NCBI GenBank assembly: GCA_002733665.1
Contig: NVWM01000011.1
Span: forward strand, 1,257-65,256
Direction: 5' to 3'
DNA from: Lutibacter sp.
GTDB lineage: Bacteria; Bacteroidota; Bacteroidia; Flavobacteriales; Flavobacteriaceae
Length of the DNA stretch: 64,000 bases
The notes under the pieces were generated by a model. That model did no database searches. It had not been told where the DNA came from and saw only the letters and a program-made list of their open reading frames with translations. Positions 1 to 64,000 of the stretch are shown here, piece by piece (the stretch's first letter is position 1; every line of letters begins with the position of its first letter). The position numbers were made by a program, and so were the translations under genes.

Positions 1-631
1 AATGCAATTCTGCATAAGCAATTTGCCATAAAAGGAAGTTGCTAATTCGTTTTTCACCACTCGTTCTAATCATTAAATCAACGTCCGGCAAAGTAAATGT
101 ATATAAATGATTATTTATAACATTTTCATCAATTTCTTCGGTTGAAAGTTGATTATTAACAATTTTTTTAGATATATTTTTGAATGCATTAACAATTTCT
201 TCTCTTGAACCATAACTTAAAGCTATAGTTAAGGTTAGCGAATCATTATTTTTTGTTAATTCTATAACTTTGTTTAATCCTTTTAATACAGATTTTGGTA
301 AACTTTCCTGATTTCCAATAATTTGTAATTTGATATTGTTCTTGACCAATTCTTTTGCTTCCTTTTTTAAAGAGGTAAGCAGTAAAGCCATTAAAGTTTT
401 AACTTCTGCCTTTGGTCTGTTCCAATTTTCAGTAGAAAAAGCATATAAGGTCAATGCTTTTACACCTGTATTTCCTGCAGCATCAATAACTTCTCTTACC
501 GCTTTTACTCCGTTTTTATGCCCAAAAACTCTAGGTTTTCCTCTTAATTTTGCCCAACGACCATTGCCGTCCATAATAATAGCAACGTGCTTTGGTACAT
601 TTTGAGAATCTATTTGAGATTGTGTATCCAT
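1..631 (-). CDS. uppS: Isoprenyl transferase (undecaprenyl diphosphate synthase), 3' end beyond the window
   Basis: I translated the minus strand from the ATG at 631. The protein opens with a short tail and then the cis-prenyltransferase signature MDGNGRWAK, followed by a conserved YAFSTENW stretch and, near the window edge, a VDLMIRTSGE stretch typical of the family. The enzyme condenses isopentenyl diphosphate onto farnesyl diphosphate to make the C55 lipid carrier for peptidoglycan and O-antigen. About 210 residues are visible; the C-terminus lies past position 1. Its ATG overlaps the stop of the upstream DUF6089 gene by one base (TAATG), so the two are translationally coupled. In flavobacteria this gene usually precedes bamA, which would lie outside the window. 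Confidence 0.93.
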   Translation of the reverse strand, partial: MDTQSQIDSQNVPKHVAIIMDGNGRWAKLRGKPRVFGHKNGVKAVREVIDAAGNTGVKALTLYAFSTENWNRPKAEVKTLMALLLTSLKKEAKELVKNNIKLQIIGNQESLPKSVLKGLNKVIELTKNNDSLTLTIALSYGSREEIVNAFKNISKKIVNNQLSTEEIDENVINNHLYTFTLPDVDLMIRTSGEKRISNFLLWQIAYAELH

Positions 632-1314
632 TAATTTTTGGGAGTTGTAAAACATGCAGGTCGTCCAAAAGTATAAACAAGGTTGATTCCTGAAAAAACA
701 TACCAATCATTATTATTTGGATTCCCAAATTTTAAATTACTAATCAATTCATGGTTATAATCAATCTCGTCTGTAAAAGTATATCTAGCTACCACTTCTA
801 ATCCTACGGCAAATGATTCTGCAATTTTTGTTTTATAGCCTAAACCAAATGGAATAGAATAGGATGTCTTATTACTATATTCATATTCATTTGGAGCGGT
901 CTGTGTCTTAGCAATATTATAATTAAATGCTGCGAATTCCACTAAAATATATGGAGTGTGTTGTAAACTTCTAGACTCAGAGCCATATTCAAAATAAGAA
1001 AATTCCATACCTACAGCTAATTCTTTGACAGTATTGGTAAAACTTAAATTACGTAGTTTTCTACCAACATTTTTAGAATCTGCATCATCTGCTGTGATTT
1101 GAGCGTATGTTAATGTTCCTCTCAATGCAACTCTTGGGTTTAGATTGTATTTGTATATTATTCCTCCTGCAAAATCATTCGGATAGATATAACTTGTTGA
1201 CCCAACATCTCCAATATAATTACTTCCACCAAGAAATATTCCTGCTTCATGAATTTGAGCAGTAGCAATCGTCGACATCCCAATGAATGTAATAAATAAA
1301 AACTTTTTTACCAT
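631..1314 (-). CDS. DUF6089-type outer-membrane beta-barrel protein
   Basis: The 227-residue protein starts with a signal peptide (roughly residues 1-19, cleaved near ATAQ). It then shows alternating aromatic/polar strands and ends in NLVYTFGR plus a short tail, as expected for a small outer-membrane barrel. The opening IHEAGIFLGGSNYIGDVG resembles the DUF6089 family that sits between nadK and uppS in flavobacteria. A possible -7 element TATATTTG lies on the minus strand at 1329-1336, just upstream of the ATG, so it may have its own promoter besides read-through from nadK. The function is not established; its place beside uppS and presumably bamA hints at a role in envelope biogenesis, which is inference. 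Confidence 0.8.
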   Translation of the reverse strand: MVKKFLFITFIGMSTIATAQIHEAGIFLGGSNYIGDVGSTSYIYPNDFAGGIIYKYNLNPRVALRGTLTYAQITADDADSKNVGRKLRNLSFTNTVKELAVGMEFSYFEYGSESRSLQHTPYILVEFAAFNYNIAKTQTAPNEYEYSNKTSYSIPFGLGYKTKIAESFAVGLEVVARYTFTDEIDYNHELISNLKFGNPNNNDWYVFSGINLVYTFGRPACFTTPKN

Positions 1315-1425
1315 AATAAAATAGCGTGCAAATATAGTTATTTCTATTTGTTTAAAATAAGATATTAAACACTTTCTGATAACTGTTTTTATCCTAAAAT
1401 ATTGTTTTAAAAGTGATTGTAAGGG

Positions 1426-2313
1426 CTATTTATTTCGCGTGTCTTCTCCCCAAAGTAACTTTTTGCGAAGCGTTTGAATAAAAGTATGATCATTTAATTC
1501 AATCATTTTGATAGTAAAAGGTGCTTTTTTAATGTAAATTGTAGTTTGATTATTTATAGTTGCAATTCGAGAATCTAGAGAAAGGAAAAACTCATTTTCT
1601 CGTCCGCTTACACGCATCTTTATTTCTGTATCATCAGGAATAACTAAAGGTCTTGCATTTAGGTTATGTGGCGCAATAGGATTTAAAACAAAACTTTTTG
1701 CTTGTGGTGAAATGACTGGTCCGCCACAACTCAACGAATATCCTGTAGAGCCTGTAGGTGTAGAAGTTATTAATCCGTCAGCCCAATAAGATGTTAAATA
1801 TTCATTGTTAAGATATGTCTCTACAGTAATCATAGAAGCAGTATCTTTTCGGCTAAGTGTAATCTCATTTAAAGCAAAATTAAAATCTTCTAACTCTTCT
1901 ATTTTCGGCTCGGTATTGATCATTAAAAGTGTACGTTCTTTTACGGCGTAATTTTTATTTTGAAGATTATCTACTGCTTCTGAAATTCGTTCTTTATTTA
2001 CGGTTGCCAAAAACCCTAAACGACCAATATTTACACCAATTACTGGAATATTTGAATCTCGTAAATAAGTGATTGAACGTAAAATAGTACCATCACCACC
2101 GACCGTAAACATGCAGTCAAAAGAATCATTTAAATCTTTATAATTACTGAATGTATTATAATTCACATCAGTTTTAAAAGTAGATTTTATTAGTTCTAAA
2201 AAACGTTCTTCAATATAGATGCTTGCATTTTTTTTGTTCAATGCGTTAAGTAAATCTTCAACATATTGTTGCGCATCTTGGTTGAAATAATGTCCGTATA
2301 TTGCAATTTTCAT
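1426..2313 (-). CDS. nadK: NAD kinase
   Basis: This enzyme phosphorylates NAD+ with ATP to NADP+ in the cytoplasm. The 295-residue length fits the family. The hallmark GGDGT motif is at residues 72-76, an ALNEITL stretch (the NE/D motif) follows, and the glycine-rich TPTGSTGYSLSCGGP segment completes the nucleotide site. It lies 3 bp downstream of the CBS-domain gene and in the same direction, so the two are likely co-transcribed. The next gene, DUF6089, follows after about 110 bp. Confidence 0.96.
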   Translation of the reverse strand: MKIAIYGHYFNQDAQQYVEDLLNALNKKNASIYIEERFLELIKSTFKTDVNYNTFSNYKDLNDSFDCMFTVGGDGTILRSITYLRDSNIPVIGVNIGRLGFLATVNKERISEAVDNLQNKNYAVKERTLLMINTEPKIEELEDFNFALNEITLSRKDTASMITVETYLNNEYLTSYWADGLITSTPTGSTGYSLSCGGPVISPQAKSFVLNPIAPHNLNARPLVIPDDTEIKMRVSGRENEFFLSLDSRIATINNQTTIYIKKAPFTIKMIELNDHTFIQTLRKKLLWGEDTRNK

Positions 2314-2316
2314 TGG

Positions 2317-2976
2317 TTACATGTTTAAGTATTTTTGAAGATAATCAGAACGACTTTTTAACTCTTCTAGCAATAAATCTTCTTTGTGTTCGGTTAACAA
2401 ATTATATCCATATCGTCTAAACGATTGTATAATTTCGTTAATTTCTTCTGATGAAATTTTTAATGTTATCCTCACCAATTCATTTTTATAGCCTGATATA
2501 AAGATACCAATCAATTTTGCGTCATTAGATTCTACAATTTGCGAAATTTCACTAAACGAATAATCCTTTACACTTTTTTCTATTACAAGAAAAAAACCAT
2601 CGTTATTTAGTAAAGGAGTGTCGTTAAAGAAATGTAAAACGTCAGTTAACTCGTAGTATCCAATATATTTATTATCTTTTGTTAAAACAGGCAGAATGTT
2701 GGTCTCACTAGCCGAAAATTTCTTTAAAATCTCCATCCAATTATCTTTAATTCCAATATGAAAATCGTCAAAAAGATACTTATATTCTTCTATTTTAGCG
2801 TCATTATTATCAATTGTTCGTACATCGCTTTCGAGTATTGAACCGATTAAATGTTCCTTTTTTACTATCGGAATATGAGAAAATGTCAAATCATTAAATA
2901 GTTTTTTGGCTTCTCCAATTGTACTATTTAAAGTCAATGCTTTTACATCTTTTGATATGTATTCTGATATTTTCAT
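2317..2976 (-). CDS. CBS-domain protein
   Basis: The 219-residue soluble protein carries two CBS repeats in its first 120 or so residues. The first holds TIGEAKKLFNDLTFSHIPIV and the second LPVLTKDNKYIGYYELTD. An ACT-like tail follows, from about residue 125 to 200, with SEISQIVESNDAKLIGIF. CBS pairs commonly bind adenine nucleotides, but the ligand here is unknown. The 3-bp gap to nadK and the conserved order pdxJ (divergent), CBS, nadK suggest a link to cofactor metabolism. The family assignment is firm and the role is inference. Confidence 0.82.
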   Translation of the reverse strand: MKISEYISKDVKALTLNSTIGEAKKLFNDLTFSHIPIVKKEHLIGSILESDVRTIDNNDAKIEEYKYLFDDFHIGIKDNWMEILKKFSASETNILPVLTKDNKYIGYYELTDVLHFFNDTPLLNNDGFFLVIEKSVKDYSFSEISQIVESNDAKLIGIFISGYKNELVRITLKISSEEINEIIQSFRRYGYNLLTEHKEDLLLEELKSRSDYLQKYLNM

Positions 2977-3107
2977 TTTGCACGAATATAGGTCAAATAA
3001 ATCAAAAATTAATCCAAATTAACGTTCAACTCTTAATATAAGACAAATTTGCCAATCGTAATTCGTCAATCGTTATTTATAGACTATTTTTGTAAAAAAT
3101 TTATCTG

Positions 3108-3827
3108 ATGACAAAGTTAAGTGTAAATATTAATAAAATAGCAACATTACGTAATTCTCGTGGTGGAAAAACGCCTAGTGTTGTTGAAGCGTCAATTAAT
3201 ATTCAACAATATGGCGCTGAAGGAATTACAATTCATCCAAGACCAGACGAACGTCATATTCGTTATCAAGATGCGTATGATTTGATTCCGACTATAAAGA
3301 CGGAGTACAATATTGAAGGAAATCCCATCAAAAAATTTGTCGATTTAGTGCTCGATGTAAAACCTACGCAAGTAACATTGGTTCCCGATGCTGTCGATGC
3401 AATTACCTCAAATGCTGGATGGAATACCATAGAAAATCAATCTTTTTTACAGGAAGTAATATCAGAATTTAAGAGGAATAATATCCGAACTTCCATTTTC
3501 ATTGATGCCGATTTAAAAATGATAGAAAATGCTGTGAAAACGGGAGCAGATAGAATAGAATTATATACAGAAGAATTTGCGTCTGAATATGAAAATGGCA
3601 ATAAGAATGCAATTGAAAAGTATGTAGAGGCGTCGAAATTGTCACACGAATTGGGAATGAAAGTAAATGCAGGACACGATTTGAGTTTAGACAATATTCA
3701 GTTTTTTGCTCAGCAAATGCCGTATTTAGATGAAGTTTCTATTGGCCATGCATTGATTTCAGAATCATTGTATTTAGGCTTAGAAAATGTGGTAAACATG
3801 TATTTGCATAGATTGAAGAAATTATAA
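3108..3827 (+). CDS. pdxJ: Pyridoxine 5'-phosphate synthase
   Basis: This TIM-barrel enzyme condenses 1-deoxyxylulose 5-phosphate with 3-amino-2-oxopropyl phosphate to give pyridoxine 5'-phosphate, the last ring-closing step of the DXP-dependent vitamin B6 route. The 239-residue length is normal. Family stretches are visible: NINKIATLRNSRGG near the N-terminus, the phosphate-site HPRPDERHI, VTLVPD, and NAGHDLSLDN plus EVSIGHALISES near the end. It is divergent from the CBS/nadK operon. A -7 element TATTTTTG is at 3085-3092, although no good TTG lies at the right distance. Confidence 0.96.
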   Translation: MTKLSVNINKIATLRNSRGGKTPSVVEASINIQQYGAEGITIHPRPDERHIRYQDAYDLIPTIKTEYNIEGNPIKKFVDLVLDVKPTQVTLVPDAVDAITSNAGWNTIENQSFLQEVISEFKRNNIRTSIFIDADLKMIENAVKTGADRIELYTEEFASEYENGNKNAIEKYVEASKLSHELGMKVNAGHDLSLDNIQFFAQQMPYLDEVSIGHALISESLYLGLENVVNMYLHRLKKL

Positions 3828-3830
3828 TTT

Positions 3831-3896
3831 GTCATTTCGAGCGCAGTCGAGAAATCTCATTATTTTATAAAGATTCTTCGTTTCACTCAGAATGAC
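3831..3896. repeat. Intergenic imperfect inverted repeat (GTCATTTCGAGCGCAGTCGAG type)
   Basis: The stretch begins GTCATTTCGAGCGCAGTCGAG and ends CAGAATGAC, giving an imperfect long hairpin between pdxJ and the hydrolase gene. Its core TCGAGCGCAGTCGAGA recurs as a perfect inverted repeat at 24506-24559. Related copies are at 4733-4808, 6638-6687, 12178-12237, 17932-17996 and 60385-60414. It could act as a transcript-end hairpin for pdxJ. Confidence 0.8.
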
Positions 3897-3917
3897 ATCA
3901 AAAATAAATAACTGATT

Positions 3918-4688
3918 TTGGAAACAATTTTACATTCAAGAACTTTAGGAAAAGGAAAACCATTTTTAATTCTCCACGGATTTCTTGGAATGGGCGATAA
4001 TTGGAAATCACTCGGAAATAAATTTTCCGAAGACTACGAAGTTCACTTAATAGACCAGCGTAATCATGGTCGAAGTTTTCATTCAGAAGACTTTAGTTTT
4101 AAATTTCTTGCAGACGATTTATTGAATTATATAAACCATTACAAGCTAGAAGATGTGATTCTTTTAGGTCATTCTATGGGTGGAAAAGCAGCAATGTTAT
4201 TTGCTGTAACATATCCAGAAATAGTTAAAAAGTTGATAATTGCTGATATTTCTCCAAGAATATATCCGATGCATCATCAAGATATTTTAACAGCATTAAA
4301 TGAAGTAGATTTTGATGTTCAAAAATCAAGAACAGCGATAGAAGAGGTTCTTGAAAAATACATTCCGCAATTCGGTGTGCGTCAATTTTTAATGAAAAAC
4401 GTTGCTCGAAACGGAAAGGAAGGCTATAAATATCGTTTCAATTTAAAAACCTTAACCGAAAATTATAATGAGATAGTTGTTGGTTTGCCTTCAGATGCTC
4501 ATTTTGAAAAGGAAGCACTCTTTTTGAGCGGAGAAAAATCAGGATATATAGGAATTGATGACGTTCCGTTGATAGAAACACACTTCTCAAAATCAAAAAT
4601 CGTAACTGTCAAAAATGCAGGACATTGGCTTCATGCAGACAATCCAACGCAATTTTATGATGAAGTTGTCAGTTTTTTGGATAAATAA
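3918..4688 (+). CDS. Alpha/beta hydrolase
   Basis: This is a 256-residue alpha/beta-hydrolase-fold protein. The oxyanion-side HGFLGMGDNW and the nucleophile elbow GHSMGGKA (about residues 81-88) are clear; a DQRNHGRS stretch and the C-terminal catalytic GHWLHADNP histidine are also present. The sequence resembles the YbfF-type esterases. No ATG is available at the right place: the reading frame opens right after a stop at 3909, and TTG at 3918 is the best start, since homologous proteins begin close to ILHS. The substrate is unknown. A repeat element separates it from pdxJ. Confidence 0.85.
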   Translation: METILHSRTLGKGKPFLILHGFLGMGDNWKSLGNKFSEDYEVHLIDQRNHGRSFHSEDFSFKFLADDLLNYINHYKLEDVILLGHSMGGKAAMLFAVTYPEIVKKLIIADISPRIYPMHHQDILTALNEVDFDVQKSRTAIEEVLEKYIPQFGVRQFLMKNVARNGKEGYKYRFNLKTLTENYNEIVVGLPSDAHFEKEALFLSGEKSGYIGIDDVPLIETHFSKSKIVTVKNAGHWLHADNPTQFYDEVVSFLDK

Positions 4689-4732
4689 AGGTTTGGCATA
4701 GTATTCGTTAAATATTAATTGTTATTGCATAT

Positions 4733-4808
4733 CGTCATTCTGAACTTGTTTCAGAATCACATCTCAAAATGAGTTTTTATGCGACCCTGAAATAAATTCA
4801 GGGTGACG
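4733..4808. repeat. Intergenic inverted-repeat element
   Basis: Two short palindromic modules stand side by side: GTCATTCTGAACTTGTTTCAGAATC and GACCCTGAAATAAATTCAGGGTGAC. They belong to the same loose family as the element at 3831-3896 and fill the gap between the hydrolase and the holin-like gene. Confidence 0.7.
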
Positions 4809-4843
4809 AACATAAATCCATAAATTAAAAAAACAAAAAACAT

Positions 4844-5191
4844 ATGAAAATCATTTTAAGAATATTATTTACAGCACTAGCAGTAATTGCTTTGGCACAT
4901 TTTTTACCAGGAGTTGAGTTAGCAAAACCAGAATCTGCAATATATGTTGCTATTGCTTTAGCCTTATTGCGCATTACTGTAAAACCATTATTAATCTTTT
5001 TTACACTGCCTGCAACCATTGTAAGTTTAGGCTTGTTTTTATTCGTCATAAATGCGGTTATTATTTTAATTGCCGATTATTTTGTAGACGGATTTGCTGT
5101 TAGCGGATTTTGGATTGCATTACTGTTTAGCATCTTGCTATCATTTTTACAATCAGTACTTTATTCGTTTTTAAAAGAAAAGAAAAAATAG
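4844..5191 (+). CDS. Holin-IV-like small integral membrane protein (phage_holin_4_2 family)
   Basis: The 115-residue protein is almost entirely hydrophobic, with about four membrane segments (residues about 3-20, 28-45, 52-75 and 83-105) and a lysine-rich C-terminal end. The pattern LPGVELAKPESAIYVAIALALLRITVKPLLIFFTLPATIVSLGLF (given here only as a region, residues about 22-66) is typical of the widespread Phage_holin_4_2 family. Members are chromosomal in most bacteria and are not by themselves evidence of a prophage; no phage gene lies nearby. Function unknown. Confidence 0.75.
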   Translation: MKIILRILFTALAVIALAHFLPGVELAKPESAIYVAIALALLRITVKPLLIFFTLPATIVSLGLFLFVINAVIILIADYFVDGFAVSGFWIALLFSILLSFLQSVLYSFLKEKKK

Positions 5192-5213
5192 TTGAAATTG
5201 AACCAATTATGCT

Positions 5214-5243
5214 TTGCAAAACAGTAAAAAAGCACTAATTTTG
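5214..5243 (+). promoter_or_regulatory. Predicted promoter of tig
   Basis: A -33 TTG at 5214-5216 is followed after exactly 19 bp by TAATTTTG at 5236-5243, matching the Bacteroidota housekeeping form TTG-N19-TAnnTTTG. Transcription should start near 5250, leaving a leader of about 55 nt before the trigger factor ATG at 5306. Confidence 0.8.
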
Positions 5244-5305
5244 CATCCGCAATTGTTGAAAAATAAGTGTAAACAACAAGAAAGATTTATATAAAATAAA
5301 ATCAA

Positions 5306-6628
5306 ATGAACATTACCAAAGAAAGTATTGACAAGTTAAACGCAGTAGTGAAAATTGAAATTTCTGAAGCAGATTATTCAACTAAAGTTGCTGAAGTTTT
5401 AAAAGATTATTCTAAAAAAGCAGATATTCCTGGATTCAGAAAAGGGCATGTTCCTTTTGGAATGGTGAAGAAACAATACGGAAAATCAATCATGATTGAT
5501 GAGGTTAATAAATTGATTCAAGATACATTGAACAAGTTTTTAACGGAAGAGAAATTAGATATTCTTGGTAATCCATTACCAAAAATGAAAGAAGATTTTT
5601 CTTGGGATGAAAAAGATTATTTATTTGAGTTCGAATTAGGTTTAGCACCTGAATTCGATGTAAATCTTGATGCAAAAAAGAAAGTAACACAATATGATAT
5701 CGTTGCAGATGATAAATTAATCAACAAAGAAGTTGAGAATTTACAGCAACGTTTTGGTAAGATGTCTGCAAAAGATGTGATTGCTGAAGGTGTAAATATT
5801 ACAGGAACATTTGTAAACGAAGAAAAAGAAATTGAGAAAAAATCAAGTTTCGTTCTAGAAGATATAAAAGGAAAATCAAACCAAAAGAAATTTATTGGCC
5901 AGAGAGTTAATGATGTAATTGAATTGAAGACTAAAGGTTTATTTGCTGACGAGCACAAATTAATGGGAGCAACTGGTTTGACTCATGAAGAAGTTCATGG
6001 CTTAAACATTCCATTGACTTTTACTGTTGAAGATATTACGTTTACAGAAAAAGCAGCGTTAGATCAAGAGTTTTTTGATAAAATCTTTGGAAAAGATAAT
6101 GTGAAGACAGTATCTGAATTGAAAGAAAAAATCAAAGAAGACTCTGAAAGTCAATTTCAATCACAAGCAGATCAGCAATTGTTAAATGCAATTACGGAGT
6201 ATTTTATTGACAACACAAAATTTGATTTACCAGCAAGTTTCTTAAAAAAATGGTTGGCAGTTGCAGGAGAAAATCCTTTAACTGATGAGCAGGCTTCAGA
6301 AGAATTTAATAAATCTGAAAAAGGATTGCGTTACCAATTAATAGAAGGTAAAATAATCAAAGACAATAACTTACAGGTTTCATATGAAGAGTTGAAAGAC
6401 TATGCTAAAGGATTTGTCAAAAATCAAATGGCACAATATGGTAACATGAATCCTGAAGAAAAAGAATTGGAAGATATTGCCAATAGAGTTTTAGAAAATC
6501 AAGATGAAGCAAAGCGTTTGCAAGAGCAAATGATGAGTAATAAATTGTTGACTTTCTATAAAGAAAAAATGACATTTAAGACTAAGAAAGTTTCTTATGA
6601 AGACTTCGTAAAAGAAGTTTATAAATAA
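5306..6628 (+). CDS. tig: Trigger factor, ribosome-associated chaperone/prolyl isomerase
   Basis: Trigger factor binds the ribosome exit tunnel and shields nascent chains. The 440-residue length is normal. The N-terminal ribosome-binding domain includes the hallmark GFRKGHVPFGMVKKQYG (around residue 42-58, the GFRxGxxP signature). A weakly conserved PPIase middle domain follows, and then a long helical C-terminal chaperone domain ending in TKKVSYEDFVKEVYK. Bacteroidota versions are divergent in the middle domain, and this one is too. It has its own promoter and a bidirectional terminator downstream. Confidence 0.93.
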   Translation: MNITKESIDKLNAVVKIEISEADYSTKVAEVLKDYSKKADIPGFRKGHVPFGMVKKQYGKSIMIDEVNKLIQDTLNKFLTEEKLDILGNPLPKMKEDFSWDEKDYLFEFELGLAPEFDVNLDAKKKVTQYDIVADDKLINKEVENLQQRFGKMSAKDVIAEGVNITGTFVNEEKEIEKKSSFVLEDIKGKSNQKKFIGQRVNDVIELKTKGLFADEHKLMGATGLTHEEVHGLNIPLTFTVEDITFTEKAALDQEFFDKIFGKDNVKTVSELKEKIKEDSESQFQSQADQQLLNAITEYFIDNTKFDLPASFLKKWLAVAGENPLTDEQASEEFNKSEKGLRYQLIEGKIIKDNNLQVSYEELKDYAKGFVKNQMAQYGNMNPEEKELEDIANRVLENQDEAKRLQEQMMSNKLLTFYKEKMTFKTKKVSYEDFVKEVYK

Positions 6629-6637
6629 AAAGTAAAC

Positions 6638-6687
6638 TGTCATTCCTGTGAGGTCACTGAGCGTAGTCGAAGTGAAGGTAGGAATCT
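6638..6687. repeat. Intergenic repeat copy (TGAGCGTAGTCGAAGT type)
   Basis: TGTCATTCCTGTGAGGTCAC, then TGAGCGTAGTCGAAGT, then AGGTAGGAATCT form an imperfect hairpin just after tig. It shares the GTCATTC start and the AGTCGA core with the other intergenic copies. Confidence 0.65.
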
Positions 6688-6695
6688 ATAATATT

Positions 6696-6726
6696 AAAAA
6701 AGCCCTGAGAAATCAAGGCTTTTTTT
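6696..6726. terminator. Bidirectional intrinsic terminator between tig and the YkgJ-like gene
   Basis: The stem AGCCCTGA / TCAAGGCT (one mismatch) has a GAAA loop. It is flanked by A-rich sequence on the left and seven T on the right, so it can end the plus-strand tig transcript and the convergent minus-strand gene. Confidence 0.8.
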
Positions 6727-6751
6727 AGTTAATTAAGTTTTTTATAAAACA

Positions 6752-7618
6752 CTATTCCTTAGCGCCATGGCTCTTTGCAGTTTCTATCCAATGTTCAGAA
6801 ATTTCTTTTTTGTTCGCTCCTAAACCTCTAGCCAAATGTAATGCAACAGCCATCATTATAACAGATGCTTCATGAAGTTCTTGAAATGTTTGTAAACTTC
6901 CAAACTCCTCTTGTGCTTTTAATAGTATTAAATCATTATGTTTCTGAGCAAAAGTAATTGGGTTCTCAGTATCTTCGTTTATTACTGGTAGCATCAAGCA
7001 GTCTAACCATTCTTCACCTATTCTTTTTGCTAATAACTCGGGAAATTCGTTTCCTATCTCTCTCCATACGGTTAATGTTTTCGTTTCTCCAGATGCAGCT
7101 AATCCTGAATCTAGAAGTAACTCAAAAGCGATATCAGCAATATTTTGCATTATAATTAAATATTCATCTTGAGCCTTTTCAAATGGACCTGCTTTCTGCC
7201 CTTTAAGATATTCACCTACACTAAGTTTAGGTAATTCTAAAACTTCCGAGCAGTCTGTCAAGCAAGGGAATGTATCACCTTCGTAAATATAATGTGCTTT
7301 ATTAAATTGTATTTGACGGCCTAGAGGATATAGACGGCAAGCTAATGGGCGACCCAAATGGACGCTACAACCGATACTATCTATATATTGACTGCATGCA
7401 TTTTGTCCTTTTTTATCTGGCTTTCCGTTAAAGCGTAATTGAATACCACCAAAATCACAATACAAATCACGAAATTCTCTCGAAGTAATTTTCTTTTCTT
7501 TACTGAAACGTAACAACTCCCATGGATTAAGCATTACAGTTTTACCAAAACAGCATGTTCCAGATCTGGAGCACGTAAGTGGTAATATACTTTGAGTATT
7601 GAGTTTTGTTGTTTGCAT
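6752..7618 (-). CDS. YkgJ-family cysteine-cluster protein
   Basis: The 288-residue soluble protein has the Cys-rich pattern of the YkgJ (zinc- or iron-chelating, CxxxCC) family: CSRSGTCCFG at residues 16-25, then a CSQYIDSIGCSVHLGRPLAC segment (residues about 93-112), and PCLTDC further on. These cysteines probably bind a metal or an iron-sulfur cluster. The C-terminal half is helical and not recognised. The substrate and role are unknown. It stands 22 bp downstream of the Fic gene in the same direction, but the Fic pair looks like an inserted cassette, so the two need not be related. Confidence 0.78.
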   Translation of the reverse strand: MQTTKLNTQSILPLTCSRSGTCCFGKTVMLNPWELLRFSKEKKITSREFRDLYCDFGGIQLRFNGKPDKKGQNACSQYIDSIGCSVHLGRPLACRLYPLGRQIQFNKAHYIYEGDTFPCLTDCSEVLELPKLSVGEYLKGQKAGPFEKAQDEYLIIMQNIADIAFELLLDSGLAASGETKTLTVWREIGNEFPELLAKRIGEEWLDCLMLPVINEDTENPITFAQKHNDLILLKAQEEFGSLQTFQELHEASVIMMAVALHLARGLGANKKEISEHWIETAKSHGAKE

Positions 7619-7640
7619 TTTTTATACTCTTCTTAAGTTT

Positions 7641-8237
7641 TTAATTTAGTGCAAATTCTATTAAAGGTTCTAAATTACCATTATCTGCTTCTTTTAATGT
7701 CGTTATGTATTTTTCTCTTGTTTTATTAGCTTTTACCATATTAGATTTGTTCCAAGTAAATATTTCTTTTCCAAAAATTGATTCTATTATTATGTCTGCC
7801 ATCATTCTGGAATGTCTTCCATTTCCGTTAGGAAAACAATGAATCTGGACAATTCTATGTTTAAATCTAATTGCTATTTCTTTTGGAGAATAAGTTTTGT
7901 TTTCTATCCAATACTTGGTGTCATCAATAAGTTTTTTTAATTCGACACCGATTTGACTCTGATTTATTCCAATATTTTTTTCAGATTTTCTAAATTCTCC
8001 TGCCCATTTCCAAACATCACCATACATTTTTTTATGTAAGTCTTTTATGAATTTTTCAGACACTATTTTATCCTGTTTTAAATTAGCTTGAATGGTCCAT
8101 TCAACTGCTTTTTCAATGTTCAATTGTTCAAATTCGTCTAATTCTTTTTGTAAGGTTATAGATTTTATTAAAAGCCCATCTTTTTCTTCTTCATTTAAAG
8201 GAGTTTGACCTTTTTTATAATTTAAGGTTATTCCCAT
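7641..8237 (-). CDS. Fic-domain protein, mobile mystery protein B type
   Basis: This 198-residue Fic protein carries the active-site loop HCFPNGNGRHSR at residues 133-144, with catalytic His133. Fic enzymes transfer AMP or related groups from nucleotides to target proteins. The position usually held by Asp/Glu (HxFxxGNGR) is Asn here. I believe this is typical of the mobile mystery protein B subfamily, but the metal-binding acidic residue is missing relative to classical Fic AMPylases. The N-terminal GQTPLNEEEKDGLL also fits that subfamily. It overlaps the upstream HTH gene by 10 bp, forming a two-gene unit that resembles a toxin-antitoxin or addiction module; that role is inference. Confidence 0.88.
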   Translation of the reverse strand: MGITLNYKKGQTPLNEEEKDGLLIKSITLQKELDEFEQLNIEKAVEWTIQANLKQDKIVSEKFIKDLHKKMYGDVWKWAGEFRKSEKNIGINQSQIGVELKKLIDDTKYWIENKTYSPKEIAIRFKHRIVQIHCFPNGNGRHSRMMADIIIESIFGKEIFTWNKSNMVKANKTREKYITTLKEADNGNLEPLIEFALN

Positions 8238-8698
8238 AGTGACTTTCTCATTTCTCTTTTGATTTCTGAGGCTAAGTCTACGATTGATTGTTTTATTTTT
8301 TCATCACTTATTCCTTGATCCTCTAATTTCATATTTTGATTGGTCCTCAACACAATTTTTCTTGCGAGTTTTAGAGCTTTGTTGTTAATTAAATTATCGA
8401 TAGTCCCATCTTTTGGGACAAATCCATAAACAAGTTTTAATTCTAAAACTTCACCTACTTCTTTTAAGGAGTTTATTGATATAGAGCCTTTTGCTTCACT
8501 TTCTTCAATTTTTTTAACACCTTGTTTAGTTATACTTAATTTGGTTCCAAGTTGAGCCATTGTCATATTAAGAGTAGTTCTAATAGTATTTATCCATCCT
8601 TTATCTGGGATCAGGATCATTTCTGTTTTTTGAAAAGGCTCTAATTTTCGGTCCAATTGTTCAATTAAAAGCTGTTTTTTATTTCTCATTATTTTCAA
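8228..8698 (-). CDS. HTH regulator, mobile mystery protein A type
   Basis: The 156-residue protein has an N-terminal RNKKQLLIEQLDRKL stretch. A HTH_3-like domain follows at about residues 35-90 (GWINTIRTTLNMTMAQLG, then SITKQGVKKIEESEAKG), and a short helical tail ends it. This is the partner always seen with mobile mystery protein B. Its start could be Met1 or Met4 (8689). Three palindromes with the half-site GTAAAC lie immediately upstream, and one overlaps the predicted -7 element, so autorepression is likely. It sits first in the unit, as antitoxins usually do. Confidence 0.86.
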   Translation of the reverse strand: MKIMRNKKQLLIEQLDRKLEPFQKTEMILIPDKGWINTIRTTLNMTMAQLGTKLSITKQGVKKIEESEAKGSISINSLKEVGEVLELKLVYGFVPKDGTIDNLINNKALKLARKIVLRTNQNMKLEDQGISDEKIKQSIVDLASEIKREMRKSLWE

Positions 8699-8734
8699 TT
8701 TTGTATTAGATTAAACTTATAGTGTTTTTAATAA

Positions 8735-8816
8735 GTAAACTTAATAGTTTACAAATATAACTAAAAGTAAACTAATATGTTTACAAAAAATAAAATAAGT
8801 AAAGAATTAAGTTTAC
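8735..8816. promoter_or_regulatory. Triple operator, three GTAAAC-N6-GTTTAC palindromes at 32-bp spacing
   Basis: Two perfect palindromes, GTAAAC-TTAATA-GTTTAC (8735-8752) and GTAAAC-TAATAT-GTTTAC (8767-8784), and a third with one mismatch, GTAAAG-AATTAA-GTTTAC (8799-8816), begin exactly 32 bp apart, close to three helical turns. They fill the region upstream of the HTH gene. The first touches the minus-strand -7 element. Confidence 0.85.
8752..8759 (-). promoter_or_regulatory. Predicted -7 element for the mobile mystery A/B unit
   Basis: TATATTTG on the minus strand matches TAnnTTTG and lies between operators 1 and 2, sharing one base with operator 1. No TTG lies 19-20 bp upstream; the nearest is 24 bp away, so the promoter may be weak. 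Confidence 0.5.
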
Positions 8817-8904
8817 TTACGAAGAGTATTTTAAATTAAAGCCAACGTTGAGATTAAAATTCACTTTAATGAATTTTACCAGAAAATAATTAATGTTAGT
8901 GATG

Positions 8905-8931
8905 AAACCTTGAAGAATCAAGGTTTTTTTT
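8905..8931 (+). terminator. Orphan plus-oriented terminator hairpin
   Basis: The stem AACCTTG / CAAGGTT is followed by a run of eight T on the plus strand. The nearest plus-strand gene upstream is tig, more than 2 kb away with its own terminator. The hairpin overlaps the stop codon (8918-8920) of the minus-strand lipoprotein gene. Confidence 0.6.
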
Positions 8932-9556
8932 GTTTTATAATTGATTCATTGTTTCGTATAAAATTTATCAATTCCAAAGTTATATTCTCTTTATAAAAGA
9001 ATTTGGTATAGCCTAGTTCTTTATGCCAATTGAATTTTATAAGATCATTGTCTATATTGTAGAGATCGGTATTATAATACTCTTTGGCTTTTATCGTAGT
9101 AATTTCGTTTTGATTCGATTCAATTTTTTCTCTTAAATCTTCCGAAGATAGAACAGTTGTCGGACATTTGAGTTGATTGTTTGGGTTGTAAAATGTAAAT
9201 TCAAAGTAATCTACTTCATCTGAACTTCCCAATTCGAGCAAATTAATATGTCTATTGGTGATTGGACGACCCATTATATCTTTAGCGATTTTTCTGGCAC
9301 TTATATTACCTGTAACAAATAGTGTTTCAGTTTTAGTTGGGAAAACATCTAATGGATCTGTTGGATTTACATAAGATTCGATATGTTTAATCTTTATTGT
9401 ATCAATTTCGCCTTGATTACTTTGAAAAATAAGAATATCATTGGTCTGATAAGGTTGTAATTCAAGACTTTTCTGGTCAAGCATGACTCTTTTACAGCCA
9501 ATAAACATAAAGAGGATAATGAATGATATGTATTTTCCCTTATTCATTTTAGTCAA
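8918..9556 (-). CDS. Lipoprotein of unknown function
   Basis: The 212-residue protein has a lipoprotein signal peptide: basic MTKMNKGK start, hydrophobic core, and lipobox FIGC with the lipidated Cys near residue 21. The remainder is a soluble, strand-rich domain without a family I can name. Start could be Met1 (9556) or Met4 (9547). It is probably anchored in the outer or inner membrane facing the periplasm. Its stop lies inside a terminator hairpin that points the other way. Confidence 0.7.
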   Translation of the reverse strand: MTKMNKGKYISFIILFMFIGCKRVMLDQKSLELQPYQTNDILIFQSNQGEIDTIKIKHIESYVNPTDPLDVFPTKTETLFVTGNISARKIAKDIMGRPITNRHINLLELGSSDEVDYFEFTFYNPNNQLKCPTTVLSSEDLREKIESNQNEITTIKAKEYYNTDLYNIDNDLIKFNWHKELGYTKFFYKENITLELINFIRNNESIIKQKKP

Positions 9557-9608
9557 TTATAATTGTATCAATGTCAAGATAAAGTTTCGCTTTGACGTTT
9601 AGTTTTCA

Positions 9609-10073
9609 TCATATTATATTTTCCACACCTTGAGGAGTTACATAAAACCCTTGACCCTCTTTTTGGCAAAACCCTTGAGAGATATTTTGGTTGAGTTGGT
9701 GACTTGGATTGGTAATTTTAATCTGTCGTGCAGCACGTAAAGCATCAGTTACTTCTTTCGTTTTTATCATTTGCTGCCCTTTGAGTTGTAACCAAACTGC
9801 TGTGCCTAAAAATCGTCTGCGTTGCTTGTCAATTGCATCACGTTTTCTTAAAAAAGTAGAGAGGTTTTCAAGATTAGAAGAGTCAATTTTTGGAGTTGTT
9901 TTCACAACTTGTGGTGTTTCTACAACTGCTTTTGGTGCTATTTTCTTACTTTCAGTAGCAAGAGAAGGAATGCGCTCTAAAACTTTATCTAATTGTTCGG
10001 TTACCCAATCTTGTTCGCCTTCGCCAACAAATTCGATATTACCAATTTTAAATTTTATACGCGCGTTTGCCAT
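9609..10073 (-). CDS. Unknown protein with a C-terminal winged-helix-like region
   Basis: The 154-residue protein has three parts. The first is a short N-terminal strand module (ARIKFKIGNIEFVGEGEQDW) with a helix VTEQLDKVLERI. The second is a Lys/Pro/Thr-rich linker (residues about 43-68). The third is a helical C-terminal region (residues about 80-154) reading like a winged helix, with IKTKEVTDALRAARQIKI, then NPSHQLNQNISQGFCQKEG and FYVTPQGVENI. I do not recognise a named family. The modular layout suggests a nucleic-acid-binding or adaptor role, which is inference only. It diverges from clpP. Confidence 0.6.
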   Translation of the reverse strand: MANARIKFKIGNIEFVGEGEQDWVTEQLDKVLERIPSLATESKKIAPKAVVETPQVVKTTPKIDSSNLENLSTFLRKRDAIDKQRRRFLGTAVWLQLKGQQMIKTKEVTDALRAARQIKITNPSHQLNQNISQGFCQKEGQGFYVTPQGVENII

Positions 10074-10204
10074 TTTTGTTTTAGATGATTAAACTTCCAC
10101 TTCAAAAGTAAGGAAAAGAACCTAAAACATCAAACTTTATAAACAAACTAATATTTACTAAATTGTTCTTATCTTTACACCTTTATTATTTTAAACAAAT
10201 TCAA

Positions 10205-10864
10205 ATGGATTACGGAAAAGAATTTAAAAAGTTCGCAACAAAACACCACGGAATAAACAGTATGTATTATGATAAAATCGTAAGCAATGTAACTCCTTAT
10301 ATCATGGAAGAACGTCAAATGAACATTACGCAAATGGATGTTTTTTCACGTTTGATGATGGATAGAATTATATTTTTAGGTACTGGAATTGACGATTATG
10401 TTGCCAATATTATACAAGCACAATTATTGTTTTTAGAAAGTACAGATAGCTCTAAAGACATCTCAATTTATATCAATTCTCCAGGAGGAGGCGTATATGC
10501 AGGATTAGGAATCTATGATACGATGCAGTTTATAAAACCTGATGTTGCAACAATATGTACTGGAATGGCAGCTTCAATGGGAGCAGTGTTGATGTGTGCA
10601 GGAGAAAAAGGAAAACGTTCTGCATTACCTCATTCACGTGTGATGATTCATCAACCGTTAGGAGGTGCTTCTGGTCAAGCAAGTGATATTGAAATTACTG
10701 CTCGTGAAATAATGAAGTTGAAAGGAGAGTTGTATGATATTATTGCAAAGCATTCTGGTCAAACAGTAGAAAAAGTTCATGACGATTCTGATCGTGATTA
10801 TTGGATGAAAGCTGCAGAAGCGAAAGCTTACGGAATGATTGATGAGATATTAGAAAGAAAGTAA
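10205..10864 (+). CDS. clpP: ATP-dependent Clp protease proteolytic subunit
   Basis: ClpP forms the tetradecameric serine-protease chamber that works with ClpX. I chose the ATG at 10205 (MDYGKEFKKF). The frame is open to 10163, but those 14 residues start at TTG and do not look like ClpP. The protein is then 219 residues. The catalytic serine is in TGMAASMGA (Ser124), and the histidine is in SRVMIHQP (His149); the acidic partner is further on. The signature INSPGGGVYAGLGIYDTM is present. It lies 55 bp before clpX in the same direction, forming the usual clpP-clpX operon. Confidence 0.96.
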   Translation: MDYGKEFKKFATKHHGINSMYYDKIVSNVTPYIMEERQMNITQMDVFSRLMMDRIIFLGTGIDDYVANIIQAQLLFLESTDSSKDISIYINSPGGGVYAGLGIYDTMQFIKPDVATICTGMAASMGAVLMCAGEKGKRSALPHSRVMIHQPLGGASGQASDIEITAREIMKLKGELYDIIAKHSGQTVEKVHDDSDRDYWMKAAEAKAYGMIDEILERK

Positions 10865-10865
10865 A

Positions 10866-10916
10866 ATGCTATAAGCAATATGCGTTAAGCATAAAGCCAA
10901 AAGCCAAAAGCTAAAA
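10866..10916. repeat. Intergenic AAGC-rich repeat between clpP and clpX
   Basis: The spacer is made of short repeated words such as ATAAGC, TTAAGCATAAAGC and CCAAAAGC in tandem. A similar stretch (TTAGAGCATAAGGCATAAAGC) is at 62401-62455 between the aminotransferase and tyrA genes. Confidence 0.6.
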
Positions 10917-10919
10917 AGA

Positions 10920-12161
10920 ATGGCAAAAGAAGAAATATTAGCATGTTCGTTTTGTGGACGTAAAAAAGCAGAGACAGATTTGTTGATTGCAGGTTTAGAC
11001 GCACATATATGTGATAAATGTATAGAGCAAGCACACGGTATAGTGATTGAAGAGGTTGCAGATGGAAAAAAAGATTCACTTTCATCCGAAATTATCTTAA
11101 AAAAGCCAATAGAAATTAAGGCTTTTATAGATCAGTATATGATTGGGCAAACGGATGCAAAACGCGTAATGGCTGTTGCAGTTTACAATCACTATAAAAG
11201 ATTATTGCAAAAAAACACTAAGGATGATGAAGATGAAGTTGAAATAGAAAAAAGTAATATCATTATTGTTGGTGAAACGGGAACAGGAAAAACATTGATT
11301 GCTAAAACAATAGCAAGAATGTTAAATGTGCCATTTGCAATAGTCGATGCTACTGTATTAACTGAAGCAGGATATGTTGGTGAAGATGTAGAAACATTAT
11401 TGACGCGCTTGTTACAAGCAGCAGATTATAATGTTGAAAAAGCACAAAGAGGAATAGTCTTTATTGACGAAGTTGATAAAATAGCTCGTAAAGGTGATAA
11501 TCCATCAATTACAAGAGATGTTTCTGGAGAAGGAGTACAGCAAGCCTTACTAAAATTATTGGAAGGAACAGTTGTGAATGTACCGCCAAAAGGAGGACGT
11601 AAACATCCAGACCAAAAATTTGTTGAAGTTGATACTCAAAATATTTTGTTTATTGCAGGAGGAGCATTTTCTGGAATTGATAAAGTCATCAGTAAAAGAC
11701 TAAATCGCCAAGCAGTTGGGTATAGTGCATCTATTAGCGAAGATAAAATAGACAAAGAAAATTTATTGCAATATATTTTACCAACCGATTTAAAAACGTT
11801 TGGTTTAATTCCAGAAATTATTGGACGTTTACCAGTATTAACGCATATGGATCCTTTGGATGCCGAAACCTTGAGAGCGATTCTAACAGAGCCAAAAAAC
11901 TCTATCATCAAACAGTATAAAAAATTGTTTGAAATGGATGGAATTACCTTAACTATTGATGAGAAAGCACTGCAATTTATTGTAGATAAAGCAGTAGACT
12001 ATAAATTAGGAGCTCGTGGATTACGTTCTTTATGTGAAGCAATTCTTACAGATGCTATGTTTGAACTTCCTGGAAGCGAAACAAAAGAATTACGCGTAAC
12101 TAAGAAATATGCAGATGAGAGAATTTCAAAAACTACCATCAAGCAATTAAAGGCAGTTTAG
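10920..12161 (+). CDS. clpX: ATP-dependent Clp protease ATP-binding subunit ClpX
   Basis: ClpX is the AAA+ unfoldase that feeds tagged proteins to ClpP. The 413-residue protein has the N-terminal zinc-binding domain with cysteines 9, 12, 31 and 34. It also has Walker A GETGTGKT, the pore loop GYVGEDVE, Walker [10 protein letters not shown], the RKH-loop GGRKHPDQ, and the C-terminal small domain. Length and motifs are intact. Co-transcribed with clpP. Confidence 0.97.
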
Positions 12162-12177
12162 TAAAGTGTTTTGTGAG

Positions 12178-12237
12178 TGTCATTCTGAACGTAGTGAAGA
12201 ATCTAAAGTAAGATACTTCGCTTCACTCAGTATGACA
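12178..12237. repeat. Intergenic inverted repeat (GTCATTCTGAACGTAGTGAAG type)
   Basis: TGTCATTCTGAACGTAGTGA on the left and CTTCACTCAGTATGACA on the right form an imperfect hairpin, with an inner AGTAAGATACTT palindrome. It belongs to the family seen at 3831-3896 and may also mark the end of the clpPX transcript. Confidence 0.75.
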
Positions 12238-12266
12238 AATAAACAAATCCACATTTTATAAAATAA

Positions 12267-14207
12267 ATGATTTCAAGAAACACCATAGACCAAGTATTTG
12301 AAACTGCTCGAGTAGAGGAGGTCATTGGTGAGTTTGTACAATTAAAAAAAGCAGGAAGTAATTTTAAAGGTTTGAGTCCGTTCTCGGACGAAAAATCACC
12401 ATCATTTGTGGTGTCGCCTGTAAAACAAATTTGGAAAGATTTCTCTTCTGGAAAAGGAGGAAATGCGATTTCATTTTTGATGGAGCATGAAAAATATACC
12501 TATCCTGAAGCTATTCGTTATCTTGCAAAGAAGTATAATATTGAAATTGAAGAAACTGAGCAAACTGACGAGCAAAAGGAGCAAGCAAGTGAACGAGAAA
12601 GTTTGTTTTTAGTGTCAGAATTTGCAAGAGATTATTACCACGATACTTTATTGAACAATGAAAAAGGGAAAGCCATTGGTTTGACTTATTTCAAAGAACG
12701 AGGTTTTACTGATGAAACTATCAAAAAATTCGAATTAGGTTTTGGATTGGATGATTGGAATGCATTTACAGATACTGCCGTAAGAAAAGGATATGAATTA
12801 AAATACCTTGAAAAATCTGGATTGACAATCGTTAATGAAACACGTCAATTTGATAGGTTCAAGAGTCGCGTTTTGTTTCCAATCCATAGTATGAGTGGAC
12901 GTATTTTAGGTTTTGGTGGAAGAACATTATCCAGCGAAAAAAAGATAGCAAAATATCTTAATTCACCTGAAAGCGACATCTATCATAAAAGTAAAATTTT
13001 ATACGGAATTTACCATGCAAAGCAATCGATAGCCAAAGAAGATAACTGTTATTTGGTTGAAGGTTATACAGATGTTATTTCGTTTAATCAAAATGGTGTA
13101 GAAAATGTTGTGGCATCTTCAGGAACGGCTTTAACGTCAGATCAGATTCGATTGGTTAGAAGATTAACACAAAACATTACGATACTTTTTGATGGTGATG
13201 CTGCAGGAATTAGAGCATCATTACGAGGAATAGATTTGATTTTGGAACAAGGAATGAACGTGAAGGTATTGATGTTTCCTGATGGCGATGATCCTGACAG
13301 TTTTTCAAAACGAGTTTCTACGGATGAATTAAAGGAATATTTGGCTGAAAATACGCAAGATTTTATCAATTTTAAAGTCTCACTTTTGATGGAAGAGGCG
13401 AAGGATGATCCAGTGAAAAAAGCAGGATTGATTCGTGATATTGTAGTGAGTATTTCTAAAATTCCAGATAGAATACAGCAAGAAGTATATATTCAAGAAT
13501 GTTCTCGAATTATGAATATTTCTGAAAATGTGTTGTTTAGTGAATTGGCACAAATAGATAAAAAAGAACAACGAGACGCTTCTAAAAGACCTGTTCAGTT
13601 AAGACCTGTTGAGCCTATTTTAGAAAAAACAGCACAAGTTGAAGAAGTAAATGAGCTGCAGAAATATGAAATGGAAATCATTAAAATTTTGTTGTTGCAC
13701 GGAAATAAAGAAGTAGATTTCATTGATTTGCTGGCTGAAGAAACTGACGGAAATAAGAATGAAATATACACAAATATAGTTGCTCAGGAAATCTATTTAG
13801 AACTTCAAGATGATGAAATGGAATTTACCAATACATTGTTTCAGCAAGTGTATTTTGACGTAATAAACCAGTTAAATCAAGATCAAAAAATCAACGTAGA
13901 TACATTTATCAATCACACTGATATAAACATTGCATCACTGATTACCAATATCTTAATGGATGACGAAAAACACTCGTTAAGTGATTGGAATCGTAGAGAT
14001 ATTTATGTAAAAGACAGAGATGACCATCTTTCAAAACTAGTTTCTGATACCGTTTTTAACCTTCGTAGAGTATTGATTGATGAAAAAATAACATCGCTTA
14101 CTTCTACTATTTCAGAGCAAGATAGTAATGAATCAATTTTAGAAGAAATAATAAATTATTCGAATCTTAAAAAACGTTTGTTTCTACAATTGAATCGAGT
14201 TGTTTAA
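12267..14207 (+). CDS. dnaG: DNA primase with degenerate zinc-binding domain
   Basis: DnaG makes RNA primers at the replication fork. The 646-residue protein has an N-terminal primase zinc-ribbon fold (residues 1-95) but without the Cys/His ligands. Where the canonical sequence reads GLCPFHxEKTPSF and CFGCG, this one reads GLSPFSDEKSPSF and DFSSGKGGN. The TOPRIM/RNA-polymerase domain follows with YLVEGYTDVISF and the metal-binding LFDGDAAG. A divergent C-terminal helicase-interaction region from about residue 430 completes it. Its 3' end overlaps nadE by 4 bp, tail to tail. I believe zinc-ligand loss is shared by flavobacterial relatives; the reading frame is otherwise intact. Confidence 0.95.
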   Translation: MISRNTIDQVFETARVEEVIGEFVQLKKAGSNFKGLSPFSDEKSPSFVVSPVKQIWKDFSSGKGGNAISFLMEHEKYTYPEAIRYLAKKYNIEIEETEQTDEQKEQASERESLFLVSEFARDYYHDTLLNNEKGKAIGLTYFKERGFTDETIKKFELGFGLDDWNAFTDTAVRKGYELKYLEKSGLTIVNETRQFDRFKSRVLFPIHSMSGRILGFGGRTLSSEKKIAKYLNSPESDIYHKSKILYGIYHAKQSIAKEDNCYLVEGYTDVISFNQNGVENVVASSGTALTSDQIRLVRRLTQNITILFDGDAAGIRASLRGIDLILEQGMNVKVLMFPDGDDPDSFSKRVSTDELKEYLAENTQDFINFKVSLLMEEAKDDPVKKAGLIRDIVVSISKIPDRIQQEVYIQECSRIMNISENVLFSELAQIDKKEQRDASKRPVQLRPVEPILEKTAQVEEVNELQKYEMEIIKILLLHGNKEVDFIDLLAEETDGNKNEIYTNIVAQEIYLELQDDEMEFTNTLFQQVYFDVINQLNQDQKINVDTFINHTDINIASLITNILMDDEKHSLSDWNRRDIYVKDRDDHLSKLVSDTVFNLRRVLIDEKITSLTSTISEQDSNESILEEIINYSNLKKRLFLQLNRVV

Positions 14208-14995
14208 TCCATCAACTCCTTTGGAATTATACAAACAGGAATTGGATCCATTTTATGTTTATTCGCGTTATTACGTTGTTTGAAAATTTCAAAAGCAATT
14301 CTTTCTCTTCCTTCAAAATCATCAGCAGTTTTCCCATTATCATTTTGTAGCATCGCCCATTCTAGTTCGTCATAACTAGCACCAATTTGATCTTCATCAG
14401 TTCGGCTATCGCCAAACAATCCATCTGTTGGCTTAGCAACTTGAATTGAAACAGGAACTTTAAGCACTTTTGCAATCTCATAAACTTCCGATTTCATTAA
14501 ATCAGCAATTGGACTTAAATCTACGCCTCCATCACCATATTTTGTGAAAAAACCAACTCCGAAATCTTCAACTTTGTTTCCTGTTCCTGCAACTAAATAT
14601 CCGTGAACTCCAGCCAAATAATACAACGTTGACATTCTTAATCTTGCACGTGTATTGGCAAGTGAAAGGTCAACGGCTGCTTTGTCTAAATCGAGCGGTA
14701 AAACTGTTTTAAACTCTTCAAAAGTTGATGTTAAATTGGTTTCCATAGAACTCACATCATCAAATCGTTCTTTTAACTGAGCAATATGTTCTTTGGCTCT
14801 ATTTACTTGATTAATTCCTTGGTGAATCGGCATTTCAACACACAAAAGAGGAAATCCAGTTTTTGCACATAATGTTGAAGTCACTGCAGAATCTATTCCG
14901 CCTGAAATACCAATTACAAAACCTTTGACTCCTGCATTTGTTGCATAGTCTTTTAACCAATTTACGATATGATTTACTACTTTTTCAGAATTCAT
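14204..14995 (-). CDS. nadE: NAD synthetase, ammonia-dependent
   Basis: This enzyme adenylates deamido-NAD and amidates it to NAD+. The 263-residue length, with no N-terminal glutaminase domain, indicates the ammonia-dependent form. The ATP pyrophosphatase P-loop SGGIDSAV is at about residues 30-37. The downstream ARLRMSTLYYLAG, GTGNKVED and DLSPIADLMKSEVYEIAKVL stretches are family-typical. It is convergent with dnaG and divergent from gldB. The nadE-gldB-gldC neighbourhood is, from memory, a common flavobacterial arrangement. Confidence 0.95.
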   Translation of the reverse strand: MNSEKVVNHIVNWLKDYATNAGVKGFVIGISGGIDSAVTSTLCAKTGFPLLCVEMPIHQGINQVNRAKEHIAQLKERFDDVSSMETNLTSTFEEFKTVLPLDLDKAAVDLSLANTRARLRMSTLYYLAGVHGYLVAGTGNKVEDFGVGFFTKYGDGGVDLSPIADLMKSEVYEIAKVLKVPVSIQVAKPTDGLFGDSRTDEDQIGASYDELEWAMLQNDNGKTADDFEGRERIAFEIFKQRNNANKHKMDPIPVCIIPKELMD

Positions 14996-15009
14996 GATAA
15001 ACTATTTAG

Positions 15010-15017
15010 TATTTTTG
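15010..15017 (+). promoter_or_regulatory. Predicted -7 element for gldB
   Basis: TATTTTTG matches TAnnTTTG. Transcription would start near 15024 and precede the chosen gldB ATG at 15055. No clear TTG stands 19-20 bp upstream. Confidence 0.45.
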
Positions 15018-15054
15018 TGCGTTAATACAATTGAGTGTAAATATAATAAAATAT

Positions 15055-16011
15055 ATGGCAAGAATATTCAGGCTTTTATTGATTTTAGTGTTGATTTCGT
15101 CTTGTAAAGATGAGACAAGAAAAACGGTTGATGTTTCTGATATTGAAGTAGATTTTACAGTCGATAGATTTGAGCGAAAGTTTTATAATACTTCGGATGA
15201 AAATTTTGACACATTGAAAAATGAATATGCTTTTATGTTGTCTAATCAACATGACAGTGTTTGGTTGAATAAGATGCAGAATGAAGATGAACAGTATTTA
15301 TTTAAAGAATCTGAGCAAATTTTCGAAGATTTTACTGAAGTGAAAGAAGAATTAACAAGTTTATTTAAGCATATAAAATATTACAATCCTAAGTTTAGAG
15401 CACCTAAAGTTATCACACATATTTCTGATTTAGATTTTGAATATCCTGTGATTTATTCTGATAGTTTGTTGTTTATTTCCTTAGATATGTATCTCGGAAA
15501 AGACAATATTGTTTATAGAAGTTTTCCAGGTTATTTATCTGAAAATTATAAAAAAGAGAGGATAGTTGTTGATGCTGCAAAGGATATAATTAATCAAAGT
15601 TATCGGAAATCAAGGAGCAGAACTTTTTTATATAGAATGATTAATGAAGGTAAGTTTATGTTTTTGATTGACAGTTATTTACCTACTGTTTCTGATGATT
15701 TAAAGATAGGGTTTTCGAGTGAAAAACTAGCGTTTTCAGAACATAATGAAATTGATATTTGGAAATATTTTATTCAAAACGAACTGTTATACAGCAACGA
15801 TACAGATTTAAACAAACGATTTATAGAAAACGCACCTTTTTCAAAATTTTATTTAGAATCAGATAAAGAAACTCCAGGAAGAATTGGTGTTTGGATTGGT
15901 TGGCAAATTGTGCGCTCGTATATGAAAAATAATGACGTAACTTTGCAACAACTATTAACAGTAGAACCTGAAGATATTTATAAAAAATCAAAATATAAAC
16001 CGAGACGATAG
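15055..16011 (+). CDS. gldB: Gliding motility lipoprotein GldB
   Basis: GldB is an essential gliding-motility lipoprotein of flavobacteria. The frame is open from 15031 (TTG), but I chose the ATG at 15055 because it starts a clean lipoprotein signal: MARIFRLLLILVLISSC with the lipobox LISSC. The mature part includes VDFTVDRFERKFY, FPGYLSENYKKERIVVDAA and a C-terminal PGRIGVWIGWQIVRSYM stretch that fit GldB. The mature length is about 300 residues. It is followed by gldC, which is its usual partner. Confidence 0.92.
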   Translation: MARIFRLLLILVLISSCKDETRKTVDVSDIEVDFTVDRFERKFYNTSDENFDTLKNEYAFMLSNQHDSVWLNKMQNEDEQYLFKESEQIFEDFTEVKEELTSLFKHIKYYNPKFRAPKVITHISDLDFEYPVIYSDSLLFISLDMYLGKDNIVYRSFPGYLSENYKKERIVVDAAKDIINQSYRKSRSRTFLYRMINEGKFMFLIDSYLPTVSDDLKIGFSSEKLAFSEHNEIDIWKYFIQNELLYSNDTDLNKRFIENAPFSKFYLESDKETPGRIGVWIGWQIVRSYMKNNDVTLQQLLTVEPEDIYKKSKYKPRR

Positions 16012-16079
16012 TTTTCAGTCTTCAGTTGGCAGTCAGCAGTTGGCAGTCATTTGAGCATAAACAAATAAACAAATCCACA
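16012..16079. repeat. Intergenic short-repeat spacer upstream of gldC
   Basis: TCAGT and TTGGCAGTCA words repeat in tandem (CAGTTGGCAGTCAGCAGTTGGCAGTCA region, 16023-16049). Then a 19-bp stretch ACAAATAAACAAATCCACA (16061-16079) occurs, identical to 12235-12253 upstream of dnaG. Confidence 0.7.
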
Positions 16080-16089
16080 ATTTTTTAAA

Positions 16090-16425
16090 ATGGCAGTAAA
16101 AAACACATCAAAAATAGAATTTAAAATAAGTCTTGACGAGAATAATATTCCAGAAAAAATACATTGGAGCGCAGATGATGGAGATGTAAAAAATGCAGAG
16201 ACTAAAGCAATGCTAATTTCAGTTTGGGATAATAAGAAAAAAGATACTTTAAAGGTTGATTTGTGGACCAAAGACATGCCTTTAGACGAAATGCAACAGT
16301 TCTTTCATCAAACATTGGTTTCTATGGCAACTACATTTGAAACTGCAACAAACGATGATAAAATGGCAGCAACGATGCGTGATTTTTGTGATTACTTTGC
16401 TGAAAAGTTGGAGTTGAAGAAGTAA
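16090..16425 (+). CDS. gldC: Gliding motility protein GldC
   Basis: The 111-residue soluble protein directly follows gldB and matches GldC in size and composition, including IPEKIHWSADDG and ISVWDNKKKDTLKVDLWTK. GldC is thought to support gliding together with GldB; its biochemical role is not established. It has no signal peptide, so it is probably cytoplasmic. The distance of about 80 bp from gldB is filled with repeat words. Confidence 0.9.
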   Translation: MAVKNTSKIEFKISLDENNIPEKIHWSADDGDVKNAETKAMLISVWDNKKKDTLKVDLWTKDMPLDEMQQFFHQTLVSMATTFETATNDDKMAATMRDFCDYFAEKLELKK

Positions 16426-16434
16426 GTTCATTAA

Positions 16435-16800
16435 ATGACAGACTCTATTCTTTTGCGTGAAAAACCAAAACTTAAATTTATCTTCCACGAAGACGGATTT
16501 GAAGTTGTTAATGAAAAAGAGATTGAAAGAAGAACTTATGTTTATGAATTTATCAATTCCTTTGAGTTTAAAAAATCACCGACTAATTGGTTTGTAACAA
16601 TATTGAGCCTTATAGTTGATTTTTTTACTGGCGGAGCAACAGGAGGAATTTATAAAGACAAGAATAAGGAGGTATTTAATATAATTTATGAAGATAAATC
16701 ATTAAAAATCGAATTGTTTAATTGTGACATCAATACTGCAAAGTTAATTGCACATAAAATTAATTCTAAAATCAACTCTTATACTCCGAAATCGTATTAA
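16435..16800 (+). CDS. Small protein of unknown function with one hydrophobic segment
   Basis: The 121-residue protein starts 10 bp after gldC. It contains a hydrophobic stretch at about residues 57-76 (WFVTILSLIVDFFTGGATGG) flanked by charged regions. I recognise no family. It may be a membrane-associated protein translated with gldBC. Its 3' end overlaps the convergent folK-dNK gene by 29 bp. Confidence 0.6.
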   Translation: MTDSILLREKPKLKFIFHEDGFEVVNEKEIERRTYVYEFINSFEFKKSPTNWFVTILSLIVDFFTGGATGGIYKDKNKEVFNIIYEDKSLKIELFNCDINTAKLIAHKINSKINSYTPKSY

Positions 16801-17935
16801 TAATACTTCGATAATCTTCTGAATTATTGACAAAATCCATTTCAGAAACATCAATCACAAGCGTATTTAATTCTGTTTCAGATTTTATAAATGTTGAATA
16901 TCCTGCGTGAATTTTTTCTAAATATTCAGGTTCAATATTTTGCTCATAATCTCTTCCTCTTTTTTTGATGTTCTCTAGCAATCGCTCTGTATTTTGGTAG
17001 AGATACACATATAAATCTGGTTTTGTAATCTCTTTATACATTACATCAAATACTTTTCTGTAGAGTGCATATTCATCTTTATGAAGCGATACTTGTGCAA
17101 AAATCAGCGACTTAAAAATATAATAATCTGAAACAATAAAGTTCTTGAACAAATCAAATTGTGCTAAATCCTCCGAAAGTTGGTTGTAGCGATCTGCCAA
17201 AAAACTCATTTCTAACGGAAATGCATAACGCTCCATATCTTCGTAATACTTTGGCAAAAACGGATTGTCTGCAAAGCGTTCTAAAACCAATTTTGCGTTA
17301 TAATCATCACCAATCATATTTGCAAGGGAAGTTTTTCCAGCACCAATATTTCCTTCTACAGCAATGTAATTATACTTTTCGAACAAAGAAATAGGGCGAA
17401 TAATTTCTAACTCTAATTTTTCAATCACAGTTTTATCATCACAGTTTTGCAAACACATCAAAATGGTTTGTTTTTCTATTGGATGTTTACGATTTGGAGC
17501 AATTTCCGTTAATGGAACCATCACAAACTTACGCTCCAACATTCTTGGATGAGGCACTATCAAGTTTGGTGCGAAGATTATTTCATCATCAAATAATAAG
17601 ATATCAAGATCAATAACTCGAGAAGCGTATTGTTTATCTTCAGTACGTTTTCTTCCTAATTTTTGCTCAATTGAAAGTAGATTATTCAACAGATTTTCAG
17701 GATTCAAATTCGTGGAAATTTTTGCACAGATATTATAAAAATCTTCACCTTCAAAACCCCAAGCTTCAGTTTTATAAACAGAAGATATTTTTTTTACAGC
17801 ACCAACCTTTTCACCAATCAAATTAATGGCGTCTTGTAAGTTTTGTAACTTGTCGCCTTCATTGCTTCCAAGTGATATATATGTAGTTCTTACTATTTTC
17901 AAATTTTTGTTTTGCGTGTCAATGCGTTTTGTCAT
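16772..17935 (-). CDS. folK: Bifunctional FolK (HPPK) / deoxynucleoside kinase fusion
   Basis: The 387-residue protein joins two enzymes. Residues about 17-165 are 6-hydroxymethyl-7,8-dihydropterin pyrophosphokinase, with YISLGSNEGDKLQNL, YKTEAWGFEGEDFYN, SRVIDLDILLFDD and PHPRMLERKFVMVPL. Residues about 190-387 are a deoxynucleoside kinase with P-loop GNIGAGKTS and the lid-type KKRGRDYEQNI. It thus links folate synthesis with deoxynucleotide salvage. The ATG at 17935 lies inside a repeat element; an alternative TTG at 17902 gives MKIVRTTYISLGSN, which fits FolK better. A separate kinase paralogue is at 34831-35445. Confidence 0.92.
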   Translation of the reverse strand: MTKRIDTQNKNLKIVRTTYISLGSNEGDKLQNLQDAINLIGEKVGAVKKISSVYKTEAWGFEGEDFYNICAKISTNLNPENLLNNLLSIEQKLGRKRTEDKQYASRVIDLDILLFDDEIIFAPNLIVPHPRMLERKFVMVPLTEIAPNRKHPIEKQTILMCLQNCDDKTVIEKLELEIIRPISLFEKYNYIAVEGNIGAGKTSLANMIGDDYNAKLVLERFADNPFLPKYYEDMERYAFPLEMSFLADRYNQLSEDLAQFDLFKNFIVSDYYIFKSLIFAQVSLHKDEYALYRKVFDVMYKEITKPDLYVYLYQNTERLLENIKKRGRDYEQNIEPEYLEKIHAGYSTFIKSETELNTLVIDVSEMDFVNNSEDYRSIINTISEYKS

Positions 17936-17996
17936 TCCTGCGAAGGCAGGAATCTATACTAAGTTTGGGTTTGGATTCCTGCCTTCGCAGGAATGA
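17932..17996. repeat. Perfect 23-bp inverted repeat
   Basis: TCATTCCTGCGAAGGCAGGA plus ATC (17932-17954) and its exact reverse complement (17974-17996) flank a 19-bp loop. The left arm contains the annotated ATG of the folK fusion. It is a short mobile-type or repetitive extragenic palindrome. Confidence 0.9.
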
Positions 17997-18085
17997 TATA
18001 CCTTATACTTTTGAACAAAACCTGGAGACTATAATCTTTTTACTTTTATGGACTACAAAGAAAAGAAATGTAAAACGTAAAAGCG

Positions 18086-18093
18086 TATATTTG
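18086..18093 (+). promoter_or_regulatory. Predicted -7 element for sppA
   Basis: TATATTTG matches TAnnTTTG and stands 24 bp before the sppA ATG at 18118. No TTG lies at 19-20 bp. Confidence 0.45.
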
Positions 18094-18117
18094 CTCCTCA
18101 ATTTATAAACATTTTTT

Positions 18118-19869
18118 ATGGACTTTTTTAGAAAAGTATTGGCAAGTTGTTTGGGAACAACATTGGCTATAATTTTAATTACATTTTTAGGGTTTTTCCT
18201 TTTAGGTATTGTCGCATCAAGTGTAGGTGATACTGATAAAATCACTGTCACTGGAAACTCGGTTTTAGAGATTAATTTAGGTGATGCAGTAAACGATTAT
18301 ACTCCAAAATCTGATAGTCCTTTTGATAAATTGTTTGAAGTTGATCAATACCAGTTGAGCCAAATCATAAATGCGATAGAAAATGCTAAAAATGATGATG
18401 ATATTAAGGGAATTAGTATTTTAAACTTAACTGTAAATGCAGGAATCTCTCAAACGCAAACCATTCGCGATAAGTTGGTTGATTTTAAAACAACAGGTAA
18501 ATTTATTACTGCTTATGCTGATTTCTATACACAGAAAAATTACTATTTAAGTTCAGTTGCCGATTCTATATATGTAACGCCTTATGGTGGAGTTGACTTT
18601 AAAGGATTGTCGAGCGAACGCCTTTTTTATAAAGATTTTCAAGAGAAATATGGTGTAAAAATGGAAGTTATTCGTCACGGAAAATATAAGAGTGCTGTTG
18701 AAGGATATCTTGAAAACGAAATGAGTGCTGCAAACCGTGAGCAGATTTCATCGTTTTTAAATTCTATTTGGAGTGAACTTGTTGAAGATATTGCTATCAG
18801 TAGAAATAAAACAGTTGAAGAGCTAAATTTAATTGCTGATGATTTATTAACAAGAAATGCAACAATGGCAATAGAAAATAATATGCTTGATGGTGCAATT
18901 TATAAAGATCAATACGAAGAGATATTGAATACTTTTGTTGGTGATGAAGCAAATATCGTGTCACTTGAAGATTATATAGAAACTGGAAAAGGGCGGATAA
19001 AATCATCAGCAAGTAATAAAATTGCGGTGTTATATGCACAAGGAGATATATTATATGGTAAGGGTGATGAGACGTATATTGGTCAAGAAAGCATGATAAA
19101 AGCCATCAGAAAAATTCGTGATAATGACAAAATAAAAGCAGTTGTATTGCGTGTGAATTCTCCTGGAGGAGTTGCATTGACAGCAGATTTAATTTGGCGT
19201 GAATTAGAAATCTTGAAAAAAGAAAAACCTTTGGTTGTTTCTATGGGTAATTTGGCAGCATCTGGAGGATATTATATTGCTTGTAATGCTGATGTAATTT
19301 ATGCAGAACCAACTACAATTACAGGTTCGATTGGAGTGTTTGGGACGATTCCAAATTTTAGTGAATTGGCAGGAAATATGGGGATAAATGCAGAACAAGT
19401 AGCAACTCATAAAAATTCAATAGGATATTCGGCTTTTGAGCCAATGACAAAAGATTTTTATGATGTGACAAAAGAAGGCGTAGAGCAAATTTATACAACA
19501 TTTGTAAATCGTGTTGCAGAAGGTAGGGATATGACATTTGATGAAGTAGATGCAGTTGCTCAAGGTCGAGTTTGGACAGGGAAAGAAGCCTTAGAAATAG
19601 GATTGGTTGATGTTCTTGGAAACATGAATGATGCTGTTGAAGCAGCAGCCGAATTGGCTGAGATTACGGATTATAAAACAACCAATTACCCAAGATATAA
19701 GAAAGATTTTGAAGATTCGTTTAAAGGTTTTCCTTTTATGAATGTCAAAGAGAAACTGCTTAAAGAAGAGTTAGGCGAAGAGAATTATAAAGCACTTAAG
19801 CAAGTTAAAAAGATGTCACAGTTGAAAGGGTTACAAATGAGATTGCCTTATGATATTGATATTAGATAA
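18118..19869 (+). CDS. sppA: Signal peptide peptidase SppA, long (duplicated) form
   Basis: SppA cleaves signal peptides left in the inner membrane. The 583-residue protein is the tandem-duplicated 67-kDa type with an N-terminal membrane anchor (residues about 12-35). The general-base lysine is in HGKYKSAVEGYL (Lys191). The nucleophile serine is in GNLAASGGYYIA (Ser382), so both catalytic residues are intact. Domains face the periplasm. It is monocistronic, with a terminator 40 bp downstream. Confidence 0.94.
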   Translation: MDFFRKVLASCLGTTLAIILITFLGFFLLGIVASSVGDTDKITVTGNSVLEINLGDAVNDYTPKSDSPFDKLFEVDQYQLSQIINAIENAKNDDDIKGISILNLTVNAGISQTQTIRDKLVDFKTTGKFITAYADFYTQKNYYLSSVADSIYVTPYGGVDFKGLSSERLFYKDFQEKYGVKMEVIRHGKYKSAVEGYLENEMSAANREQISSFLNSIWSELVEDIAISRNKTVEELNLIADDLLTRNATMAIENNMLDGAIYKDQYEEILNTFVGDEANIVSLEDYIETGKGRIKSSASNKIAVLYAQGDILYGKGDETYIGQESMIKAIRKIRDNDKIKAVVLRVNSPGGVALTADLIWRELEILKKEKPLVVSMGNLAASGGYYIACNADVIYAEPTTITGSIGVFGTIPNFSELAGNMGINAEQVATHKNSIGYSAFEPMTKDFYDVTKEGVEQIYTTFVNRVAEGRDMTFDEVDAVAQGRVWTGKEALEIGLVDVLGNMNDAVEAAAELAEITDYKTTNYPRYKKDFEDSFKGFPFMNVKEKLLKEELGEENYKALKQVKKMSQLKGLQMRLPYDIDIR

Positions 19870-19902
19870 TCGTTTTTGAAATAAAGACAGTAATTTAAGA
19901 AT

Positions 19903-19935
19903 AAAAAAACGCCTTGATTTTTCAAGGCGTTTTTT
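19903..19935. terminator. Intrinsic terminator after sppA
   Basis: The 9-bp perfect stem ACGCCTTGA / TCAAGGCGT with a TTTT loop is flanked by seven A and six T, so it works in both directions between sppA and the convergent small gene. Confidence 0.9.
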
Positions 19936-19969
19936 GTTGAATGTATTTTAAATCTAAGTGTAATTTATA

Positions 19970-20401
19970 TCAGTTTCTTATTGTTCGATTTGATATGTTT
20001 TCGTCATATTTCTTGATGAACTTATCTATCTTGTCTTCATCAATATTCCATTCAGAATCAAAAACCTTCTCATTTATTAATTGCGCCATAACAACTCTAT
20101 GATGCGATTTGGATTCAAGAATTTTTTCTGAATTTGTAAAAAATACCTTTACATAATCATCATCCATATAATGAAAAGTTTCATTATCATTTATGTGAAA
20201 GTACATCAATTCATCATTAGAGTTTAAGTCATAGATGTAAAAATAACCAGCAGAGTATTTTAATTTTAAAACATTTTTTTTATTGACGACTACAAATCCT
20301 TTTTTATGCTTGAACTTTATATCTTTGTATGTAACTTCTTGTGCATTAGTATAAAAAGTTGCAGACATTATTAGTAAAAATATTCCAATTATTTTCTTCA
20401 T
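19970..20401 (-). CDS. Small secreted protein of unknown function
   Basis: The 143-residue protein has an N-terminal signal peptide (MKKIIGIFLLIMSATFYTNA, cleaved near residue 20). The mature domain of about 120 residues is rich in Lys, Asp, Phe and Tyr, with the strand-like FVVVNKKNVLKLKYSAGYFY stretch. No family is recognised. It stands alone; the 200-bp region upstream to 20603 holds no gene and no clear promoter. Confidence 0.6.
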   Translation of the reverse strand: MKKIIGIFLLIMSATFYTNAQEVTYKDIKFKHKKGFVVVNKKNVLKLKYSAGYFYIYDLNSNDELMYFHINDNETFHYMDDDYVKVFFTNSEKILESKSHHRVVMAQLINEKVFDSEWNIDEDKIDKFIKKYDENISNRTIRN

Positions 20402-20603
20402 TATTGTTTGGTTTTATTTGTTTTTAATGATTGAGATAACGCTTCTTTTAATATAAGTGTTATTTGTAATATGATAAGTAAAATTAGTAAAAAAAATTAA
20501 GTATTCTATGTTTTGTATTACGGAATATACCTGATAAATCATGTTTTTTAGGTAAATAACATGAGAGACATGGTTTTAACGCTTTGACTTCATGCAATAT
20601 AAA
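20402..20603. other. AT-rich intergenic region, nothing identified
   Basis: No ORF, strong hairpin or consensus promoter is apparent between the small secreted protein and the DHFR fusion. Confidence 0.4.
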
Positions 20604-21476
20604 TTATTTTTTCTCATACGTCACAAAACTATAATCGTATTTATTTTTCTCGTCTGCTGAGAATTTTTCTCTTCTAGTTTCTTTCCATTTTCCTATATTA
20701 ATTTCTGGAAAGAAAACATCTGCATCAAAAGAATGATGGACTTCGGTAATGTCTAATTTATCAGCCAACTCAATTGCTTGCTCGTAGATTTGAGCACCGC
20801 CAATTATAAACGGACTTGCATCGTTTTTGGCAACTGCGATTGCTTCTTCTAATGAATTTACAACAATACATCCTTCTGCCTTGTACTCTTGATTTCGAGT
20901 AATAATTACTGAAGTTCTATTTGGCAAAGGTTTTCCGATAGACTCATACGTATTACGTCCCATAATAATATGGTGTCCAGTAGTTGTGTTTTTAAAACGT
21001 TTTAAATCTGAAGGTAAATGCCAAATCAAATCGTTGTCTTTTCCTAAGGCATTGTTATTTGCAATTGCAGCAATTAATGTAATTATTTGTTTAGGTTTAG
21101 ACTGTTTTTTTTCTTGTTCGTTGTAGAATTGACTTTCTGCTTTGTGTTGTGCTTCTCGTTCTAATTTTATTTTAATTTTTTTGATGCGTTTTTCCTGTTT
21201 CGCAACCAACTTCTCTGTTTGTTTACGCTCCCAATCTTTTCCCATAAATCGTTTGGTGATAAACACATTTATAAAGTGTAAAATCCAAAAGAATGACCAT
21301 AATAGAATTGCCCAAATAAACCAATCTTTTAGGTAGTCTTCACCAATAGCAAAAACCCTATCTAGCACAAATAAAAACAACGAACCAACTACAAAAATAA
21401 CAAAGTGTAAATACAGTCTCTTTTTTTGTTTGGTGCGCTTTCTAGCGTTTTCGTATAGTTCGTGTTGTTCTTGCAT
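20604..21476 (-). CDS. folA: Membrane-anchored dihydrofolate reductase (2TM-DHFR fusion)
   Basis: The 290-residue protein has an N-terminal 2TM-type region (residues about 8-88) with two membrane helices near residues 22-38 and 51-72. A charged coiled-coil linker (about 85-126) comes next, then a complete dihydrofolate reductase from about residue 131. DHFR motifs are clear: LIAAIANNNALGKDNDLIWH, substrate Asp157 in LPSDLKRF, IIMGRNTYESIGKPLPNR and IIGGAQIYEQ. DHFR reduces dihydrofolate made by ThyA, whose gene lies 93 bp upstream. The two parts are in one uninterrupted frame. The anchored topology leaves the enzyme in the cytoplasm. Confidence 0.9.
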   Translation of the reverse strand: MQEQHELYENARKRTKQKKRLYLHFVIFVVGSLFLFVLDRVFAIGEDYLKDWFIWAILLWSFFWILHFINVFITKRFMGKDWERKQTEKLVAKQEKRIKKIKIKLEREAQHKAESQFYNEQEKKQSKPKQIITLIAAIANNNALGKDNDLIWHLPSDLKRFKNTTTGHHIIMGRNTYESIGKPLPNRTSVIITRNQEYKAEGCIVVNSLEEAIAVAKNDASPFIIGGAQIYEQAIELADKLDITEVHHSFDADVFFPEINIGKWKETRREKFSADEKNKYDYSFVTYEKK

Positions 21477-21569
21477 TATTTATTGTTGATGTGATTATTT
21501 GTTGATTTGTGTAATTGTTTTCTGCTATTTAGTTTAACAAATTTATAAATCGTCATTCGTAATTCAAAA

Positions 21570-22394
21570 TTACACCGACACTTTTCCTCTAATTAGTGGA
21601 TGTGGGTTGTAGTCTATCAATTCAAAATCATCAAAAGTAAAATCAAAAATGTTTTTTATTGATTTGTTTAACTTCATTGTTGGCAATGTTCTTGTATCTC
21701 TTGATAATTGTAAATCAATTTGCTCTTTATGATTGTTATAAATATGAGCATCTCCAAACGTGTGAACAAACTCTCCGTATTCTAAATCACAAACTTGTGC
21801 AATCATCATAACTAATAACGCATACGAAGCAATATTGAATGGAACACCTAAAAAGATATCCGCACTTCTTTGATATAATTGACAAGATAATTTACCATTG
21901 GCTACATAAAATTGAAAGAATGCATGACAAGGAGGTAATGCTGCTTTGTTGTTTGATACGTTTTCAGAAAAAGAAATAGAAGTGTCAGGTAATACACTAG
22001 GATTCCAGGCCGAAACAATCATTCTTCTACTGTCAGGATTGTTCTTTATTGTGTTTACAACATCTACAATCTGGTCGATTCCATCACTATTCCAATTTCT
22101 CCATTGATGTCCGTAAACTGGACCTAAATCTCCATTTTCATCAGCCCAAGCATCCCAAATTTTTACACCATTTTCTTGTAAATAGCTAATATTAGTATCG
22201 CCTTTTAAAAACCATAATAATTCATGAATAATAGACTTTAAATGTAATTTTTTGGTTGTAAGCATAGGAAACCCATCTGCTAAATCAAATCGCATTTGGT
22301 ACCCAAAAACACTTTTTGTCCCTGTTCCTGTTCTGTCGGTTTTCTCTATTCCGTTTGCTCGAACGTGTTTTATTAAATCTAAGTATTGTTTCAT
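21570..22394 (-). CDS. thyA: Thymidylate synthase
   Basis: ThyA methylates dUMP to dTMP using methylene-tetrahydrofolate, giving dihydrofolate. The 274-residue length is typical. The nucleophile cysteine is in [12 protein letters not shown], and the [19 protein letters not shown] and HIYNNHKEQ stretches are intact. It is upstream of the DHFR fusion in the same direction, the standard thyA-folA pairing. Confidence 0.97.
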
Positions 22395-22397
22395 TAA

Positions 22398-22455
22398 AAC
22401 TGTTTATTTGTTTAACTGTTTATTTGTTTAACTGTAAACGATTCAACAAATAAAC
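22398..22455. repeat. 16-bp tandem repeat with inverted copy
   Basis: AACTGTTTATTTGTTT occurs twice in tandem (22398-22413 and 22414-22429) with a third partial copy. AACAAATAAAC (22445-22455) is the reverse complement of part of it, so the stretch can fold as a hairpin. The words resemble those before dnaG and gldC. Confidence 0.75.
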
Positions 22456-22471
22456 GATTCCACTTTTTTTA

Positions 22472-23866
22472 TTATCCAATAATCATTCCTGCAATAGTTG
22501 CAGAGATTAATGAAGCAATTGTACCTCCGAGTAATGCTTTCATTCCAAATTTTGACAAAGTTTTACGCTGTCCTGGAGCCAAAGAACCAATTCCTCCAAT
22601 TTGTATTCCTATGGATGCAAAGTTTGCAAAACCGCATAACATGTATGTTGCCATAATTATTGATTTGTTATAAGTAAGATGCGTAGCATTGGCAACATTT
22701 TTTAAGTCGGCAAGTTGTATGTAACCTACAAATTCACTTGCAGCTAACTTTATACCAAGTAATTGTCCCATCATCATCATGTCTTCTTTAGCAATACCAA
22801 TAAGCCACATCAGAGGAGCAAAAACAGTTCCTAAAATAGCTTCAAGAGAAAATTTTGGATACGGAGTATTTGCTGCCATCCAATCGTTTATTGAAGTTAC
22901 ATCTCCAACCCAACCTAAAATCCCATTTATCATTGCAATAAAAGCAACAAAAACAAGTAGCATTGCTCCAACGTTTACTGCTAATTTCAATCCTTCAGTT
23001 GTACCATTAGAAATAGCATCAAGGATGTTAGTTCCAATTTTTTCTGATGATACTTTTACATCTGTATTTACTTTTTCTGTTTGCGGATATAATATCTTAG
23101 AAATCACGATTGCTCCAGGAGCAGCCATCACTGATGCTGCTAAAAGGTGTTTTGCATACACCAATCTTAATGCAGGATCATCACCACCAAGAAACCCAAT
23201 ATATGCAGCAAGTACAGCACCTGCAACAGTTGCCATACCTCCAATCATTACCAAAAGCATTTCAGATTTATTCATCTTTTCTAAATAGGCTTTGATTAGT
23301 AAAGGCGCTTCAGTTTGACCAAGAAATATATTTCCTGCAACACTCAAACTTTCCGCTCCAGATATTTTAAGCACTTTTGCTAATGACCAAGCCATTGCTT
23401 TTACAATTTTCTGAATGATTCCTAAATAAAACAAAACAGATGTTAAGGCTGAAAAGAAGATTATTGTTGGTAATACTTGAAAGGCAAAGATAAATCCAAA
23501 AGAATCAATATTCATCATACCGCCAAATAAGAACTCACTTCCTGCTCTTGTGTAATCTAACACATTGATAAATACTTGACCAACGGCTTCAAAAATTGAT
23601 TGAACAAAAGGAATTTTTAACACTCCAATTGCAATGATTAATTGAAATGCTAAGCCAAAACCTGCAGTTTTCCAGTCTATTGCTTTTTTATTATTACTAA
23701 ATAAATATGCAATAAATATTAAGACTACCATTCCTAAAACACCTCTCCACAAAGAACTGAATGAAAACCCTTGACTTGGAATAATTCCATTAACTACTGC
23801 TTCTTGAGCATTACTTATAAAAAAACTAAATAAAATTCCAATGGTTAAAATGAGTTTTTTGTTCAT
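22472..23866 (-). CDS. nupC: NupC-type concentrative nucleoside transporter
   Basis: The 464-residue protein is a concentrative nucleoside transporter with about ten membrane helices. A signal-like N-terminus (residues 1-20) is followed by hydrophobic segments and the family region GQTEAPLLIKAYLEKM, MATVAGAVLAAYIGFL and CGFANFASIGIQIGGIGSLAP. It imports nucleosides with a cation gradient. Its location beside thyA and the DHFR fusion, with two deoxynucleoside kinases in the window, points to thymidine/deoxynucleoside salvage. It begins 1 bp after the bifunctional-nuclease gene. Confidence 0.92.
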   Translation of the reverse strand: MNKKLILTIGILFSFFISNAQEAVVNGIIPSQGFSFSSLWRGVLGMVVLIFIAYLFSNNKKAIDWKTAGFGLAFQLIIAIGVLKIPFVQSIFEAVGQVFINVLDYTRAGSEFLFGGMMNIDSFGFIFAFQVLPTIIFFSALTSVLFYLGIIQKIVKAMAWSLAKVLKISGAESLSVAGNIFLGQTEAPLLIKAYLEKMNKSEMLLVMIGGMATVAGAVLAAYIGFLGGDDPALRLVYAKHLLAASVMAAPGAIVISKILYPQTEKVNTDVKVSSEKIGTNILDAISNGTTEGLKLAVNVGAMLLVFVAFIAMINGILGWVGDVTSINDWMAANTPYPKFSLEAILGTVFAPLMWLIGIAKEDMMMMGQLLGIKLAASEFVGYIQLADLKNVANATHLTYNKSIIMATYMLCGFANFASIGIQIGGIGSLAPGQRKTLSKFGMKALLGGTIASLISATIAGMIIG

Positions 23867-23867
23867 A

Positions 23868-24473
23868 TTATTTCTTATTGCGTTTATTAATTTCGTCTCT
23901 TATTTGTGCAGCCAATTCATAGTCTTCATTTTCTACGGCTTCGTTTAGTTGTTTTTCTAATTCTTTTAAAGTTTCGGAGCCATAAGAAGTTTCTTCAACG
24001 GTTTCAGTAATTAAATCACCAAGAACAAGATTCTCTTCATCAACTGTATCTTCCTCTTTTAATTTTAGATAAACTCCTGCTTTGTCTAAAATGTTTTCAT
24101 AGGTAAAAATAGGTGCTAGGAATCGTGTTGCTAAAGCAATAGCATCTGAAGTCCGTGTGTCAATAATTTCTTCAATTCCATCACGTTCACATATCAAACT
24201 TGAATAAAAAACACCGTCAACTAACTTGTGAATAATCACTTGTTTGATGATGATATGAAATCTATCAGCAAAACTTTTAAATAAATCGTGTGTTAAAGGT
24301 CTTGGCGGTTTTATTTCTTTCTCAAGTGCGATTGCAATTGACTGTGCTTCAAAAGCACCAATAACGATAGGAAGTGTTCTCGTTCCATCAACTTCACTAA
24401 GCACCAAAGCATATGCGCCACTTTGTGTTTGGCTATATGAAATCCCTTTTATGTTTAATCTTACTAAACTCAA
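23868..24473 (-). CDS. Bifunctional nuclease-domain protein with C-terminal UVR motif
   Basis: The 201-residue protein has a bifunctional-nuclease (DUF151) domain at residues about 1-140, including SGAYALVLSEVDGTRTLPIV, IGAFEAQSIAIALE and DTRTSDAIALATR. A short acidic linker follows, and then a UVR motif (LEKQLNEAVENEDYELAAQI, residues about 169-189). UVR motifs mediate contacts in UvrB/UvrC and McsA-type proteins. The combination is common in Bacteroidota; the exact substrate is unknown. It leads the nupC-thyA-folA cluster. Confidence 0.88.
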   Translation of the reverse strand: MSLVRLNIKGISYSQTQSGAYALVLSEVDGTRTLPIVIGAFEAQSIAIALEKEIKPPRPLTHDLFKSFADRFHIIIKQVIIHKLVDGVFYSSLICERDGIEEIIDTRTSDAIALATRFLAPIFTYENILDKAGVYLKLKEEDTVDEENLVLGDLITETVEETSYGSETLKELEKQLNEAVENEDYELAAQIRDEINKRNKK

Positions 24474-24505
24474 TTGTTGAATTATTTTTTATTTTGAAAT
24501 AAGGT

Positions 24506-24559
24506 CTCGACTGCGCTCGACCAGACATTTTTCTTACTGTCTCCTCGAGCGCAGTCGAG
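24506..24559. repeat. Perfect 15-bp inverted repeat (CTCGACTGCGCTCGA)
   Basis: CTCGACTGCGCTCGA (24506-24520) and TCGAGCGCAGTCGAG (24545-24559) are exact reverse complements around a 24-bp loop. The core is shared with the element after pdxJ (3831-3896). Confidence 0.9.
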
Positions 24560-24583
24560 AGGTTTTAGACAGTATACATAACT

Positions 24584-24628
24584 AAAAAACTGTCTAATTT
24601 AAGACTTTGATAAATCTAAATTAGACAG
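24584..24628 (-). terminator. Intrinsic terminator of the etfBA operon
   Basis: On the minus strand, a perfect 12-bp stem (24617-24628 with 24590-24601, CTGTCTAATTTA) is followed by six T (24584-24589). It is correctly placed 27 bp after the etfA stop. Confidence 0.9.
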
Positions 24629-24654
24629 CCTTTCGAGGCACAATTTAATAAAAA

Positions 24655-25617
24655 TTATGCGTTATTTGCTTTAAAACTTTTCAACTTTTCAATTAATTTA
24701 GGAACAACTTCAAAAGCATCACCAACAATACCATAATCTGCAGCCTTAAAGAAAGGTGCTTCAGGATCGGTATTGATAACAACTTTTACTTTTGAAGAAT
24801 TAATTCCGGCAAGATGTTGAATTGCACCAGAAATTCCGATAGCAATATATAAATTAGAAGAAACAGGCTTTCCTGTTTGCCCTACGTGTTCACTATGAGG
24901 TCTCCAATCCATATCAGAAACTGGTTTAGAACAAGCAGTTGCTGCACCTAGAACTTCAGCAAGCTCTTCAATCATTCCCCAATTTTCAGGACCTTTTAAT
25001 CCTCTACCAGCAGAAACTACAATATCAGCATCTGCAATAGTTACTGTTCCAACTGTTTTATCTATTGATGTAGAAGTCATTCCACTTTCAATAATTGATG
25101 GAGAAAAATCTTCTGTACTTCCGCTACTTGCGTTTTCGTGTAATCCAAAAGAGTTTTTAGCCAATCCAACGACTTTTACAGTTGTGTTTATTTCGGTATT
25201 GTTAAACGCTTTGTTTGAAAACGCTTTTCTTTTTACTACAAATGGACTAGTACTACTTGGTGCTGCAACTACATTTGATGCAAAACCTGCATTTAAACTT
25301 ACAGCAACCATTGGAGCAACTGTTAATCCGTTGGCGCTTGAGTCGATAATCACAACAGATGCATCTTCTTTTTCTGATGCTTGTTTTATAACATTAGCAA
25401 TAACTTTTGCATCTAAACTTTTTAACGCATCATTTTTTACTGATAATATTTTTTCTGCTCCATACGTATTTAATTCTGATGTTTCATCTGCATTAATTGT
25501 TAGCACAACAAGATTTGTACCTAATTGTTCTGCAACTTTTTTTCCGTATGATGTTGCTTCAAGAGCAACTTTTTTAAATTTTCCTTCCGATGATTCGGCA
25601 TATACTAAAACTGACAT
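24655..25617 (-). CDS. etfA: Electron transfer flavoprotein, alpha subunit
   Basis: EtfA holds the FAD that passes electrons from acyl-CoA dehydrogenases to the membrane quinone reductase. The 320-residue length is normal. The C-terminal FAD site is complete: GRGLKGPENWGMIEELAEVL, RPHSEHVGQTGKPVSSNLYI, IGISGAIQHLAGI and VINTDPEAPFFKAADYGIVG. It follows etfB by 32 bp, forming a two-gene operon with a strong terminator. Confidence 0.96.
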   Translation of the reverse strand: MSVLVYAESSEGKFKKVALEATSYGKKVAEQLGTNLVVLTINADETSELNTYGAEKILSVKNDALKSLDAKVIANVIKQASEKEDASVVIIDSSANGLTVAPMVAVSLNAGFASNVVAAPSSTSPFVVKRKAFSNKAFNNTEINTTVKVVGLAKNSFGLHENASSGSTEDFSPSIIESGMTSTSIDKTVGTVTIADADIVVSAGRGLKGPENWGMIEELAEVLGAATACSKPVSDMDWRPHSEHVGQTGKPVSSNLYIAIGISGAIQHLAGINSSKVKVVINTDPEAPFFKAADYGIVGDAFEVVPKLIEKLKSFKANNA

Positions 25618-25649
25618 TCTATATAGATGTTAAATTATTAGACAATTGA

Positions 25650-26396
25650 TTAAATTACTTTGGCTTCGTTGTGCAATAATGAGATTAACTCATCAACATT
25701 ATCAGCATCAACCATTTTACAAGCACCTTTTGGTGCAGGTTTCTCAAAACTTGCAGATGAAGTTGTACCATCAAAATCTACAGGTTCAACAACATTTAAA
25801 GGTTTTTTACGAGCCATCATAATTCCTCTCATATTAGGAATACGCAAATCTTTTTCTTCTACCAATCCTTTTTGCCCACCAATAACTAAAGGTAAACTTG
25901 CTGATAAAATTTCTTTTCCACCATCAATTTCGCGGCTTATTGTTGCAGTAGTTCCTTCTATTTCTAGACCTACACAAGCATTAGAAAAATTAAAATCTAA
26001 AATTGAAGCCAACATTGCTGGAACCATCCCTCCATTATAATCAATTGATTCTTTTCCTGCCAAGACTAAATCGTAACCTCCATTTTTTACAACTTCTGCT
26101 AATTGTTTTGCAACAAAAAAGCCATCAGTTGCTTCGGTATTTACTCTAATGGCATCATCAGCACCAATTGCCAACGCTTTTCTTAAAGTAGGTTCTGTAG
26201 TTGCATTCCCAACATTTACAACAGTTACAGATGCTCCTTGTTTTTCTTTAAACCACATTGCACGAGTTAATGCAAACTCGTCATAAGGATTGATTACAAA
26301 CTGCACACCATTTGTGTCAAATTTAGTGTCGCCATCTGTAAAATTTATTTTTGAAGTCGTGTCTGGAACATGACTTATACAAACTAAAACTTTCAT
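25650..26396 (-). CDS. etfB: Electron transfer flavoprotein, beta subunit
   Basis: EtfB binds AMP and pairs with EtfA. The 248-residue protein begins MKVLVCISHVPDT and shows NPYDEFALTRAM, LVLAGKESIDYNGGMVPAML and the late RIPNMRGIMMARKKPL stretch of the family. It leads the etfBA operon. A candidate minus-strand -7 element TACCTTCG (26456-26463) stands upstream, next to a 22-bp palindrome. Confidence 0.95.
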   Translation of the reverse strand: MKVLVCISHVPDTTSKINFTDGDTKFDTNGVQFVINPYDEFALTRAMWFKEKQGASVTVVNVGNATTEPTLRKALAIGADDAIRVNTEATDGFFVAKQLAEVVKNGGYDLVLAGKESIDYNGGMVPAMLASILDFNFSNACVGLEIEGTTATISREIDGGKEILSASLPLVIGGQKGLVEEKDLRIPNMRGIMMARKKPLNVVEPVDFDGTTSSASFEKPAPKGACKMVDADNVDELISLLHNEAKVI

Positions 26397-26478
26397 TTAA
26401 AATATATTTATTTGAACTTATTATATTAAAATTTAGATGTTTTTAAACATCGGCACGAAGGTACTACTTTTTTTTCAA

Positions 26479-26500
26479 TTTACTATGCGCGCATAGTAAA
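26479..26500. promoter_or_regulatory. Perfect 22-bp palindrome, candidate operator between etfB and pdhB
   Basis: TTTACTATGCG and CGCATAGTAAA abut to give a perfect 22-bp palindrome. It covers the expected -33 region of the candidate etfB promoter and sits 1 bp before a TATTTTTG element (26502-26509) on the plus strand, so it could act on either operon. Its shape suits a dimeric repressor, for example of the TetR or MarR type; the regulator is not in the window. Confidence 0.75.
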
Positions 26501-26521
26501 ATATTTTTGTTTAGAAAACAA

Positions 26522-26550
26522 TTGATTTTATTCTGAATTATCTATTTTTG
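26522..26550 (+). promoter_or_regulatory. Predicted promoter of pdhB
   Basis: TTG (26522-26524), an 18-bp spacer and TATTTTTG (26543-26550) match the Bacteroidota consensus. Transcription would begin close to 26557, before the ATG at 26572. Confidence 0.7.
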
Positions 26551-26571
26551 CGTATCCAAATTTATTATAAA

Positions 26572-27552
26572 ATGAAGACAATACAATTTAGAGAAGCGAT
26601 ATGCGAAGCCATGAGCGAAGAGATGCGAAGAGACGAAACTGTTTTTTTGATCGGAGAGGAAGTTGCAGAATATAATGGTGCTTATAAAGCATCAAAAGGG
26701 ATGCTTGATGAGTTTGGTGCAAAAAGAGTGATTGATGCGCCAATTGCAGAACTAGGTTTTGCTGGGATTGCTGTTGGTTCTACGATGGGAGGAAATCGTC
26801 CTATTGTAGAATATATGACTTTTAATTTTTCATTAGTTGGTATTGACCAGATAATAAATAATGCTGCTAAAATTAGACAAATGAGTGGAGGGCAGTTTCC
26901 ATGTCCTATTGTTTTTAGAGGTCCAACTGCATCTGCAGGTCAATTAGGTGCTACGCATTCACAAGCATTTGAAAATTGGTTTGCCAATACTCCTGGATTA
27001 AAGGTGATTGTACCTTCAACTCCTTATGACGCTAAAGGATTGCTAAAAGCAGCAATTCGTGATGATGACCCAGTAATTTTTATGGAATCTGAACAAATGT
27101 ATGGTGATAAAGGAGAAGTTCCGGAAGGAGAATATGTTTTGCCAATAGGAGTTGCAGATATTAAAAGAAAAGGAACTGATGTAACTGTTGTTTCTTTTGG
27201 AAAAATTATAAAAGAAGCATTTAAAGCTGCTGATGCACTTGAAAAAGAAGGAATTTCTGTAGAAATTATTGATTTAAGAACTGTGCGTCCTATGGATCAC
27301 GCAACTATTTTAGAATCAGTGAAGAAAACAAATAGATTGGTAATTCTTGAAGAAGCATGGCCATTTGCAAGTGTAGCATCTGAAATTACATACCAAGTTC
27401 AAGAAAATGCATTTGACTATTTAGATGCACCAATAAAAAGAATTACAACTGCTGATACTCCTGCACCATTTTCGCCTGTGCTTTTAGCAGAATGGTTGCC
27501 TAACGCAAATGACGTTATTAAGGCTGTTAAAGAAGTGATGTACGTAAAATAA
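26572..27552 (+). CDS. pdhB: Pyruvate dehydrogenase E1 component, beta subunit
   Basis: The beta subunit of the two-chain E1 decarboxylates pyruvate with thiamine diphosphate for acetyl-CoA production. I chose the ATG at 26572 (MKTIQFREAICEAM). The longer frame to 26548 overlaps the promoter. Family stretches include FLIGEEVAEYNGAYKASKGM, IAELGFAGIAVGSTMGG, GPTASAGQLGATHSQAFENW and EEAWPFASVASEI. The alpha subunit and E2 are not next to it, which, as far as I recall, is normal in flavobacteria. A branched-chain 2-oxoacid E1 beta is less likely from these stretches. Confidence 0.9.
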   Translation: MKTIQFREAICEAMSEEMRRDETVFLIGEEVAEYNGAYKASKGMLDEFGAKRVIDAPIAELGFAGIAVGSTMGGNRPIVEYMTFNFSLVGIDQIINNAAKIRQMSGGQFPCPIVFRGPTASAGQLGATHSQAFENWFANTPGLKVIVPSTPYDAKGLLKAAIRDDDPVIFMESEQMYGDKGEVPEGEYVLPIGVADIKRKGTDVTVVSFGKIIKEAFKAADALEKEGISVEIIDLRTVRPMDHATILESVKKTNRLVILEEAWPFASVASEITYQVQENAFDYLDAPIKRITTADTPAPFSPVLLAEWLPNANDVIKAVKEVMYVK

Positions 27553-27573
27553 AGATAAATTATAATCGTTTAT

Positions 27574-27607
27574 AACCTTTCAGGCATGATGTTTGAAAGG
27601 TTTTTTT
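27574..27607 (+). terminator. Intrinsic terminator after pdhB
   Basis: The perfect 9-bp stem AACCTTTCA / TGAAAGGTT (27574-27582, 27594-27602) is followed by a run of T, immediately before the DUF5686 gene. Confidence 0.88.
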
Positions 27608-27611
27608 AATT

Positions 27612-30116
27612 ATGAAAAAAATATTATTAGCCCTAACACTATTTTGTAGTATTACAATCTTTGCTCAAGTTAAAATTGGTGGAGTTGTAGTTGACGAACA
27701 AAATAATACAATCCCTTTTACAAATGTTGTGTTTGTAAACTCTACTATAGGAACTGTTTCTAACGAAAATGGAAAATTCTATTTAGAATCGGATAAAAAC
27801 TTTAATGAAATAGAAGTTTCTTTTCTTGGATACGAAACAAAAAGGTTTACTATTAAGAGTCGAGATTTAGATCTTCGCATTGTTTTAAAAGAAGAAGCCA
27901 GCCAATTAGATGAAGTAGTTATATATTCTGGAAAAACAAAGAAAAAAGGAAATCCTGCGATTGCAATTTTAAAGAAAGTTTGGGCAAAAAAGCACAAGAA
28001 CGGAACACATCTTTTTGATCAATATGAGTATGAAAAGTATGAGAAAGTAGAATTTGATATGAATAATATCGATAGTACTATGATGAAGCGAAAGATTTTC
28101 AAAAACATGGAGTTTATCTTTGAAAGTATAGACACTTCACGAATTACAGGAAAAGCATATCTTCCAATTTTTATTAATGAATCTGTAAATAAAACCTACG
28201 GAAATAATAAAAGTGAGAAGGTGCGTGAAGATTTAATAGCCAATAAAAACTCTGGTTTTGATAACAATCAGTATATTATATCATTTATCAAAGATTTATA
28301 TGTCGATTATGATATCTATAACAATTACATTAAAGTTTTTGACAAAAGTTTTGTGAGTCCACTTTCAAAAACTGGAGTTTCTACTTATAATTATGTGCTT
28401 ACAGATAGCGCATATATTGATAATAAATGGTGTTACAATATCTTGTATTATCCAAGGCGTAAAAGTGAATTGACCTTCAAAGGAGATTTTTGGGTAAACG
28501 ATTCCACATATGCTGTGAAAGAAATAAATATGCAAGCCAATAAAAGTGCAAACATAAATTGGGTAAAAGATATTTATATTGAGCAAAATTTTGATGTACT
28601 TAATGATTCTGTTTTTCTTTTAAAGCGTGATTATATCATGTCAGATTTCAGTATCGGAAAGAAAGATAAAGCAAAGGGAGTGTATGGTAAACGTACAACG
28701 ATGTATAAAGATTATAAATTTGATGATGATAAAGGTGAAGAGTTCTATAAAGAAGAAATAGATATTTACGAAGAAGAAATTTATGCAAAGGCAGATGATT
28801 ATTGGTCAGAAAATAGGCAGGAAAAATTAAATAAGAACGAACTTGGAGTTTATAAAATGTTAGATACATTGAGTAAAACTAAGAAGTTTAAAAAGATGTA
28901 TAGTCTTGTTTCAATTTTAGGCTCAGGATATATTGAAATGAATAATTTTGATTTTGGACCTATTTTTTCAACTGTTGGAACCAATGATGTCGAAGGTGTT
29001 CGCCTGCGAGTTGGAGGTAGAACCTATTTTGGAAGAAATGATTTATGGAGACTTCAAGGTTATACTGCATATGGATTTAAAGATGATCAGTTTAAATATG
29101 GTATTTCTGGAAAATGGTTGGTCAACAAAAAAAAGCGAATTATTCTTGGATTAGGAAACCGTAGAGATATTGAACAAATTGGTGTGAGTTTAACAACAAC
29201 CAATGATATTTTAGGGCGAAGTTTTGCATCTTCATCTTTCTTCTCTAGTGGCGATAATAGTAAATTGACTTCTATTAACTTAACAAATGCATTTGTATCT
29301 ATCGAGCCAAAAAAGAACTTGATTGTTAAGGCTGGCGCTTCGTATAGAACATTAAAATCTGCTTCACCAACTTTTAATCTAGATTATATAGATGAAGATG
29401 GAATTCCGCAATCTGATATTGCACAAGCAGAAGCAAATATTTCTGTACGATATACGCCAAAATTGAAGACGATTGGTTATGGTGTAGAAAGAGGCGAAGC
29501 AGATACAAGACATCCAACTTTTTTCTTAAATTATTCAAAAGGATTTAAAGGGGTTTTTAATAGTGATTTTGATTATCAAAAAATCCAATTTTATTACCGA
29601 CAACCAATTCTTATTGGTGGTTTAGGACGAACATTTACCACTTTTGAGGTTGGTAAAACTTTTGGTGAACTTCCTTTAGGATTGTTAAATGTTGTTCCAG
29701 GAAATCAATCGTATTTCAATATAGAAAACACTTATTCGTTGTTAGATTATTATGAATTTACTACTGATGCGTATGCATCTTTACATTTAGAGCATAATTT
29801 TAATGGACGTTTTTTCTCAAGAATTCCACTATTAAGAAAATTAAACCTTCGTGAAATTATAGGCTTCAAGGCAGTTACAGGTAGTATTTCTGATAAAAAT
29901 GTAGCAATGAGTGCTCCAGCATTTTCAGCATTGCCTTTAGCATCATTAGATCCAAATGTGATTGCGCCAAAGAACAAACCATATATTGAGTACAGTGCAG
30001 GAGTTGGAAATATATTTAAAGTTTTCAGAATAGACTTTATTTGGAGAGGTTCGTATCGTGATGTGCCAAATGCAAATAACTTTGGAATAAAAGGCTCGTT
30101 TGGGTTCTATTTTTAG
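27612..30116 (+). CDS. DUF5686 outer-membrane protein with carboxypeptidase-regulatory-like domain
   Basis: The 834-residue protein has a signal peptide (residues 1-18, cleaved after FAQ). A CarboxypepD_reg-like beta-sandwich follows at about 22-95 (GVVVDEQNNTIPFTNVVF). The long remaining part is of the DUF5686 type and ends in a beta-barrel-like series closing with NFGIKGSFGFYF. Such proteins are common in the outer membrane of Bacteroidota; the function is unknown. The final Phe fits an outer-membrane barrel. It starts 4 bp after the pdhB terminator, so its own promoter must overlap that region or depend on read-through. Confidence 0.82.
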   Translation: MKKILLALTLFCSITIFAQVKIGGVVVDEQNNTIPFTNVVFVNSTIGTVSNENGKFYLESDKNFNEIEVSFLGYETKRFTIKSRDLDLRIVLKEEASQLDEVVIYSGKTKKKGNPAIAILKKVWAKKHKNGTHLFDQYEYEKYEKVEFDMNNIDSTMMKRKIFKNMEFIFESIDTSRITGKAYLPIFINESVNKTYGNNKSEKVREDLIANKNSGFDNNQYIISFIKDLYVDYDIYNNYIKVFDKSFVSPLSKTGVSTYNYVLTDSAYIDNKWCYNILYYPRRKSELTFKGDFWVNDSTYAVKEINMQANKSANINWVKDIYIEQNFDVLNDSVFLLKRDYIMSDFSIGKKDKAKGVYGKRTTMYKDYKFDDDKGEEFYKEEIDIYEEEIYAKADDYWSENRQEKLNKNELGVYKMLDTLSKTKKFKKMYSLVSILGSGYIEMNNFDFGPIFSTVGTNDVEGVRLRVGGRTYFGRNDLWRLQGYTAYGFKDDQFKYGISGKWLVNKKKRIILGLGNRRDIEQIGVSLTTTNDILGRSFASSSFFSSGDNSKLTSINLTNAFVSIEPKKNLIVKAGASYRTLKSASPTFNLDYIDEDGIPQSDIAQAEANISVRYTPKLKTIGYGVERGEADTRHPTFFLNYSKGFKGVFNSDFDYQKIQFYYRQPILIGGLGRTFTTFEVGKTFGELPLGLLNVVPGNQSYFNIENTYSLLDYYEFTTDAYASLHLEHNFNGRFFSRIPLLRKLNLREIIGFKAVTGSISDKNVAMSAPAFSALPLASLDPNVIAPKNKPYIEYSAGVGNIFKVFRIDFIWRGSYRDVPNANNFGIKGSFGFYF

Positions 30117-30123
30117 CCGTACA

Positions 30124-30936
30124 TTACTGCCTCACATAGCGAGAATTCCAAAAATATGGACCTCCACTAAAAGAAGTGTTTCTATGTTGCATCATTAGAA
30201 TACCAGTTTCTTGATTCCACGTGCCACCTAAAACAGTGCCAATATCATAATTTGGATAATAAAATAAGTCGTCAGAGTAAGGAACATTACTACAATTTAC
30301 TTCTATATATCCTGGATTGAGAAGAACAATACTTTGTGCACAAGTGGCTAAAAATAAACCATCAGCACTTGTTAAATGCCATTTACCATTATTTGCTTTC
30401 GTAATATTAACGGTTATAGAAGAAGAAAAGATATTATTTAGGCAAAAATCATTTGTGACTTGATAGTTGCCAGTTAAATCTACAAAACATTCATAGTTTA
30501 TGGTAAATACACCATGCACTTCAATATTGCTATCAACTTCTTGAGCAATAAAAGTAATTTCTTTTGTGGTTGAGGTGTGCATTTCTTCGGTAAGAATTTC
30601 TATATCTATGTGTTGCGTAAAATTGTTAAAATTATTGAAAGTATATGATGAACTAGATGTAAAATTAAAATCAACTCCTTCAATAGCAGTTGAATTTTGC
30701 GTATCAACACGAAGTGTAAACTCTATAGATTCATTAAAATAATAGACTTGAGAGTTTACTAAACGAACAGTTACTTGATCTTGATATGTAGAACCATCAG
30801 AAATATGTGAAACGGTATTTGATTCTGCAACGAATTCAATAATTGGTGTTGGTAGAATACGATCTGTATTAGTTTCGTCATCATTGCTACAAGAAAAAAG
30901 GAGCATTAATAAAAATACTGGTATAATTGATTTCAT
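30124..30936 (-). CDS. Lipoprotein with Calx-beta-like repeat region
   Basis: I start the gene at the ATG at 30936 (MKSIIPVFLLMLLFSCSNDD), which gives a clear lipobox LFSC. The longer open frame to 31056 crosses the ppa promoter and encodes an unlikely basic tail. The 270-residue protein has Calx-beta-like text around AIEGVDFNFTSSSSYTF and a C-terminal domain with paired cysteines. It is a surface or periplasmic lipoprotein of unknown role, convergent with the DUF5686 gene. Confidence 0.72.
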   Translation of the reverse strand: MKSIIPVFLLMLLFSCSNDDETNTDRILPTPIIEFVAESNTVSHISDGSTYQDQVTVRLVNSQVYYFNESIEFTLRVDTQNSTAIEGVDFNFTSSSSYTFNNFNNFTQHIDIEILTEEMHTSTTKEITFIAQEVDSNIEVHGVFTINYECFVDLTGNYQVTNDFCLNNIFSSSITVNITKANNGKWHLTSADGLFLATCAQSIVLLNPGYIEVNCSNVPYSDDLFYYPNYDIGTVLGGTWNQETGILMMQHRNTSFSGGPYFWNSRYVRQ

Positions 30937-31006
30937 AGCGTTAGTTGTTTGACTATTTAAAAGATGCAAAAATGTTAAAAGGGTTGCGCGAAGTTTTGAG
31001 GTTTCC

Positions 31007-31037
31007 TTGTACAAGCCTAAATGTTTCCGTACCTTTG
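31007..31037 (+). promoter_or_regulatory. Predicted promoter of ppa
   Basis: TTG at 31007-31009, 20-bp spacer and TACCTTTG at 31030-31037. Transcription near 31044 implies a leader of only about 16 nt and supports the ATG at 31060. Confidence 0.78.
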
Positions 31038-31059
31038 CTGCCCTAAAAATACGCAAATT

Positions 31060-31587
31060 ATGAGTCCAAAAGAAAAAAAGACATTTGATGTTTTAATTGA
31101 AATCCCTAAAGGAAGCAGAAACAAGTACGAATATGATTTTGATTTGCATAAAATACGATTTGATAGAATGTTATTTTCTTCAATGATGTATCCTGCAGAT
31201 TATGGTTTTATTCCAGAAACATTAGCGTTAGATGGCGACCCTTTAGATGTGTTAGTTTTAGGAGGAGAACCAACGTTTCCTATGTGTGTGGTAGAGGTTA
31301 AGCCAATCGGAGTTTTCCATATGGCAGACGAAAAAGGTCCAGACGAAAAAGTGATTTGTGTTCCAGTTTCAGATCCTATTTGGAATAACCTAAATGATTT
31401 ATCTGATATGAATCCGCATCAAATTAAAGAGATTGAACATTTCTTTCAAGTTTATAAAGATTTAGAGAAGAAAAGAGTTGATGTAGGAGGTTGGGGAAAT
31501 GTAGATGAAGCTTATGATATTCTACATAAATGTATTGATAGATATGAAAATAGTGACCATAAAAAGAATGGGAATTTTACCATATAA
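31060..31587 (+). CDS. ppa: Soluble inorganic pyrophosphatase (family I)
   Basis: The enzyme hydrolyses pyrophosphate to phosphate in the cytoplasm. I chose the ATG at 31060 (MSPKEKKTFDVLIEIPKGS), because the predicted promoter lies between that and the longer frame. The protein is then 175 residues, normal for family I. The metal-binding signature is DGDPLDVLVL, preceded by PADYGFIPETLA. A separate membrane pyrophosphatase gene follows, with a terminator between the two. Confidence 0.95.
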   Translation: MSPKEKKTFDVLIEIPKGSRNKYEYDFDLHKIRFDRMLFSSMMYPADYGFIPETLALDGDPLDVLVLGGEPTFPMCVVEVKPIGVFHMADEKGPDEKVICVPVSDPIWNNLNDLSDMNPHQIKEIEHFFQVYKDLEKKRVDVGGWGNVDEAYDILHKCIDRYENSDHKKNGNFTI

Positions 31588-31607
31588 AAAATAAATTACA
31601 GTACAAA

Positions 31608-31642
31608 AACCTCTTAAAATTAGACTTTTAAGAGGTTTTTTT
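31608..31642 (+). terminator. Intrinsic terminator after ppa
   Basis: The perfect 12-bp stem AACCTCTTAAAA / TTTTAAGAGGTT has a 6-nt loop and is followed by T residues. Confidence 0.9.
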
Positions 31643-31659
31643 ATTCCCACTATTTTTAG

Positions 31660-31667
31660 TACATTTG
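31660..31667 (+). promoter_or_regulatory. Predicted -7 element for hppA
   Basis: TACATTTG matches TAnnTTTG and lies 38 bp before the hppA ATG. The -33 position falls in the T run of the ppa terminator, with no TTG. Confidence 0.5.
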
Positions 31668-31704
31668 CCGAGCAAAATTTTAAACTAAATAAACAATAAT
31701 ATAT

Positions 31705-34128
31705 ATGGAATCAATGATGATTTATATGCCAATAGCGGCAGCAGCAATTGGATTAGCGTACATGCTAATAAAAAGATCTTGGGTAATGAAGCAAGATGCT
31801 GGAGATGGAAAGATGAAAGAAATTGCAGATCACATTTATGAAGGTGCTTTGGCATTTTTAAATGCAGAATACCGACTATTAACAATTTTTGTTGCAGGAG
31901 TAAGTATTGCTTTATTTGTAGTTTCAATGTTTGTAGAGTCTACACATTGGTTAATAGTAATAGCCTTTATTCTTGGAGCAATTTTTTCTGCTTTTGCAGG
32001 AAATGTAGGGATGAAAATTGCAACAAAAACAAATGTAAGAACAACACAAGCAGCAAAAACAAGTTTGCCAAATGCATTAAAAGTTTCTTTTGGTGGAGGT
32101 ACCGTTATGGGATTGGGAGTTGCAGGTCTTGCAGTTCTTGGTTTAACAGCATTCTTTATTTTCTTCTTTAATTATTTTATGGATGGTCAATGGACATCAG
32201 TAGATGATATGACCAAAGTATTAGAAACATTAGCAGGATTCTCTTTAGGAGCAGAATCTATTGCATTGTTTGCACGTGTTGGTGGAGGAATCTACACAAA
32301 AGCAGCAGATGTTGGAGCGGATTTAGTAGGTAAAGTAGAAGCAGGAATTCCAGAAGATGATCCAAGAAATCCAGCAACAATTGCTGATAATGTTGGTGAT
32401 AATGTTGGTGATGTTGCAGGAATGGGGGCAGATCTATTTGGTTCTTATGTAGCAACAGTATTGGCAGCAATGGTTTTAGGAAACTATATTATTAGAGATA
32501 ATGGTGGAGCAATTGCTGACGCCTTTGGAGGTATTGGTCCGATCTTATTACCAATGTCTATTGCGGGAATTGGAATTATTATTTCTTTGATAGGTACAAT
32601 GTTTGTAGGTATCAAAAGTAACGATGCAAAGGAATCTCAAGTAATGGGAGCATTAAATAAAGGAAACTGGATTTCAATAGGTTTAGTAGCAATTTCAAGT
32701 TATTTCTTAATAATATGGATGTTGCCTGAAACAATGAAAATGCACTTCTTTGGAGAAGGTTTAATTGATATTACTGCAATGCGTGTATTTTATGCTGCAC
32801 TTGTAGGGTTAGTTGTTGGTGCAGTTATATCAGCAGTAACAGAATATTATACAGGATTAGGTAAAAGCCCAATTTTAAAAATAGTACAACAATCAAGTAC
32901 AGGAGCAGGAACAAATATTATCGCAGGTTTAGCAACAGGAATGATTTCTACATTCCCAACAGTATTGTTATTTGCTGCTGCAATTTGGTCTTCGTATGCT
33001 TTTGCAGGATTTTATGGTGTTGCACTTGCAGCATCTGCTATGATGGCAACTACTGCTATGCAGTTAGCAATTGACGCATTTGGTCCAATTGCTGATAATG
33101 CAGGAGGAATTGCTGAAATGAGTGAGCAAGATCCTATTGTGAGAGAACGTACAGATATATTAGATTCAGTTGGTAATACTACTGCTGCAACAGGAAAAGG
33201 TTTTGCAATCGCTTCAGCTGCATTGACATCTTTAGCATTATTTGCTGCGTATGTAACATTTACTGGAATTGACGGGATTAATATTTTTAAAGCACCAGTT
33301 CTTGCAATGTTATTTGTAGGAGGAATGGTTCCTGTAGTATTCTCTGCATTGGCAATGAATGCTGTTGGTAAAGCTGCTATGGAAATGGTAGAAGAGGTAA
33401 GACGTCAGTTTAGAGAAATTCCAGGAATTATGGAAGGAACTGGAAAACCAGAATATGATAAATGTGTTGCTATTTCTACAAAGGCTTCTTTAAAAGAAAT
33501 GATGTTACCAGGAATTTTAACTATCGGATTTCCATTAATCATAACATTTTTACCAATGTTATTTGGAATGGATAATATGATGATTGCAGAAATGCTTGGA
33601 GGTTATATGGCTGGAGTTACAGTAAGTGGAGTTCTTTGGGCAATCTTCCAGAACAACGCAGGAGGTGCTTGGGATAATGCTAAGAAATCTTTTGAAGCAG
33701 GAGTAGAGATTAATGGAGAAATGACTTTTAAAGGTTCTGAAGCACACAAAGCAGCAGTTACTGGAGATACAGTTGGAGACCCATTTAAAGATACTTCAGG
33801 ACCATCAATGAACATCTTGATTAAATTAACTTGTTTGATTGGTTTGGTAGTTGCACCTATTTTAGGAGGGCATTCTGCTACAGCTACTCATAATGAAGTT
33901 CAACATGAAATGGAAATTGTTGTTGATGCAACTGATGATAATGCTAAAGCTGTAATTACAACAACTAAAACAGTAGACGGTAAGACTGTAGTTGAAGATA
34001 AAATTATTGAAGGTACTACAGAAGAAGTTGAAGCAAAAGTAAAGGCTTTAAAAGAAGATGTAAAAGTTGAGATTAAAAAGGGAGAAAAAGTTATAAAAGA
34101 AGTTATTGAAGAGGTTGAAAAAAACTAA
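31705..34128 (+). CDS. hppA: Membrane-bound ion-translocating pyrophosphatase
   Basis: This multi-spanning enzyme couples pyrophosphate hydrolysis to H+ or Na+ export. The 807-residue protein has about 16 membrane helices and the catalytic DNVGDNVGDVAGMGADLF signature. The GNTTAATGKG stretch has Ala where K+-independent enzymes have Lys, so it should be K+-dependent; whether it pumps H+ or Na+ cannot be told by eye. After the last helix a charged tail of about 80 residues (from about 730) contains repeats of Glu, Lys and Val and is unusual. Its own promoter element and terminator make it a single-gene unit. Confidence 0.94.
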   Translation: MESMMIYMPIAAAAIGLAYMLIKRSWVMKQDAGDGKMKEIADHIYEGALAFLNAEYRLLTIFVAGVSIALFVVSMFVESTHWLIVIAFILGAIFSAFAGNVGMKIATKTNVRTTQAAKTSLPNALKVSFGGGTVMGLGVAGLAVLGLTAFFIFFFNYFMDGQWTSVDDMTKVLETLAGFSLGAESIALFARVGGGIYTKAADVGADLVGKVEAGIPEDDPRNPATIADNVGDNVGDVAGMGADLFGSYVATVLAAMVLGNYIIRDNGGAIADAFGGIGPILLPMSIAGIGIIISLIGTMFVGIKSNDAKESQVMGALNKGNWISIGLVAISSYFLIIWMLPETMKMHFFGEGLIDITAMRVFYAALVGLVVGAVISAVTEYYTGLGKSPILKIVQQSSTGAGTNIIAGLATGMISTFPTVLLFAAAIWSSYAFAGFYGVALAASAMMATTAMQLAIDAFGPIADNAGGIAEMSEQDPIVRERTDILDSVGNTTAATGKGFAIASAALTSLALFAAYVTFTGIDGINIFKAPVLAMLFVGGMVPVVFSALAMNAVGKAAMEMVEEVRRQFREIPGIMEGTGKPEYDKCVAISTKASLKEMMLPGILTIGFPLIITFLPMLFGMDNMMIAEMLGGYMAGVTVSGVLWAIFQNNAGGAWDNAKKSFEAGVEINGEMTFKGSEAHKAAVTGDTVGDPFKDTSGPSMNILIKLTCLIGLVVAPILGGHSATATHNEVQHEMEIVVDATDDNAKAVITTTKTVDGKTVVEDKIIEGTTEEVEAKVKALKEDVKVEIKKGEKVIKEVIEEVEKN

Positions 34129-34149
34129 TTCAATTTAACTTTACGATAT

Positions 34150-34181
34150 AAAAAAAGCCAGCATTTGCTGGCTTTTTTTTG
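34150..34181. terminator. Intrinsic terminator after hppA
   Basis: The stem AGCCAGCA / TGCTGGCT is flanked by seven A and eight T, so it can serve both hppA and the convergent minus-strand gene. Confidence 0.9.
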
Positions 34182-34197
34182 TTGGGTGTTTATTTTT

Positions 34198-34797
34198 TTA
34201 TACAGCGGAATCTAATACTAGGTTTAGTTTGTATTTTCCGTAAATTATGGTATAATCACCATTTGGTTTTATAATTAAATAATTTGTGCAGTATAAATAA
34301 TCTTTAAAAATCTCTCTTATAAAGTCAAACTTGTCTTCATGTACTGTTATGTTGTCTGATGTAAATTTATATCCTTTTTCAGTAATAAAATAAGGTTTTA
34401 CTATTGGATATCTTTTGAGCATAAAAAAGTATTTGTAATTAGAAATTTCACTTTCAATTTCTTTTTCACAAGGATTGAAATAAAAATGAATTAAAATATT
34501 TTTAGTTGTATCGATTGGTTCACTTACTGTTTCACCGAGAAGTCTGTAAAAGTTTTTTAAAACATTAGATTTGATATTTCCTTTTTTTCTCCGATATATT
34601 TGATAACCAATAATTGCTGTATCGTTTTCAATAACTCTTTTATTAATAAAACGATCTTTTGCTTTATTAAACTTCTTCTTAGATATGAGTTCCTTTTCAG
34701 GATTAAAGAAGAGTTCTTCTTTTGTAATAGTTTGGCTATAGGAAATGACACTTAGAGTCAAACAAGTAAAGACTGTTAATAGAAATTTAAAATTCAT
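34198..34797 (-). CDS. Secreted protein of unknown function
   Basis: The 199-residue protein has a signal peptide (residues 1-21, cleaved near SYS) and a mature domain that I cannot assign. It contains several Lys/Arg-rich and Tyr/Phe-rich stretches and one cysteine pair far apart. It follows the deoxynucleoside kinase gene at 33 bp in the same direction and may be co-transcribed by chance of position only. Confidence 0.6.
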   Translation of the reverse strand: MNFKFLLTVFTCLTLSVISYSQTITKEELFFNPEKELISKKKFNKAKDRFINKRVIENDTAIIGYQIYRRKKGNIKSNVLKNFYRLLGETVSEPIDTTKNILIHFYFNPCEKEIESEISNYKYFFMLKRYPIVKPYFITEKGYKFTSDNITVHEDKFDFIREIFKDYLYCTNYLIIKPNGDYTIIYGKYKLNLVLDSAV

Positions 34798-34830
34798 AGC
34801 AATTGAATTTATATAAACACAAAGAATATT

Positions 34831-35445
34831 TTAAAACAATCCATGAATCTGAGCATCAATACGCTCAATAATAGAAGATAAATCCTCAGGATTGTCAACA
34901 AAATTTAGATTGTCAACATCAATAATTAAAAGTTTCCCTTTACTGTATTTAGTAATCCACGCTTCGTAACGTTCGTTCAATCTGCTTAAATAATCAATCG
35001 AAATAGAATTTTCATAATCACGTCCACGTTTGTGAATTTGTCCAACCAATGTTTCGATACTCGCACGTAAATAAATTAATAAATCTGGAGGTGTTACTAG
35101 TTTCTCCATCAATTCAAATAAGGAAGAATAATTTTCAAAATCACGATTTGTCATCAATCCCATAGCATGAAGATTGGGAGCAAAAATACTCGAGTCTTCA
35201 TAGATTGTTCTATCTTGAATGATGTTTTTCCCAGTTTCTCTTAATTCTAATATTTGACGAAAACGACTGTTTAAAAAATAGACTTGTAAATTAAAAGACC
35301 AACGTTCCATTTCTCCATAAAAATCATCTAAATAAGGGTTTTCATCAACCGATTCATAATGAGGGTCCCATTTATAATGTTTTGCTAACAGTTTTGTAAG
35401 TGTGGTTTTTCCTGCGCCAATATTTCCAGCAATTGCTACGTGCAT
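34831..35445 (-). CDS. Deoxynucleoside kinase (stand-alone)
   Basis: The 204-residue enzyme phosphorylates deoxynucleosides with ATP for salvage. The P-loop GNIGAGKTT is at residues 7-15, the ENPYLDDFYGEMERW substrate region follows, then IIQDRTIYED and the lid HKRGRDYENSI. It is about half the length of the FolK fusion and is a paralogue of the fusion's C-terminal half. Substrate preference (dA/dG versus dC/dT) cannot be told from sequence by eye. Confidence 0.92.
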   Translation of the reverse strand: MHVAIAGNIGAGKTTLTKLLAKHYKWDPHYESVDENPYLDDFYGEMERWSFNLQVYFLNSRFRQILELRETGKNIIQDRTIYEDSSIFAPNLHAMGLMTNRDFENYSSLFELMEKLVTPPDLLIYLRASIETLVGQIHKRGRDYENSISIDYLSRLNERYEAWITKYSKGKLLIIDVDNLNFVDNPEDLSSIIERIDAQIHGLF

Positions 35446-35506
35446 AGTTTTAATTTTTGTATCTATTTTTAAGAATGGTTGTTTATAGAATGATTAGAAT
35501 GCTAAA

Positions 35507-36058
35507 TTAATCATTTTTTTGATGAATTATTGTTTCTTCAAGATTTAAATATTGATTAAAAATCAAGGTTTTTTTCTTGCCAATAAGTTTTACGAAATTA
35601 AAACCACTTTCCATTTCGATTGGTTCAAAATCAGTAATTATCTGTGAGGAAAATGTTGTTTTTTTTGATTTATAATTATATAATTCGAGTTTGTTCTTAT
35701 CAAGATTAAAAATCCAAAGTGTATTTGCGATCCCTTTTTTTGCAAATAAAAGAGAATTTTGAAAACGAATAGACTGAATTAAATTCAGTCTATTATCTAA
35801 TACAATAACCATGTTAAAATCCCTGTAAAATAACACGACTTCTTGAGAGTTTATAATATCTACAGAGTAAACTTTTCCTAACGATATGTTTTCGTAAAAT
35901 GATGTTTCATAATTACCTTTCTTAAACAACACATTATTATACATAGTATAAGAAGCTCCTAAAATATCAACGCCAATAGTGTCAACCTTTTGTTCATTGT
36001 TTTGAGCAAGTGATGAAGAGAATATAATTAAAAATAAAAATTTCAAAAAGGAGTGCAT
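35507..36058 (-). CDS. Secreted protein of unknown function
   Basis: The 183-residue protein has a signal peptide (residues 1-18, cleaved after SLAQ). The mature part is predicted strand-rich with repeated aromatic/Val/Ile pairs (for example SIRFQNSLLFAKKGIANTLW), suggestive of a beta-propeller or sandwich fragment. I recognise no family. It follows the response regulator by 25 bp on the same strand, so it could be part of that operon. Confidence 0.55.
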   Translation of the reverse strand: MHSFLKFLFLIIFSSSLAQNNEQKVDTIGVDILGASYTMYNNVLFKKGNYETSFYENISLGKVYSVDIINSQEVVLFYRDFNMVIVLDNRLNLIQSIRFQNSLLFAKKGIANTLWIFNLDKNKLELYNYKSKKTTFSSQIITDFEPIEMESGFNFVKLIGKKKTLIFNQYLNLEETIIHQKND

Positions 36059-36083
36059 ACTTCAAATATAGTGATTTTTGAAA

Positions 36084-36764
36084 TTAAAAAACCATTTTAT
36101 ATCCAAAACCACGAACGTTTATAATTTGAATAGTATCGTCTTGTTTTAGTTTTTTTCGAAGTTTTGAGATAAAAACATCCATACTTCGTGCATTAAAAAA
36201 ATCATCATCTCCCCAAAGTTTGTTTAAGATAAATGAGCGCTCCAAAACTTTATTTTTACTATTAATTAGATGAAAAAGTAAGTGTGCTTCTCGATGTGTA
36301 AGCTGAATAGTTTCGTTATTTTTAAATTGAAGTGTTTGTTTTGGGAAATTAAAAATATAATCACCTAGATAAAGTACTTCTGTGTTTTTTTGAACTTTTG
36401 AGCGATTTAGTAAGTTATTAATTCTGACAATCAATTCCTCCATGCTAAAAGGCTTTTTTAAATAATCATTTCCGCCAATAGAAAATCCCTGAACAACATC
36501 TTTAGTTTGAGATTTGGCTGTCAAAAATATGATAGGAATCTCTTCATCTTCCATTCTAATTTCTTTTGCCAAAGTAAATCCATCTTTTTTTGGCATCATC
36601 ACATCTAGCACTAATAATTCTGGTTGTTGTTCTTGATAAACTTGCAATGCTTCTTCACCGTTTTCGCATAGCAAAACATTGAACTCTCTTGTTTCAAGAC
36701 TTTCTTTGATTATTTGTCCTAATGCGGTCTCATCTTCAGCAAGAAGTATTGTTGTTTTACTCAT
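36084..36764 (-). CDS. OmpR-family response regulator
   Basis: The 226-residue regulator has a receiver domain (residues 1-115) with the phosphorylation site in LLVLDVMMPKKDG (Asp54), the conserved FLTAKS threonine and KKPFSMEEL lysine. A C-terminal winged-helix DNA-binding domain (residues about 130-226) ends NVRGFGYKMVF. Its start overlaps the histidine kinase stop by 8 bp, so the two are translationally coupled. Probable DNA targets include the direct TTAACA repeats at 38285-38310, which is inference. Confidence 0.95.
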   Translation of the reverse strand: MSKTTILLAEDETALGQIIKESLETREFNVLLCENGEEALQVYQEQQPELLVLDVMMPKKDGFTLAKEIRMEDEEIPIIFLTAKSQTKDVVQGFSIGGNDYLKKPFSMEELIVRINNLLNRSKVQKNTEVLYLGDYIFNFPKQTLQFKNNETIQLTHREAHLLFHLINSKNKVLERSFILNKLWGDDDFFNARSMDVFISKLRKKLKQDDTIQIINVRGFGYKMVF

Positions 36765-38244
36765 TAGGAAGCGATATTTTAAAAGTGGTTAATCTATTTT
36801 TCAATTCAAGTTCAATAATTCCTTTATGTTCTTCTATGATTTTTTTACAATAATATAAACCAATTCCGAACCCTTTTATATCATGAGTATTTCCTTTTGG
36901 GACACGATAAAATTTTTCAAAAATTTGTGTTGATTGTTCTTTAGATAAAGAATTTCCGCTGTCGGAAATATCAATCGTAAAGATATTTTTTTGCTGTTGT
37001 AGGTTTACAAAAACATCATTTCCACCGTATTTTATTGCATTATCGAGGATGTTATTAATGGCATTTTCAAAATGAAAGTTATCGACATTTGCCAATACAG
37101 GAAGTTCTGATTTCTTATATGTAATAATTTTTTCGTTTGATTGTAATTGAAATTTGTCAACTAGCGTTTGAACTAAATCAGAAACATTAACTTTATCTTT
37201 ATTTAATTCTAAATTTCCACTATCCAAAGTTGCAGTTTCCAATAGTTTTTCTACCATAAAATTAAGTTTTGACAATTGATTATTAGAAATGTCAAGATAG
37301 TTATTGGTCTTTTGTTTATTATCAATCACATTGAAGTTTTTAATACTTTCTATAGCAACACCAATAGTAGCAATTGGCGTTTTAAATTCATGAGTGATAT
37401 TGCTAATCAAGTCATTTTTAACTTCTGCAAGTTGTTTTTGATTCGAAATGGTATTAAGTAAAAACAATAAGCATCCAATGATAATACCTGAAAGTAAAAG
37501 TGATAATAAGAGACTTCCAAGCATCCTTTTAAGAATTGATGTTGTTGAATTTATATAGCGTAATTCTAAGGTTGAATGTGTATTTACAAAAGGTGAATTT
37601 GAAACAATACTTTCAAATTTTCCTGAAAAATTTTCTAAGTTTGATGTCTTAATATATTTCTTTACTGTTATAGGGTTTTCGTCTATTAGTTTTAAACCGT
37701 ATTGTAGCGTAATGTTTTTTCTTTGTAATTCAAAACTTAATAAACTGTCTATTTCTTTCAATTTTATATCATCCATTATAAATGAAAATAAAATTTTGGA
37801 AGTAAATTGTCTTAAATCAAGTGAGTCAATTTTATTTTTAAAAATCGCTATTTGATTCATATCTATTGAAGAGTCTAATTCTTTTAAAATTATAGGCTCA
37901 GTATGCCCAAATGTAGGTTGTAATAATTTTTCTTTTGATTTTCTTGGAATTGAATCTCCAATTCCTTGAACCCAAACTTCACTTGTATACTTGTCATTGG
38001 AGATTGAAATTTCCATTTTTTTAGCTGAACCTGAATTAGATTTGAAAGTTCTAAACACATCATTTTTTGCGATTTCAGCAAAGTATTTTTCAACAGCATT
38101 ATCAAAACTAGCTTGTATTTGATTTGTAACTTGTTGCTTGTTTACCTCATAATTTTTGACATTCCAATATACTTGAGCAGCAATAGTTGCAATGATTGCA
38201 AGAGTTATAAAGTAGATAATATTTTTGTATTTCTTTTCTAACAT
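36757..38244 (-). CDS. Sensor histidine kinase
   Basis: I start the gene at Met20 of the open frame (38244, MLEKKYKNIIYFITLAI), because the longer start lies inside the TTAACA repeats. The 495-residue kinase has a first membrane helix, a periplasmic sensor domain of about 210 residues, and a second membrane helix. The H-box ITHEFKTPIATIGV, N-box INNILDNAIKYGG and glycine box GFGIGLYYCKKII follow. The sensor domain is not assigned to a ligand. With the response regulator it forms a two-component system divergent from the GLPGLI operon. Confidence 0.93.
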   Translation of the reverse strand: MLEKKYKNIIYFITLAIIATIAAQVYWNVKNYEVNKQQVTNQIQASFDNAVEKYFAEIAKNDVFRTFKSNSGSAKKMEISISNDKYTSEVWVQGIGDSIPRKSKEKLLQPTFGHTEPIILKELDSSIDMNQIAIFKNKIDSLDLRQFTSKILFSFIMDDIKLKEIDSLLSFELQRKNITLQYGLKLIDENPITVKKYIKTSNLENFSGKFESIVSNSPFVNTHSTLELRYINSTTSILKRMLGSLLLSLLLSGIIIGCLLFLLNTISNQKQLAEVKNDLISNITHEFKTPIATIGVAIESIKNFNVIDNKQKTNNYLDISNNQLSKLNFMVEKLLETATLDSGNLELNKDKVNVSDLVQTLVDKFQLQSNEKIITYKKSELPVLANVDNFHFENAINNILDNAIKYGGNDVFVNLQQQKNIFTIDISDSGNSLSKEQSTQIFEKFYRVPKGNTHDIKGFGIGLYYCKKIIEEHKGIIELELKNRLTTFKISLPNE

Positions 38245-38284
38245 TGGTTCAAATGTAAGGACTTTTTTGACATTTTTGTGCTGA

Positions 38285-38310
38285 TTAACACTCGTTAACA
38301 CTCATTAACA
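38285..38310 (+). promoter_or_regulatory. Three TTAACA direct repeats at 10-bp spacing
   Basis: TTAACA starts at 38285, 38295 and 38305, with linkers CTCG and CTCA. The array ends right before the predicted -33 TTG (38311) of the GLPGLI promoter. Head-to-tail sites spaced one helical turn are typical of OmpR-family response regulators, and such a gene is divergently encoded here. Confidence 0.7.
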
Positions 38311-38339
38311 TTGAGTTGTAAAAAGACAATCTACATTTG
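38311..38339 (+). promoter_or_regulatory. Predicted promoter of the GLPGLI operon
   Basis: TTG at 38311-38313, 18-bp spacer and TACATTTG at 38332-38339. The start near 38346 precedes the ATG at 38365. Confidence 0.72.
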
Positions 38340-38364
38340 TAAGCGTAAACATAAAACAAAAACA

Positions 38365-39216
38365 ATGAAAAAATTAATTTTAAAAATCGTTCAATTTTCT
38401 TTTTTATTTGTGCCACTATTCTTATTGGCACAAGATTTCCAAGGGAAAGCATATTACCAATCAAAAACAACGATTGATTTAAAAATGGAAAATGATCATA
38501 TGAGTGAAGAACAGGCAAAAATGATGCAAGAAATGCTAAAAAAACAATTTGAAAAATCATTTGTATTAACTTTTGATAAAGAAGCATCAATATATAAACA
38601 AGAAGAACAATTGGATAAGCCTACAGGAGGAAGTTCGGTTGGTGTGCAAATGATTATGATTGGTTCGTCTGTCAACGAAAAACTATATAAAAACACAAAA
38701 ACGAAAAGATATGCAAGAGAACAAAATTTATTTGGGAAACCTTTTTTGGTTAAAGATGAGTTAAAATCTCAAGATTGGAAATTGGGAGATGAATCTAAAA
38801 TGATTGGAAAATATCTTTGCTTTAAAGCAACTGCTGTTAGAGAGGTAAAAAGAATGGAGTTTGAATCAAAGCATTCAGAAGATGAAAAATCAGATGAGGT
38901 AAAAGAAGAAATGGAAGAACAAAAGATTACTGCTTGGTATACTTCAGATATTCCTGTGAATCATGGTCCAGATAATTATTGGGGACTTCCAGGACTTATT
39001 ATGGAATTGAATGTTGATGAAACGCAATATATGTGTACTAAAATTGTGATGAATTCTAAAGATAAAATAGAGATTAAAGAGCCTACAAAAGGTAAGGTTA
39101 TTAATTCAAAAAAATTTAATGAATTGATGGAGAAAAAGATGAAAGAGATGGAAATAAATAGAGGGAGAGAAAGTAGAGGCGATGGAAATAGAATTAATAT
39201 CCAGATTGGTGGATAA
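38365..39216 (+). CDS. GLPGLI-family protein (first copy)
   Basis: I start at the ATG at 38365 (MKKLILKIVQFSFLF), since the longer frame crosses the promoter. The 283-residue protein has a signal peptide (about 20 residues, cleaved near LLAQ). The mature domain carries the eponymous YWGLPGLIMELN motif and the upstream TAWYTSDIPVNHGPDNYW stretch. The C-terminus is Lys/Glu- and then Arg/Gly-rich. It is thought to be a secreted or periplasmic protein of unknown function. The next gene is a diverged copy. Confidence 0.88.
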   Translation: MKKLILKIVQFSFLFVPLFLLAQDFQGKAYYQSKTTIDLKMENDHMSEEQAKMMQEMLKKQFEKSFVLTFDKEASIYKQEEQLDKPTGGSSVGVQMIMIGSSVNEKLYKNTKTKRYAREQNLFGKPFLVKDELKSQDWKLGDESKMIGKYLCFKATAVREVKRMEFESKHSEDEKSDEVKEEMEEQKITAWYTSDIPVNHGPDNYWGLPGLIMELNVDETQYMCTKIVMNSKDKIEIKEPTKGKVINSKKFNELMEKKMKEMEINRGRESRGDGNRINIQIGG

Positions 39217-39289
39217 TTTTTTATTATATGATTAAACCTTTTGAGATTTTCAAAGTCTTACCTTCGGTACAATTATAAAATAGTTAAAT

Positions 39290-40129
39290 ATGAAAAGTAT
39301 ATTAAGGGTAAGTATTCTCATTTTTTTAATTTCAAATACAAGTTCGTTTGCACAAGGCTTTCAAGGAAAGGCTTACTATCAAACCAAGACAACATTTGAC
39401 ATGAAGATGGATAGTAGTAGAGTTTCTACTGAACAACAAGATAGAATTAAAGAGATGATGAAAAAGCGCTTCGAGAAAGTGTATGAGTTGAGTTTTAATG
39501 CTTCAGAATCTATATATAAAGAGGAAGAGCAATTGGAACAGCCAGGAAAAGGTGGATTTCGAATGATGGGAAGTTTTGGTTCTGGTAAAAATTATAAAAA
39601 CACAAAATCAAAAACGTATGCCGAAGAACAGAATTTAATGGGAAAACAATTTTTAGTAAAAGATAGTTTGAAAGTGATGGATTGGGAATTTCAAGATGAG
39701 TCTAAAATGATAGGAAAACACTTATGTTTTAAAGCGATAGCAACTAAACAAGTAGAACAGAATGCTTTTAGTTTCGGTAGAAGAAATCGTAATAGATCAG
39801 AAGAAGAAAAACCAAAAGATTCTCTTAAAACAATTGAGATTGTTGCTTGGTACACTGTTGATATTCCAGTAAATCACGGGCCTGATGAATATTGGGGACT
39901 TCCAGGATTAATATTAGAAGTAAATGCTGATAAAACTCAAATTGTTTGCACGAAAATAGTTATCAACCCAAAAGAAAAAACAGAAATAAAAGAGCCAACA
40001 AAAGGTGATGTTGTATCTAAAAAAGAATTTGAAAAAATACGAATGAAAAAAATGAAGGAAATGCGTGAAGTGTACGGAGGAGATAGACGAAATGGAGGAA
40101 GCGGCCGTAGAATAATGATTGGAGGATAA
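39290..40129 (+). CDS. GLPGLI-family protein (second copy)
   Basis: The 279-residue protein has a signal peptide (cleaved near SFAQ) and the same order of motifs as the preceding gene, including GFQGKAYYQTKTTFDMKMD and YWGLPGLILEVNADK. It also ends in an Arg/Gly-rich tail. The two genes look like a tandem duplication that has diverged. It lies 73 bp after the first copy and 29 bp before the barrel gene, in one operon. Confidence 0.88.
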   Translation: MKSILRVSILIFLISNTSSFAQGFQGKAYYQTKTTFDMKMDSSRVSTEQQDRIKEMMKKRFEKVYELSFNASESIYKEEEQLEQPGKGGFRMMGSFGSGKNYKNTKSKTYAEEQNLMGKQFLVKDSLKVMDWEFQDESKMIGKHLCFKAIATKQVEQNAFSFGRRNRNRSEEEKPKDSLKTIEIVAWYTVDIPVNHGPDEYWGLPGLILEVNADKTQIVCTKIVINPKEKTEIKEPTKGDVVSKKEFEKIRMKKMKEMREVYGGDRRNGGSGRRIMIGG

Positions 40130-40158
40130 CCTTTCAATAAACTAATCAAAACTAATCA

Positions 40159-42843
40159 ATGAAAAAAATAATTTTTGCGTGCCTATTTTTAACCTCAATA
40201 GTGGCATTCTCTCAAACAGTCAAACTAGAAGGAACTATTAAAGATAGTATTGGAAATCCATTAGAGTTGGCAAATGTAATTGCGCTTGTAAAAGGAACGA
40301 GTAAAGTAGAATCGTATTCAATTACCAATGATAAAGGGCGTTATAGATTAATACTTCCGTCAAACGTAACATATTCTTTACGAATAAGTTATATAGGTTT
40401 TGAAACTTTTAATGAAGAAGTTTCAATTGCTGATAATGCATTAGATATAACAAAAGATATTACACTAAAAGAAGAAGGGAACACCTTAGATGCTGTTGAA
40501 TTGACTTTTGAAATGCCTGTAACTATTAAAGGAGATACTATTGTTTATAATTCAGATTCTTTTACCAACGGAACAGAAAAAAAATTAGAAGATATCCTAA
40601 AAAAACTTCCAGGAGTTGAGATAAATGAAGATGGTCAAATAGAAGTAGAGGGAAAGCAAGTACAGAAAGTAATGGTTGAGGGAAAAGATTTTTTTGATGG
40701 AGATTCTAAACTTGCATCAAAGAATATTCCTGCAAATGCAATAGATAAAATTGAAGTTTTAAAGAATTACAATGAAGTAGGTCCTATGCGTGGAGTTGGT
40801 GATGATTCTGACAATATTGCTATAAACATTAGACTGAAAGAAGGAAAGAAGAACTTTTGGTTTGGTGAGATTACCGCAGGAGTTGGTACAGAGGATGGTT
40901 ATTTAGCGCATCCAAAACTGTTTTATTATAGTCCAAAAACAAGTATAAATATTATTACAGATGTTAATAATATTGGTGAAGTTCCATTTACATTTAGAGA
41001 CTATTTTAAGTTTACAGGAGGCTTTAGAAATATGATGCGTAAAGGAGGAACGAGTTTTAATATTTCTTCAAATGGTCTAGGGTTTTCAATGACGCAAAAT
41101 AATATGGCTAAAGATATTGTTTCAAGATTTGGAGCATTTAATTTCAGTTATTCTCCTAAAAAATCATTGACATTTAGTGGTTTTTCTATCTTAAACGATT
41201 CTGAAACTGAATTGTTTACCGAAAACAATATTAACAATATTGTGACCAGCACTGTTGAAGATAGAACAACATCAACACTTCAAAGAACAAAACTTGCAAT
41301 GCTAAAGTTGAGTGCAAATTACGTTCCTAATGAAAGCACACATTTTGATTATGATGTTTTTATAAAGAAATCTAAAGAAACAGAATATGAGAATATTAAT
41401 TCGATTATATCTCTAAATTTTGAAGATATTGAGAATCGTAAAACTCAAAAACCTTCATCTATCAATCAGAATTTGAATTATTATAAAGTGGTAGATGACA
41501 AGAATATTTTTTCTGTAGAAATGCAGCATTTGTATCAAAATGAAAATCCACTATTGAATTTAGTGCGTAGTTCACAGCCTTTTGAAACTGTTATACCTAC
41601 ATCACAAGAAAATCTTTATGATTTGTCACAACAAAAAGATATATCGACCAATAAATTTGATGGAAAAGTAGATTACTATTATATCTTGAATAAAAAAAGC
41701 AATCTGAATTTTACATTAGGAAGTACGTTGAGCAAACAAAATTTTGATTCTAATATTTTTCAAATTTTGGATGACAACTCTCAATTAGATTTTGCGGATG
41801 TAACACTAAATAATGATGTAACCTATAATTTTTCTGATGTATTCTTGGGACTGCATTACAAAGCAGTATCTGGAAAGTTTACATTTACTCCTGGATTTTC
41901 AGTTCATAGTTACACAACAAAAGACCAGCAGTTAGGAACAACGAATAAGAATTCTGATTTTAATATTGTTCCAGATTTATCAATTCAAGTAAAGTTAAAG
42001 CAATCAGAAAACATACGTTTTAACTACTCAATGTCACGCGAATATACTGATGTAAATAAATTGGCTGAAGGTTATATTTTTAATAATTTCAACTCTTTAT
42101 CAGAAGGAAATAGAAATTTGGAGAGTGCTCTGTATAATACATTTTCATTGAGTTATTTTAGTTTTAGCATGTTTAATTTCACCAATATAAATGCTTCTAT
42201 TAACTATTCTAAAAAGACAAATGACATTAAGAGCAGAACAAATTTTATTGGATTGAATCAAACATCAAGTGAGCCTTTTAATTCTAATTTGGCTGATGAG
42301 ACTTGGTCTGCAAGAGGACGATATGGAAGACGTTTTGGGAAATTTAAAATCAATGCTAGAGCCAATTTTGGTTTCTCTAAATTTAATGGGTTTGTAAATA
42401 ACCAACCAAATATTTCAGAGTCATTTACGCAAACATATACAGGATCTATTGCAACTAATTTTAAGAAAGCACCAAACCTTGAAATAGGATATACAAAGAT
42501 ATTTAATGATTATAAATCTTCACTAAATGATAATAAGTACACAACAGACAAGCCTTTTGCTAAACTGGATATTGTGTTCTTAAAAGACTTTAGTTTTGTA
42601 ACCGATTATAGTTATTATAATTATAAGGATGATAATAATTCGGTAAAAAACACCTATTCATTTTTAGATACGAGTTTGTATTATCAAAAAAAGGATAGCA
42701 AATGGGAATTTATTATTTCTGGAAAAAACTTAACAGACAACGCTTCTATAAATCGAGATAATTTTAGCGAGAATTCTACAAGTTCGTCAAGTTATTTTGT
42801 ACAACCAAAACGATATATGTTTACGGTGAAGTATAATTTGTAA
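40159..42843 (+). CDS. TonB-receptor-like outer-membrane barrel with carboxypeptidase-regulatory domain
   Basis: The 894-residue protein has a signal peptide (cleaved near AFSQ) and an N-terminal CarboxypepD_reg-like domain (residues about 22-100). A plug-like region with EDILKKLPGVEINEDGQI and VMVEGKDFFDGD follows. Then comes a long beta-barrel ending KRYMFTVKYNL. It resembles the outer-membrane proteins often found after GLPGLI genes rather than a complete SusC. Substrate unknown. It ends the operon, with a terminator. Confidence 0.85.
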   Translation: MKKIIFACLFLTSIVAFSQTVKLEGTIKDSIGNPLELANVIALVKGTSKVESYSITNDKGRYRLILPSNVTYSLRISYIGFETFNEEVSIADNALDITKDITLKEEGNTLDAVELTFEMPVTIKGDTIVYNSDSFTNGTEKKLEDILKKLPGVEINEDGQIEVEGKQVQKVMVEGKDFFDGDSKLASKNIPANAIDKIEVLKNYNEVGPMRGVGDDSDNIAINIRLKEGKKNFWFGEITAGVGTEDGYLAHPKLFYYSPKTSINIITDVNNIGEVPFTFRDYFKFTGGFRNMMRKGGTSFNISSNGLGFSMTQNNMAKDIVSRFGAFNFSYSPKKSLTFSGFSILNDSETELFTENNINNIVTSTVEDRTTSTLQRTKLAMLKLSANYVPNESTHFDYDVFIKKSKETEYENINSIISLNFEDIENRKTQKPSSINQNLNYYKVVDDKNIFSVEMQHLYQNENPLLNLVRSSQPFETVIPTSQENLYDLSQQKDISTNKFDGKVDYYYILNKKSNLNFTLGSTLSKQNFDSNIFQILDDNSQLDFADVTLNNDVTYNFSDVFLGLHYKAVSGKFTFTPGFSVHSYTTKDQQLGTTNKNSDFNIVPDLSIQVKLKQSENIRFNYSMSREYTDVNKLAEGYIFNNFNSLSEGNRNLESALYNTFSLSYFSFSMFNFTNINASINYSKKTNDIKSRTNFIGLNQTSSEPFNSNLADETWSARGRYGRRFGKFKINARANFGFSKFNGFVNNQPNISESFTQTYTGSIATNFKKAPNLEIGYTKIFNDYKSSLNDNKYTTDKPFAKLDIVFLKDFSFVTDYSYYNYKDDNNSVKNTYSFLDTSLYYQKKDSKWEFIISGKNLTDNASINRDNFSENSTSSSSYFVQPKRYMFTVKYNL

Positions 42844-42851
42844 TTAAAAAT

Positions 42852-42881
42852 ACCCTTTGAAATTATTCAAAGGGTGTTTTT
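42852..42881 (+). terminator. Intrinsic terminator after the barrel gene
   Basis: The stem ACCCTTTGAA / TTCAAAGGGT with a 4-nt loop is followed by a T-rich run; the flanking A tract also lets it serve the convergent gene. Confidence 0.85.
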
Positions 42882-42898
42882 AATTTTTTATAGAATAT

Positions 42899-45868
42899 TT
42901 ACTTTATTATAATTTTCTTAGTAGTTACTGAATTTAAAGTGTTTATTTTTAAGTAATATATACCTGAACTCAGTTTAGAAGTGTCAACTTTATGAGGTTC
43001 AATTAAGTTTGTATTCTTTTGATAGAACACTAAACTACCAGTTGAACTAAATAACTTCAAAGTAACTAGATCACTTTTATTCCATTTAATATTAACATAT
43101 TCTGATACAGGATTTGGATATATTGAAATATTGTTAATTTCAAACTCATTTACACTTAAACTAGCATCATATAAATCAGATTTCCATAAGCCTCTCCCGT
43201 ATGTTCCTGCATAAATTTTTGCTGTTTCAGTATTTATTTCTAATTCGCTAATTTGAACATTAGGTAAACTATTGCTGAATGGAATCCAGTTGTTAGGTGT
43301 GGCATCATCTATATAATATACTCCATAATTCATTCCCACATATAATCCATTATTATCATTATTTTGCCAAACAAGGGCAAGCGCGTTAAAATCTGGTAAA
43401 TCATGTAAATATGATGTCCAATTTATTCCTCCATCAGAAGAAACATATACCTTTTGATCACTATTTGTTGCAACAGCAATTTTGTTAGCGTCAGTAGGAT
43501 GAATAGCAATTGAATTGATATTACCTGAATACCCATTTAAAGAGTTCCAACTATTTCCGCCGTTATCAGTTTTATATAAACTACTACCTCTTGCAGCAAA
43601 TAATATATTATTATTGCTTTGAGCAATTTTTAAATGATTTAAATTCCCACCAAAATTTTGTGAAGTAGAAATAGAAGTCCAACTAGAACCACCATTTATA
43701 GATTTATAGACTTCATCATAGCCAGAATAAATTACATCTTGAGTTATAGGATCTTGTTCGAAAGGTGTAATCCAATTTCCTGATTTTCCCTCAGGACTTG
43801 AAATTCCGTTATAAGATGCTCCTCCATTATAAGACTTATATAGAGATCCGCTCTGTGATGTGCCATAGAGAATATTAGAATCATTTTTATCAACAAATGA
43901 CTCCATACCATCAGCACCTAGCCAATCTGTCCAATTCCCATTAATATCCATTACCGATGTCCCATTATCTTGAGCGCCACCAGAAATAACTTCTGGATTA
44001 GTTTGACTAACTCCAATCTTATAAAACTGCCTTATTCCAAGTCCAGATGTTAAGTCGGTATAGTAGTCAGTATTAATTATTAACGGATTTTCGGCAACAA
44101 AAATACCGCCATCACTTCCAACATAAAGTTTTCCATCTACATATTCTAAAATATCAATATCTGCATGACAATAACCAACATTTGCTGCTGCAGCATTAGT
44201 ATGTGTCCATTGAGACGTTAAGTTAAAATTATCTCCTCCATCTGTAGACATCCAAGATAATACACCTGCAATATGAACTTCATTTGCATCGTTTGGATTT
44301 ACAGTAATATCCATATCTCTTGGTGCTTGTCCAGAATTATCAGACGCTGTAGAACTATATCCAAAATAATTTTTCCCTGCATGATTTAGTTCTGTAAATG
44401 TGTCTCCATCATCAGTCGATTTATATAAAGCACCAAAAACACTTCCAGATGCTTCTAAAATATACACAATACTATCATCATTTTCTGAAACTCCCATCAT
44501 TTTTGGTCCGCTATTTAAAATTGAATCAGACGACTCAAAACTGTTTTCAAAAAGAATGCCTAATGTTGTATCCTCTACACTAACATCATCAAGAGTTACT
44601 CCTCTACCATAATTTGATTTACCTTCAAAAGCAACATAATATTCTGCCGAAGGATTTGGTAAATCAATTATTATATCTTGCCAAGAAGTTATTTCACTTG
44701 TATAATTTGCTAATTCTATCCAGTTCCCAGCAGTAGATGTCTTGTATAAAATTTTTAATTCATCTATATCTCCAGCCCATTGAACATTACTATATGAGAA
44801 TTTAAGTTGTGGGTTTGTAGAGCCAGTTAAATCTAAGGCAGGAGAAATTAACTGAGTAACTGGATGGCTAAAATTCCCAATGTAAAATAATCCTAATCGT
44901 GACCCAGTTTTTGGAGCTACAGTATTATTTTGATTTGAAGCTGCTGAAGTCCAAACAGTTGTTCCTGAAATAAATTCTTGTGTATATACATTTAAAGGGT
45001 CATCTGTCATAAATGTAGCGCCACCATCTATTGATTTGAAAAACTTATTTCCAGAAGCATAAATAATAGCTGTGTTTCCAGGTTTAAATTCTATGTCATA
45101 GCCATTTGTTGCTAAAGGATGAATTATAGACCAATCTTGACCTCCGTTAATTGATTTAAATATACCACCACCTTGTGCACTACAATATAATTTTGAACTA
45201 TCTGTTGGGTCAATAAGAATTTTGTTGACATTGCCATTTCCAGTATCGGCAAATAAATTCCATGTTGAGCCGCCATCTGTTGATTTAAAGATGTTTCCGC
45301 TTGAAGATCCCCAAAAATAAGTCATAGAATCATTTGGATCAATTGCTAACGCATAAACATTTAAATTTGATAAATTATCTGTAAGAACTGTCCATGTTGA
45401 ACCACCATCAATACTTTTCCAAACACCACCAGTATTTGCACCAACAATAATATGATTTGTGTCTGTTTTGTCTACGACAATTGAAGTGATTCTCCCAACT
45501 CCAGGATTCCATCCACTAGTGCGATTCCAAGAAGTTGGTCCTAACTCTTCCCAATTACCTGTTGTAGTACTAAGCGATGATTCAGCATTTCCGTTTATAT
45601 AATTATTATATCTCTCTAACTCATTAAAGTAAAAACTAGGAGCTTTTAACATCCCATTTTCACTCATATTTCTTAAAGCATTGTATTCCCAGCGTTTATA
45701 TGGTTTATAACCCTTTCCTCTTTCTGTACCTACAATATTAAAGTAAGTTTCAGCCTCTTGTTGAATTTCTTGAACTGTATATGTTCCAGTTGCAATCATT
45801 CTTTTGTATTCTTGTGACCAAGAATTTTGAATAAAGGTTAATAAAATAAGTAAGTAAATTTTCTTCAT
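42899..45868 (-). CDS. T9SS-secreted VPS10/sortilin-like beta-propeller protein with inserted jelly-roll domain
   Basis: The 989-residue protein has a signal peptide (residues 1-18) and repeated BNR/VPS10-type blades with the word GGSTW/GGNSW following xDG (for example KSIDGGSTWTVL). A MAM/choice-of-anchor-like jelly-roll of about 140 residues (about 295-440, ending TLDDVSVEDTT) interrupts the propeller. A type IX sorting tail of about 80 residues starts near ISIYPNPVSEYVNIKW and ends GIYYLKINTLN...KKIIIK. It is thus exported across the outer membrane by the gliding-linked secretion system. Ligand or enzymatic activity is unknown. Confidence 0.9.
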   Translation of the reverse strand: MKKIYLLILLTFIQNSWSQEYKRMIATGTYTVQEIQQEAETYFNIVGTERGKGYKPYKRWEYNALRNMSENGMLKAPSFYFNELERYNNYINGNAESSLSTTTGNWEELGPTSWNRTSGWNPGVGRITSIVVDKTDTNHIIVGANTGGVWKSIDGGSTWTVLTDNLSNLNVYALAIDPNDSMTYFWGSSSGNIFKSTDGGSTWNLFADTGNGNVNKILIDPTDSSKLYCSAQGGGIFKSINGGQDWSIIHPLATNGYDIEFKPGNTAIIYASGNKFFKSIDGGATFMTDDPLNVYTQEFISGTTVWTSAASNQNNTVAPKTGSRLGLFYIGNFSHPVTQLISPALDLTGSTNPQLKFSYSNVQWAGDIDELKILYKTSTAGNWIELANYTSEITSWQDIIIDLPNPSAEYYVAFEGKSNYGRGVTLDDVSVEDTTLGILFENSFESSDSILNSGPKMMGVSENDDSIVYILEASGSVFGALYKSTDDGDTFTELNHAGKNYFGYSSTASDNSGQAPRDMDITVNPNDANEVHIAGVLSWMSTDGGDNFNLTSQWTHTNAAAANVGYCHADIDILEYVDGKLYVGSDGGIFVAENPLIINTDYYTDLTSGLGIRQFYKIGVSQTNPEVISGGAQDNGTSVMDINGNWTDWLGADGMESFVDKNDSNILYGTSQSGSLYKSYNGGASYNGISSPEGKSGNWITPFEQDPITQDVIYSGYDEVYKSINGGSSWTSISTSQNFGGNLNHLKIAQSNNNILFAARGSSLYKTDNGGNSWNSLNGYSGNINSIAIHPTDANKIAVATNSDQKVYVSSDGGINWTSYLHDLPDFNALALVWQNNDNNGLYVGMNYGVYYIDDATPNNWIPFSNSLPNVQISELEINTETAKIYAGTYGRGLWKSDLYDASLSVNEFEINNISIYPNPVSEYVNIKWNKSDLVTLKLFSSTGSLVFYQKNTNLIEPHKVDTSKLSSGIYYLKINTLNSVTTKKIIIK

Positions 45869-45931
45869 TGGAAATAGGGTATAAAATATTAGTTGATTGA
45901 TGCAGTTATCATAAAACTCATAATGATTTTT

Positions 45932-47188
45932 TTATTTAATTTTAAAAACCTCTTTTACTTTATCTACATAATCCAATTTTTCCCAAGTAAAGGTTTCAAC
46001 TTCTTGCGTTACAATTTTTCCGTCAGGAGATTCAAAATGTACTGTTTTAATTTCAGGAGTTCGTCCCATATGACCATAAGCCGCAGTTTCAGAATATATA
46101 GGAGTTCTTAATTTCAATCTTTTTTCTATTGCTGCTGGTCGCATATCAAATAGTTTTTCAACAATTTTTGATATTTCTCCGTCAGACAAATCAATTTTTG
46201 AAGTTCCGTAAGTATCAACATTGATTGATGTTGGTTTTGCTACACCAATTGCGTAAGAGACTTGAATTAAAATTTCGTCAGAAACTCCTGCAGCAACCAT
46301 ATTTTTTGCAATATGTCGTGACGCATACGCAGCACTTCTGTCAACCTTACTTGGATCCTTTCCAGAGAATGCTCCACCTCCATGTGCACCTTTTCCTCCA
46401 TAAGTGTCAACGATAATTTTACGTCCTGTTAGTCCAGTATCTCCATGAGGTCCACCAATTACAAATTTTCCAGTAGGATTTATGTGATATGTGATTTGGT
46501 CATTAAAAAGAACTTGAATTTTTGTAGGTAATTTTGCAATAACTCTCGGAATTAAAATTGAAACTAAATCATTTTTAATTTTTGCCAACATTCTCTCATC
46601 TTCATCAAAATCATCGTGTTGAGTTGAAATAACAATTGTATCAATTCGTTGAGGTACATTGTCGTCAGAATATTCAATCGTAACTTGACTTTTTGCATCA
46701 GGTCTTAAATAAGGAACTTCGCTATTTTCTCTTCGGATTTCTGCTAATTCAACCAATAAGCGATGACTCAAATCTAATGCTAAAGGCATAAAATTTTCAG
46801 TTTCTTTGGTAGCATAACCAAACATCATTCCTTGGTCACCAGCACCTTGCTCATCATAACTTCCTCTCTCTACACCTTGGTTTATTTCTTTTGACTGTTC
46901 ATGTATAGCACTAAAAACGCCACAAGAATTCCCGTCAAACATATATTCACTTTTTGTATAACCAATTTTGTTGATAGTATCTCGTGCTATTTTTTGAACA
47001 TCTAAATAAGTTGTTGAATTTACCTCTCCTGCAAGTACCACTTGACCTGTAGTTACAAGGGTTTCACATGCAACTTTAGAATTTGGATCAAATGCTAAAA
47101 AGTTATCAATAAGTGCATCTGAGATTTGATCTGCAACTTTATCAGGATGCCCTTCTGAGACAGATTCTGATGTAAATAAATATGACAT
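45932..47188 (-). CDS. metK: S-adenosylmethionine synthetase
   Basis: MetK makes S-adenosylmethionine from methionine and ATP. The 418-residue length matches. The N-terminal [17 protein letters not shown], the central [20 protein letters not shown] and the phosphate-loop [17 protein letters not shown] are all intact. The 292-bp upstream gap to the next gene holds no recognisable SAM riboswitch. Confidence 0.97.
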
Positions 47189-47480
47189 ATAGTTTTTATT
47201 TGTATTTAATATGAAATCTAAAATAAAACCCTAAAAAAAAGTAATATACTGTTTTAGCTTTTTTTATTTTTTCTGAATTTTTTCAGAATTAGAGGTTGCA
47301 ATCAGTTCAAATTTTTCCTCTATAGATTTCATCTGCGAAATTATAAAATTAATATGATTAATTGTTTTTTTTATAAAGAATTCTTTTGCCGAATAATATG
47401 AACAAAGAAAAGACTGATGCATGTCATACTTTAGTATTCTAAAATAGTATATTTTTGCATATTAAAGTTAAATAATAAAA
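47189..47480. other. Divergent intergenic region between metK and the ferredoxin reductase
   Basis: The region is very AT-rich. It contains a small hairpin TTCTGAA-N4-TTCAGAA (47271-47288) and, on the plus strand, TATTTTTG (47450-47457), a -7 element for the reductase gene. I saw no riboswitch or small ORF. Confidence 0.5.
47450..47457 (+). promoter_or_regulatory. Predicted -7 element of the reductase-ferredoxin operon
   Basis: TATTTTTG matches TAnnTTTG, 23 bp before the ATG at 47481; no TTG is found at the expected distance. Confidence 0.45.
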
Positions 47481-48536
47481 ATGATTAAAACTGACATATT
47501 AATAATTGGCGCGGGTCCTGTTGGAATGTTTGCAGTTTTTGAAGCAGGATTGTTAAAGTTGCGATGTCATTTGATTGACGCTTTACCACAAGAAGGAGGG
47601 CAATGTTCAGAGATTTATCCTAAAAAACCAATTTATGATATTCCTGGATTTCCAGAAGTAATGGCTGGAGAATTAATTGATAATCTCGCCGAACAAATAA
47701 AACCTTTTGAACCAACATATACTCTTGGTGAACGTGCTGAAACAATAGAAAAGCAAGAAGACGGAACATTTATAGTAACTACCAATAGAGGGACGAAGCA
47801 CAATGCTCCAATAATATTTATTGCAGGAGGTTTAGGTTCTTTTGAACCAAGAAAACCACCGATTCCTAATATAAAAGAATACGAAGATAGAGGTGTAGAA
47901 TACATTATTCGCGATCCAGAAATATATCGAAACAAAAAAGTAGTAATCTCTGGAGGAGGAGATTCTGCGTTAGATTGGTCTGTTTTCTTGACAGACGTTG
48001 CAAGTGAAGTAACCCTCGTTCATAGAAGAAATGAATTTAGAGGCGCATTAGATTCTGTAGATAAAGTCGCAAAGTTATATAAAGAAGGTAAAATTAATTT
48101 AATTACCGAAGCTGAAGTCAAAGAAATACGTGGAGAAGAAAAAGTGGAATCATTATTGATTAAACATAAAACTAAAGGAGATATCATCAAAGAAACGGAT
48201 CATTTTATTCCGTTATTTGGTTTATCTCCAAAATTAGGGCCTATAGCAAATTGGGGATTAGAGATTCAAAAAAATGCAATTATAGTGAACAACGCATTGG
48301 ATTATCAGACTAATATTCCAGGAATATTTGCGATTGGTGATGTAAATACATATCCTGGAAAGTTAAAACTAATTTTATGTGGATTTCATGAAGCAACAAT
48401 TGCAGTTCAGTATGCATATAATATTATCTTTCCAGACAAAAGATATGTGATGAAATATACAACGGTAAATGGTGTAACAGGATTTGATGGAGAAACCAAA
48501 AAAGCAGACGCAACAGTTGTAAAAAGTATTATTTAG
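47481..48536 (+). CDS. Ferredoxin-NADP reductase (thioredoxin-reductase-like type)
   Basis: The 351-residue flavoenzyme has the FAD-binding GAGPVGMFAVFEAGLL (residues about 9-24), the NADPH-binding ISGGGDSALDWSV near residue 157 and the late AIGDVNTYPGKLKLILCGFHEA. There is no CxxC redox pair, so it is the ferredoxin-NADP reductase branch rather than thioredoxin reductase. The stop precedes the ferredoxin ATG by one base, indicating translational coupling and a shared electron-transfer job. Confidence 0.93.
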   Translation: MIKTDILIIGAGPVGMFAVFEAGLLKLRCHLIDALPQEGGQCSEIYPKKPIYDIPGFPEVMAGELIDNLAEQIKPFEPTYTLGERAETIEKQEDGTFIVTTNRGTKHNAPIIFIAGGLGSFEPRKPPIPNIKEYEDRGVEYIIRDPEIYRNKKVVISGGGDSALDWSVFLTDVASEVTLVHRRNEFRGALDSVDKVAKLYKEGKINLITEAEVKEIRGEEKVESLLIKHKTKGDIIKETDHFIPLFGLSPKLGPIANWGLEIQKNAIIVNNALDYQTNIPGIFAIGDVNTYPGKLKLILCGFHEATIAVQYAYNIIFPDKRYVMKYTTVNGVTGFDGETKKADATVVKSII

Positions 48537-48537
48537 A

Positions 48538-48882
48538 ATGGATGATTTAGATATTACCATAAAAATTACAGATAGAGAAGGAGTTAAGCATGAGATTCAA
48601 GCGCCAACTGATATGGCAATGAATGTTATGGAGGTTATTCGTTCGTACGAATTAGCGCCAGAAGGAACGATTGGTATTTGTGGCGGAATGGCAATGTGTG
48701 CATCTTGTCAATGCTACGTCCTATCTGATCATGAATTACCAGAAATGGGTATTGATGAAGATATGATGCTTGCTGAAGCATTTTATGTAGAAGATAATAG
48801 CCGTTTAGGCTGTCAGATTCCAATAATTAAAGATTTAGATGGTCTTGAGATTCAATTGGCTCCTGAAAGTGAGAGCGAATAG
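48538..48882 (+). CDS. 2Fe-2S ferredoxin
   Basis: The 114-residue protein has the 2Fe-2S ligands Cys48, Cys54, Cys57 and Cys92 (pattern C-X5-C-X2-C-X34-C), in GICGGMAMCASC and LGCQIP. This is the adrenodoxin/Isc-type fold. It is encoded directly behind its likely reductase. Partner enzymes are unknown. Confidence 0.92.
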   Translation: MDDLDITIKITDREGVKHEIQAPTDMAMNVMEVIRSYELAPEGTIGICGGMAMCASCQCYVLSDHELPEMGIDEDMMLAEAFYVEDNSRLGCQIPIIKDLDGLEIQLAPESESE

Positions 48883-48969
48883 AATCAAAATTTGTAAGGA
48901 AATAACTTTTTTGAATACTATAATAAAGAAAAATGATTAAATAGTTGAAAATTAGGTTTGATATTTGAT

Positions 48970-48977
48970 TACTTTTG
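48970..48977 (+). promoter_or_regulatory. Predicted -7 element of trxA
   Basis: TACTTTTG fits TAnnTTTG; a TTG at 48945-48947 is 22 bp upstream, slightly too far. The trxA ATG is at 49019. Confidence 0.5.
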
Positions 48978-49018
48978 TAGTGTAAAACAGATTAATAATA
49001 AAAATTAAAAGATAAATT

Positions 49019-49336
49019 ATGGCATTAGAAATAACAGATGCTTCATTTGAAGAAGTAGTATTAAAGTCAGATAAACCAGTATTGGTAGATTTTTGGGCAG
49101 CATGGTGTGGACCTTGTAGAATGGTTGGACCAGTGATAGAAGAAATCGCTACTGATTACGAAGGAAAAGCAGTTGTAGGAAAAGTAGATGTTGATGCTAA
49201 TCAAGAATTTGCAGCAAAATACGGTGTAAGAAATATTCCAACAGTATTGTTGTTTAAAAACGGAGAAGTAATTGACAAGCAAGTTGGTGTGGCTCCAAAA
49301 AACACATACACTGATAAAATAGATGCGGCTCTATAA
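49019..49336 (+). CDS. trxA: Thioredoxin
   Basis: This 105-residue cytoplasmic thioredoxin has the classical active site WCGPC at residues 29-33 and cis-proline segment RNIPTVLLFKNGE. It reduces protein disulfides with electrons from thioredoxin reductase. It has its own -7 element and a strong terminator, so it is probably monocistronic. Confidence 0.97.
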   Translation: MALEITDASFEEVVLKSDKPVLVDFWAAWCGPCRMVGPVIEEIATDYEGKAVVGKVDVDANQEFAAKYGVRNIPTVLLFKNGEVIDKQVGVAPKNTYTDKIDAAL

Positions 49337-49360
49337 TTTTATAGACTCCAAAGATAATTG

Positions 49361-49392
49361 AAGAGGTTTAACATTGTTAAACCTCTTTTTTT
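49361..49392 (+). terminator. Intrinsic terminator after trxA
   Basis: The perfect 12-bp stem AAGAGGTTTAAC / GTTAAACCTCTT has a 3-nt loop and is followed by T residues. Confidence 0.92.
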
Positions 49393-49420
49393 GTTTCTGA
49401 TTTTAGTATATTTACCTTTC
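49391..49420 (+). promoter_or_regulatory. Possible promoter of the DUF58 gene, leaderless or nearly so
   Basis: TTG at 49391-49393, exactly 19 bp, then TACCTTTC at 49413-49420 (last base differs from TAnnTTTG). A start 4-7 bp later would be at or next to the ATG at 49424. Confidence 0.4.
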
Positions 49421-49423
49421 TGT

Positions 49424-50347
49424 ATGAACTTGAATTCTATAAAACATATTGCCGAATTAAAAAACATTGAACTACTTGCTAAGCAAGTGGTAGAAGGGTT
49501 TATTACAGGAATGCATAAAAGTCCTTTTCATGGTTTTTCGGTAGAATTTGCCGAGCATAGACTGTATAACAAAGGCGAAAGTACACGCCATATAGATTGG
49601 AAATTATTTGCAAAAACAGATAAACTATATGTAAAAAGATATGATGAGGAAACAAATCTTCGCTGTCATATTATTGTCGATAATTCATCATCAATGCATT
49701 ATCCGATAGTTAAAAACCCTTCGTTAGATAATCTTAATAAAATTAGTTTTTCAGCAATTGCATCTGCTGCTTTAATGGATATTTTAAAGCGGCAACGAGA
49801 TGCTGTTGGATTAAGTATTTATTCTGATGACTTTGAATATTATGCTCCTGAAAAAGGAAGTGATAGACATAGAGGAATGCTGTTAAATCAATTAGAAAAA
49901 TTGCTGCAAACTACTTCAGATAGAACAACAGAAACATATAAAGTATTGCATCAGATTGCTGAAAAAATTCATAGGCGTTCATTAATATTTTTATTTACTG
50001 ATATGTTTCAGACAACTAAAAGTGAAGATGAATTGTTCAAAGCATTGCAGCATTTAAAGCATAATAAACATGAAGTTGTGTTGTTTCACACCTTTGATGG
50101 GAAATTAGAACTTGATTTTGATTTTGACAATCGTCCAAAACGATTTGTAGATGTTGAGACAGGAGAGCATATAAATTTATATGCAGATACTGTCAAAGAA
50201 AAGTATAAACAAGGGATTGAAAAATATTTTAATGATTTGAAAATTAAGTGTATGCAATATAATATTGACTACATTCCAGTTGATATAAACAAAGGGTTTC
50301 ATCAAATTTTAATCTCTTATTTAGTCAGTAGAAAAAGATTTAAATAA
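49424..50347 (+). CDS. DUF58 protein
   Basis: I start at the ATG at 49424 (MNLNSIKHIAELKNIELLA). The longer frame begins in the trxA terminator. The 307-residue protein is of the DUF58 type with a vWA-like part: LRCHIIVDNSSSMHYP (metal-binding DxSxS-like), HGFSVEFAEHRLYNKGESTR and IFLFTDMFQ. DUF58 proteins are often encoded next to a MoxR ATPase and are thought to have scaffold or chaperone-like roles; no MoxR gene is nearby here. Confidence 0.82.
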   Translation: MNLNSIKHIAELKNIELLAKQVVEGFITGMHKSPFHGFSVEFAEHRLYNKGESTRHIDWKLFAKTDKLYVKRYDEETNLRCHIIVDNSSSMHYPIVKNPSLDNLNKISFSAIASAALMDILKRQRDAVGLSIYSDDFEYYAPEKGSDRHRGMLLNQLEKLLQTTSDRTTETYKVLHQIAEKIHRRSLIFLFTDMFQTTKSEDELFKALQHLKHNKHEVVLFHTFDGKLELDFDFDNRPKRFVDVETGEHINLYADTVKEKYKQGIEKYFNDLKIKCMQYNIDYIPVDINKGFHQILISYLVSRKRFK

Positions 50348-50364
50348 ATTTTTCACAAAAGGCT

Positions 50365-50394
50365 TTGTAGATATAAAAAACGCTATTATATTTG
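50365..50394 (+). promoter_or_regulatory. Predicted promoter of tRNA-Asp
   Basis: TTG (50365-50367), 19 bp and TATATTTG (50387-50394) form a perfect Bacteroidota promoter 18 bp before the tRNA. Confidence 0.85.
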
Positions 50395-50411
50395 CACCCG
50401 CTAATAGCAAC

Positions 50412-50485
50412 GGTCTGGTAGTTCAGTTGGTTAGAATACCTGCCTGTCACGCAGGGGGTCGCGGGTTCGAGTCCCGTCCAGACCG
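50412..50485 (+). tRNA. tRNA-Asp (anticodon GTC)
   Basis: A full cloverleaf can be drawn: acceptor GGTCTGG pairs with CCAGACC, anticodon loop CTGTCAC with anticodon GTC (50446-50448), and a T-arm GCGGG-TTCGAGT-CCCGT. The length is 74 nt and CCA is not encoded. A perfect promoter precedes it and a terminator follows. Confidence 0.97.
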
Positions 50486-50487
50486 CG

Positions 50488-50519
50488 AAAAGCTTCTCAA
50501 ATTTTGAGAAGCTTTTTTT
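50488..50519 (+). terminator. Intrinsic terminator of tRNA-Asp
   Basis: The stem AAAGCTTCTCAA / TTGAGAAGCTTT is followed by T residues, 3 bp after the tRNA. Confidence 0.88.
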
Positions 50520-50614
50520 GTGGTTCTTAATTTCTTTAATTACTCAATTAAATGTAAATTATTCTTACATTTATCGTTGATTTATTTGATAAATAATTTT
50601 CTTCAATAAAAGCT

Positions 50615-53600
50615 ATGATATTTAACGAAGACTCTAGAGTTAAAATACCCTCTATTCTACATTTAATACAATTGGGTTATAAATACCTTTCATTGAAAAA
50701 TAATGATTGGGATGAAAGCACAAATATATTTACAGATATTTTCTTCAAACAACTACATGTAATTAATCCTAGTTTGTCTGAAAGAGATATTCAAAAAGTC
50801 TATGATGAAGTTTCATTATCATTAGAAAATGAGGATTTAGGGCGTGCTTTTTACAAAAAATTGATTGATCAATCTGGAGTTAAATTAATAGACTTTGAAA
50901 ATTTTGATAATAACTCTTTTCATGTTGTAACAGAGCTCCCCTATAAAAAAGATGACGAAACCTTCAGACCAGATATCATTCTTTTAATCAACGGAATGCC
51001 TTTGGTTTTTATTGAAGTTAAAAAACCAAACAATCGAGATGGTATTTTAGCAGAGCATAAACGCATGCAAACGCGTTTTCAAAATAAGAAGTTTCGGAAA
51101 TTCATAAACCTTACCCAACTCATGGTGTTTTCTAACAACATGAAATACAATGATAAAGACACGCAAATGCTAGAAGGTGCTTTTTATAGCACCACCAATT
51201 ATTACAAACCTATTTTTAACTATTTCAGAGAAGAAGAAACATTTAATTTAGAGACACTTCTGAATCCTATCACAGAGGAAGAAGAAAATTTTGTTTTAAA
51301 AGACACCAATCTTTTAAGTATTAAAAGCAATAAAGAGTTTACCTCTAATAAAAAACCAAATACTCCAACCAATTCAATTTCCACATCTTTATTTCAAAGA
51401 GAACGTTTAAAATTCATTCTTCAATATGCTTTCGCTTATGTAGAAGAAGAAAAAGGTTTAGAAAAACATGTGATGCGCTATCCTCAATTATTCGCAACAA
51501 AAGCCATAGAAAACAAATTAGAAAATGGTATTAGAAAAGGAATTATTTGGCATACACAAGGTTCTGGTAAAACAGCATTGGCATATTTTAATGTAAAACA
51601 TCTTACAGATTATTATCAGAAGAAAAATATCATTCCAAAGTTCTATTTTATTGTAGATCGATTGGATTTATTAACGCAAGCATCCAAAGAGTTTACTGCT
51701 CGTGGATTGGTTGTTCATAAAGTAAACAGTAGAGATGAGTTTACAAGAGATATAAAATCTACCAAGGTAATACACAATAGTTCTGGGAAAGCAGAAATAA
51801 CAGTTGTTAATATTCAGAAGTTCAAAGATGATCCTAATGTTATAAAAAACAACGATTATAATTTAAGTGTACAGCGTATTTTCTTTTTAGATGAAGTACA
51901 CCGAAGTTATAATCCAAAAGGAAGTTTTCTAGCCAATTTAGAATTAGCAGATAAGTATTCTATTAAAATCGGTTTAACAGGAACGCCTTTATTAGGGAAA
52001 GAATACAATTCTAAAACCTTATTCGGCGATTACATTCATAAATACTACTATAATTTATCCATTAAAGATGGATATACTTTGCGGTTAATACGAGAAGAGA
52101 TAGAAACCAACTATAAGTTAACATTACAAAAAACACTTGAAGAAATTAAAGTACTACAAGGTAATGCTGATAAAAAAACAGTGTATGCGCATCATAAATT
52201 TGTAGAACCTATGCTAGACTATATTGTAAAAGATATGGAACAAGCTAGAATTGCTATGAATGATAATAGTATTGGCGGTATGGTTGTTTGTGATTCTTCT
52301 GATCAAGCAAAAATGATGCATGAGATTTTTCAAAATAAATATGCACCACAATCAGAATCTCTTTTAAATTTAGCAGCAGAAGAATCTGAGAGTTATGGAA
52401 ATAAAAAGAGAGGAAACAGCAAGATAAATTCAGGACAAGTCATTTTACATGATATTGGTACTAAGCAAGACCGTAAAGATTGGGTGTCCGATTTTAAAGC
52501 AGGAAACATAGATCTTCTATTTGTTTATAATATGCTTTTAACTGGTTTTGATGCTAAACGCTTAAAGAAACTTTACATTGGTCGTAAAATAAAATCACAT
52601 AATTTATTACAAACACTAACTCGTGTTAACAGGACTTACAAAACTCATAAATATGGTTTTGTAGTTGATTTTGCTGATATTCAAAAAGAGTTTGATAAAA
52701 CCAATCAAGATTATTTTAATGAGTTGCAAAGTGAGTTCGGAGATGAAATGCAACATTATAGTAATCTGTTTAAATCTGCTGAAGAAATACAAGTAGAAAT
52801 CGAAGAAATCAAAGATGTGCTGTTTAAATTCGATATTGATAATGCAACCGTATTTGGTGAGCAAATTTCAGAAATAAATGAACGAACAGAAATACGCCGA
52901 ATAGCAAAAGCCTTAAATAATGCAAAGGAATTATATAATCTTATCCGACTTTCAGGGAATTTTGAGTTGCTTGAGAAATTAGATTTTAGAAAACTAACAG
53001 TTCTCGCACGATTAACCAACGATAGATTAGCGTTAATAAATACAAGAGAAGCATTAGAAAATAATGTGGAGACCGATAATATCTTAAACACGGCTTTAGA
53101 AGATGTTATTTTTGCTTTTACCAAGATTAAAGAAGAAGAAATGGTATTGGCTGACGAATTGAAAAACGTCTTGCAGAAAACTCGTGAAATACTCGGTGGA
53201 AATTTCGATCCTCGTGACCCTATTTTTGTATCGTTACGTGAAGAGTTAGAACGTTTATTTAAAAAGAAGAATTTAAGCGAGGTAACCAAAGAAGAAATGG
53301 AAGCCAATATTAAAGCTTTAAATGCAATTTATGATAAAGCCAAAAAGTTAGAACGTGAAAACCAGTTGTTGAAAGCAAAATATGATTATGATGCTAAGTA
53401 TGCACGTATTCATAAACGCCTAATGGAAAAAGATCCATTAACGGATAATGAGCGTAAATTGTTTGACGCACTAATTGGATTAAAGACAGCCGTAGATAAG
53501 GAGATTTTACAGAACTCTAAAATTCTAGAAAACGAAAGTTATGTAGAAAAAATGGTGATGCGTATTGTAGTGAATCAATTCAAAAATGAACAAGATATTG

Positions 53601-53683
53601 ACATTAATACTACCGATGTGAAACGTATTAACCGTATTATTGTTAATGAATACATGAACGAATACAACGGAAACGTTGCCTAA
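50615..53683 (+). CDS. hsdR: Type I restriction endonuclease, R subunit
   Basis: HsdR is the motor and nuclease of a type I R-M complex. The 1022-residue protein has the PD-(D/E)xK nuclease site in FRPDIILL and IEVKKPNN (about residue 134). Walker A is HTQGSGKTALAY (about residue 313), the helicase motif II is FLDEVHRSY (about residue 425), and then TGTPLLGKEY and the motif VI LLQTLTRVNRTY follow. A coiled C-terminal part contacts the methylase. It precedes a DUF4143 ATPase, hsdM and hsdS. Confidence 0.95.
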   Translation: MIFNEDSRVKIPSILHLIQLGYKYLSLKNNDWDESTNIFTDIFFKQLHVINPSLSERDIQKVYDEVSLSLENEDLGRAFYKKLIDQSGVKLIDFENFDNNSFHVVTELPYKKDDETFRPDIILLINGMPLVFIEVKKPNNRDGILAEHKRMQTRFQNKKFRKFINLTQLMVFSNNMKYNDKDTQMLEGAFYSTTNYYKPIFNYFREEETFNLETLLNPITEEEENFVLKDTNLLSIKSNKEFTSNKKPNTPTNSISTSLFQRERLKFILQYAFAYVEEEKGLEKHVMRYPQLFATKAIENKLENGIRKGIIWHTQGSGKTALAYFNVKHLTDYYQKKNIIPKFYFIVDRLDLLTQASKEFTARGLVVHKVNSRDEFTRDIKSTKVIHNSSGKAEITVVNIQKFKDDPNVIKNNDYNLSVQRIFFLDEVHRSYNPKGSFLANLELADKYSIKIGLTGTPLLGKEYNSKTLFGDYIHKYYYNLSIKDGYTLRLIREEIETNYKLTLQKTLEEIKVLQGNADKKTVYAHHKFVEPMLDYIVKDMEQARIAMNDNSIGGMVVCDSSDQAKMMHEIFQNKYAPQSESLLNLAAEESESYGNKKRGNSKINSGQVILHDIGTKQDRKDWVSDFKAGNIDLLFVYNMLLTGFDAKRLKKLYIGRKIKSHNLLQTLTRVNRTYKTHKYGFVVDFADIQKEFDKTNQDYFNELQSEFGDEMQHYSNLFKSAEEIQVEIEEIKDVLFKFDIDNATVFGEQISEINERTEIRRIAKALNNAKELYNLIRLSGNFELLEKLDFRKLTVLARLTNDRLALINTREALENNVETDNILNTALEDVIFAFTKIKEEEMVLADELKNVLQKTREILGGNFDPRDPIFVSLREELERLFKKKNLSEVTKEEMEANIKALNAIYDKAKKLERENQLLKAKYDYDAKYARIHKRLMEKDPLTDNERKLFDALIGLKTAVDKEILQNSKILENESYVEKMVMRIVVNQFKNEQDIDINTTDVKRINRIIVNEYMNEYNGNVA

Positions 53684-53687
53684 TAGC

Positions 53688-53744
53688 CACTTAAAAATCA
53701 TCACTTTAAGTGATTGTACTCACTAAATAGCATAACTATTAGTG
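53688..53744. promoter_or_regulatory. Inverted-repeat ladder between hsdR and the ATPase gene
   Basis: CACTTAAA / TTTAAGTG (53688-53695, 53705-53712), AGTGA / TCACT (53709-53713, 53720-53724) and CACTAAATAG / CTATTAGTG (53721-53730, 53736-53744, one bulged base) interleave on a CACT/AGTG theme. A -7 element TATATTTG (53763-53770) follows. It may be an operator region or an mRNA hairpin. Confidence 0.5.
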
Positions 53745-53762
53745 AATATAGATGTAAAATAG

Positions 53763-53770
53763 TATATTTG
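53763..53770 (+). promoter_or_regulatory. Predicted -7 element of the DUF4143 ATPase gene
   Basis: TATATTTG matches TAnnTTTG and lies 9 bp before the ATG at 53780; no TTG at -33 is visible. Confidence 0.4.
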
Positions 53771-53779
53771 TAAAAAAAA

Positions 53780-54898
53780 ATGTATAATCGGACGTTAAAA
53801 AGCACACTCAAAAGCAAAATAAATAAGGGCAAAGCCATTATACTGATTGGTCCTAGACAAGTAGGAAAAACAACCTTACTAAAAGAAGTAATAGGTGCTA
53901 AAAAACACCTTTTCTTAGACGGAGACGATTCTACAGTTAGGAACTTATTAAACATCCCTAATACTGAGCAAATAAGAAGTATTATAGGCTCTAATAAATT
54001 AATTTTTATTGACGAAGCGCAAAGAATAGAGGGTATAGGGTTGACCTTGAAAATCATAACAGATCAATTTAAAGATGTGCAAGTACTTGTAAGTGGCTCA
54101 TCATCTTTCGATTTATCCAATGCACTTAATGAACCCTTAACAGGAAGAAAATGGGAATACGAATTATATCCAATAAGTTGGGAAGAATTTGAAGATAAAC
54201 ATGAATATTTAGTTTCAGAACAGCAATTAGAAAACAGACTATTGTATGGCTTCTACCCAGATATTTTAAATAATCCTGGAGAAGAAAAAGAACTTTTAAA
54301 ACAATTGGTAAACAGTTATTTATATAGAGATATTTTAGCGTATTCCAATATTAGAAAACCAGAAGTACTTGAGAAACTAGTGCAAGCCTTAGCACTTCAG
54401 TTGGGGAATGAGGTAAACTATAATGAACTGGCTCAAATAGTTGGTATTGATAAAAATACTGTTTCTAATTATATAGACATTCTTGAAAAAGGATATGTGA
54501 TTTTTAGACTCAATAGTTTTAGTAGAAATTTGAGAAATGAAATTAAAAAAAATAAGAAAATTTATTTTTATGACAATGGTGTTCGGAATATGGTATTAGG
54601 AAACTTCAGTCCATTAAACTTACGCCAAGATACTGGCGCATTGTGGGAGAATTTCTTAATTTCAGAAAGACTCAAGCAAAACAAATATAAAAATAAGGAT
54701 ACCAAAATGTATTTTTGGCGTACCAAGCAGCAACAAGAAGTAGATCTAGTAGAAGAACATAATGGCAGTATTACAGGTTTTGAATTCAAATGGAACGCCA
54801 AGAAAAAATTAAAATTGCCAAAGACTTTTGTAAACGAATACAATGCAAAAGAAATAATAATAGATAGAAAGAACTTTAGAGAGTTTACCACAATATAA
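53780..54898 (+). CDS. AAA ATPase with DUF4143 domain, inside the type I R-M locus
   Basis: The 372-residue protein has Walker A GPRQVGKTT (residues 24-32), Walker B KLIFIDEAQ, the sensor-like VLVSGSSSFDLS and the C-terminal DUF4143 region with PKTFVNEYNAKEIIID. Such AAA_14/DUF4143 proteins are widespread and of unknown function. It sits between hsdR and hsdM on the same strand, 12 bp before hsdM, so it may be a passenger or may contribute to defence. It has its own probable -7 element. Confidence 0.88.
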   Translation: MYNRTLKSTLKSKINKGKAIILIGPRQVGKTTLLKEVIGAKKHLFLDGDDSTVRNLLNIPNTEQIRSIIGSNKLIFIDEAQRIEGIGLTLKIITDQFKDVQVLVSGSSSFDLSNALNEPLTGRKWEYELYPISWEEFEDKHEYLVSEQQLENRLLYGFYPDILNNPGEEKELLKQLVNSYLYRDILAYSNIRKPEVLEKLVQALALQLGNEVNYNELAQIVGIDKNTVSNYIDILEKGYVIFRLNSFSRNLRNEIKKNKKIYFYDNGVRNMVLGNFSPLNLRQDTGALWENFLISERLKQNKYKNKDTKMYFWRTKQQQEVDLVEEHNGSITGFEFKWNAKKKLKLPKTFVNEYNAKEIIIDRKNFREFTTI

Positions 54899-54910
54899 GT
54901 GACATAATTT

Positions 54911-56536
54911 ATGACTAACACAGCGCAATTTGAAACCCAAACCAAAACACTCATAGACGATCTTAAAAGCGTCTGTGCAAATTACGGCTTGGGAAATGAT
55001 GGAAACGAATTTAAAATTATCACACAAGTATTTCTATATAAATTCTTAAACGATAAATATGTTTACGAATTAAAACAATTGGAGCCTGCATTAGCAAAAA
55101 CAGAAAACTTTGATGACGCAATTGAAAAGTACTCCGAAGATGATTTAGAATTCTTAAGCATGCAGATTAGTGAGAACACAGCTCGCATTGCACCTAAAAA
55201 TTTATTATCTCGTTTATTTAAACAGCAAAACAAAGACCAGTTTGCTGATATTTTTGACCAAACACTATTAGATGTTGCCAAAGCAAATAATGATATATTC
55301 TCGGTACTTACGCAAGGTGGTGAAAAAATTGTACTGTTTGAAAATATAAGTAAATACGTAAGTGATAATAGAGACGCTTTTTGCAAAGCTTTAGTAAACA
55401 AACTTGTAGGTTTTAGTTTTGAACATATATTCACTCAAAAGTTTGACTTTTTCGCAACCATTTTTGAGTATTTGATAAAAGATTACAATACCAATAGCGG
55501 TGGTAAATATGCTGAATATTTTACTCCACATGCAGTTGCGAAAATTATGGCAGCTTGTTTAGTAACTGATACCAACGTAAACAATGTAACCTGTTATGAT
55601 CCGAGTGCAGGATCTGGGACGCTTTTAATGAATATTGCACATGCCATAGGAGAAGATAAATGTACTATTTACTCACAAGATATTTCTCAAAAGTCCTCTG
55701 CTCTATTGCGTTTAAATTTAATTTTAAACAACCTCGTACATTCTATACGAAACATTATACAAGGAAACACCATTTTAAAACCGTATCACAAGCAAGACAA
55801 CGGTCAACTAGAGCAGTTTGACTATATCGTGTCAAATCCTCCATTTAAGTTAGATTTTAGCGATTATAGCGCAGATTTAGACAGCAAAGCCAATAAGGAG
55901 CGCTTTTTTGCAGGAATACCTAATATTCCTAAAACCAAGAAAGACTCGATGGCTATTTATTTGTTGTTTATACAGCATATCATGCACAGTCTTACTGCTA
56001 AAGGGAAAGCCGCAATTGTTGTACCAACAGGATTTATAACTGCACAATCTGGTATTGATAAAAAGATTAGACAAAAACTAATAGAAAGTAAAATGTTGGC
56101 AGGAGTAGTAAGTATGCCGTCTAATATATTTGCAACCACAGGAACCAACGTAAGTATTTTGTTTTTAGACAAAACCAATACCAAGGATGTGGTTTTAATT
56201 GATGCTTCTAACTTAGGAACAAAAGTTAAAGATGGTAAAAACCAAAAAACCGTTTTAAGCGAAACTGAAGAACAACAAATTATTAATGTTTTTAATGCAA
56301 AAGAAGCAAAAGATGATTTCTCTGTCATAGTTTCTTATGATGAGATTAAAAACAAAAACTACAGTTTAAGTGCTGGGCAATATTTTGAAGTGAAAATTGA
56401 ATATAAAGATATTTCTGCGGATGAATTTGATACTAAAATGAATGACTTTGAAAGCACTTTAGAAAATCTGTTTACAGAATCTAAAGGTCTAGAAAAAGAG
56501 ATTCATAAGAATTTAAAAAGTTTGAAATATGAATAA
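54911..56536 (+). CDS. hsdM: Type I restriction-modification methyltransferase, M subunit
   Basis: HsdM adds N6-methyl groups to adenine in the recognition sequence. The 541-residue protein has an N-terminal HsdM_N domain. The SAM motif DPSAGSGTLLMN is at about residues 225-240, and the catalytic SNPPFKLDF is near residue 309. Its end overlaps hsdS by 8 bp, ensuring coupled translation of the M and S subunits. Confidence 0.96.
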   Translation: MTNTAQFETQTKTLIDDLKSVCANYGLGNDGNEFKIITQVFLYKFLNDKYVYELKQLEPALAKTENFDDAIEKYSEDDLEFLSMQISENTARIAPKNLLSRLFKQQNKDQFADIFDQTLLDVAKANNDIFSVLTQGGEKIVLFENISKYVSDNRDAFCKALVNKLVGFSFEHIFTQKFDFFATIFEYLIKDYNTNSGGKYAEYFTPHAVAKIMAACLVTDTNVNNVTCYDPSAGSGTLLMNIAHAIGEDKCTIYSQDISQKSSALLRLNLILNNLVHSIRNIIQGNTILKPYHKQDNGQLEQFDYIVSNPPFKLDFSDYSADLDSKANKERFFAGIPNIPKTKKDSMAIYLLFIQHIMHSLTAKGKAAIVVPTGFITAQSGIDKKIRQKLIESKMLAGVVSMPSNIFATTGTNVSILFLDKTNTKDVVLIDASNLGTKVKDGKNQKTVLSETEEQQIINVFNAKEAKDDFSVIVSYDEIKNKNYSLSAGQYFEVKIEYKDISADEFDTKMNDFESTLENLFTESKGLEKEIHKNLKSLKYE

Positions 56537-57749
56537 TATTTCAAAAACAACATTAGGAAATTTAATTGAATTTCAAAGAGGTTATGATTTGCCTAAATCA
56601 AAAATGATTGATGGAATTTACCCTGTTCGTTCTTCAAACGGAATACTTGGTTACCATAATGAATATAAAACTAAAGGTCCAGGAATTACAATTGGACGAA
56701 GTGGAACAGTCGGAATTCCTCATTTAATAAAAACGAACTTTTACCCACATAATACGTCGTTATTTATTAAAGATTTTAAAGGAAATGATGTAAACTATAT
56801 TTTTTACTTCCTTAAAAATTTAAAACTGAATGATAGAAAGAGCGGTTCAAGTGTACCTACAATGAATAGAAATCACTTACATCCTTTAGATATTTTAGCG
56901 CATTTGAATATTACAACCCAAAAACAAATAGCCAAAGTCCTTTCAGATTTAGATACTAAAATAGAAATCAACAATAAAATCAACCAAGAATTAGAAGCAA
57001 TGGCAAAAACGTTGTATGATTATTGGTTTGTACAATTCGATTTTCCAGATGCGAATGGTAAACCTTATAATTCATCTGGTGGAAGAATGGTTTTTAATGA
57101 AGCACTAAAACGTGAGATTCCTGAGGGTTGGGAAGTGAAATATTTAACCGAAGAAATGGATCTTCAATATGGCTTTCCTTTCAGTACAAAGTTATTTAAT
57201 TCTGAAGAAAATGGAGTTCCTGTAATAAGAATAAGAGATATTTTAAAATGTTCTATTTCAAACCACTCAACACAAGAAGTTGATGAAAAATACAAATTAA
57301 ACAAGGGTGATATTTTAGTCGGAATGGACGGTAATTTTCATATTAATTACTGGAATAAAGAAGGTTGTTATTTAAATCAAAGAAGCCTGCGAATTAGATC
57401 TAATGAAAATTCTATTACTGAAATACAAACTAAATATTCAATTGAACCATATATAAAAGCAAGAGAAAAAAATGTTTCAAGAACTACTGTAGCTCATTTA
57501 AGCGCAAAAGACGTTAATGATTTAAAGGTTTTAAAAGCAACAAACGAAATACAATTAAAAGCAAATAAATTCTTTAAATTAACTTTAAATAAAATAGTTT
57601 CTAATCGAGACCAGAATCAAAAACTCTCAGAATTAAGAAATTGGTTATTGCCTATGTTAATGAATGGTCAGGTTACTGTTGGCGAAGTAGAGCAAGAGTT
57701 GGGTATGGTTGCAGAAGAGAGTGCTAAGTATGGAAATAAAATTGGTTAA
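56529..57749 (+). CDS. hsdS: Type I restriction-modification specificity subunit, S
   Basis: HsdS carries two target-recognition domains (residues about 1-140 and 200-340) separated by a helical conserved region (AKVLSDLDTKIEINNKINQE, about residues 138-157). A C-terminal conserved helix ends LRNWLLPMLMNGQVTVG. It reads two half-sites of a split DNA target that cannot be predicted by eye. The gene is intact. Confidence 0.94.
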   Translation: MNNISKTTLGNLIEFQRGYDLPKSKMIDGIYPVRSSNGILGYHNEYKTKGPGITIGRSGTVGIPHLIKTNFYPHNTSLFIKDFKGNDVNYIFYFLKNLKLNDRKSGSSVPTMNRNHLHPLDILAHLNITTQKQIAKVLSDLDTKIEINNKINQELEAMAKTLYDYWFVQFDFPDANGKPYNSSGGRMVFNEALKREIPEGWEVKYLTEEMDLQYGFPFSTKLFNSEENGVPVIRIRDILKCSISNHSTQEVDEKYKLNKGDILVGMDGNFHINYWNKEGCYLNQRSLRIRSNENSITEIQTKYSIEPYIKAREKNVSRTTVAHLSAKDVNDLKVLKATNEIQLKANKFFKLTLNKIVSNRDQNQKLSELRNWLLPMLMNGQVTVGEVEQELGMVAEESAKYGNKIG

Positions 57750-57801
57750 CCAAAGCATAAAAAAAGGTTTTAAATTTTATAGCGCAGTACAACTACTTTT
57801 T

Positions 57802-58245
57802 TTAAAACGCTTTAGTATATACTCTACTCTTTATAGTTGATGATAGTATCAAAGAAGTTGTCAATTCACCATACACAGTCAATTTTTCATTTAACTCTTC
57901 TAAATGTTTAGGATTTCTTACAACACCTTTCATCAACATGCAATCGTTTCCTGTTAGTTTATGACATTCTGATATTTCTGGAACGTCTTTTATATATTCT
58001 TCGAAGTTTTTGACCTGTCCAAAACGAATTTTTATAGATATATAAACACCTAATGAATATCCTAAAGACTCCATATTAATATCAGTATTATAACCATTAA
58101 TAATTCCGGCTTCTTCCATTTTTTGAATCCTTTCTGAAACGGTAGGAGATGAAAGTCCAACTTTTTTGGAGATTTCAGTTAATGGAACTCTCGCATTGCA
58201 TTGTAATTCTTCTAAAATTTGTAAGTTAATGGTGTCTATTTTCAT
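57802..58245 (-). CDS. Lrp/AsnC-family transcriptional regulator
   Basis: The 147-residue regulator has an N-terminal winged helix (residues 1-60, with VPLTEISKKVGLSSPTVSER) and a C-terminal Lrp-type ligand domain (residues about 65-140, with MLMKGVVRN). Ligands are usually amino acids. It is convergent with hsdS and divergent from the DinB operon, which it may control. Confidence 0.93.
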   Translation of the reverse strand: MKIDTINLQILEELQCNARVPLTEISKKVGLSSPTVSERIQKMEEAGIINGYNTDINMESLGYSLGVYISIKIRFGQVKNFEEYIKDVPEISECHKLTGNDCMLMKGVVRNPKHLEELNEKLTVYGELTTSLILSSTIKSRVYTKAF

Positions 58246-58374
58246 TAGTTAGGTTTAATGTTAATATTTCATTTAAAATTAAGGTTATTTTTGGATAATA
58301 CAAAATATATTAATTTTTTATGTATGTTTATTGTGTTAATTTCGAATATAGAAATTACTTAAAAATCAACAAAT

Positions 58375-58893
58375 ATGACAACACAAGATTTGAATTCATC
58401 AGAATTTAACGAATATTACAATCGATATATTGATAAACTTTCAACGAATTTATCTTTAATTGAAGGTTATAAAACTGGTAAGAATACTGTTTTGAACTTT
58501 TTCAAGTCAATTCCAAATGATAAATTGGAATATCGTTATGCTTCAGGTAAATGGACAGTTAAAGAAGTGCTTCAGCATTTAATTGATACTGAGCGTATTT
58601 TTATGTATCGTTGTTTTAGAATAGCAAGACGTGACACTACTTCTTTGGTGGGATATGATCAAGATATTTATATAGAACCTTCTAAAGCGAATAATAAATC
58701 AATTGAAGAGTTGTTAAATGAATTTGAAATTAATAGAAATAATTCTATTGCTATTATTAATAGTTTATCTGATGACGATTTGAAGTTTGTTGGTGTTTCA
58801 AGTGAGAGTCCATTGTCAGCCAGAGCAGCAGCATTTATAATTTTGGGTCATGATATTTGGCATATGGAAGTAATTAAAGAAAGATATTTGTAA
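58375..58893 (+). CDS. DinB-family protein
   Basis: The 172-residue four-helix-bundle protein fits the DinB/DUF664 family, with LQHLIDTERIFMYRCFRIAR and the late GHDIWHMEVIKERY histidines that can bind a metal. DinB proteins are a thiol- or metal-dependent enzyme group of mixed function; the role here is not known. It starts an operon with a DUF1272 protein, an unknown and a GNAT. Confidence 0.85.
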   Translation: MTTQDLNSSEFNEYYNRYIDKLSTNLSLIEGYKTGKNTVLNFFKSIPNDKLEYRYASGKWTVKEVLQHLIDTERIFMYRCFRIARRDTTSLVGYDQDIYIEPSKANNKSIEELLNEFEINRNNSIAIINSLSDDDLKFVGVSSESPLSARAAAFIILGHDIWHMEVIKERYL

Positions 58894-58894
58894 G

Positions 58895-59185
58895 ATGTTA
58901 GAGTTAAGACCAAATTGCGAACATTGTAATAAAGATTTACCAAATACTTCTGACGAAGCTATGATTTGCACTTTTGAATGTACTTATTGTAAAGAATGTG
59001 CTTTGGATGTTTTCGAAAATGTGTGTCCAAGTTGTTCTGGAAATTTTGTTCAAAGACCAATTCGTACTTCAAAAATGATTCAGAAATATCCTGCTTCTAC
59101 AAAGAAAGTTTTCAAGCCTAAAGACTTAGGGAAAGCAAAAATAAATACAGAAATATTTATAAACATTGAACCAGAAAAAAGATGA
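58895..59185 (+). CDS. DUF1272 protein
   Basis: The 96-residue protein has a DUF1272-type Cys cluster: RPNCEHCNKDLP, ICTFECTYCKECALDVF and CPSCSGN, eight cysteines likely binding two zinc ions. It begins 1 bp after the dinB-like stop. Its role is unknown; its short basic C-terminal tail is specific. Confidence 0.85.
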   Translation: MLELRPNCEHCNKDLPNTSDEAMICTFECTYCKECALDVFENVCPSCSGNFVQRPIRTSKMIQKYPASTKKVFKPKDLGKAKINTEIFINIEPEKR

Positions 59186-59652
59186 AATATCAGTTCGAAA
59201 AATATAAAGACAGGAAGATAGAGTTTGTAAAATCAGTCAGTGCTAATGATTGTAAAGTAAAAGTATATACAATTACCAATAGAGAAAACTTTGAATCCAT
59301 CGAAATATTTGAAAACACTATAAAGCAACTTCCAAGTTGGACTGATAATATAATAAATTCAAGTTTACCAACTTACAAACATGCTTTTTTGATGGTTCAT
59401 GAGGCACGTCCAGGTGTTCTGATTATATTATGTTGGTGGACTGGCGAAAATATGCTTGAAACCAATATTTATTTTGCAGACTTCGACAAGCCATCAGAAA
59501 TAAATCCATCTCTTTATAAGTCAAAACAATTGGTTTGTATTTGGGAAATGGAAATTTATGCACACGAACGAAAAGCATGGATAAAACATGTACTGTCTAA
59601 CCCAAATTCACCCAAATTTGATGATTATATGAACGATTATTTAATTAAATAG
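59182..59652 (+). CDS. Unknown protein in the DinB operon
   Basis: The 156-residue protein overlaps DUF1272 by 4 bp and ends 2 bp before the GNAT, so it is translated from the same operon. It is soluble and rich in aromatics (ILCWWTGENMLETNIYFADF and EMEIYAHERKAWIKHVLS). I cannot assign a family. Confidence 0.6.
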   Translation: MKYQFEKYKDRKIEFVKSVSANDCKVKVYTITNRENFESIEIFENTIKQLPSWTDNIINSSLPTYKHAFLMVHEARPGVLIILCWWTGENMLETNIYFADFDKPSEINPSLYKSKQLVCIWEMEIYAHERKAWIKHVLSNPNSPKFDDYMNDYLIK

Positions 59653-59654
59653 TT

Positions 59655-60107
59655 ATGCCTGAAATTAAAATTCGTTTTACAAAAGAAGAAGATATCAATC
59701 AAATCATAGATTTATGTGAAGCACATGCAAACTATGAACAATGTGAATATGAGAAAGACGGGAAAGCAGAAAGATTAAGTAATAGTTTGTTTTCTGACAA
59801 TCCTAAACTGTTTTGTTTAGTAGTAGAAAAAGAGAATCAATTAATTGGATATGCAACGTATATGAAACAGTACTCTACTTGGGATGCAAACGAATATATT
59901 TATATGGATTGCTTATTTATGAATGAGAATGCACGTGGACATGGTTTGGGCGAAAACTTGGTCAGAAGAATTCAAGAAGAAGGGAAAAAACTCAATTGTA
60001 ATTTAATACAATGGCAAACTCCAGATTTTAATGTTAGAGCCATAAAGTTTTATAGGAGAATTGGTGCGAAATCAAAAGAGAAAGAACGTTTCTTTCTTGA
60101 AATATAA
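59655..60107 (+). CDS. GNAT-family N-acetyltransferase
   Basis: The 150-residue enzyme has the acetyl-CoA site of the GNAT fold (MNENARGHGLGENLVRRIQE, residues about 93-112). The preceding strand DCLFM and the closing IKFYRRIGAKSKEKERFFLE also fit. The acceptor substrate is unknown. It closes the DinB operon, whose end is followed by the promoter of the aromatic amino-acid operon. Confidence 0.88.
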   Translation: MPEIKIRFTKEEDINQIIDLCEAHANYEQCEYEKDGKAERLSNSLFSDNPKLFCLVVEKENQLIGYATYMKQYSTWDANEYIYMDCLFMNENARGHGLGENLVRRIQEEGKKLNCNLIQWQTPDFNVRAIKFYRRIGAKSKEKERFFLEI

Positions 60108-60135
60108 AATTTATTTCATTTTTTAGGCTAACTGC

Positions 60136-60165
60136 TTGTATATCTAATTTTTATTTTTAGATTTG
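60136..60165 (+). promoter_or_regulatory. Predicted promoter of the aromatic amino-acid operon leader
   Basis: TTG (60136-60138), exactly 19 bp, and TAGATTTG (60158-60165). The expected start, near 60171, puts the transcript just before the leader-peptide ATG at 60185. Confidence 0.85.
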
Positions 60166-60184
60166 TCACTTACAACGAAGAACA

Positions 60185-60247
60185 ATGAATTTACAAAACA
60201 ATTGGAACGGTTTCTATTTTTACTTTTATTTTTTTAATAAGAGTTGA
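60185..60247 (+). CDS. Aromatic leader peptide (attenuator peptide) of the phe/tyr operon
   Basis: A 20-codon ORF, too short for routine ORF calling. It starts ATG at 60185, has a Trp codon at 60203, then a run of eight aromatic codons, TTC TAT TTT TAC TTT TAT TTT (60212-60232) and a further TTT (60233-60235), and ends TGA at 60245-60247. The peptide contains five Phe, three Tyr and one Trp. This mirrors the classical pheA leader of enterobacteria. The stop codon overlaps the first arm of the antiterminator hairpin. A stalled ribosome during Phe/Tyr shortage would leave that arm free. Confidence 0.88.
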   Translation: MNLQNNWNGFYFYFYFFNKS

Positions 60248-60308
60248 GACTTTGCGCCATATTGTTAACAATATATCTGAAAGTCTCGAAATATCGAGGC
60301 TTTTTTTT
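60246..60308 (+). promoter_or_regulatory. Transcription attenuator with mutually exclusive hairpins
   Basis: Antiterminator: GAGACTTT (60246-60253) pairs perfectly with AAAGTCTC (60280-60287), enclosing an inner ATATTG-TTAA-CAATAT hairpin (60259-60274). Terminator: AAGTCTCGA (60281-60289) pairs with TCGAGGCTT (60294-60302), with an AATA loop and one G-U wobble, followed by eight T (60301-60308). The arms share 60281-60287, so only one structure can form. Confidence 0.85.
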
Positions 60309-60384
60309 GTGAATAAAAGAGCGTATGAACCGAGCGTGTTAAAAACTTTGTCATTTAATGAAAATGATTAATAGCGAACACATG

Positions 60385-60414
60385 CTTGTACTGAGCGAAG
60401 TCGAAGTGTGACAG
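60385..60414. repeat. Intergenic repeat copy upstream of pheA
   Basis: CTTGTACTGAGCGAAGTCGA and AGTGTGACAG share the AGTCGAAGT core with the copy at 6638-6687. Confidence 0.6.
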
Positions 60415-60436
60415 TTAAAAACAATAGGAATAACAC

Positions 60437-61261
60437 ATGAATAAAATAGCCATTCAAGGAATAAAAGGATCTAATCACCATATAGTTGCCAATAACTATT
60501 TTGGAGAAGATATTGTATTAGATGAATGCTTGTCTTTTGATGTTTTGGTAGATAGTTTGCTAAGCGGAAAAAGTGAGCAAGCAATCATGGCTATAGAAAA
60601 TACAATTGCTGGTTCTATAATTCCTAATTATGCGTTGATGGACAAATATGACTTACATATTTCAGGAGAGTATTACTTAAATATTCATCATCAGTTAATG
60701 GCAATTCCAAATCAAAAAATTGAAGATATTACAGAGGTTTGTTCACATCCGATGGCATTATTGCAGTGTAAAGAGTTTTTTAAAAATCACAATCATATCA
60801 AACTAATAGAAGGTGTAGACACATCAGCAATTGCAAAAAGAATTTCAGAAAATAAAATAAAAGGGTTGGCTGCAATTGCACCTAAACTTGCGGCAGATAT
60901 TTTTGGATTAGAAATTATCGAAGACGAAATTCAAACTATTAAAGATAATTCTACTCGTTTTGTGATTTTGCAAACTACAAAACCTAAAAATGGTAAAAGT
61001 GAGATTAATAAGGCATCTTTAAAATTAGAATTAGATCATAAAAGAGGAAGTTTAGCGGCACTATTAAATATGATGAGCGATTGTAAATTGAATTTGACTA
61101 AAATACAATCGTTACCTAAAATTGAAACGCCTTGGAAGTATGCTTTTTTTGTAGATGTTACGTTTGATGATTATAAAGATTATGAAAAAGCAGTGAAAAT
61201 TATCGAAATAATGGCTTTAGAATTTAAAATTTTGGGAGAATATAAAAACGGAAGAATATGA
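60437..61261 (+). CDS. pheA: Prephenate dehydratase
   Basis: The enzyme converts prephenate to phenylpyruvate, the committed step to phenylalanine. The 274-residue monofunctional form has no chorismate mutase domain. The N-terminal IAIQGIKGSNHHIVA, the catalytic NSTRFVIL (Thr-Arg-Phe motif, about residues 171-178) and the C-terminal ACT regulatory domain (about 190-270) are present. It overlaps the next aminotransferase gene by 4 bp and leads the operon, downstream of the attenuator. Confidence 0.94.
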   Translation: MNKIAIQGIKGSNHHIVANNYFGEDIVLDECLSFDVLVDSLLSGKSEQAIMAIENTIAGSIIPNYALMDKYDLHISGEYYLNIHHQLMAIPNQKIEDITEVCSHPMALLQCKEFFKNHNHIKLIEGVDTSAIAKRISENKIKGLAAIAPKLAADIFGLEIIEDEIQTIKDNSTRFVILQTTKPKNGKSEINKASLKLELDHKRGSLAALLNMMSDCKLNLTKIQSLPKIETPWKYAFFVDVTFDDYKDYEKAVKIIEIMALEFKILGEYKNGRI

Positions 61262-62400
61262 TACAATTTGCAGACCGTTTAGAAACAGTACAAGAATACT
61301 ATTTCTCAAAAAAATTGAGAGAAGTTAGAAGTTTAATTTCTGATGGAAAACCTATTATTAATATAGGAATTGGAAGTCCAGATTTAAAACCTTCAAAAGA
61401 AGTTATTCAAGCAATTCAAAATAGTTTGAACGATGTAAACGCTCATAAATATCAAAGTTATCAAGGTTTGCCAGAATTTAGAAATGCAGTTTCTGAATTT
61501 TATGAAAACAAGTTTAATGTAAATTTAGATTCTGAAAATGAAATTTTGCCATTAATGGGAAGCAAAGAAGGAATTATGCATATTTCTTTGGCTTTGCTGA
61601 ATGATGGAGATAAAGTGCTAATCCCAAATCCTGGTTACCCAACATATAGTTCAGTAACGAATTTGGTTGGAGCGAAACCAGTTTATTACGATTTAGATGA
61701 GCATACTAATTATCAGCCTAATTTTGAAAAATTAGAAAAGCAAGATTTATCTAAAGTTAAATTATTGTGGGTAAATTATCCGCACATGCCAACTGGTGCA
61801 AATGCTCTTAAAAGTACGTTTGAAAAGTTAGTTTCTTTTGGGAAGAAACATAATATTGTCATTGTAAATGACAATCCTTATAGTTTTATTCTGAATGACA
61901 ATCCTCAAAGTATTTTACAAGTAGATGGTGCTAAAGACATTGCTTTAGAATTAAATTCGTTGAGCAAATCTTTTAACATGGCAGGATGGCGTGTTGGAAT
62001 GTTATTAGGAAATGAACATTTTTTAAATCAGATATTGAAAGTGAAAACTCAAATGGATTCAGGAATGTTTTATGGCATTCAAAAAGGAGCGATTGCGGCT
62101 TTAGAATTATCAAACGACTGGTTTGATGGCTTGAATAAAACATATAAAAAACGAAGAGACTTAGTATGGAAACTTGCTGATAAATTGAATTGCACATACG
62201 ATAAAACTGCTTTAGGAATGTTTGTTTGGGCGAAACTCCCAGAAGGAAAAACTTCTGAAGAGATGGTGGATGAATTATTATATGAAAAGAATATTTTCAT
62301 TGCTCCAGGAACAATTTTTGGAACAAAAGGAGAAGGATACGTTCGGTTTTCACTGTGTGTTACAAATGAGCAAATAAAAGAAGCAATCAATAGGCTATAA
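61258..62400 (+). CDS. Class I/II aminotransferase, probably aromatic
   Basis: The 380-residue PLP enzyme has the Lys Schiff base in SLSKSFNMAGWRVGML, the NDNPYSFILND cofactor asparagine/tyrosine stretch and the substrate-arginine VRFSLCV near the end. In this operon it most likely transaminates phenylpyruvate and 4-hydroxyphenylpyruvate, which is inference; LL-diaminopimelate aminotransferase-like folds are an alternative reading. Its start overlaps pheA by 4 bp. Confidence 0.88.
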   Translation: MIQFADRLETVQEYYFSKKLREVRSLISDGKPIINIGIGSPDLKPSKEVIQAIQNSLNDVNAHKYQSYQGLPEFRNAVSEFYENKFNVNLDSENEILPLMGSKEGIMHISLALLNDGDKVLIPNPGYPTYSSVTNLVGAKPVYYDLDEHTNYQPNFEKLEKQDLSKVKLLWVNYPHMPTGANALKSTFEKLVSFGKKHNIVIVNDNPYSFILNDNPQSILQVDGAKDIALELNSLSKSFNMAGWRVGMLLGNEHFLNQILKVKTQMDSGMFYGIQKGAIAALELSNDWFDGLNKTYKKRRDLVWKLADKLNCTYDKTALGMFVWAKLPEGKTSEEMVDELLYEKNIFIAPGTIFGTKGEGYVRFSLCVTNEQIKEAINRL

Positions 62401-62455
62401 GCAAAACGCTTTAAGTTTTAGGCATATTGCTTAGAGCATAAGGCATAAAGCAAAC
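62401..62455. repeat. Intergenic AAGC/AGGC short-word repeat between the aminotransferase and tyrA
   Basis: Words such as AAGTTTTAGGCAT, TTGCTTAGAGCAT and AAGGCATAAAGC recur. Similar to the clpP-clpX spacer (10866-10916). Confidence 0.55.
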
Positions 62456-62462
62456 TTTAAAG

Positions 62463-63311
62463 ATGAACATATTTATAATAGGAGTCGGATTAATTGGCGG
62501 AAGCATGGCTTTAGATATTCAAGGAAAATATCCTGAAGCAAAAATTTTCGGAATAGATTCAAATAAAGAGCATTTAAATGAGGCTCTTGAATTAGGAATT
62601 ATTCATCAAAAAGCAACATTTGAAGAGTTGGGTAAAGCATCACTTGTGATTGTTTCAATTCCTGTTGATGTGCAAATAAATGTTATTCCAAAAGTACTAA
62701 ATTTAATAAGTGATGATGCATTAGTTATGGATGTAGGTTCGACAAAGTCACAAATCTGTGAAGGAGTAAAAGATCATCCGAAAAGAAGAAATTTTTTAGC
62801 AACACATCCTATTGCTGGAACAGAATTTTCTGGACCATCAGCAGCCATAAAGGGGTTGTTTGAAGGAAAGACAAATATTATTTGCGAAGTAGAAAAAACA
62901 GCATTCAAATTGCAAGAAAAAGCACTTGAAATTTTGACAAATATAGGAATGAGAATTAGATATATGGATCCAAAATCGCACGATAAGCATATTGCGTATA
63001 TGTCTCATCTGTCACATATTAGTTCTTTTATGTTGGGAAAAACAGTTATTGAAAAAGAAAAAAACGAACGTGATATTTTTGATATGGCTGGAAGTGGATT
63101 TGAGTCGACAGTTCGTTTGGCAAAAAGTTCTCCAGAAATGTGGACGCCCATTTTTGAGCAGAATAAAGAAAATGTGATAGAAACATTAGAAGAATATATA
63201 AATAATTTAGAAGAATTTAAAACATTAATGCAGCAAGATAACTTTTCGGAAATATATCAAAAAATGAAAAGCACAAATTATATAAAACAAATATTAAACG
63301 GGATTAAATAA
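62463..63311 (+). CDS. tyrA: Prephenate dehydrogenase
   Basis: TyrA oxidatively decarboxylates prephenate to 4-hydroxyphenylpyruvate, the tyrosine branch. The 282-residue protein has the NAD(P)-binding GVGLIGGSMALDI (residues 7-19), VMDVGSTKSQICEGV, HPIAGTEFSGPSAA and the C-terminal helical part. There is no chorismate mutase domain. It is in the same operon as pheA, so both branches answer to the same leader. Confidence 0.94.
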   Translation: MNIFIIGVGLIGGSMALDIQGKYPEAKIFGIDSNKEHLNEALELGIIHQKATFEELGKASLVIVSIPVDVQINVIPKVLNLISDDALVMDVGSTKSQICEGVKDHPKRRNFLATHPIAGTEFSGPSAAIKGLFEGKTNIICEVEKTAFKLQEKALEILTNIGMRIRYMDPKSHDKHIAYMSHLSHISSFMLGKTVIEKEKNERDIFDMAGSGFESTVRLAKSSPEMWTPIFEQNKENVIETLEEYINNLEEFKTLMQQDNFSEIYQKMKSTNYIKQILNGIK

Positions 63312-63329
63312 TACCTTAAAAGTAGAAAA

Positions 63330-64000
63330 ATGAAGAATACAAAAGAATTAAGAACATGGTTGGATGATATGAATTTAGCACATCCTCTAGTAATAGCAGG
63401 GCCTTGTAGTGCAGAAACCGAAGAGCAGGTTTTGAAGATTGCACACGAATTAAAAGATTCTGATGTAAATTATTTTAGAGCAGGAATTTGGAAACCAAGA
63501 ACAAGACCAGGAAATTTTGAAGGTGTGGGAGCATTAGGTTTAAATTGGTTGAAGAAAGTAAAAGAAGAAACAGGAATGAAAACTTGTACTGAAGTTGCAA
63601 ATGCAGCACATGTTAAATTGGCTTTAGAAAACGATGTTGATTTATTGTGGATTGGTGCGCGCTCTACGGTTTCCCCTTTTATCATGCAAGAAATTGCAGA
63701 TGCATTGAAAGGAACTGATAAAATTGTACTAGTTAAGAACCCTGTTAATCCAGACTTGGCATTATGGTTAGGCGGAATTGAAAGGTTATATACGGCAGGA
63801 ATTAAAAATTTAGGAGCAATTCATAGAGGGTTTTCGACTTATGAGAAATCGAAGTATAGAAATATTCCTGAATGGCAATTGGCAATTGAGTTTCAAAACC
63901 GATTTCCAGATTTACCATTAATTTGTGATCCTTCACATATTACTGGAGACAGAGAAATGATTCAAGATGTTTCTCAAAGAGCTTTAGATTTAAATTTTGA
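63330..64000 (+). CDS. DAHP synthase, probably fused to chorismate mutase (truncated by the window)
   Basis: The ATG at 63330 opens a frame (MKNTKELRTWLDDMNLAHPL) that runs off the window end at about residue 223. It contains VIAGPCSAETEEQVLKIAHE, FRAGIWKPRTRPGNFEG, GLNWLKKVKEETGM and CDPSHITGDREM, typical of the KdsA-like (type I-beta) 3-deoxy-7-phosphoheptulonate synthase. In flavobacteria this form usually carries a C-terminal AroQ chorismate mutase, which is outside the window, so the fusion is inferred. It would complete the operon by supplying the first step and prephenate. Confidence 0.9.
   Translation, partial: MKNTKELRTWLDDMNLAHPLVIAGPCSAETEEQVLKIAHELKDSDVNYFRAGIWKPRTRPGNFEGVGALGLNWLKKVKEETGMKTCTEVANAAHVKLALENDVDLLWIGARSTVSPFIMQEIADALKGTDKIVLVKNPVNPDLALWLGGIERLYTAGIKNLGAIHRGFSTYEKSKYRNIPEWQLAIEFQNRFPDLPLICDPSHITGDREMIQDVSQRALDLNF

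Follow-up and report, generated by a model that had tools for sequence, protein, structure and literature searches.

A conserved, very probable Phe/Tyr leader-peptide attenuator ahead of the flavobacterial pheA operon

The pheA-aminotransferase-tyrA-DAHP synthase operon of a Lutibacter sp. is preceded by a real and strongly conserved attenuator of a known kind, which carries a dual Phe/Tyr code. We place a probability of about 0.9 on the reading that this element is a ribosome-mediated transcription attenuator that senses the supply of both Phe and Tyr and thereby sets transcription of the whole operon. The site lies in a 64,000-nucleotide stretch of DNA, here called the window; the coordinates of its features are collected in Table 1.

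Table 1. Elements of the attenuator and genes of the operon behind it, in window coordinates
Feature	Position	Strand	Basis and remarks
Promoter	60136..60165	+	TTG at 60136-60138, 19-nt spacer, TAGATTTG at 60158-60165 (-7 box TAnnTTTG); read directly
Leader peptide ORF, MNLQNNWNGFYFYFYFFNKS	60185..60247	+	ATG at 60185, 20 sense codons, stop TGA at 60245-60247; read directly; leaders in 126/129 family-type loci
Single Trp codon 5' of the Phe/Tyr run	60203..60205	+	Read directly; Trp codon in 88/140 leaders
Control codons F Y F Y F Y F F, eight consecutive (5 Phe, 3 Tyr)	60212..60235	+	Read directly
Antiterminator 5' arm (arm 2), overlapping the leader stop codon	60246..60253	+	GAGACTTT; read directly; duplex energy; covariation
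Arm 3, common to antiterminator and terminator	60280..60287	+	AAAGTCTC; pairs with arm 2 or with the terminator 3' arm; read directly; covariation
Intrinsic terminator	60280..60308	+	10-bp stem 60280-60289/60294-60303, T8 at 60301-60308; read directly; terminator scan; covariation
pheA, prephenate dehydratase, 274 aa	60437..61261	+	NF008865, 179.9 bits, E 5.5e-53; below curated cut-off of 219
Aminotransferase class I/II, substrate not settled	61258..62400	+	Best model LL-diaminopimelate aminotransferase, below its cut-off
tyrA, prephenate dehydrogenase	62463..63311	+	NF006307, 393.8 bits; cut-off 295
DAHP synthase, cut by the window end	63330..63998	+	Best NF006421, 139 bits; TIGR01361, 127 bits; on the truncated protein

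An earlier sequence-only reading had proposed a promoter, a 20-codon ORF with eight consecutive Phe/Tyr codons and one Trp codon, a perfect 8-bp antiterminator whose first arm overlaps the leader stop codon, and a terminator sharing an arm with it. Direct reading bears out the ORF and its codons, the perfect pairing of GAGACTTT with AAAGTCTC in the antiterminator and the overlap of the stop codon with arm 2; the promoter likewise stands and fits the flavobacterial -7 box consensus TAnnTTTG given in the accessible text of Guerin et al. 2021 (PMC9723704). Only the terminator had to be redrawn: its T8 tail and shared arm hold, but the 9-bp stem placed at 60281-60302 is in fact a stem of 10 bp, including one G-U pair, with a possible additional outer G-U. 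Folding of the RNA from 60171 to 60320, which had been suggested as a check, gave -32.3 kcal/mol (z -3.34), a value as low as which none of 200 shuffles came. A terminator scan returned one terminator against 0.2 expected, and this terminator stands between the leader and pheA. The T run is followed 128 nt downstream by the pheA start, and the leader begins 252 nt 5' of pheA, farther than in most relatives. Between terminator and pheA there is also a repeat, CTGAGCGAAGTCGAAGTGT, at 60391-60409, of which a second copy occurs at 6657-6675 (two mismatches; none expected). In the wider set of loci described below, the motif TAnnTTnG is found 8-45 nt 5' of the leader ATG in 118 of 140 cases, compared with 10% of shuffles.

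The assignment of the downstream genes to a four-gene pheA-aminotransferase-tyrA-DAHP synthase operon proved right by similarity; only tyrA passes its curated NCBIfam cut-off among the four. Gene order was judged in 37 flavobacterial loci with enough downstream sequence, namely 36 named contigs and the window. A DAHP synthase lies 3' of pheA in all 37, and the complete four-gene order is kept in 34. Two loci (L036, L037) have the order pheA-tyrA-DAHP synthase, without an aminotransferase in between. In Flavobacterium terrae (L038, 4501-5400) the DAHP synthase directly follows pheA, and no aminotransferase or tyrA match was present within 4.5 kb; the leader of this locus nevertheless has Phe, Tyr and Trp codons.

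To place the element in its relatives, pheA loci were gathered from the named contigs and from genomes of the family, class and phylum, and a leader was scored where a short ORF with at least 6 Phe/Tyr per 10 codons lay no more than 400 nt 5' of pheA. Such a leader was found in 126 of 129 family-type loci (the window, 38 named contigs and 90 loci from further family genomes), with all 38 named flavobacterial loci carrying it. Over all loci, 140 of 155 real upstream regions contain a leader, and the same 400-nt search scored 89 of 1,550 dinucleotide shuffles, 6 of 155 reverse strands and 4 of 575 other stretches. The presence of the leader before pheA is thus far beyond chance. A chance origin, with a T-rich stretch that reads as Phe/Tyr codons only by accident and a terminator that has nothing to do with it, would draw on the readiness of AT-rich DNA to yield such frames, as the 89 shuffles attest, but it is set against the 140 of 155 real regions, the mere 4 of 575 other stretches and the covariation of both hairpins; its probability is negligible, and the conservation of the leader already refutes it.

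An even sample of 120 family genomes gave a similar picture. PheA was found in 102 of them, of which 101 were examined, and a leader was seen in 97 of the 101 by a first scan and in 99 after a wider look upstream. Inserted DNA displaces the leader to -457 in one of these loci (L103); in another (L054) it is displaced to -646 and needs its Trp counted to reach 6 of 10, and the insert between leader and pheA seems to hold repeated copies. No leader was found in the 1,344 nt 5' of pheA in family genome L114, nor in the roughly 310 nt available upstream on the contig of L189, whose pheA has an internal stop. A PheA match (E 0.001) was absent in 18 of the 120 genomes, 10 of which are at least 99% complete; loss of the Phe branch, a divergent enzyme or a loose first search filter could each account for these. 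As to the composition of the samples, L040 (22 nt upstream) and L001 (a copy of the window) were left out of the 155-locus count, and L040 is likewise outside the 38 named loci; two Clostridia loci without a leader (L041, L042) were left out of the class count, and G048 (137 nt upstream on its contig) and G292 stand outside the counts. L018, L036 and L037, whose taxon is given only to order or phylum, were counted among the 38 named family loci. Some loci from the two samples belong to the same assembly (for example L024 and L067, with the same peptide), and the 126 family leaders encode 121 distinct peptides, whose related rows are not independent.

For the analysis of the paired arms, oddly sized or identical leader regions were dropped (125 of 126 kept) and two near copies, L005 and L039, were removed by hand, leaving 123 aligned family leaders. 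In the terminator, 95.8% of cells are paired, and two-sided changes occur in 7 of 10 pairs and 75 cells, with none of 500 shuffles as high; a terminator is present in 140 of 140 leader loci, a count made without a shuffle control. In the antiterminator, 74.8% of cells are paired, 57 cells show two-sided change and the covariation score is 0.269, each unequalled in 500 shuffles, and sliding the antiterminator by 1-3 columns lowers the covariation score to 0.150 or less. Two of the five antiterminator measures did not rise above shuffles, these being how many pairs show two-sided change (equalled or exceeded in 57 of 500 shuffles) and how many further pair types occur (288 of 500), the latter being more numerous when the antiterminator is slid by -1 to -3. 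One base of arm 3 changes together with both of its partners: columns 83/167/189 read A-U-A in 47, A-U-G in 29 and G-C-G in 39 of the 123 leaders, where the switch from AU to GC needs only at least four changes on the tree. A test of arm changes on independent pairs produced one starred pair, too few to carry meaning.

The mean duplex energy of a locus's own arm 2 with its own arm 3 is -12.1 kcal/mol, versus -8.9 kcal/mol with the arm 3 of other loci and -5.5 kcal/mol after shuffling of the arm-2 region; own arm 3 beats the swapped mean in 136 of 140 loci, and for any one arm 2 a median of about 11% of other loci's arm 3 sequences are better partners than its own. Judged from the aligned leaders, both hairpins, terminator and antiterminator, covary. 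The expectation that the codon run and the paired arms would be conserved in relatives is upheld. A 1:2 protector (pause) hairpin, which appears in the window fold and is not part of the sequence-only reading, has no support from covariation across the aligned leaders: 65.6% of its cells are paired versus 64.9% in shuffles, and 47 of 500 shuffles are as high.

The spacing of these elements is also conserved. The last aromatic codon of the run ends 8-21 nt 5' of arm 2 in all 123 aligned leaders, and the alignment places the start of arm 2 anywhere from 25 nt 5' to 9 nt 3' of the stop codon; when arm 2 is located by duplex energy, 4 of 140 loci (L110, L146, L152, L153) have its start beyond the range -30 to +20 relative to the stop. 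In 132 of 140 loci a ribosome standing at the stop codon is computed to occupy at least part of arm 2. Folding with the ribosome masked yields the antiterminator in 139 of 140 loci for a stalled ribosome and the terminator in 140 of 140 for a finished leader, a result with some circularity, since arm 2 had been picked as the sequence most complementary to arm 3.

We infer that the leader is translated, that the leading ribosome is coupled to RNA polymerase and that the switch responds to starvation. With Phe-tRNA and Tyr-tRNA plentiful, the leading ribosome would reach the stop codon at 60245-60247 and cover arm 2; arm 3 would then pair with arm 4, and RNA polymerase would stop in the T run at about 60308. 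With charged Phe-tRNA or Tyr-tRNA in short supply, the ribosome would stall inside the control codons and leave arm 2 free to pair with arm 3 before arm 4 is made, so that polymerase would read on into pheA. Control might instead proceed without ribosome stalling, through a protein or small molecule acting on the hairpins, with the ORF incidental or encoding a small protein, and flavobacteria do have structured 5' elements of unknown kind, according to the accessible part of PMC9723704. We consider such control very improbable given that conservation extends to the codon run and its distance from arm 2, the peptide being otherwise variable (121 distinct among 126), that the site has no riboswitch or T-box match in Rfam, and that searches with leader peptides gave 0 matches in NCBIfam (five peptides) and 0 in Pfam (four peptides). 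The attenuator interpretation of the sequence-only reading is supported by the conserved codon run, the covarying hairpins, a mixed code in 140 of 140 leaders and a gene order kept in 34 of 37 loci.

Each of the 140 leaders contains at least 3 Phe and at least 2 Tyr codons. The core residues of the 126 family leaders number F 538, Y 370, N 104, W 86, T 45, S 31, L 2 and I 1, with no C or V, a composition that is partly selected because leaders were chosen by their Phe+Tyr content. Choosing the ORF by Phe alone, as a check on this selection by aromatic density, picks the same ORF in 135 of 140 loci. Such a check bears on the reading in which only Phe is sensed and Tyr codons, being close to Phe codons (TTT to TAT), are tolerated, as might be thought from the single base that separates them and from enteric pheL, which reads Phe alone. 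Yet S, L, I, V and C, the other one-step neighbours of Phe codons and as near as Tyr, number only 45, 17, 10, 6 and 1 between the first and last Phe of the ORFs chosen by Phe alone, compared with 312 for Y; Tyr is therefore kept, and not merely tolerated. Together with the two or more Tyr codons in every leader, this makes the Phe-only reading improbable, and the mixed Phe/Tyr code first proposed for the window holds across the set under either choice of ORF.

Whether the recurring Trp codon is a third control codon, so that all three aromatics are read, is a different matter. Such a role would fit a DAHP synthase that feeds three pathways, and this enzyme follows in 37 of 37 flavobacterial loci with enough downstream sequence. 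Trp codons occur in 85 of the 126 family leaders and make up 89 of 3,147 residues in the leaders as a whole (2.8%), against 157 TGG in at most 260 codons of each of 140 pheA genes (about 0.4%); their place varies between lineages, and in 85 of 88 leaders the Trp codon ends at least 12 nt 5' of arm 2, where a stall leaves arm 2 free. Against this, Trp is absent from 12 of the 36 known leaders of those loci despite the DAHP synthase, just 3 of the 14 leaders from outside the family have it, it is gained or lost at least 24 times on the tree, and a separate WWW leader precedes a trpE-like gene in the same genome. The TGG of the window also pairs downstream in the predicted fold, so the role of the Trp codon could be structural. 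Weighing these points, we hold a three-amino-acid code to be possible, at somewhat less than even odds. A comparison of Trp codons with DAHP synthase content offered no contrast, as the enzyme is present in all 37 loci with or without Trp.

The architecture is that of enteric pheL, in which a leader rich in the operon's amino acid and an antiterminator and terminator with a common arm stand before prephenate dehydratase. The present site differs from pheL in using Phe and Tyr instead of Phe alone and in standing also before tyrA and DAHP synthase. The corresponding Rfam family, RF01859 (Phe_leader), ranked best for 60100-60460, at 23.9 bits and E 0.074; the site is not a member, because this score is below the gathering score of 55. 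Single leaders that read several amino acids of a branched pathway are familiar from enteric thrL (Thr, Ile) and ilvL (Ile, Val, Leu), which concern other amino acids in another phylum. The Phe-rich aroR leader of Corynebacterium glutamicum, before the DAHP synthase gene aroF, resembles the site in joining an aromatic leader to DAHP synthase and likewise belongs to another phylum. A 2010 comparative study by Lopatovskaya, Seliverstov and Lyubetsky may include Bacteroidetes attenuators. Rfam T-box models give no match at the window site, and at gathering score there were 0 Rfam matches in 20 leader-bearing loci (13 of the family, 4 of other families of the class and 3 of other classes). RF01692 (Bacteroid-trp) reads Trp, not Phe/Tyr, and gives no hit at the window site (gathering score 49); Bacteroid-trp appears in Table 1 of Weinberg et al. 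2010 (PMC2864571, as far as its accessible text goes) as a candidate cis-regulatory RNA of Bacteroidetes.

Closest in print is the study of F. psychrophilum by Guerin et al. 2021 (PMC9723704), whose accessible text presents strong clues for leader-peptide attenuation before amino-acid biosynthesis operons and describes, ahead of pheA, a structured 5' element that has no Rfam hit and that other genera of the Flavobacteriaceae conserve. Place, conservation in other genera and lack of an Rfam hit all agree with the present site, which is very probably that same element; in the text accessible to us, the codons, arms and mixed Phe/Tyr code are not given and the element is not expressly called a leader-peptide case. 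The sequence-only reading accordingly set the novelty too high, since both flavobacterial leader-peptide attenuation and the structured element before pheA had already been reported there. Our literature search, made without supplements or subscription papers, found no printed account of a mixed Phe/Tyr leader; searches on leader-peptide attenuation in Bacteroidota and on leader-peptide coupling in Bacteroidetes found no paper by those terms, and among the papers listed none is, by its title, on ribosome-polymerase coupling in Bacteroidota. In the portions accessible, a B. thetaiotaomicron map (PMC7366714) mentions leader-like sORFs, PMC8305728 treats attenuation only as general background to histidine regulation, and Naville and Gautheret 2010 (PMC2965389) forms part of the earlier literature.

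The same genome contains further leaders of this kind. A Trp leader, MKINNNIWWWNSLNR, lies at about 1575 on the reverse strand of its contig C10 (L157), before a trpE-like gene that scores 416.3 bits with TIGR00564, below the curated cut-off of 517.7; the region gives an RF01692 hit of 47.5 bits, just below the cut-off of 49. A His-rich leader, MNTNQLHHRHFHTCTQARRK, is found about 185 nt 5' of hisG (L227, about 1317), and an Ile/Val-rich leader, MNKNILNIISIIIVSVIIT, about 0.4 kb 5' of ilvD (L228, reverse strand, about 1043). All three are followed by a terminator-like hairpin, recognised by eye and unscored, and by eye a T run also follows the hairpin of the His and Ile/Val leaders. These leaders support a genome-wide use of attenuation, and when the Phe/Tyr leader is added to them attenuation looks like a general strategy in this organism, as in enterics. 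The window also contains an ordinary SAM-II riboswitch (RF01726, 47244-47326, minus strand), directly 5' of 45932-47188, which we take to be metK, encoding S-adenosylmethionine synthetase.

In other families of the class the leader was found in 24 of 35 examined loci (14 of 24 in a first set and 10 of 11 in a further one), the remaining 11 scoring below 6 Phe/Tyr per 10 codons. This class sample consists of genomes in which PheA was found, and a single-protein query saw PheA in 26 of 90, so that the class is thinly sampled; out-of-class genomes were searched with an alignment query, which is more sensitive. PheA was present in 103 genomes outside the class, from which 26 loci were examined: four carry a leader (L182, L185, L203, L204), and none was found in the other 22. 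The same four are the only out-of-class genomes whose PheA exceeds 350 bits with a Bacteroidia-type profile, the next scoring 283. In a PheA tree of 70 hand-picked rows, built by a quick method, a single starred group of 46 takes in all 38 rows with a leader, and the leader label changes 7 times compared with a shuffled mean of 23.2 (0 of 500 as low); for this labelling, L147 (score 4) was taken to have a leader, seen by eye with matching arms, and L151 (score 4) to have none. The leader is thus tied to a single PheA lineage. Its four occurrences outside the class look like cases in which pheA was transferred together with its leader, or else like misplaced contigs or contamination. Only tentatively, and with more doubt than confidence, do we extend this to a common history, in which one type of attenuator, reading Phe and Tyr and in most Flavobacteriaceae also Trp, may have originated along with the Bacteroidia-type pheA lineage, persisted in different families of the class and moved with pheA into other classes of the phylum.

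To the element already flagged before flavobacterial pheA, the present analysis adds its anatomy, the conservation of its code and of both hairpins, its reach into other families of the class and its link to one PheA lineage. Bacteroidota ribosomes mostly work without Shine-Dalgarno pairing. If the proposed history is true, persistence of the attenuator would imply kinetic coupling between RNA polymerase and the leading ribosome in Bacteroidota. The attenuator offers a clean, testable reporter for such coupling. It also illustrates how a single switch can sit ahead of the two aromatic branches and their entry enzyme, both amino acids being kept in every leader found.
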